Part shown: positions 1-64,000 of the stretch, piece after piece
How the letters are laid out: the number at the start of each line of letters is the position of its first letter
How positions within the stretch are numbered: the stretch's first letter is position 1
NCBI RefSeq assembly: GCF_004027225.2
Contig: NC_044278.2
Span: 9,858,001 to 9,922,000, forward strand
DNA from: Strigops habroptila
Taxonomy: Eukaryota > Chordata > Aves > Psittaciformes > Psittacidae
Direction of reading: 5' to 3'
DNA length: 64,000 nucleotides
Program-made: the position numbers and the translations under genes
The notes under the pieces: model-generated
Told to the model about the DNA's origin: nothing
Databases searched by the model: none
The model's input: only the letters and a program-made list of their open reading frames with translations

Positions 1-1
1 T

Positions 2-641
<640 letters not shown>

Positions 642-875
642 GCCGAGCACACAGCCCCCCTGCTGCCTAGGGAAGCAGGATTCTCCTTTGTTGGAGCCCC
701 TGCCCTTCTTCACCACCGCTTAGCTCTGCATCCTGCAGTGAGAGGCCAGTTCTGTTCCCTTGTCTCCCCCACTCCTCCAACTTCTCCCAGAGCCTGGGGG
801 AGGTGGAGAGGCTGATAGAAACTGATCTGTTTGTGTACCACCTTACATCAATAAAAGTGATCACCATCTGAAATG
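642..875 (+). other. GAPDH: GAPDH 3' UTR
   Basis: This stretch runs from the stop codon to just past the AATAAA hexamer and contains no open frame of interest. The cleavage site is inferred to lie about 15-25 nt after the hexamer. Confidence 0.8.
850..855 (+). terminator. GAPDH poly(A) signal AATAAA
   Basis: A canonical AATAAA lies 209 nt after the GAPDH stop, followed by a GT-rich stretch (CTGTCTGTGG) as expected downstream of a cleavage site. Confidence 0.85.
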
Positions 876-3800
876 CCTTCCCTGTCTGTGGAAAATGGAA
901 GCGTGGGGGGGGAGGGTGTTCAGTGAGCAAACTTAGGTGCTTGATTTAAGAGGAGCTGTCAGAGCCTGGCTGCAACTGCTGGGCCAGCTCTTTGAAGCAG
1001 TGCTGAATGGACACTGAGGCTGTGGTGACTCTAGGTGACAGGCACAGCAAATGCCTTAAGAGTTGTTTTGGACAACTTGGATCATGCATAGGCATGGCAC
1101 AACCTGGGATTCCTGACTTGAAAAGAGCAGCAACGGCCTATCTGCCCTGAGTGCTGGGCTGCAGAGAGCAGAGCTGTGGTGTGCAGACTGGCGGAGCCAC
1201 CTCTGCCAGATGCAAGAGCAAGACTCCTGCCCCTGAGCCAAAATAAGGTGTGGTGCAGGGCTGTGCTCACCAGAGCACTGTGTGGTAGAATGAAAGGCAG
1301 CTCTGCTGCTCCATCCACCTTCTAGCTCTGGATTTGCTTGTCTGAGGCATGTAAAGTGCTGAGCAGATGACTTTTTTGCATTTGGTTTGGCAAAGGGGCA
1401 CAAGAAGCAGGAATTGTCTCTTTTCCTTCTTCCTACTTTTGCAGAAATCCTACAAGGAGGATTTTTCATTTGCTTTTACTTCTTTAAATGAATCGGCTTG
1501 TCCTAGAGGAAATGGCTGCCTACGGACGTGTCGGCAGCCAGTGTTACCATGGTGGTAGCTCGTCTTAATTCTGGCTTAATTCTATGCGTAAGGAGGGGCA
1601 GTTGCAGTTAAGCTCCTGAGCAGCAAATCTCTGCAAGGTGAGTGTCAGCCCTTTGACAGGGACTGTGTAACCTTCCCCTGGAAGCACGAACACTGCTGGG
1701 CAGAGGCTGAGCCTTCTGTGAACGCTAGGGTAGATAAGTGATGTGTTGCATAAAATTATGTGGTGCTCCATTTTTAGCAGCTCCTTTTACTGTCTGGCTG
1801 TGATGTGTTGTCCTCTCCCTGGCAGGCAGGGTTGGAGCTGTTGTCTGGACCCCAAATGCTTTAGACGCTGACCTGGAGCGAGGACTTAAGCTGGAGGACT
1901 TAAACTGTCAGGATGAAGCTATGTTGGACATAGTTTCCCAGAGCTGCTTATCTCCATCGGTTGGGCTGTGTAAAAACTAAATGTTTGCTGGACTAGAGGG
2001 CGATGACTCAAAGCTGCTTTGCAAAGAGAAAAAGGTTGAACAACCTGTCTCGGCATAGGAGCTGGGACTCTGAGCAGCTTGCTAGCCCTGGGTTAGCAGT
2101 AATACCTGGCTTACCCCACAAATGGCCCTGCAGGAGCTTTAGGTAACTCTGGAGTTAAATGGGAGCTGCCTGATGCTGGGGCTAACTGGAGGCAGCCCTC
2201 CCAGTGGAGTTCAGTTTCTGCTGGGGAGAGGTGTAGCCTGCAGCCCTCTTAGGCTTACAAATGAGTCTTGGGGTTGGTCTCATCCTGTCCTCGATTGCCG
2301 CGCTTGGGTGCTTTGAATGGCTGTGCTGTGTGCTGCTGCCTGCATACTTGTGTGCATGCCAACGAGCGCCTTGGTAATCTGAGGTGCAGAGAGGCTGCTA
2401 AAACACCTTGTTGGGGGGGTGCTTGTTTTCCCATGTAAAACAAAGATATTTTGAACTGGGTTTAAAGTAGGAGCATTTCAACGAGCCACCTTTTTCCTCT
2501 AAAGAGCCTTATGTTTCCTAAGCAAGATAACGCTGCCTAAAACTTCACTTAGAGCAAAGAAAAGAACTCTTGTTATTTAACAAGAACCCTATCAAGCCTG
2601 AGATCAAATTGCTGTGGGAATGAGCAAATTCATACAACCTGGGGGGTGGAGGAAAAAAATGTGTGCTCTCAGACCAACAACTGCTGGGAAGGTCTCAGAT
2701 AAAAGTTCACTTTGCTTTTAAAATACTATTTCAGCAGTTTTACAATCTTGCTTGAAATTCTTGGAAAAGTGATAGGGTACCAAGGTGAGGCAAGCCAGGA
2801 ATCACGGCTGGTCTTGTATTGAAACAGGGAAAGCAAATGTGGCAAACAAGTCGGGCAGCCTTTGGACTGCCCGGAGGGCTTGGTCTCCTCTCTCATATAA
2901 GCTCCTGAAACAGCAGAGCTCTCCTCTTAAATCCTCATTTTACAACCAGACACTGTGCCTGCAGATGGCACCACAGCAAGGCCCCTCCGGGCAGATGGAA
3001 AAGCTAGCTCAGTGGTCAGACTGTCCAAGAATGTGCAGCCCTGTCCTAAAAATCTTGTCTGGTTTTGTTAATTTGAAAAGCTGCAATATATGACTGCAGA
3101 TGGCATTGGGTAAAGGTGGGAGACCTGCTGTGGCAGCTGCTTCTCTCTGGAGAAGACTTTTCTCCTAAGTAGGGGAGCTCTAGGCTTGTTCCGAAAGCAT
3201 TTCTAAGGAGAACCAGCAGAAACGCTTGGTGAGGGAAGGCTGGCGCTCAGGCAGACGTAAAGAGGCTCTTGTTCAGAAAAGGAACTAAAAGCAATCATGC
3301 TGCTCTGCTGGGACAAACTGGCTTCAAGAGCATCTGTGATAAGCCAGAGTCCATTCTGGTTTATGAACACCTTGCAAGGGGAAGGTACAGAAAGACACTG
3401 ATCCTGGACAAAAGCCCTTCATCCATGGGCTGGGCACCAGGGATCACTGTGCTGGTGCCTGGCCCATGGAAGAGGAGAGGGATGTGCCTGGGAGATGGCT
3501 TCAACCCTTTGTAAGGCTGACCTAAGGGACAACTCCGATGGGCAACCAACCATTTCTAGGGGTGGTAAGCTGCACCTTTTGTTTCGTGGTTTTTCAAGAG
3601 AGAGGAAATTCAAGAGATGCTGCACTATGGTAATTAGTAGTGGTGTTACAGGAAAATTCCCTTCTATGGTAACTTTGAATGTTTAGACACATTATTTTAT
3701 AGTTCATTGGCATTTGCACAACACTACCACACATGCATCGCTACCCCAAGAAATAGCTAGCTGTCTTCAGATCACCTTATTCTCAAGATGCCAGCATGAA

Positions 3801-4595
3801 ACTTCAGCATTAAGATGCCATGTAGTGAAAATCACACCAAAATGTAACATGGTGACTGCATAAGGACAGTAAAAGAAGTCTTGGACATTTAAAACATGCT
3901 CTGTCCACTTCTGAATTAAATAAGTCTTTGAGCAAAGCAATCCACAAGATCTGTGCAAGGAAGAGGGCTCTGAGAGGAAAGACTGTGGCACAAGGCATAT
4001 ATTGCACAGTTGTATAAGAAAAATATCTTAATTGATAATGTTCCAAGCTCCTTTGTATCAGATGCCATTTGCAAAATGCAGGTTCATGACTTAAACTCAG
4101 AGTACTCAAATACCCCTGTGGACACTGGCAGGACTCACAGCACAGTCAAAAACAAGCTGCCTACCTTTGGGCAAACAATATGTTACTTACTCTTCTAGCT
4201 GAATGTAATTCCTTACTACAGGACAGCTAACTTAATATTATCTTACTATAGAAATGTCATCTTCTTGAGGGAGTTATTCTCAATTAAATGTTCCTAAAAG
4301 GAACAGTAGTACTGGGTTATTCTGCATAAGATTTGAAAAGGCAGCTGTCAAAAAGCTGTAGTCAAATGAATATAGAAGAAAAACTCATAAATACTAGCAA
4401 ATTAACCTTAAGATCCAAAAAAAGGCAGATTTTTTTTGGAAACTGGGACAAATAGGAAAGGTAGTATGAAAACCTTTTCCAAATGTATCTTGGAATGCAC
4501 GGAGGAGACAAGAAAGCTGCCAAAAACCTGTATGGGAGTGATTAGGGAAAATAAGGCCATGGCAGAAGAGTAAAACTGATCTTTTGCTGTTACAG
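876..4595. other. Intergenic, GAPDH downstream; no gene recognised
   Basis: I see no conserved coding exon, tRNA or CR1 tail here. Short open frames (for example 1056-1469 on the - strand and 2785-3093 on the + strand) encode nothing recognisable and lack gene context. A small perfect inverted repeat (8-bp arms 1513-1520 and 1533-1540) is the only local structure noted. Confidence 0.6.
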
Positions 4596-4784
4596 GAGCT
4601 TTTGGGTTATTCCCAGCGATTTTCCTCAGCGATTTTTGGGTTTTCCCAGATTTTCCTCAGCAGCAATGAGAAGAAGCCACTGATGCAAACTGAAGCATCA
4701 GGACTTGAGAACATGAAGGGCAGCAAACTCTCAGTACCGGGTGCCAGACCCAGATGCGGCCTCCAGCACAAAATGGATGAACAG
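4596..4784 (+). other. Exon-like open cassette with canonical splice sites
   Basis: The interval is preceded by a strong acceptor (pyrimidine-rich CTTTTGCTGTTACAG) and followed by a perfect donor (CAG then GTAAGT). It is 189 bp long and open in phase 0 throughout (63 codons, ELLGYSQRFS... to ...KMDEQ). Its first part contains two imperfect copies of a unit of about 30 bp (around 4600-4630 and 4634-4660). I do not recognise the peptide, and no partner exons were identified. It could be an exon of an unannotated or non-coding transcript, or a chance arrangement. Confidence 0.3.
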
Positions 4785-7700
4785 GTAAGTGCACGCTATA
4801 AGTAATTCAGCTCTCGCATCAGCCCGCCTATATGAGGAAAAGCAACTGGCAAAACCTTTCAAAGGACCTGAACTGCCCCAGACCAGGGAAGACTACCCTA
4901 TCCAGGCTGAAAACAAGTGGCAAGGCTGATGGTGACTGAGAAGGCGCAAGTGGCCAGTGTCTTAGGACATCTGCCCCAGGGTCATTTCCATTCAACCCCT
5001 TCAAAACAATTTGGAGCACGGGGTGCCAAGGCTTGTTGTTTGTGCAAAATGCTGCAGGACACTCAACACTGAATCAGCCTGTGGAAAGGTGCAGAAGGAT
5101 CTTGTGACTGGGTTACTAAAATGGTGGGTGAAATTCAAGGTTGCTAAATGAGAAGTAATACGTGTAGTGGGGGAGACAACTCTGACATTGGAAAGTTGCC
5201 CAACTCTCCCCCGAGCAAGTGAGCAACCTTTATTGGCCTTGCTCTGAGTCCTGGGACAGAAAAAAAAAAATAGGTAGTTTGTAATCTCCAGGTTTTTAAT
5301 TACCAAGTTGGGTGCTGGTTTAGGTACTGGACCCCAAGCAGATACTGAAATCTTACTGAATGCACATGGCGTCCAGCTTCCCCATCTCCTCAGACTCCTA
5401 ATATGCCTTTCTCAGCCTCACTAAACTGCCATCTAGCCCATCGTCATGAAGTAACTTCAAGCACTGGGCAAAAATGCTTGCTTGCCGTTCATGTTTTTAA
5501 GGAGCAAAATAACTAAAATTTTCCCTCTCAAAGCACTTTTCTCCAGCCTGGAATCATGGTGAGGAGTTTTTGCTTCACCTACTCTGATTTGTGATGCAAA
5601 GCAGGACAAAGCACACCAATGCCTGAAGATGTCATCAGCTTCAGCGTCTGGCTGAGAACTCACATGAGGGTCCTTGTGAGCCCTGCTTCCTAAGTCTTTC
5701 CAGCCTTCCTGCTGTCCAGAGCATGGTTAGTCACTAGTATTTCTTGCTCTTCTATGCATAGCTTAAACATTGGCCATATATGTATATGCTCTGACTTTTT
5801 ATAAAAATATATTTTAATGCTTCTTGGCATTTTGGACTGAGATATTTACTCCTTTTGAGCCTGTATCATTTCCACGCATCAAAAACAGTATCAGTTTTGT
5901 CTGTCAATTCCTTGTCCCTCCACCAATCTGTGCAGATTTTTCCCATTCCTTCGTGATTTCCACCCTCCTCCTCCCCCCTCCACTGGTTTCTCATTGGTTT
6001 TCATATGTGGCCTGTCAGACCCATCACTGACGTCACTTGCTCACCCATCCACTCAGTCTTTTTATAACTGTCTTCCCCAACGCATTTAAAAACCGAGACC
6101 AGCAAACCATGGATTTCAGCAGCAAAAGCTTTTTCACCACCACTGGGGTTTGAGTGCTTTGCAAAATACTGTTTGCAGGAGCATGACGACAGCGCTGTTC
6201 TTTTTGCCCAGCATCACTTTACCCCATCTCCCCCAAGCAGCCTCAGGCTTCGTGCGGTGCCTTTTCGCCCCTATAGCACCCTGTGCACCTCTGCATTAGC
6301 ATGCTCTAGGTCACCTGTGCCTGGAAATGTGGAATATTTATTCCGAGAAGATCCTGCCAAGGATCCTCCTTAAGTGCTAATGGAAAGTGCTTCATCATTC
6401 CCCTCTGACCACATTCTGCTCTTTCCAAATACAGAACAGACATAGCTGGTGAGTACTTCCGTTTTTTTTTTTTTGCCTAATTTTGATATTTTTTCCAGTT
6501 TCACCTAAGTCAATAGGTTTATATTACTGCTGGGATTGATTTTTCTTTAAATATAACTAGAACAACTTGTTAGTGTCCTTAGACATGCAGCTATTGTTCG
6601 TTTTTTTCCTTGAGGTGGTAGGAGTAGCTGAAGACCTTGTTTTAGACAGCTGAATTATTTTGTCCCTCTATTCCTTTTTTCCCCACCCACACTTGCTGTA
6701 GTTGTTACAAGGTTTATTACTATTAAGTAGGGTCAGGCTTTATTATTTTTATTAGTTATTCTTGTTTCTAAGTATTATTGTCACATGGCCACTTATTCCA
6801 GGAAGTAGTTTACTGAAAACTATCTTCTCATGTGGACTAAATCACAGCTTTTTGGATAAATAGAAAAACTCTCCACTTTCCAAATATCTCCCTACTTACC
6901 CTAAACAACTTCACTGTAAGAAATGGCTACGTAACACCATGCAGTACTCTGTTACGGCATTTTGTCCTGGGTGATATCTTGATTTGTTTCTCACTTGATC
7001 CCTTCTCTTGAGGCAAGCATCAATCCTAACCCGGTCTTCATCTGTCATAAGGACATCTAACATCACTGCCTTAGTTGGGTATGCCATCATTTGTAAGTTA
7101 ATGAGCAACTCCACAGCACAGCATATTCTCCAGTATCCCCAGCCAAAGACTTCCAGGACAACATAATTTTCCTTTTCACACAAAGCAAAGAGGCACTTTT
7201 AAAAAATAAATCACCACCTTTTGTTTAGGAATTCAGGAGTATATGAAAGACCCTTCAATGCCTTGACACAACTCTATGTCAGAGCATATTTATGGCTGTT
7301 AGCTCTAGAATGACTCTGATTTTTAGCACAGGTTGCAACCCCAATTCACAATGGCTCTTGCCCATTCCACCTTTACCCAACAAGTTGGACTGGTGAGCTG
7401 GCAGTTCTGTGATGTGTCTGTGAACATTAAAAATACCAATTAACCACATTTCCTCCTACCCTGAGAACTTCTATATTTCCACCTTGTCCACATGCAGTCT
7501 GCTGTCGAAGCCAGAAATGCTGCCTCTTCCCATCTGTTGTGATACTGGTTCAGCGTGATGGTGGTGCCTTGTGGTGGCTGCTTGAACTCCTTTTCCATAG
7601 CGTTACCCTAGTACCTTCCCAGCTCTTACAGCTGCCCTCCAAGCTAGGAGATCTGTAACCCCCGCTGCCAGAGGACCTACAACATCCTCTCCTTGTTCCC

Positions 7701-10700
7701 ATCTTAAGAGAAAGTGGGCCGAGCACTTAGAAAATTCACACCTAAAACACCTCTCACGATCTCATAGGATTTTCACTGGTGACTGGGCTTCCTTAAAGCT
7801 GTCTGTAGTACACCCAGTTCTCCATGCTGCCTTACTACTGCTCCCAGCATTATTTACCATGCATAGAGGCTTGCCAGATGTTTTCAGAGGCCTGTCCATG
7901 CATCATCCAAGTGCTCCTCCAAGGACACAACACTCCACTGTGTTCTGTGTTAATTCTGACCTCTCAAAAGGAGGTTTCTTGCCTGTAACCAGAGTATTTG
8001 ACATTCTTCATGAAGTGCAAGTTCTGGGACACTCTGTGCCACAGGTACCTGAGATAGCACAAACCATAAAGAGTACGGCCTTTTCGAGAACAAATGAAGC
8101 TTTTGCAGCAGAGGTACAAGGCTTAGGAAAGCCAATTTCCCAGCTCAAAGCCAGAAATAAGAACAACTTTCTGTGCAGCTTTGATCTCTCCTACCTCTTG
8201 GCTAAGAAACAGGATAAACAGAATAATAAACAGTTCACCAGGGAAGCAAAAGTTGCTCCAGCAAAAGCTATCAGCATCACATTTAGGCCCATCTAAGGAA
8301 TCCTGGAACAGAGAAAAGCTAACTCACACAAAGCTGAGTCATGTGGGACAGCACCTTCAGTGGAAAGGTGCTGAGTGGAAAATACAGGACCTTAACTGAG
8401 TGGATGGACAAGTCAGACTCTTCCAGTTCTGAGATACCATCTAAAATAGATGGGATCCAAGACTGAGTGAAGGGAGGGAGCAGGCTTGCTTAATATAGGG
8501 AATAAGATCTGGGCTACTTAGTAGTTAGTCTGACTGAACCCTTTCTACAGCCACTGAGAACATTCCACATCCACATGATGAGGTGTAAGCAGGGTGATGC
8601 TCCCCGCCCTCTCTGTGGGAATATCTGGTAGCCTTCATCTAGAAACTCAATGGGGCTGGCTTCAAAGCTATCTTGCCATAGACAGTCTCTGAGAATGAGA
8701 GTTCACCTTTCAGATGAGTCCTAAGGAACTTCAGCAGCAAAGGGGCAGGAGAGGCCACTCTGCATCCACAGGATCAGAAATGCATTCAGCAGGGAGCCAG
8801 GGCTCATTCTGCAAAATGCCTGGCACAGTCTGACATCCCTTACCAAGAGGCTGATCTCAGCACAGGGAGCATGGAGCACAGTGGCCATGGCAGCAAACTG
8901 CGCCTCTCACCACCAGCTCAAAGGTCTCCCTCAGCGCCTCATGGAGGTAGGATGGTCACAAGTGGGTCTGTCCCAGCCCAGGGACAGTTCCTGCCTCAAA
9001 GGAGGGGTTTTTGTGCCACTCCCACTGCTGATACAGAAGTTGTGCTCGTCCTCACCTAGACACAATGGTCCAAATGCTGTGGAGGGAGAAGCCAAAACAA
9101 CCACTAGCACGGTTCCAGACTGCTCAAGTAAGTCTCCACCAACATGGACTTCTGCAGGGTGAGGAAGCTGAATCACCCTGCCTAAATAGAAGAAGACCTC
9201 ACTGCCAGTCCAGAGAGACATAATTCAATAAGGATGGTCTTGGACAAATATCCATGGAGGGCAAAAGGCAGCAGCCACAGTCCAGAGATGGATGCTGACA
9301 GAGGGATGCCCAGGATGCATCCTGTCATGGAACCCCATTCACTAAGACATCCATGCGTGGACTGTACTTGGGCAGTAAACATTAACATTAATGTATGTAC
9401 ACCAAGTGAGACAGGACTTAGCCCCCTGTGTGCCAGGGTTTGTGCTGGTGCACTAAGGACCATACTAGACTCTGCTGCAACATGCTCACGGGTGAGCATG
9501 GTCAGCTGCAAAGAGTAACTGTCCCACTCCTCCAAAGTTTATTTCATCAATTCATCATCTTGATCAAGAATAGGAAAAGGCCCACTCCATCCATGGCCAA
9601 GCTGCCCCTGCAACCAAGTCTTTCAGAAAGTTTAGGCCAAACAAAGATTTTTGAATGGGCTGGGGTCTAAGGGGAAATGAGATACAATTATTGTCTGTGA
9701 GATGAATACAGACCAGCAGGTGTTCAGAAAGATCAAGCAGCCAAGACCTGGGTCTCTGATAGACAATTTCTTCTGATAGTGCTTCCTGAGCAGAGGCTGC
9801 CAAGAAGTGTCCTGGAAAAGGGATGAGGTTAGGGATGTAAGAAGCAACACAGTGCTGAGCAGTTCGTAGGCTTCACAGTTCCTAGCAGGGCTCCTGGTAG
9901 AGAAAAGCAGGCTAGATACTCCCCAAGGAATGCAGAGGAGCCCACAGAGAACAGATGGAAGGTCTGCATCTCCTCATATCCTGCATGAAAGATGCGGGGT
10001 CACCACTGATGGACAGGTAGATGGAGGAGAGATGGTCTCGCTAATACTGGAGGCCTTGGGCTGTGCTTCTCATGCTGAGAAATTGCTGAGGCAAAGGATC
10101 AGCATCGCATGCCCTGCCAGTGAGGTGTTGGGAGCTATCACACTGGTGGGGGAACTGAGCCTATTGCTGATAATACAGAGAATACATGGGTGGAGTAGAT
10201 CTTGGTTTCACCGCAAATGAAGTTCTGACAAGCAGTGTGGGACTGGGGTGCCATGTGTCTTATTACACAGGCGTCTGGCAGCACCAGTCAGTCCTTCTGC
10301 ACTTCGTGCTTGAAATCTCTCAGGAAACATGCTCTACAGTCCTGTGGGTTTCTTAAGCAGTACCGAGAGGCCAAGGTACACATGTCATGGGTTATGCACA
10401 GGGAAAGCCAGGCTCAGCCGGCCACTCACAGAGATCTCCACAGCAGAGAAAGAGCAGAAAACGCTGCAAAGACACATACTGGAAAGGGAACTTGCATGAA
10501 CCAGAAGAGCCTTCAGGCAGGACAGAACGTGATCTCTAATCTACTGCACATGAGGCATCATCACTTGAAATAAAAGGCCAGATTAAAATATTTCCTTTTA
10601 GGAAGAAAAAGGGAAGAGAGAAAGAAACAGAAACAGTTGGTAAGGCGGTGTGGAGGGGAGGCCCATGGTGCAGACCCTGTCTCAGGGCAGGCAGAGGCAC

Positions 10701-11789
10701 ACTCCCTCACAGCCCGGGGAGAGCACACCTCTGCTGCCATCCAGCACCCTGCTGCTCCCACAGCTCCCCTGAGAGGTGAAGATGGCACTTGTGAGTTGGA
10801 GCCCAGCCACAGCAGGCCCTTGGCTCAGGAGCTGCGCCCTGGCCTGGGGGTTTCCTCGGCTGCTCATGTCTCCTGCCTCACCTCGGTGCCGGCTGTAACC
10901 AGCCAGCTTAGCCCACACTGAAATGCCAACACATGCCTTAACATGTCTTGCAGGCACAGGCAGAGCACCTCACCCTGCCGAAACACCAACCCTCTGCACT
11001 GCGGTGTGAGGATGTGCCTGTGCTTACAGCTCAAGTGCACGTCAGTGTTAGCTACTCAAGCCAAACCTACAGAGATAAAACTCTTGCATTCCTCAGCCCT
11101 CATTTTATCTTTCTTATCTAATCTTAGAGCTGATCCAAAAACTCTACTGTCATCTACTTTCTCTTCCCTTCAGGACCTTGAGAGAAGCTTTTTTCTCTGG
11201 AGTGTTGCCTGCCTTGGCTGTACAGCCTGGGTCAGCGGACAGCCCTGCAAAACACTGCCACTCAGCAGATTGCTCACCTGCTCCTGCCACCCTGCCAGAC
11301 CCCAGCCTCCCATCACCAGAGGAGAATGTGCAAGGGCTAGCCAAGCAAATGCCAGAACAGACTGTGCGACAGGGGAACCCCCACTGTGGTTATGCAGAGG
11401 TTGGACATGGGGCTGAGGGTAAGCGAGAAGATGCTCTGGGATGATGCCCTGGTGTGGCAGAGGAGACCAAGCGCTGGGAGAGGAAGGTCCACAAGTCGTG
11501 AGCCACACTTGGCTTCATTTTCAACCCTGCAGCCTCAGCATCAATGGTGACCCAGGTTAAGAATAAGGCACCCAATGCAGCACCAGTGCTACACATGGCC
11601 TGTCAAGAGCCAGTGGCTCCCAGAACAGGGATCTTGCCCCATCTGGCACACCCAAGGGACAGGAATGTCCCATGGGAGGCCCCCACTGATGTGGGCTTGG
11701 GGGTCCGGTGGAGGACAACCCCAACCTCAAGCCACGCAGCACAAGGAAAGCCCACACCCAGCCAAGCTGTAGAAAAGGAAACTGTCCCA
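4785..11789. other. Intergenic, IFFO1 downstream; no gene recognised
   Basis: This is mostly unique sequence without a recognisable gene. It contains the promoter-like cluster near 6.0 kb. Open frames such as 7859-8296 (+, 145 codons) and 6911-7183 (-, 90 codons) have no recognisable homology or splice context. Simple tracts include poly(A) near 5261 and poly(T) near 6463. From about 10.7 kb onward the sequence is GC-richer and gives many overlapping chance frames on both strands. Confidence 0.6.
5993..6067 (+). promoter_or_regulatory. Candidate orphan promoter: CCAAT, CRE, TATA
   Basis: An inverted CCAAT box (ATTGG, 5993-5997), a perfect palindromic CRE (TGACGTCA, 6028-6035) and a TATA-like TTTATAA (6061-6067) follow one another at 20-30 bp spacing. 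A second TTTAAAAA lies near 6085. An ATG in good context (ACCATGG, about 6109) opens only 14 codons. No CpG island or known gene is attached. The order fits + strand transcription, but there is no direct support for it. Confidence 0.25.
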
Positions 11790-11795
11790 TTTAAT
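11790..11795 (-). terminator. IFFO1 candidate poly(A) signal ATTAAA
   Basis: TTTAAT on the + strand reads ATTAAA on the gene strand, about 630 nt after the IFFO1 stop. It is the best hexamer variant found in this interval. Confidence 0.45.
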
Positions 11796-12423
11796 GACCC
11801 CTTGTCCCTGTAACACAGACGTGAGCACACCGCCAATGTGCGGCAAAGCAAAGTGCACCGTGAGCAGGACTCAGCCCCTGCCCTGGTGGAGGCAGGGGGG
11901 GATTGAGGTGCCCGGCTTGGCACAGGGACCAGCCAGGCACCGGCCAGCAGCAAGGACAGAGAGCGTCCCAGGCTCGGTCCAGTTGGCACCAGTGTCAGGT
12001 CCAGTTTGCAGGAAGATACGGCTCTCGTTCGGCTCCATGTGGCGCAGGGAGGGCAGGGGGCAGGACAAAGCGTACCAGGATGGAAGAGATGGGTCTGGGG
12101 GCACCTGGGTCCCAGCGAATGCCACCGTGGCAGGTTTGGAGCCTCCCTGCCCAAACCGTGGTTTAACCAAAGCAGGGAAAGGGAATAGAGAAGGGGCTGG
12201 AGGCTGAGCAGCCGAACAAGGGCCCTCAGGTCTATCTAGCTATTCCCATTTGTGAGATATCTGGTGGCAGGGGGGTGCGGGATCTGCCAAGCTCCCCAAA
12301 ATGGGAGTGAGCCTGGGCGACAGACGTTTACCAGCAGCTCCACGGCCCTGACAGTCTCTCTCAGGTGTGGCTCAGGCACCCCTGTACCAGGAAGGGTGTC
12401 CAACAGAGTGGGGCCTCCCCTCA
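11796..12423 (-). other. IFFO1: IFFO1 3' UTR (inferred)
   Basis: This is the GC-rich sequence between the IFFO1 stop codon and the candidate ATTAAA. Overlapping open frames on both strands (for example 11603-12154, -) are composition artefacts without splice or homology support. Confidence 0.5.
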
Positions 12424-22720
<10,297 letters not shown>

Positions 22721-24769
22721 GATCCCTCTCCAGCACCAAAAGCTGAAGTCCCGCTGGGCACCATCATCAACCAACCCAGCAGCAACTCGGTGTGCCTGTG
22801 CTGCTGCTTTTTTTTTTTTTTTTTTTTATTTATTAGTAGTAATATTTGCATAGCTTTAGTGCTTTCCCCAGTGCTGCCCCCCTTAAAAAGGGCATAACTT
22901 TCCTTCTGCACCCCCGAAACCCGCCTCGTTGTCCTCACTCGAATCCCTCTCCAAAAGCAGCCCTGCCCCTGCTCCATCAGCAGTCGCCTACGGAGAGCTG
23001 CCACCGGACAATGGCGAGCCGGAGGGCAGAGGAGGATGTGTGGAGACAGCCGGTCTCTCAAATATCATGCTTGGCTTGTGGCTGGCTTTCTCCTTTGTTG
23101 TTCACAAAGCAGCCTCGGCTCTTGTTTCCTGCCCCCTGTTTTAGGTTCTTTTCCTACAATCTTTCCCCCCTGGCCCTGATCTCAACCCCAGGTCAATGCT
23201 GCAAGAAGCACGGGCAGAGTCCCTCACTCCGTTGGGTAAGACTGCACACATAAACACTTATGGATGTGGACACCTGTGTTACCTTGCTGCCTGCATGCTC
23301 ATTACCCATTCCCCCAGGACTTCATCTGTGCAGCTGAGCATGGCATTTGCACAGAGCAGCTTCTGAGATCCCAGCTGAGCTGCCAGCAAAGGATGAGCAA
23401 GCAATGGGTTTGAATTAAAGGAGATGCCCAGCACTGCCCTACATTGAACTCTGTGGCAGGATGTGGGCAGGCTCCTGTGGGGTGCTGCAGCCCTTCCTTT
23501 GGGATCCGAGAGACGGCTCAATCCACACTTCCAGAAACTGCCTGGACTCACTGATGGTAACCAGCTTTGCTAGTCTTGACTGGGAGTCTGCCTATTGCAT
23601 TTTCCCTGCTGCTTCTCCTCCAGACCTACAGAGCTCCTCCATCCCTCCATTACTCATTTGCCTTCCTTGCCTGGGAGCTGACCATATGAAATTCGTTCCC
23701 CTCTCCCACCTTGCTGTGTCCAGCATCAGTTTTGTCCTGTGACCTGCCTGTCTCCCCTGTCCTGCCTGCAAATCTGGGCTCTCCATTTGCATTTTTAACA
23801 CCTCCTCTCCCACCAGTAACCTGGCTGCATCCTCCCTGGCACACCCATGACTGCTGGTAGTCATAACTGGGTTTTAGTCCCAGCCATATGGGCTTAGGGT
23901 GGGAAACGAAGTGAGCTTTCCTTCTCTTTCTGTCACCTCCCTTTTAATGTTTTTCCTCTTCTCAAGCAACTGGCCAGAGAGGCTGAACCATTGCAAGCAG
24001 TGCTTTTGTCAAGGGAGAGGAGGGCAGGAAGGCTTTCCTCATGGACAGGCGCAGATCTCTGTCTTCCAAAAACCCTCGCTGCAGCAGCAGCTGGTAGGAA
24101 GGGAGCCATGTGCCCAGCAGCAATACTGCCAAATAAACAGCCAGGGCAAAGGGAGGGACAGAAGGACGAGAGGGATCCTGGTCAAGAAGCTTGTTTTGAA
24201 GCAGCAGCTCCAGCTCCCAGGCCTCCCAGCACGTGCCCTGGAAACCATCGCTGACTCCCTTCTGCCACGTCACTTCACTCTCCCCACACGCTGCCACAGC
24301 CTCCCTGCCCATGCAGCAACCCGCGCTCTCTGCCAGCATCCTTCTCCCTCACATACCCTTGATTTTACCCCCCTGCCTGCCAAGAGCAGTGCCACAAAAC
24401 GTGGAGCAAGTGCTTTCCTAAGCTCTGCTTGGCCTGCTTCTGTCCTGCTGGGGAAACCTGGCAAATGGAGCTGATTAATGAAGTGCCAGTGGAGGAGGGC
24501 ATTGCCATCCATCAGGAAAAGCTTTTCCACTAGGAGGCCAGTGCAGTGCTGGAGCAGGTGGTGGGATCTCCATCCTGGATGGTTCTCAGGGCTCAGCTAT
24601 GCTAAGCCATAGCAATGTGACTCAGTGCCCGGACAGTCCTGCTTACTGCAGGGGGCTGGGCTACAGACCTCCAGTGCCTCTTTCCACCAACACTCCTCCT
24701 ATCTCCTGGAGAGGCCAGAGCAGTGTGAAGTCTCCTTTTTTTAACTAGCTTCCCTTGCTCAAGACACTT

Positions 24770-24940
24770 ACAGAATCACCGCCTGGTTTGGGTTGGAAGG
24801 GACCTTAAAGCTCATCCAGTTCCAACCCCCTGCCACGGGCAGGGACACCTTCCACTAGAGCAGGTTGCTCCAAGCCCCTGTGTCCAACCTGGCCTTGAAC
24901 ACTGCCAGGGATGGGGCAGACACAGTTTCTCTGGGCAACA
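24770..24940 (-). mobile_element. CR1 LINE 3' fragment
   Basis: The fragment reads AGAATCACC, then GGTTTGGGTTGGAAGGGACC, then CCAACCCCCTGCCACGGGCA, then CTTGAACACTGCCAGGGATG. It is the reverse complement of the CR1 3' end. Confidence 0.88.
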
Positions 24941-26221
24941 CACAAGAACTTTTGGGTGCTGTGCTGCACAGCAAAGCCAGCAGCCCACGGATAGCTGCCT
25001 AGATTTGGGTATGAGTGGAGAGAAATTGGCACAGAGGGGCAGCTGCCAGCAGGATCCGGGATCACCACACTAACCCACACACCGAAACGTCCCTGCCTAA
25101 CAGCAAAGGAAGGAATAGATTTTCTTTTAAGAAACCCCAAACACCAGTCCAGGAGGGAGTTTATAGGCAGGTCTTGCATGTGAAGGTAGTTCTAGGTACT
25201 ACAGCCAAGAGCCAGGGTCCTAACTGACCTTACTATTCTCAGCAACTCCCCTTTGACTATATCAGGCAGGTGGGACTTGCAGACATCCTTCTTGGGGCTC
25301 TTCACATCCTCCCTAGCAGGATGGACAGCTTGGGGGAGCAAAAACTACCGACGTGAGCTTGGTCATTTGTGGATTCAGCCCCTACAGAACTGTATACATC
25401 TATGGGGTTACGTGCAACAGAGTGCGGGCTTGATGATCTACATTTCATACTCAGGTCCCTGAAGCGCAGGATTTCAGTCCCTTCTTCTGGATACAGCCCG
25501 ACACAGGACAACGTCACCGCAGGCAGGCTGCCTACGCGGCACAGAACAGACATTACAGCACATGACATCACTGGAATTAGTGACTGACCCACACTGCTAC
25601 TGGAATCTCTTCTCTTTCCATTACACACTATTGTCCATAGAAGTGTTCCGTTTCCTTCTTCCACCACACCAAGGGCGCAGCAGTGCCCTGCCTCTCCCTG
25701 CCTCCAGGTTTGCAGAGGTGAGCTGGCAGCACTCCAGAGCCAGGCAGGCAGGAGCTGGCTGTCTCACTGTGCCCTGATAAGGCTTCTCTGATAAGACTCA
25801 TCCCCTTCCATCTGGGGAGAAGGATTTGAAGAATCCCCACCAAATCCATGATCTTACATGTGTGATATTTCTCCCCCTGTGCTGGCAGTCATGGACACAG
25901 AACCTCACCCCTCCCGTGCACCAGGTTTGTTTTGAACACTTCTGGCCTTGTTTAGCCTAACTAACTTTACAGCATGTAGCAACTCTATTCTAGAACTGCC
26001 TACCCTTTTTTTCCCCTTCCAAGTCATTAAATGCCACTCTGTGACATCTGTGCACAGCACAGAGGAACAGATACAACACATTACACTGACTTCTCTCAAC
26101 CAGCTTTTAATTTACGACATCATTTTTCCTCCTCAGATCTGTCTTCAACCCTTGCTTTGCCTCAGTTCTTGCTTCGCTCTGCCTCAGCTCTCGCAAGCCA
26201 CGTTGTCAGCAGCTTTCAGAT

Positions 26222-26277
26222 ATTCAAATGCATTAAAGGATCTTTAATTTTAGTGCATTCAAATGCACTAAAAGATC
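26222..26277. repeat. Overlapping direct and inverted repeat
   Basis: A 21-bp unit ATTCAAATGCAyTAAArGATC occurs twice (26222-26242 and 26257-26277). The segment 26239-26277 also folds back on itself: 11-bp perfect arms (26249-26259 and 26262-26272) around a 2-nt loop, extended by a 5-bp pair (26239-26243 and 26273-26277) across a 5-nt bulge. Confidence 0.65.
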
Positions 26278-29200
26278 ACCCAGTAGTCTCATTTTCCAAA
26301 AATCTGATCTTTCACATAACAAAAGATTCCCAGAGTAAGAAGGCACCTGCAAACACAAGTCTAGTGTGACCAGCAGCCTCATACCAAAACACAGAGGGAA
26401 GCCACCAACTTTCATCCCCTGCTGCTGCATCCCCAGTACTGCCTCCAAAGCTCGATGGCAGCACTTCAGTGTCATGCTCAACGTTATCTCTCTGAGCAGT
26501 GATAACTTCCATGTCTGAAATAAAGAGCAGAAAGGGAGTGAACCACCAAAGAGAGACAAAAGTTCCCTCTGTCTTTCCCCAGCTATAACAAAAGGCTTGC
26601 AGGCAAGCAAAGCAAGTGGAATGATGCTCGGTGAGAGAGATGTTTTATCGACGTGCTTAAAGCAGCATCTATTCCTACCTTTCAGAGGGGCCTGACATAA
26701 TCTGGAGATCCACTAGAAACCAGACGGTTACATTGGGATCCCAGCCAAGAACTTTCTGTCACTGCCGCTGAGGTTATCAAGATAAACCTGGTTATCAAGC
26801 CAAGACTACACACTGCACAGGAACCTCAATAGGCGGCAGCAGCAAAGCAGGACAGGCTAGCACGGCTTTGAAAGGACAGGCTCACAGCTTGCCAGAGGTA
26901 AAAGTCCTTCTAAGTACAAGTCACCTATAGCTGGAAGATTGCCATATGGCTCCAGTTTTGAGCTGTATGCTAACATCCTGTATTTCGTCACTCCTGGGGA
27001 ATTCTGCTAGAACTGGAAAAGAAATAAGGCTGGAGGAGCAGAGGCAGGGCTCAGCCTACCTGGAGGCTGCTGTTGCCACAAGCAACACAAGCCTTGTGCA
27101 GCAAGGGCCCAGCTGAGGGACATGAGGTGCTAGGCAGAGCTCAGGACTTGCCTTGGGAGCACTAAGGGCAGGCACAGCAGTGGGACCACCTCCTGGGGAC
27201 ACAAGAGCCGCTAAGCTAGGTCAGAACAATGGTCCATCTAAGCCCAGGAATCACTTTGCAGCACAGGGTGAGGACAGAGGGCTTTGCAGCCAGGGCAAGT
27301 GAGCAGCAATGCCTCCCAGCCTCGAGCAGTTCATGGCTTGTGGATCTTCTGAGCCAGTTATTTACCAGCCCCTTGTGCACACAGCTGGGTTTTCAACCTG
27401 CGTAAGCTTCTATCATCCACCATACCCTGCAGAAAGGAGAGGAGTTTCATGGCTACCTACACCATTGGTGCATTTGATGGGTCCTGGGGTTTTGGTTTTT
27501 TGCGTTTATTGGAAAAGAGCAAACAGTTGTTCCCTGTTCATCTTCTCCATGCCACTAACAATTTTACACGCTGTTATATCACTTCTTTCCCCATGGTCTC
27601 TTTTCCAAGCTTAAAGAGGCCTAGATTCTAACTGTTCCTCTCACAGCAACCATTCCAGAACTTAGGATGTATTCATTCTCCCTGAACACTTGCTAGTTTT
27701 GAAGTCCTTATTCAGATGGGGGGCACTAGAATGCAGTATTGAAGTACATGTACAGGGGGTTGTAATAATTTTCTCCATTTTGCTATCGAATAGTTCCTTT
27801 CCTAACAGCACCTCACTTTTATTTAGCTTTTCTGAAAGACCCCAGAAAACTTCCCTTGGGTTCTGCGTGTCAGAGACCTCACCACACAAGCCTGGAGTGA
27901 GACGGTTGCATTCAGAGGCTCCTCCCTGCCCTAATTCACTGGGAAGCATGGGGAAAAAGTTATTTTCCACTATAAGGATATTTAATTAATGGCTATTCAA
28001 CACAAAAAGACAAAGTCAACTCCCCCCCTAAAACAGGCTTATAACAACCACACAGATACTAAAGCCCTAAAAAGCAGAAGATAACACGAGCTGTAACAGT
28101 GACCAGGATTCCTGAGACGCCGACAGATTGAACCATTACAGGAAGCACTCAAGTACAGCCTTGAATTGCTTCAGTCAGAAACTGGAAAAACCAGAAAGCA
28201 AAATTATTGTGAACTTCATGGGAAAGGGCAGATTTATTATGGGATGTTTGCAGGGGATTCTGGGGCTGTATAAAGTTGATCATGCCATGTTTTAAGGAAG
28301 ATTATGGGAGCAAAACTTACTCTGGGAGGTTTAGGGGAAGCATCAAAGGAGGGGAAAGGGAGGCATCAAGCTAAATCAGAAGTGAGCATGGGAAATGTAG
28401 AGGAGGAATAAATAGAAGGGGGCAGTCACACAGGGCTGGCTTCTGGTCAGCATGTGTGCCTGGCTGAGCCCTGCACCTGATTACCACCATCCAACCTGGC
28501 CTTACATTAAACTAATCCTGGCCTTTTCCTCTGCATGCATGTGCATTTGTGATCCGCTAGCAAACTGCCAGCTAGACGAGCCCCTGAGAAGCATAAAAGG
28601 CCAAGGGCCAGTACTGGTCAGACTGCAGCCTAAGGATCCAAGTGCTCTATGAACGTGTATGCCCACTAGCATGCTCTAGCTTTGATGGGCCAGTGACCAA
28701 GAACAGGATTAGGCCTTTTTTGCCATTCGTATTTTCCTGGGCACCTGCCACAGCACTTTTATTCCATTTCTGTTAATCACTCTCCATCTGGTGCAGTGAG
28801 AGCACGTGTGCATGTGTCTGAGGGAGGTTTCTGGAGTTCACGCTCAGCCTCAACACTTGCTGAACCTGCTAACATTGGAAAGCAGCAGCCTCACATGTAG
28901 CAGACCAGGGCAGAAAGGATTCGCCATATCCTACAGTCCACTGCATTCAGCTGTCCTTAACAGCAAACACCGGAATAGCACATCCAAGTTCTCCCATGAA
29001 CCCAAAGCATAGCAAGGAAAACAAATCATCTCAAAGCCTCACGTGAGCTGAGTGAGAAAGGCAAGTGCAGAAATTATGCCTCAAGGTCTCTTACATATCC
29101 AACTCCATACACACTGATGGAGAAACACACTTGGTAGAAAGCTTATTAATGAATTGGCTCTAGAAAAAGATTTATAGACTATAGAGCAGAACCAAAGAAG

Positions 29201-29706
29201 AGCATATCAACTCACACTAGCAAGGGAAAGCGACCTGGGCTGACATTTACATAGAAACAGCCCAGACCCCTGCTTGTTATGTCTCTAGGTGAAGCAACCA
29301 CATCTAGATGAAAAAAAGGCAAAAAGAATGTGATTGGGAGGCCAAGAACCAAGAGACTGCTGGGGACCAGCACAAGGGTCAAAAGGAGACAATCACAACA
29401 GGGAATTGGGGACCAGCACAGGGCCACAGGCCCAGGAGCTCCAGCCCTGCCCTATGCCCACCTGATAAAGCACCCTGCCGACAGGCACCACACAATACAA
29501 ACTTCAATCAGGTAGCTAAGGTTTGAGCTCCCCCTGCTTCTTCACAAACACGCATGTTGCAGAGTTTAAGAACAAACACCAGAAATGCCAGAGCATCAGA
29601 TGGGAGCAGAAGGGGTTGCTGTTGCAGCAGAGTAAGGAGACAGGGTAGAATTCTGTATTCTGTGTTCAAGGGAAAAAGGACAATACTTGAGCCAGAGTAC
29701 AAAACT

Positions 29707-29712
29707 TTTAAT
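29707..29712 (-). terminator. NOP2 candidate poly(A) signal ATTAAA
   Basis: TTTAAT on the + strand reads ATTAAA on the gene strand, about 180 nt after the NOP2 stop. The implied 3' UTR is 29713-29890. Confidence 0.5.
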
Positions 29713-29890
29713 GGGCCAGTGCATCAGTTCTTGATGCAGAGGGAAAGGAGCAAACGGGGCAATAGCTGTCCCAGGCTCTCAGTGCTGCAGAGATTATCTA
29801 CACAGAGCAGCAAAGCCAGGTGGTACACGTATAGCTGCAGCAGCCTTTGCTCTCCAAGGAGGGGACCAACACCTGGAAAAGCAGTTCCTC

Positions 29891-32800
29891 TCACTGTCCT
29901 TTTGATTTCATCCTATGCTTCTTCCTGGTAGGGATTTGAGGACGCATCATTTTGGGAGAAGGCCGGCCAGCCTTCAAAGGTTTCCTCTGTGCTTGCAATG
30001 AACGTTTCTTCTTCAAAGCAGGCTGTGGCAGCTTTGAAGGCAGCTTCTGGTCTTTGTCAGTTTTTGATCCCTCAAGTTTCTTCTTTTTTGGCTGAGGCTC
30101 CATGGCAGTATCAGGGACAGTGGACGGAGCTGCTGCTTCCACAGCAGGTTCTTCATCTGAAATGAGAGAGAAACATGCAGGTATGAAGAACCTGCATGGC
30201 TTCTGCAGGGGAAGCAGCCTGTGAGGGCAGGCCCAGGCAGCTCAGCTGAACTCCAGCTCTAGGTTACCTTTTTGTGCCTGGGGGATGGCATTAGAGAATT
30301 TCTTGAACTTGGCAATGAAGAACCCATCCATATTATGCGTATGGGGATAGAAACGCCGCGTAGACTTGAGGGAGGGGTGGAAGCGACGGTCCTTGAACCT
30401 GGAGAAGTGGGGTGAGAAATGACAGAACACCTCCGCTCAAACCTGGCCACCAAGGAACAGTCACCTGTGCAGCTTGTGCTGTGGCACGCACCTGGTGAAG
30501 CCTTCCTTGCCAAAGTCCAGGCCTGTGGCCACCAAGCGAACATTGCGTTTCTTCAGGGCATAGTCCACAACCCACTCATTCTCCTCCACCTGCCAGAGAC
30601 TAAGTATTAGGACCAAAAGTTCACCAGTCTCCCAAGTAGATGAGCACAACAGAGCATGGAAGGTACATACCATGACGGAACAAGTGCAGTAGACAATGTA
30701 GCCCCCTGTCTCCGAGGCAGCATTGACTGAATCTATAGCACTAAGAATCAGCTCCTTCTGCAGGTGAGCACAGCGCAGGATGTCTTTCTCATCCTGAAAG
30801 AAAAAGATAGGTTAGGATGCCACAGGCAGAGAGAAGCACCCCAGGCCTCCGCTATGGATGGATGGATGGATGACAGGAGAGCAAAGTGCATTTGATATAG
30901 AAGATTCCAGAGTTTTCTGCAGAACTAACCTCAAAAAACCTAGCTCTGGTACAACACACAGTAGAATCATAGAATGGTTTAGGTTGGAAGGGACCTTTAA
31001 GATCACCTACTTCCAACCCCCCTGCCATGGGCAGAGACACCTTCCACTAGCCCAGGATGCTCAAAGCCCCGTCCGACCTGGCCTTGAAAGAGGAAAAGAG
31101 GAAAAGAGAAAGGAAGAAGGAAAGAGAAAGCAACAGGAAAGAGAAGGCAAAATCAGCATCCTTATTGCGGCCATCTCTCAAGAACAAAGCTGCCCCAGAG
31201 CCCTTCCTTTCATGGCTTATAGTTGAGTACCCATCTTGTGTCCCCACTGGTCACTCACTTTGTTGGTTTTGACAGCAGGATCCTTGGAAATGACACCGGT
31301 TCCACTACAAGGAGCATCGAGCAAGACACGGTCAAACCCTCCAAGCACCTACAGGCAGATGTACATTTGGAATTACACTCATAGGCAGGCACACAAAATA
31401 AGACCAACACCAGAAGACTGGGAAGTCAGGAAAGATCCATCACTCCTCCCCGTCCACCTTCCTGTCTCCCTATCAAACAACAAACACTCCTTGGCAGCCC
31501 TGCTCATCCCTCCTGTGTCAGCTGTCTCTGGAGAACACGGCTTTACTAAAGAGACAGTACAGCAGCTCCAGCTAAGCATATGTCAAGGTAGGTAAGGACA
31601 CCCAAAGCAGGCAGGAACATACCTTGGGGAACTGGCGTCCATCGCAGTTGCTCACTACAGCATTGGTGACTCCCAGCCGATGCAAGTTCCCCACCACGCT
31701 ACGCAGCCGCTCGGCGTTGCTGTCATTGGCCAAGATCGTACCTGTGTTCTTCATAAGCTGAGCTGCCAGATGGAAAAACACATCAGGAAGGGGCTGAAAA
31801 CCTCCTGTATTTGTGCCTGTAGGGACAGCCACCCCCTCCTTCCCACAGGTTCATTCCCCCTCTGCTCCCCCTTTCTGTATAGACCAGTGGGAACTCATCA
31901 CTTCACAAAGCATCCCCCCAAACCTTCCCACCCAAGGCTCCCCGGTGATACCTATGTAGCTGGTCTTGCCTCCTGGCGCACAGCACATATCCAGGATGCG
32001 TTCGTTCTCCTGTGGAGCCAAAGCCATGACAGGGAGGAGACTGGAGGCTCCTTGCAGCATGTAGTGCCCAGCCAGATACTCAGGGGTGGCACCTGGCCAG
32101 GGAAGGCAGAACAAAAGAAGATGACACATGAAAGCAAGGGAGCCAAGAGCAGGTCAGCTCAGCCATAGCACAAGAAAGGTGATCTCACCAATGGGCACAG
32201 AGGAGTCATAAATAACAAGTCCTGTTTTTGACCACTTCCCCAAAGGGTCGAGATTCACGCCACGGTTGATTAGAGCCTGCAAGACAAGGAGATGGGTCTG
32301 AGACAGAGACATCACCCCGCGTGACATGCACCACAGGAGACAACCACAGGTTCCTGCTCACCTGCGCCAGGTCCCGTCGCCGTGTCTTGAGCGTGTTGGT
32401 GCGGATGGTCACAGGGCGGGGAACCTCATTGGCTTCCAGGAAGTTTATCAGCTGGATGAAAGAAGGGAGAGAGAATAGAGATGAAAACAAAGACCCATGG
32501 AGGCAGCCAAATCCTCAAAAGTCAGCAGGGCAGGATCCTACCTCAGGGAGTGGGAAGATGTCCATGAGCTTTGTGAGCAAGAAGTCACTGTATGAATAGT
32601 AGGCAGCCATGTCCCTGCGCAACAAGGCGAGGTACTCCTGTCGTGTGCGTCCTTCCTCTCGCTTCACCACAAAGTCCTGCAGCACCTCCATGTTGCCCTT
32701 GATGCGCTGGTGAATGGTGTGCAGGTCAGGCGGCTCAGCAGGTAGAAAGACCATTAAGGAATCATAAACAGCTAAAGAACTCGCACACGAGCTCTTTACA

Positions 32801-35776
32801 AGTGCAACTGGTTATGCGGGACTCCTGCATCACACCACCACCCTCAGCAGAAAGGTCTCATTGGAATACACTTTCATGAGAGCTCAGCAGAGGGGGGATT
32901 CAAAAGATGGAACTGGACAAAACTACAAAGTATTTAAAAGAATTTGGTTAGTTACTTTAAATAAACAGAAAAAATGGGGGGTGGGTGGGGGGAGACAACA
33001 AAACAGTCTTTGAATACTGAAAACATTACCTGTAGCAGAAAGGAACCAGAAGTTCCCCAAGGAGAATTAAGTAGTACAGAGAAGAATGAGAAAAAGCAGG
33101 ATTGTACCAGGGGGCAGGAAGTTAAAATCACCAAACCCAAGAGCAAGCACTTTGGATGATGAAACTGCTCTCATCAGAGCCTCTAGGAATGGGTTACACA
33201 AACACCTGCCAGGAAAATCAGGGTACAGGGGAATGAATTATATGATAAGACACATACATGCATTTAGGACTAGAAAGGAAACTGGGGCAAGCTTCATACA
33301 GGGCATAACAGATCTCCTAACTATACTGTACAGAAGCACAGCACTGTGTACTAACTATTAGGGCAGCTAATGTTTTGTCATGCACGAAACACTCTTGCTA
33401 AGCAATACTCGTGATAAAGCCCAAATGAAGTTCTTTGGTTGTATCCAGGCTCTGTGCTGATGCATGCATATGGCTTACGGATGTTACAGATAAAAAGGAT
33501 ATCCTCTTTCTCAATCTGTTCACTAGTTGGCAGTTTAAATTGCTCATCTATATCCAGGTTGATCTGCAGATCCGGGCCCTCTTCCTCCTTCTGTCCCATT
33601 TTCTGCCTGCTCTCCTCCTCTGCCTCTTCCTCCTCCTCTTCACTGTCATCTTCACTGAAGTCTCCCCTAACGACAAAGAACAGGATGAATGTTTTATGCA
33701 AGAACAGTATCACACAGGCACTTCACAACTACCATTTCTTAGATGGCAGAGAGGGCACAAGGATGAATGCAGGCTCCACGTCTAAACAGGAAAGGTTCTG
33801 CGGACTGGCACCGTTCTCAAATCCTCACCTGTCAGGCTTCTGCTTCAGGGCAGCTTTTTCAATAGGCAGCAACTAAACAGAGACAAAAGATAAATGAAAC
33901 AATATCCCCAGATGCCCCTTACTTCCCATGAATTTTATCTGCTCTGTTTAAAAAGGACAACAAACAAAAGCACTGAATGTTATGCTGGGATCAGTTGCTA
34001 AACTCATAATTGTTCTTGTGAAAGTAAGAAAGAGAAAGCTCTCCCCTAGCTCATCATCCACCCCCAGTAAAGTCACTCTTTTTTCCCAGGCCTGATGCGT
34101 CATTTCAGGCAGCAAAGTCAAGTATTTCTTGTGTAATTAAGAACCAAAAGCTCTTACCTCTTCTTCCTCTGATGAAGAGGCACCATAATCATCCACCATC
34201 TCCTCGCTGCTCCCATCCTCCTCCTCCTCCATCTCCCAGCTGCCCTCTTCCACCTCACCATCACTAGATAATTCTATGCTGTTTCTTTTAGATGCAGTTT
34301 TCTTGGCCTTGGCTGGTGCCAGCCATTTCGAATTGCCATCGCTGAAACCAGACCAGCCACGAGGGGTTTGTCCTGCTGCCTTTACAGCATGTTTCTCCTT
34401 CTGTGGGGATACCTGTTCTTCAGCTACAGGCAGAAGAAGCATTAAGTTAGACAGCATTCCCAAAAGCTGCTACTTTAGTTTTTTAGTTGATAGACAAAAG
34501 AGGCCTTCCCACTAGATCTGAGCTGCATGTCCAAGAGAGGGGACTCCTTACTCTCCAGATGAGTTTTCTCAATCATAAACAAAGGCATATTCTCACCTCT
34601 CCCCCAAATTTTAGAGACCTAACTAGAATTACCAAAGAAAAACACATCTACAGATTTTTTTATGATCATAGAATAGCTAGGGTTGGAAAGGACCTTAAGA
34701 TCATCCAGTTCCAACCCCCTGCCATGGGCAGGGACACCTCACACTAGGCCATGTCACCCAAGCTCTGTCCAACCTGGCCTTGAACACTGCCAGGGATGGA
34801 GCATTTACCACTTCTTTGGGCAACCTGTGCCAGCACCTCACCACCCTCACAGTAAAGAACCTCCTCCTTATAACTAACCTAAATTTCCCCTGTTTAAGTT
34901 TGAACCAGTTACCCCTTGTCCTATCGCTACAGTCCCTAATGAAGAGTCCCCCTCCAGCATCCCTGAAGGCTGCTACATATAAAGGAACTTTGCACTAACA
35001 GATTACAGTACTCCCTCCCAAACCTTTATCTGTCCTTCTTCCTACTGCAAAGCCTTCCTAGGCTACACAGGACAACACAGCGAGCTCAAAAACCTCGGCT
35101 ACCCAACTTGCCCCAACAGCCTTGCTGTGAAGGGAGGGTAAGTTAAAAGTGGCTTCCATATGTAGGAGACACCTCGCTGGTTTGTTCTTCAGGCAGCATC
35201 ACCTCCTGGCACGGCAGGGACCAGAAACCAGGACAAAATCCTTTAAAACAACGATTAATCCCGCTTGTCCCGCGGCATAAGAGGCGGGAGCCGGACTGTG
35301 GCGGCGCGGGCGCCCAGCGGGCAGCAGGACGGGGAGATGCCGGCCCCGCACCCGGCACTCACCTGCCGGCTCCAGCTCTCCTCCTCCTCCTCCTCCTCTT
35401 CTGAGCGGCCTCTTCCTCCCCGCGGGGCCGCTGCCCGCTCCCAGTCGCCTCTTCGCAGCCCTGGATCGGGGTTAGGGGGGAAGCAGTGGTGAGCCCCGGC
35501 CCGGCCAGCCCCGCGTCCCCGCCCCGCCAGGCCGTTCCCCTCACCTCTTCCGCCCGTGACTGGAGAGCTTCTTCCTGCCGGTCTCCGGCTCTGCGGAGAG
35601 ACACGCGGCGGTGGGTCAGCCAGCCCGCACCGGCGGTACCGGGCGCCGTGAGGCGGCACCGGACCGGACTTACCTGGCGGCAGGAAACGGGCCAGCTCCA
35701 CCTCAGCGCCCCGCTGCTTGCGGGCCTTGCGCCCGGGGCCGCTCTTCGGCCGGGTGGGGTCCAGCTTCCGCCCCAT
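29891..35776 (-). CDS. NOP2: NOP2, nucleolar rRNA (cytosine-5)-methyltransferase
   Basis: NOP2 (p120/NOL1/NSUN1) methylates C5 of a cytosine in large-subunit rRNA using S-adenosylmethionine and supports 60S biogenesis. Sixteen coding exons: 35674-35776, 35545-35590, 35363-35460, 34158-34423, 33829-33872, 33503-33666, 32542-32741, 32362-32451, 32189-32276, 31952-32092, 31623-31762, 31259-31348, 30671-30793, 30492-30589, 30268-30398, 29891-30156; 2088 bp, 695 aa. The start [20 protein letters not shown] matches human. An acidic Glu/Ser-rich region (exons 4 and 6) precedes the catalytic domain: [11 protein letters not shown] (SAM-binding motif I, about residue 401), DAPCSGTG (motif IV, Cys about 474) and YCTCS (motif VI, nucleophile Cys about 528). 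[10 protein letters not shown] closes the domain. The Lys-rich tail lacks the long repeats that lengthen the human protein. Exons 6 and 7 are joined by an AT-AC intron. Confidence 0.95.
30852..30872. repeat. (ATGG)n microsatellite in NOP2 intron
   Basis: A short GGAT/ATGG tandem run lies about 60 bp upstream (on the gene strand) of the DEKDIL exon. Confidence 0.75.
30963..31089 (-). mobile_element. CR1 LINE 3' fragment in NOP2 intron
   Basis: The fragment begins with the hallmark CR1 terminus TAGAATCATAGAATGGTTTA, followed by GGTTGGAAGGGACCTTTAAG and CCCCTGCCATGGGCAGAGAC. A purine-rich AGGAAAAGAGG tract follows. It sits within the intron between exons 12 and 13. Confidence 0.92.
32742..33502 (-). 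other. NOP2: U12-type AT-AC intron of NOP2
   Basis: On the gene strand the intron begins ATATCCTTTTTA directly after the coding sequence GAGAAAGAGG and ends TTTCTAC before CTGCTGAGCC. This is the minor-spliceosome AT-AC donor consensus. The branch element TTCCTTAAT (32753-32761) lies about 12 nt before the AC, within the usual short U12 range. Joining gives ...[17 protein letters not shown], which aligns with the human protein. Known: the human P120 (NOP2) gene is the classic AT-AC intron model. The two GT-AG alternatives examined break the frame or add about 15 unconserved residues. Confidence 0.92.
34664..34985 (-). mobile_element. CR1 LINE 3' fragment in NOP2 intron
   Basis: The reverse-complement CR1 tail includes ATCATAGAATAGCTAGGGTT, CCAACCCCCTGCCATGGGCA, CTTGAACACTGCCAGGGATG and AGTTTGAACCAGTTACCCCT. 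It lies in the intron between NOP2 exons 3 and 4. Confidence 0.92.
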
Positions 35777-36110
35777 GTCGCGCCGCTCGCTCCGGCAGCA
35801 CCGGGACCGCCGCCACACGTGCAGGCCTCCTCCCCGCCCCGCGCATGCGCTCGGGCTCAGCTCCGCCCCCCCGCCTCCACCCATTGGCTAGTGCCGCCGC
35901 TCCTGCTCGCTGAGTGGCTCAGCCGGCAACGTCATCCGCGCGGCCTGCCGCGGGAGGGGCCTCGGCGCGTCCGAGCGGTCACGGGCGGCCGCCGCGGGGC
36001 CGGGGCCCGTCGAGGGCCGCAGACGCAAGCGGAGGGGGGGCGGAGCAGGCCCTAGCTTCCAGGACGGCGGGAGGCCCTCCGTGAAGGCCTGAGCAGGCTG
36101 CAGCGTAAGC
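35260..36110. promoter_or_regulatory. CpG island over NOP2 promoter
   Basis: GC-rich, CpG-dense DNA covers the first three NOP2 exons and about 330 bp upstream of the ATG. Long frames on either strand here are composition artefacts. Confidence 0.8.
35841..35850. promoter_or_regulatory. NRF1-type palindrome in NOP2 promoter
   Basis: GCGCATGCGC is a perfect NRF1 consensus palindrome 65 bp upstream of the NOP2 start codon. An inverted CCAAT box (ATTGG, 35883-35887) lies 33 bp further upstream. NRF1 drives many nuclear genes for growth and mitochondrial function; binding here is inferred from the motif only. Confidence 0.6.
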
Positions 36111-36149
36111 GGAGGGCTGGGGGAGCTGCGAAAGCAGGCAGGAGATGGT

Positions 36150-37076
36150 GTTAGGGCCAGTGTTGATATCGTCATTGATGGGCTGGATGAGGGGGTCGAG
36201 GGCACCCTCAGTGCGTTTGTGGGTGCCGCCAAGTTGTTTGAGAGTGTTGGTCTGCTGAGGGACAGGAAGCTCTGCAGAGGGATCGGGACAGGCTGGATCA
36301 ATGGGCTGTGGCCAGTCGTATGAGGTTCAATAAGGCAAAGTGCCAGGTCCTGCTCTTGGGCCACAACAACCCCCTGCAATGTTCCAGGCTTCGGGAAGAG
36401 TGGCTGGAAAGCTGCTCATGGAAAAGGAGCTGGAGGTGCTGATTGATGGAGCTGAACACGAGCAGCTTGTGCCCAGGCAGCCAAGAAGGCACCAGCATCC
36501 TGGCCTGTCGCAGCAATAGCATGGCCAGCAGGGCCAGGGCAGTGACTGTCCCCCTGTGCTGGGCACTGGTGAGGCTGCACCTCGAATCCTGTGTCAGTTC
36601 TGGGCCCCTCACTGCAAGAGAGACATTGAGGTGCTGGAGCAGGGCCAGAGAAGGGCAACAGAGCTGGTGCAGGGCCTGGAGCACAAGTGTGATGAGGAAC
36701 GGCTGAGGGACCTAGGGGGGTTTAGTCTGGAGAAGAGAAGGCTCAGGGGGACCTTATCACTCTCTACAACTGCCTGATAGGAGGCTGCAGCGAGGTGAGG
36801 TCAGTCTCTTCTCCCAGATCAGAAGTGAAAGGACAAGAGGTAACAGCCTCAAATTAGAGCAGGGGAGGTTTAGATTGGAGATTAGGACCAATTTCTTCCC
36901 CAAAAGGGTAATCAGGCACTGGAACAGGGTGCCCAGGTCAGTGGTGGAGACACCAGCCTTGGAAGTGTTCAAAACCTGCGTAGATAAGCCCTTAGTGGAA
37001 TGGTTTAGTACTGGAGTAAGGCCTGGATGTGATGATCTTAAAGGTCTTCTAGAACCTAGTTGAGGTTATGGTTCTC
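36150..37076 (+). mobile_element. CR1 LINE, long 3' fragment between NOP2 and CHD4
   Basis: This is a diverged CR1 copy of about 0.93 kb. It includes the reverse-transcriptase tail region (GAGGTTCAATAAGGCAAAGT, GGAGAAGAGAAGGCTCAGGG, GGCACTGGAACAGGGTGCCC) and ends near GATGATCTTAAAGGTCTTCT. Frames are broken by stops, so it is not active. It occupies nearly the whole spacer between the CHD4 3' end and the NOP2 CpG island. Confidence 0.9.
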
Positions 37077-37157
37077 TAAAAGACAGAGGAGAGGTAAGGG
37101 AGCACTCTAACCCCCTTGTTTGCTGAATAGACATAACAAAGTAAAATACAAGGAAAC

Positions 37158-37163
37158 TTTATT
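37158..37163 (-). terminator. CHD4 poly(A) signal AATAAA
   Basis: TTTATT on the + strand reads AATAAA on the gene strand, about 530 nt after the CHD4 stop, followed by a T-rich stretch. Confidence 0.75.
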
Positions 37164-37690
37164 TTTCAGTTTTACCAAGGTTTTGCTCTGTTTTTTCTTT
37201 TTTTTTTTTCTTTGTTTTTTTGTTTTTCTCTTCAAGCTGCTTAGTAGTGGACAAGTCCGGTCAGTTTTTGTATTAAAAAGGATCTTGATGGAGGTAGCTT
37301 TGTCTCTGTCCTGGCTTTCGCTTGGTCTTGCCTGCGCACTCATCTCAGTAAACAAACTCAAAATAAAATTAAAATCAAAAACTGGAATTCCAGGCGGAGG
37401 CAGCGAGCAATGCAGCCAGGTTCTCCGTGTAACAGACATGGCGCTGCGGCCTCCAGTCACTATGTACAGAGTCCAACATACATATATCCCCCCTCTCTCC
37501 CAAGCACACTCCTTGCTCCAACGGGCTGGCTGCAGAGGAAGGAGTTTCTTCTCCTCCCCGAGACCTGCACAGCAGCTTCCATGGAGGGAAACAGCACCCA
37601 GTCAGGAATGTCAGGCAGAGGGGTAGAGTGTGAAGGGGTAGGGGGGTCACTTCAGCTTGGCTGAAAGGTCAACAGCACTGGGCCAGGGAC
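37164..37690 (-). other. CHD4: CHD4 3' UTR
   Basis: This non-coding stretch lies between the CHD4 stop codon and its AATAAA. It includes a long T-run on the + strand (about 37191-37225), which is A-rich in the transcript. Confidence 0.75.
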
Positions 37691-58646
<20,956 letters not shown>

Positions 58647-59585
58647 TCATTGAAAAGAAGAAAAGAGAAAGTTACAGCAGACCTGAACTGTTTTCCCCAG
58701 CAATAGTGCTACCAAGAAGATCCGTGAGAAAGCTTAGACAGCAACTTCACTGGATTTGGAGCCTACGGATAATAGAAACACTGGCAGCAAGTATCATCTT
58801 AGAGTTGTGATGGAGGAGGCTTTGAAGACACTAGATATTAACCTGAGTCAGCAACTCATCCCTGCCGAGGAAGCCAAAACAGCTGTCCTATAGGAAAAGC
58901 CTCCCGTCCCCTGCAGCCAGCTGCCCTCGGTTATTGCTACCTTGGCAGGGAAGGCAGCCGGGCTTCCCAAGAAGACCTTGTACCGCCGGGACGCTGTCAG
59001 CGAGCCGCCTCGGGGAGCGGGCAGCCCACGCGGGGCCCGGTGCGGCGGAACTGGCGCTGCCGGCAGTGCCCGGCTCGCCCGCCCCAACTTGGCGCGCCGG
59101 CCCCGGGCTGACACGGCCGCAGAGGCCGGGCAGCGGCGCCCCGCTCCGCCGCCGGCCCCACACAAAGGGCAGGGCTGGCTCGGCGGCGCCCGCAGCGCCA
59201 CGCAGCCCCGTTCCGCTGCCCGCCGCACCCGGCTCCCCCCGCCCGGAGCGGGGTTGCGCGGCGCAGGGCGGGGGCGGCGGGAGGGGGGCAGCGGCTGCCG
59301 GGCGGGGGCGCGGGGCGGGGCCGGGGCAGTCCGGCTCGCGTGCGGCGCGGGGCCGCCCCCCCCCGGGGACGGACGGCGGGGACCAGCGGTGCGGGGCCGG
59401 GTGGGGGAGGGGAAATGCCCTGCGGCCGCCCGGGCACGGGCACGGCGCGGCCCCGGGGAGGGGGGGGGGAAGCTGCGGCCGGGAGCTAACGGGGCGCCCG
59501 GCGGAGGGGGGGTGCCCGGCCGCAGGAACACCCCCGAGAGGCGGCGGGAGGCCCTTCCCGCCCTCGTCCCCTCCCGGCTCCTCAC

Positions 59586-59690
59586 CCAGCACCAGACCCC
59601 GGCTCCGCTCTCGCCGCCACCGCTGCTGCTGCTGCTGAAGGGAAAATGGCTCCGGCCCCGGCACCGCCTCTTAAAGGGGAAAAAACCCGG
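59586..59690 (-). other. CHD4: CHD4 probable non-coding exon 1
   Basis: The gene strand shows an AG-rich leader with a (CAG)n run and GCCATTTTCCC, followed by a donor at GTGAGGAGCC (intron from 59585). AAAATGGC at 59643-59650 on the + strand fits the YY1 consensus, which is common at TATA-less starts. The 5' limit is a guess. With this exon the gene has 40 exons, as in human. Confidence 0.5.
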
Positions 59691-59715
59691 CCAGGCCCCG
59701 CCCCGCTCCCGCCTC

Positions 59716-60301
59716 CATCCCATAATATGTCCCCGGACCCCAGCAACAGGCCACGCCCCTATCTCCTCGGTAACCACCCCCCCCGAGACATCCCATAATA
59801 TCCGCCCTCCCCTCAGAACTTCCCACTCACTGCCCGGCCCGGCATCCCATAATAATAACCCCTCCCGCCGGGAACATCCCATAATAAGTCCCCCAACCCT
59901 CCCCCCCACCCCCCCGGAGAAACATCCCATAATACTCCCCACGCTCGCACCCCTTCGCTCCGGCATCCCATAATACTCGCGCCCCCCTCCCCCCCCCCAG
60001 CCCAGGACCCCGCGCCAGGGCAGGGCGCCCCTCGCGGCTCGGCCCCTCGCCCGCGCGCGTGCCGGCCGGCCTGCCATCCCATAATAGGCACACCCCCCCC
60101 GCGGCGGGGGGGGGGGGAGGAGGACAGGGGGCACACTGTATACCCCCCCCCGAACATCCCATAATAGTCACACCTCGGGCGCACATCCCATAATAGTCAC
60201 ACATATACACACACACACCCCCCCTCCACCCCCCACCCCGCTCAGGCAGGCATCCCATAATAGTCGCCGGGAGCCACCGTCCAGCCAGGCATCCCATAAT
60301 A
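59716..60301 (+). promoter_or_regulatory. ZNF410 motif array at CHD4 promoter (11 perfect 12-mers)
   Basis: CATCCCATAATA occurs without mismatch at 59716, 59789, 59843, 59875, 59923, 59964, 60075, 60155, 60184, 60251 and 60290 (first base of each), all on the + strand, which is antisense to CHD4. Spacing is irregular (29-111 bp). A given 12-mer is expected about once per 17 million bases of one strand of random DNA, and such AT-rich words should be rarer still in this GC-rich island. Known: mammalian ZNF410 binds this sequence and activates CHD4 almost exclusively through such clusters. Function in this species is inferred. Confidence 0.93.
60205..60228. repeat. (AC)n microsatellite between ZNF410-type sites
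   Basis: A short ACATATACACACACACAC run followed by a C-tract lies between array copies 9 and 10. Confidence 0.7.
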
Positions 60302-63300
60302 CTCGCGGCCGCCCTCCCCGCACCCCAGGGGGCTCCGTCCCCCGTCACCCCCCGCGCCATTACCCTCTGCCGCCCACCCCGCCCCACCCGGCCCCCGGCC
60401 CGCCGCGCCGCCGTCAAGGTCCCGGGGCAAGGGGCCAGCCACGCAGCCCGGAGCGCTCTGGCATCGCCCAGCCCCTGCGCGCCGCCCGCCCTCCCGCTGA
60501 CACAGGGCCCTGGCGGCCCGCAGCGGGCACCACCCTCTGCCGGGCCCCCACTGATGGCACTCAATCTTGGGGCTGAGTGCTCTGCTCGCTTCCCTTCCCT
60601 GTCCCACGCCCCATCCTGCACGCTCTGCCCGCGGGGCTGCAGGGCTGCTCCAAGGCTATCCATCCCCAGCCCCAGCACAGCCACCACGGGTGACTTCTGT
60701 TGTCTCCCCTCCACACACAGCGCCAGGCCTTTCCTCTCCCAATGGCTGGTATCTACAGAACTATCTGTGCCTCAGGCATTCATGGTGTCTCCGTGTACTG
60801 CATCCCTCCCTCTCACCTACCACCACACACAGCTCCGTGCTGCGGCCCTCTGCCAGGAGACTCATCACTTTATACGGACATGAGCGGTCCATAGGTATAA
60901 ACACACCCCAATTATGCATGTGCAACCATATCATTCATTTCCCATTAAAATCACATCCCATAATGCTGCCTATCCCCCGTTTAGCATTGTCATGACACTG
61001 TTAATCTCAACCAAGAGGCCCAGTCCTGTCCATCTCTCCTGGTAAACACATTGGGTGTCGACATTGGGTTCCTCCTCACACAAACAGCTCCGCTGTCCCA
61101 TGCCTGGTGGTTCACATGCACGTTTTGTCCTGATGCAGTGAAACATCCATCCCAGAATACGATCAGAGGATTTACAGTTACAGACTGCAATAGGTCATTC
61201 ACGGATCCTGCACCATGATCCACACTGTGTCTGCCAGATCACGTCAAAAATGTGTCCACATGTACACCGGGCATGCAGGTATTCCATAACACCATCCTCT
61301 TGCCTCTGTTGAGTGCTGGAGTGTCTCGGACTAACAGCCACCTCTCCCCTACTGGCACGTGCAGCCCCCGATGGCCCACCTCCTCATGCCAGCACCTCTC
61401 TGTTGAGGTACTATCAAGCTTCGCCATCTCGCCCATGTGCCCATCAACACCATGTGCTCTGGCATGGTCTTGCAACATGAAATGTGCAGGCAGCTGCCCC
61501 TCCCATGCATGTCCTTCCCCCCTCACTGGCGAAGACCAGACCCTATGTCCCAAAACGCCATTGCGTTACCCACCTTCTGGCACACATAGAAATCCCATTG
61601 ACCCTCCAGCCAGCCACGGTACACACGTGCACCATCCCTGTCTGTGTACCTTTGCCTGAATGACACCACTGCTATTGTTTATCCCACAGAGAAAAAGCAG
61701 TAGGAAAGAGCCACACATGCTATCCACTCTCAATGTGGATCAAGCATAACAGCGCTACAAACATGTATGGTGGGTAACACCGCCACCAAACTCATGTGGA
61801 CCCCGGTAGGACTTTTCATTCCCTCCTTTGTGCACTGACAGCCATAACCCTAACGGGAGCCAGGCAGACAGCCACACCAAATTCCCTGTGCTGAGCAGCC
61901 TGGCCCCAACCCCAACTGGACTCTGTGTGTACACCTCTCTTCTACCGGTTTGGCCGCAGGGTGAGAGCTACAACATGGGTGTAAAGACCCTGCGAAGGGT
62001 TGGACTTGATGATCTTAAAGGTCTTTTCCAACTGAGTTCATTCTATGATTCTATGACTGAAGGGGGTTAGTTACTGGGGCTGCCTCTGCAGGTGCTCCCT
62101 GACACTCTTGCTGGCAGGGTTATGATCTGGGGTTATTATCTCTTTGCTACTGGTTAGGCAACTGGTAGCACTTTGGTCACGAAAGCGCCAAGCTTCCCAA
62201 TGAGCCACTGCTTCCCTGAAACCCTTTTTTGTATGACACTTGAATGCATTTTTACCATGAATGCCCCCAAGGTTCCCCACCTCACCTCCACCTCCTTTTT
62301 CTTTGTAACTCAAGTTTTTCAGTCAGCAAATGCCTTAATTTTCACTCTAAAAAAAAAAAAATCCATACAGGATATAAGTGATTATGATTAAGGTGTTTTT
62401 TTTGTGTTTGTGAGGGCCAAGTAGATTAAATGGATTTCAAAAAAAAAAAAAAAGAGATTTCTAAATGTTTTCCTTTGATAGTAACACCATGAAACAGATT
62501 TCCAGCTATTTGGCTGCATTAAACCTGCAAGTTGCCCTACCTTACTGCGGTTTGATTACTTACCTGGTTTAACTGAATCTTCTGAGTTTATAGCACTTGG
62601 CTTGGAAACAATTACAGCAAGATCTGTGTAATATAACCTTCCCTACCCGCTGACGGGTGTTAATGCCCCTAACAAGCCCTCAGCACACCTCTTTTGGGGA
62701 AAAATGCCTGCAACATCCCTTCATGTCAGTGCTGTGCTCTTGTTAGGGAAATCCAAACCAAACAGAGGACCCTCCACACCCTCCCCCCAGCTCTGCTCCA
62801 GAGGAGAACTGGGTGAAGTGGTCTCTATACCCCCACAGCTCCAGTGCTGGCCCAGACTCTCAGTTACTTCTGTGGTTTTGTGCATGGTGAGTTGCTCAGA
62901 GTCCAGGTCCCTGTCCCACCTTCCTCTGCTGCACAGGCAGCCTCTCCTGCCCAGGTCTTTATCAGGCCCACAGCCCTTTTTCAGTTTCACTTTCGAAAGA
63001 GACACGTTTCTCCAAACTAACAAAAAGAGCCAAGCGTGACCCTGGTACTCCTTCGGTGTTCTCCCTCAGGAGAGGATGCAGGCCAGAGACGACCTGTGCA
63101 GCATATTTCAGTGCTGCCCCATGAGGGAGGCAAGGGGTGGGGGGAGAAAGGGACTCCAGAGCATTTTGGAAAGGGTGACTTTCCAAGCTAGCGTGAACTG
63201 TTCGTATGTAGGACACAGATAACAGACTATAAGCATGACTTGCTGGTTCTGCAGACAATGTGAACTTAAAGCTCAGTTTATGGTCTCTCGAGCTATTTTT

Positions 63301-64000
63301 TGTTAGCTCCGTTCATGTCTAATAACAAAGCAGAGGTGTTAATGGGTTTAGGTGCTGGACGCTGTGAGGCTGCCACTGTATTGCTTCAGTTGGGTTCTGG
63401 GATATAGGCATACCTCTGTTTCACCCTTTATCGCTTTTGCTGTTCCTCTGACTGAGGGTTGCTCTAGCCTGACTGTAATATCTGTTTTGTCAGGTTACAT
63501 ACAACCAGTAACATGAAAAAATATCTTTCAGTATCTGTGTAAAACTGCTATCACCCGATGTATCCGTAAATGTGATACTGTTCCTCAAAGGCTGCAGGTA
63601 CATTTCACTTCTTCCCTTCACCTAGTTTTGGCCATTTGTAGCTCATGTGAATGGACTTACCCCTTGTGTTTTCTATTCAGCAGCCCCCTAGGCTCTCCTG
63701 GTCATATCGATGCTTGCTGTGACCCTGAGCTGAGGTCTTACAGCTTCTGCCAAGTAACCTTGACGCTCTCAGGATTTCTGAGAAGGCTTGCCTTTTGTTT
63801 TTCTTTTGTAAGGAAGAGAATTTTGCCCTAGACCATTCTGAGATGGAGGGGTATCAAAGTCCCAGATAAGTAACTTCTACTTTGAAATTAGTAAGAAACT
63901 GGTCCAAACTTTCACTCAATATTCAGTTGTTGTCCCAGAGTCTGTGTCTCTTCAACCCTCCTCCCCCCCATTTTAAACTATGCTGTGAGAATCCTGTGTC
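60302..64000. other. Intergenic, upstream of CHD4
   Basis: No gene is recognised. Contents seen: two 11/12 ZNF410-type sites (60954-60965 and 61148-61159), a CR1 tail (61990-62058) and poly(A) runs near 62350 and 62440. Short open frames lack support. Confidence 0.6.
61990..62058 (+). mobile_element. CR1 LINE terminal 3' fragment
   Basis: The fragment reads GGTTGGACTTGATGATCTTA, then AGGTCTTTTCCAACTGAGTT, and ends in the CR1 terminal tandem ATTCTATGATTCTATGA. Confidence 0.9.

Follow-up and report, generated by a model that had tools for sequence, protein, structure and literature searches.

The locus described here raises a question: does a bird carry, at the promoter of its CHD4 gene, a ZNF410 site cluster of the kind reported from mammals, and if so, what could such a cluster tell about the age of this factor-target pair and about the selection that acts on it? 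In 2021 Lan et al. and Vinjamur et al. reportedly described clusters of ZNF410 motifs in mammals, at the CHD4 promoter as well as at a distal position. According to a review (PMC9181152), ZNF410 is found in human erythroid cells at eight loci, CHD4 alone among them being both highly enriched and responsive, and the human CHD4 clusters are termed unique in density and highly conserved. Another paper (PMC9426921) assigns all eight ZNF410 peaks to the CHD4 promoter region and counts 2,894 conserved sites predicted for ZNF410, 23 of them at CHD4; its citation of thousands of ChIP-seq peaks of ZNF410 in an erythroleukaemia line counts against the explanation we favor below. In the papers covered, our literature search returned no description of an array of this type from a bird, and a published one may still exist.

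CHD4 and its promoter

The window, i.e. the whole stretch of 64,000 nucleotides (64 kb) that was analysed, exhibits on its minus strand a series of frames running from 58.6 down to 37.8 kb, which encode CHD4 to near the C terminus. Searches with a human CHD4 probe revealed exon blocks ordered from the N to the C terminus between 58580 and 37796, which delimit the coding region (37796..58580, minus strand); no block was found for a few stretches of the probe, such as 30–80 and 112–144, and three extra matches are either stray or fall between two PHD fingers. The coding start was assigned to 58494..58580 (minus strand) from the translated frame and from homology. The piece that covers the helicase region matches the CHD4 structure 6ryr in the PDB with an E-value of 2.4e-38, ahead of CHD1 at 2e-15, and the first 340 residues of the exons joined by hand are most similar to CHD4 of Hirundo, Zonotrichia and Athene (98–99%), followed by a turtle (96%). 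The exon order, the 6ryr match and the similarity to bird CHD4 thus bear out the original identification of this minus-strand gene as CHD4, and the avian origin of the DNA, which had also been proposed, agrees with the three top matches, all of them from birds.

Downstream of CHD4, on the same strand, lies what we take, by eye from similarity, to be NOP2, with its start near 35.7 kb. The one clear match in a Pfam scan of 20 ORFs was an RsmB/F methyltransferase domain (Methyltr_RsmB-F) in the frame 30461–30811, presumed to belong to NOP2. A match to the Pfam family CDK5RAP3 at 13001–13963 (minus strand, E-value 0.0095) is weak, as its 15.3 bits are below the cut-off of 22.6, and is probably due to chance. 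SCARNA11 is located within an intron of CHD4 (41187–41325, minus strand, 70.5 bits), a sequence near 22 kb is presumably IFFO1-like, and the stretch 61985–62060 resembles CR1 retroposons, which are common in birds, in their 3' tail.

Inspection by eye of the minus strand revealed a TTTAAG box at ~59675, a GCCATTTTCC element at ~59648 and, at 59585, a GT that would serve as splice donor, which together suggest a non-coding first exon at ~59655–59586 (the probable CHD4 first exon, 59586..59655, minus strand). The array discussed below starts 1136 bases upstream of the CHD4 start codon and would span the region from ~60–70 to ~650 bases upstream of the putative transcription start, which was likewise placed by eye. 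This locates the array in the CHD4 promoter, a short distance ahead of the probable first exon, where it had been predicted to lie.

The 12-mer array

Exact matching throughout the window identified eleven perfect copies of the 12-mer CATCCCATAATA on the plus strand, at 59716..60301; they start at positions 59716, 59789, 59843, 59875, 59923, 59964, 60075, 60155, 60184, 60251 and 60290, and the final copy ends at 60301. The recount thus reproduces the eleven perfect 12-mers of one orientation in 586 bp from which the original prediction set out, i.e. more than ten perfect motifs close together, and the base composition of the array (GC 0.66, CpG observed/expected 0.75) fits the CpG-island setting that had been attributed to it. 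Markov models of order 1–3 predict only 0.0013–0.0044 exact copies of CATCCCATAATA per strand per 64 kb, and the expectation on the plus strand of the array, calculated from the local composition, is 2.4e-6. With up to two mismatches allowed, the whole window contains 16 matches, compared to 3.37 expected and to a maximum of 9 over 100 shuffles. In a survey of every 12-mer present three or more times in the window, no word apart from CATCCCATAATA and the variants that overlap it had more than three non-overlapping copies per 600 bp, and the array at 59716–60301 is the sole CATCCCATAATA cluster in the window. A chance origin of the array is rejected by the shuffles, by the Markov expectations and by the survey of 12-mer clustering, and the eleven-copy array is confirmed as a genuine and strong observation.

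Outside the array, two copies with a single mismatch were found in the same orientation, CATCCCATAATG at 60954..60965 (plus strand, 0.65 kb past the array) and CATCCCAGAATA at 61148..61159 (plus strand), and the mismatch search revealed two further copies with two mismatches, starting at 20953 (minus strand) and 39536 (plus strand). From the array to the end of the window, over 3.7 kb, no second, distal cluster was found, only the copies at 60954 and 61148; the human distal cluster lies at ~6 kb, so that an equivalent cluster would fall past the window end. A lone perfect 12-mer, whose membership in the system is uncertain, is located at 28235..28246 (minus strand), ~1.65 kb past the last NOP2-like frame (29894); the expectation for a perfect copy on the minus strand is 0.0013–0.0032 per 64 kb (Markov models of order 1–3). 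This isolated copy indicates that exact sites occur beyond the cluster too, which counts against the favored explanation. A scan of public collections, which serves as a loose background, as neither collection is vertebrate and records close to the genome of the window were possibly left out, identified two exact copies 17–47 bases apart in one stretch of viral_contigs and in one stretch of genome_contigs. Both loci (L001 and L002) hold just their two copies at no more than one mismatch, and the two copies of the bacterial pair (L002) have common flanks and resemble a short repeat.

Read as CATCCCATAATA, all eleven copies are antisense to CHD4 (p 0.001 in a plain sign test). The plus strand is C-rich and chance copies are ~50 times likelier to arise on it (expectation within the array 2.4e-6, versus 4.7e-8 on the minus strand), so the uniform orientation taken alone proves little and need not be functional. 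It may be partly a product of the C-rich strand, and for this reason we do not press any function read into it.

The distances from start to start are 73, 54, 32, 48, 41, 111, 80, 29, 67 and 39, an irregular spacing with extremes of 29 and 111 bases. A test for helical phasing at 10.4–10.6 bp gave no support (p 0.21–0.61), and Tandem Repeats Finder, run with the default score, reported no array at 59716–60301. The core letters are intact in 132 of 132 cases, and no copies with 1–3 mismatches were found in 59600–60400. Measured against random core-free positions from the same island, pairwise identity of the flanks is at background (P 0.05) in six of the eight bins; it is elevated at -12..-9 (P 0.047) and +5..+8 (P 0.007), and borderline at -8..-5 (P 0.094). 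A cruder test on 32 flank positions gave a mean pairwise identity of 13.5 letters, compared to 10.2 for random pairs from the island, with the copies at 59964 and 60290 as the nearest pair (21 of 32 letters in common). Given this residual similarity, some copies may have arisen from one another by duplication or may have preferred adjacent bases in common, and that part of the array may have descended by duplication is a further point against the favored explanation. The combination of intact cores and largely diverged flanks suggests that purifying selection acts on each core, or else that perfect sites were gained repeatedly and independently, and either one requires a reader of the full 12-mer. 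What the sequence argues for is constraint on the individual cores and not on their number.

Preferred bases are found also beyond the 12-mer: T is found at +2 in 7 of 11 copies (p 1.5e-5, the local T frequency being 0.094), and all 11 have C at +5 (p 7e-4), both drawn from 18 tested positions and given with uncorrected p values. The preference for T at +2 is strong and that for C at +5 modest; both would fit a footprint longer than 12 bases.

ZNF410 as the candidate reader

The 12-mer CATCCCATAATA is what we take to be the consensus site of ZNF410. Among the papers covered by a text search, none gives the letters of the 12-mer together with ZNF410, and the three that do contain the letters bear titles on other subjects; this link is the least well documented one. 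A review of the finger code (PMC12264921) describes two contacts of the ZNF410 fingers: in finger two a Gln at -5 reads adenine and in finger four a Lys at -1 reads guanine, both across the strand. We propose a register in which finger three is placed on AAT and finger four on CAT. It would suit this Lys as well as the pair of Asn residues in finger three, and it would put the last A and positions +1 to +5, the site of the additional base preferences, under fingers two and one.

The original prediction had suggested a comparison of the avian zinc-finger contacts with a reference as a check, and this comparison, carried out against the solved structure 6WMI with database rows of other birds standing in for the gene of this genome, came out in its favor. 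Four of the six bird ZNF410 rows, representing three species (Apteryx with two rows, Chaetura and Onychostruthus), are identical to 6WMI in all five 12-residue recognition stretches, the row from Chrysolophus is identical in all four fingers present, and a partial record from a kingfisher deviates, exhibiting a copy of finger two in the place of finger one. Judged by these rows, a ZNF410 with conserved contacts is present in the bird lineage. The wider set comprises 56 rows (10 from frogs, 46 from other animals) assigned to ZNF410 by name from the best 120 of 1167 matches by score; these rows are clusters or isoforms and not species, unnamed ones (P0027, P0050, P0076, P0102 etc.) were excluded, and a row from Naja naja was counted as ZNF410, though named only putative zinc finger protein. 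Among the non-frog rows, 37 of 46, including the lungfish, retain in each of the five fingers the 6WMI residues at -7, -5, -4 and -1. Of the nine deviating rows, four are from snakes and carry a single change, in finger one; those of a newt and a mole-rat likewise carry a single change, in finger five; and those of the kingfisher, the jerboa and Chrysolophus are incomplete or odd records.

The frog ZNF410 rows (P0001–P0009 and P0016) form a group of their own. Nine of the ten exhibit, among the matches listed, ten fingers corresponding to the five-finger array present twice, and the tenth (Gastrophryne) has eight matched fingers. In the nine doubled rows the two halves are 98–100% identical, and Arg replaces Trp at -7 of finger one. 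A list ranked by score favors doubled arrays, so frogs with a single array may be missing from it, and the doubling is possibly an annotation error.

Readings of the array and its age

The array is best read as the bird equivalent of the ZNF410-CHD4 cluster that has been reported from mammals. That ZNF410 is the protein concerned is very likely, and we hold with considerable confidence that the array is the ZNF410 site cluster of the avian CHD4 promoter, bound by the factor and activating the gene. This explanation is based on the number of copies far above chance, the position at CHD4, the intact cores between diverged flanks, the conservation of the contacts in bird ZNF410 and the reports from mammals. 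We infer that ZNF410 binds to the array and activates CHD4 in this bird: several ZNF410 molecules would occupy the cluster, each using its five zinc fingers to read one 12-mer and some bases 3' of it, and their occupancy would activate CHD4, the remodeller of NuRD. Because full-strength sites are clustered there, the CHD4 locus would stand out from scattered single sites. The gene, the position in the promoter, the dense arrangement of more than ten perfect motifs and the base-contact residues of the factor are all like those of the mammalian system; unlike it, the array belongs to a bird, and the human distal cluster has no counterpart in the 3.7 kb up to the window end. With the homotypic clusters of transcription factor sites in CpG-island promoters, a general class, the array shares repeated identical sites, irregular spacing and largely unrelated flanks, but here it is letter-perfect and its factor has reportedly practically one functional target.

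Or perhaps the array is used, and all that matters is that there are enough sites? In this variant of the same explanation sites above the threshold would be born and lost freely, and the number eleven would carry no information on dosage. Irregular spacing, largely diverged flanks and the two outer copies with a single mismatch fit such continual gain and loss; however, free decay should leave some imperfect copies among the eleven perfect ones, and none with 1–3 mismatches is seen in 59600–60400. We regard the variant as a serious possibility that falls somewhat short of probable. A protein other than ZNF410 could read the 12-mer at the bird CHD4 promoter, given that the identity of the 12-mer as a ZNF410 site is presumed and that the text search did not document the pairing, but this is quite improbable: bird ZNF410 retains its contact residues, and CHD4 is the very gene at which the human ZNF410 clusters have been reported, as stated in PMC9181152 and PMC9426921. 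Least credible of all, and very hard to sustain, is a functionless recent tandem repeat or assembly artefact, which would account for the single orientation, the likeness of the flanks at 59964 and 60290 and the mean flank identity in excess of random pairs, but which is disfavored by the irregular spacing, the silence of Tandem Repeats Finder at default score and the six flank bins at background while the cores are identical, even if some flank similarity persists.

Within the ZNF410 reading, a bolder version can be formulated, in which a circuit of one factor and one target predates the split of mammals and birds, selection keeps the sites at full strength and their number near a set value, and the promoter acts as a counter of NuRD dosage, its cores keeping every letter while the intervening flanks turn over. 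We consider this version rather unlikely; selection on copy number that sets NuRD dosage is put forward as a hypothesis. As regards age, the review mentioned above (PMC9181152) already states the conservation of the human CHD4 cluster, so the general point is not new. The reports from mammals and the array from one bird represent two lineages, from which an amniote age is reasonably deduced; the arrangement was probably inherited from the amniote ancestor, which would make the circuit older than the mammal-bird split.

Most transcription factors bind to thousands of places, and ZNF410, reportedly with practically one functional target, is an exception among them. A pairing common to mammals and birds would be some 300 million years old, and the intact cores of the bird array suggest that an exclusive pairing of a factor with its target can last that long. 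The array would also permit a comparison of copy number, affinity and CHD4 dosage across amniotes.
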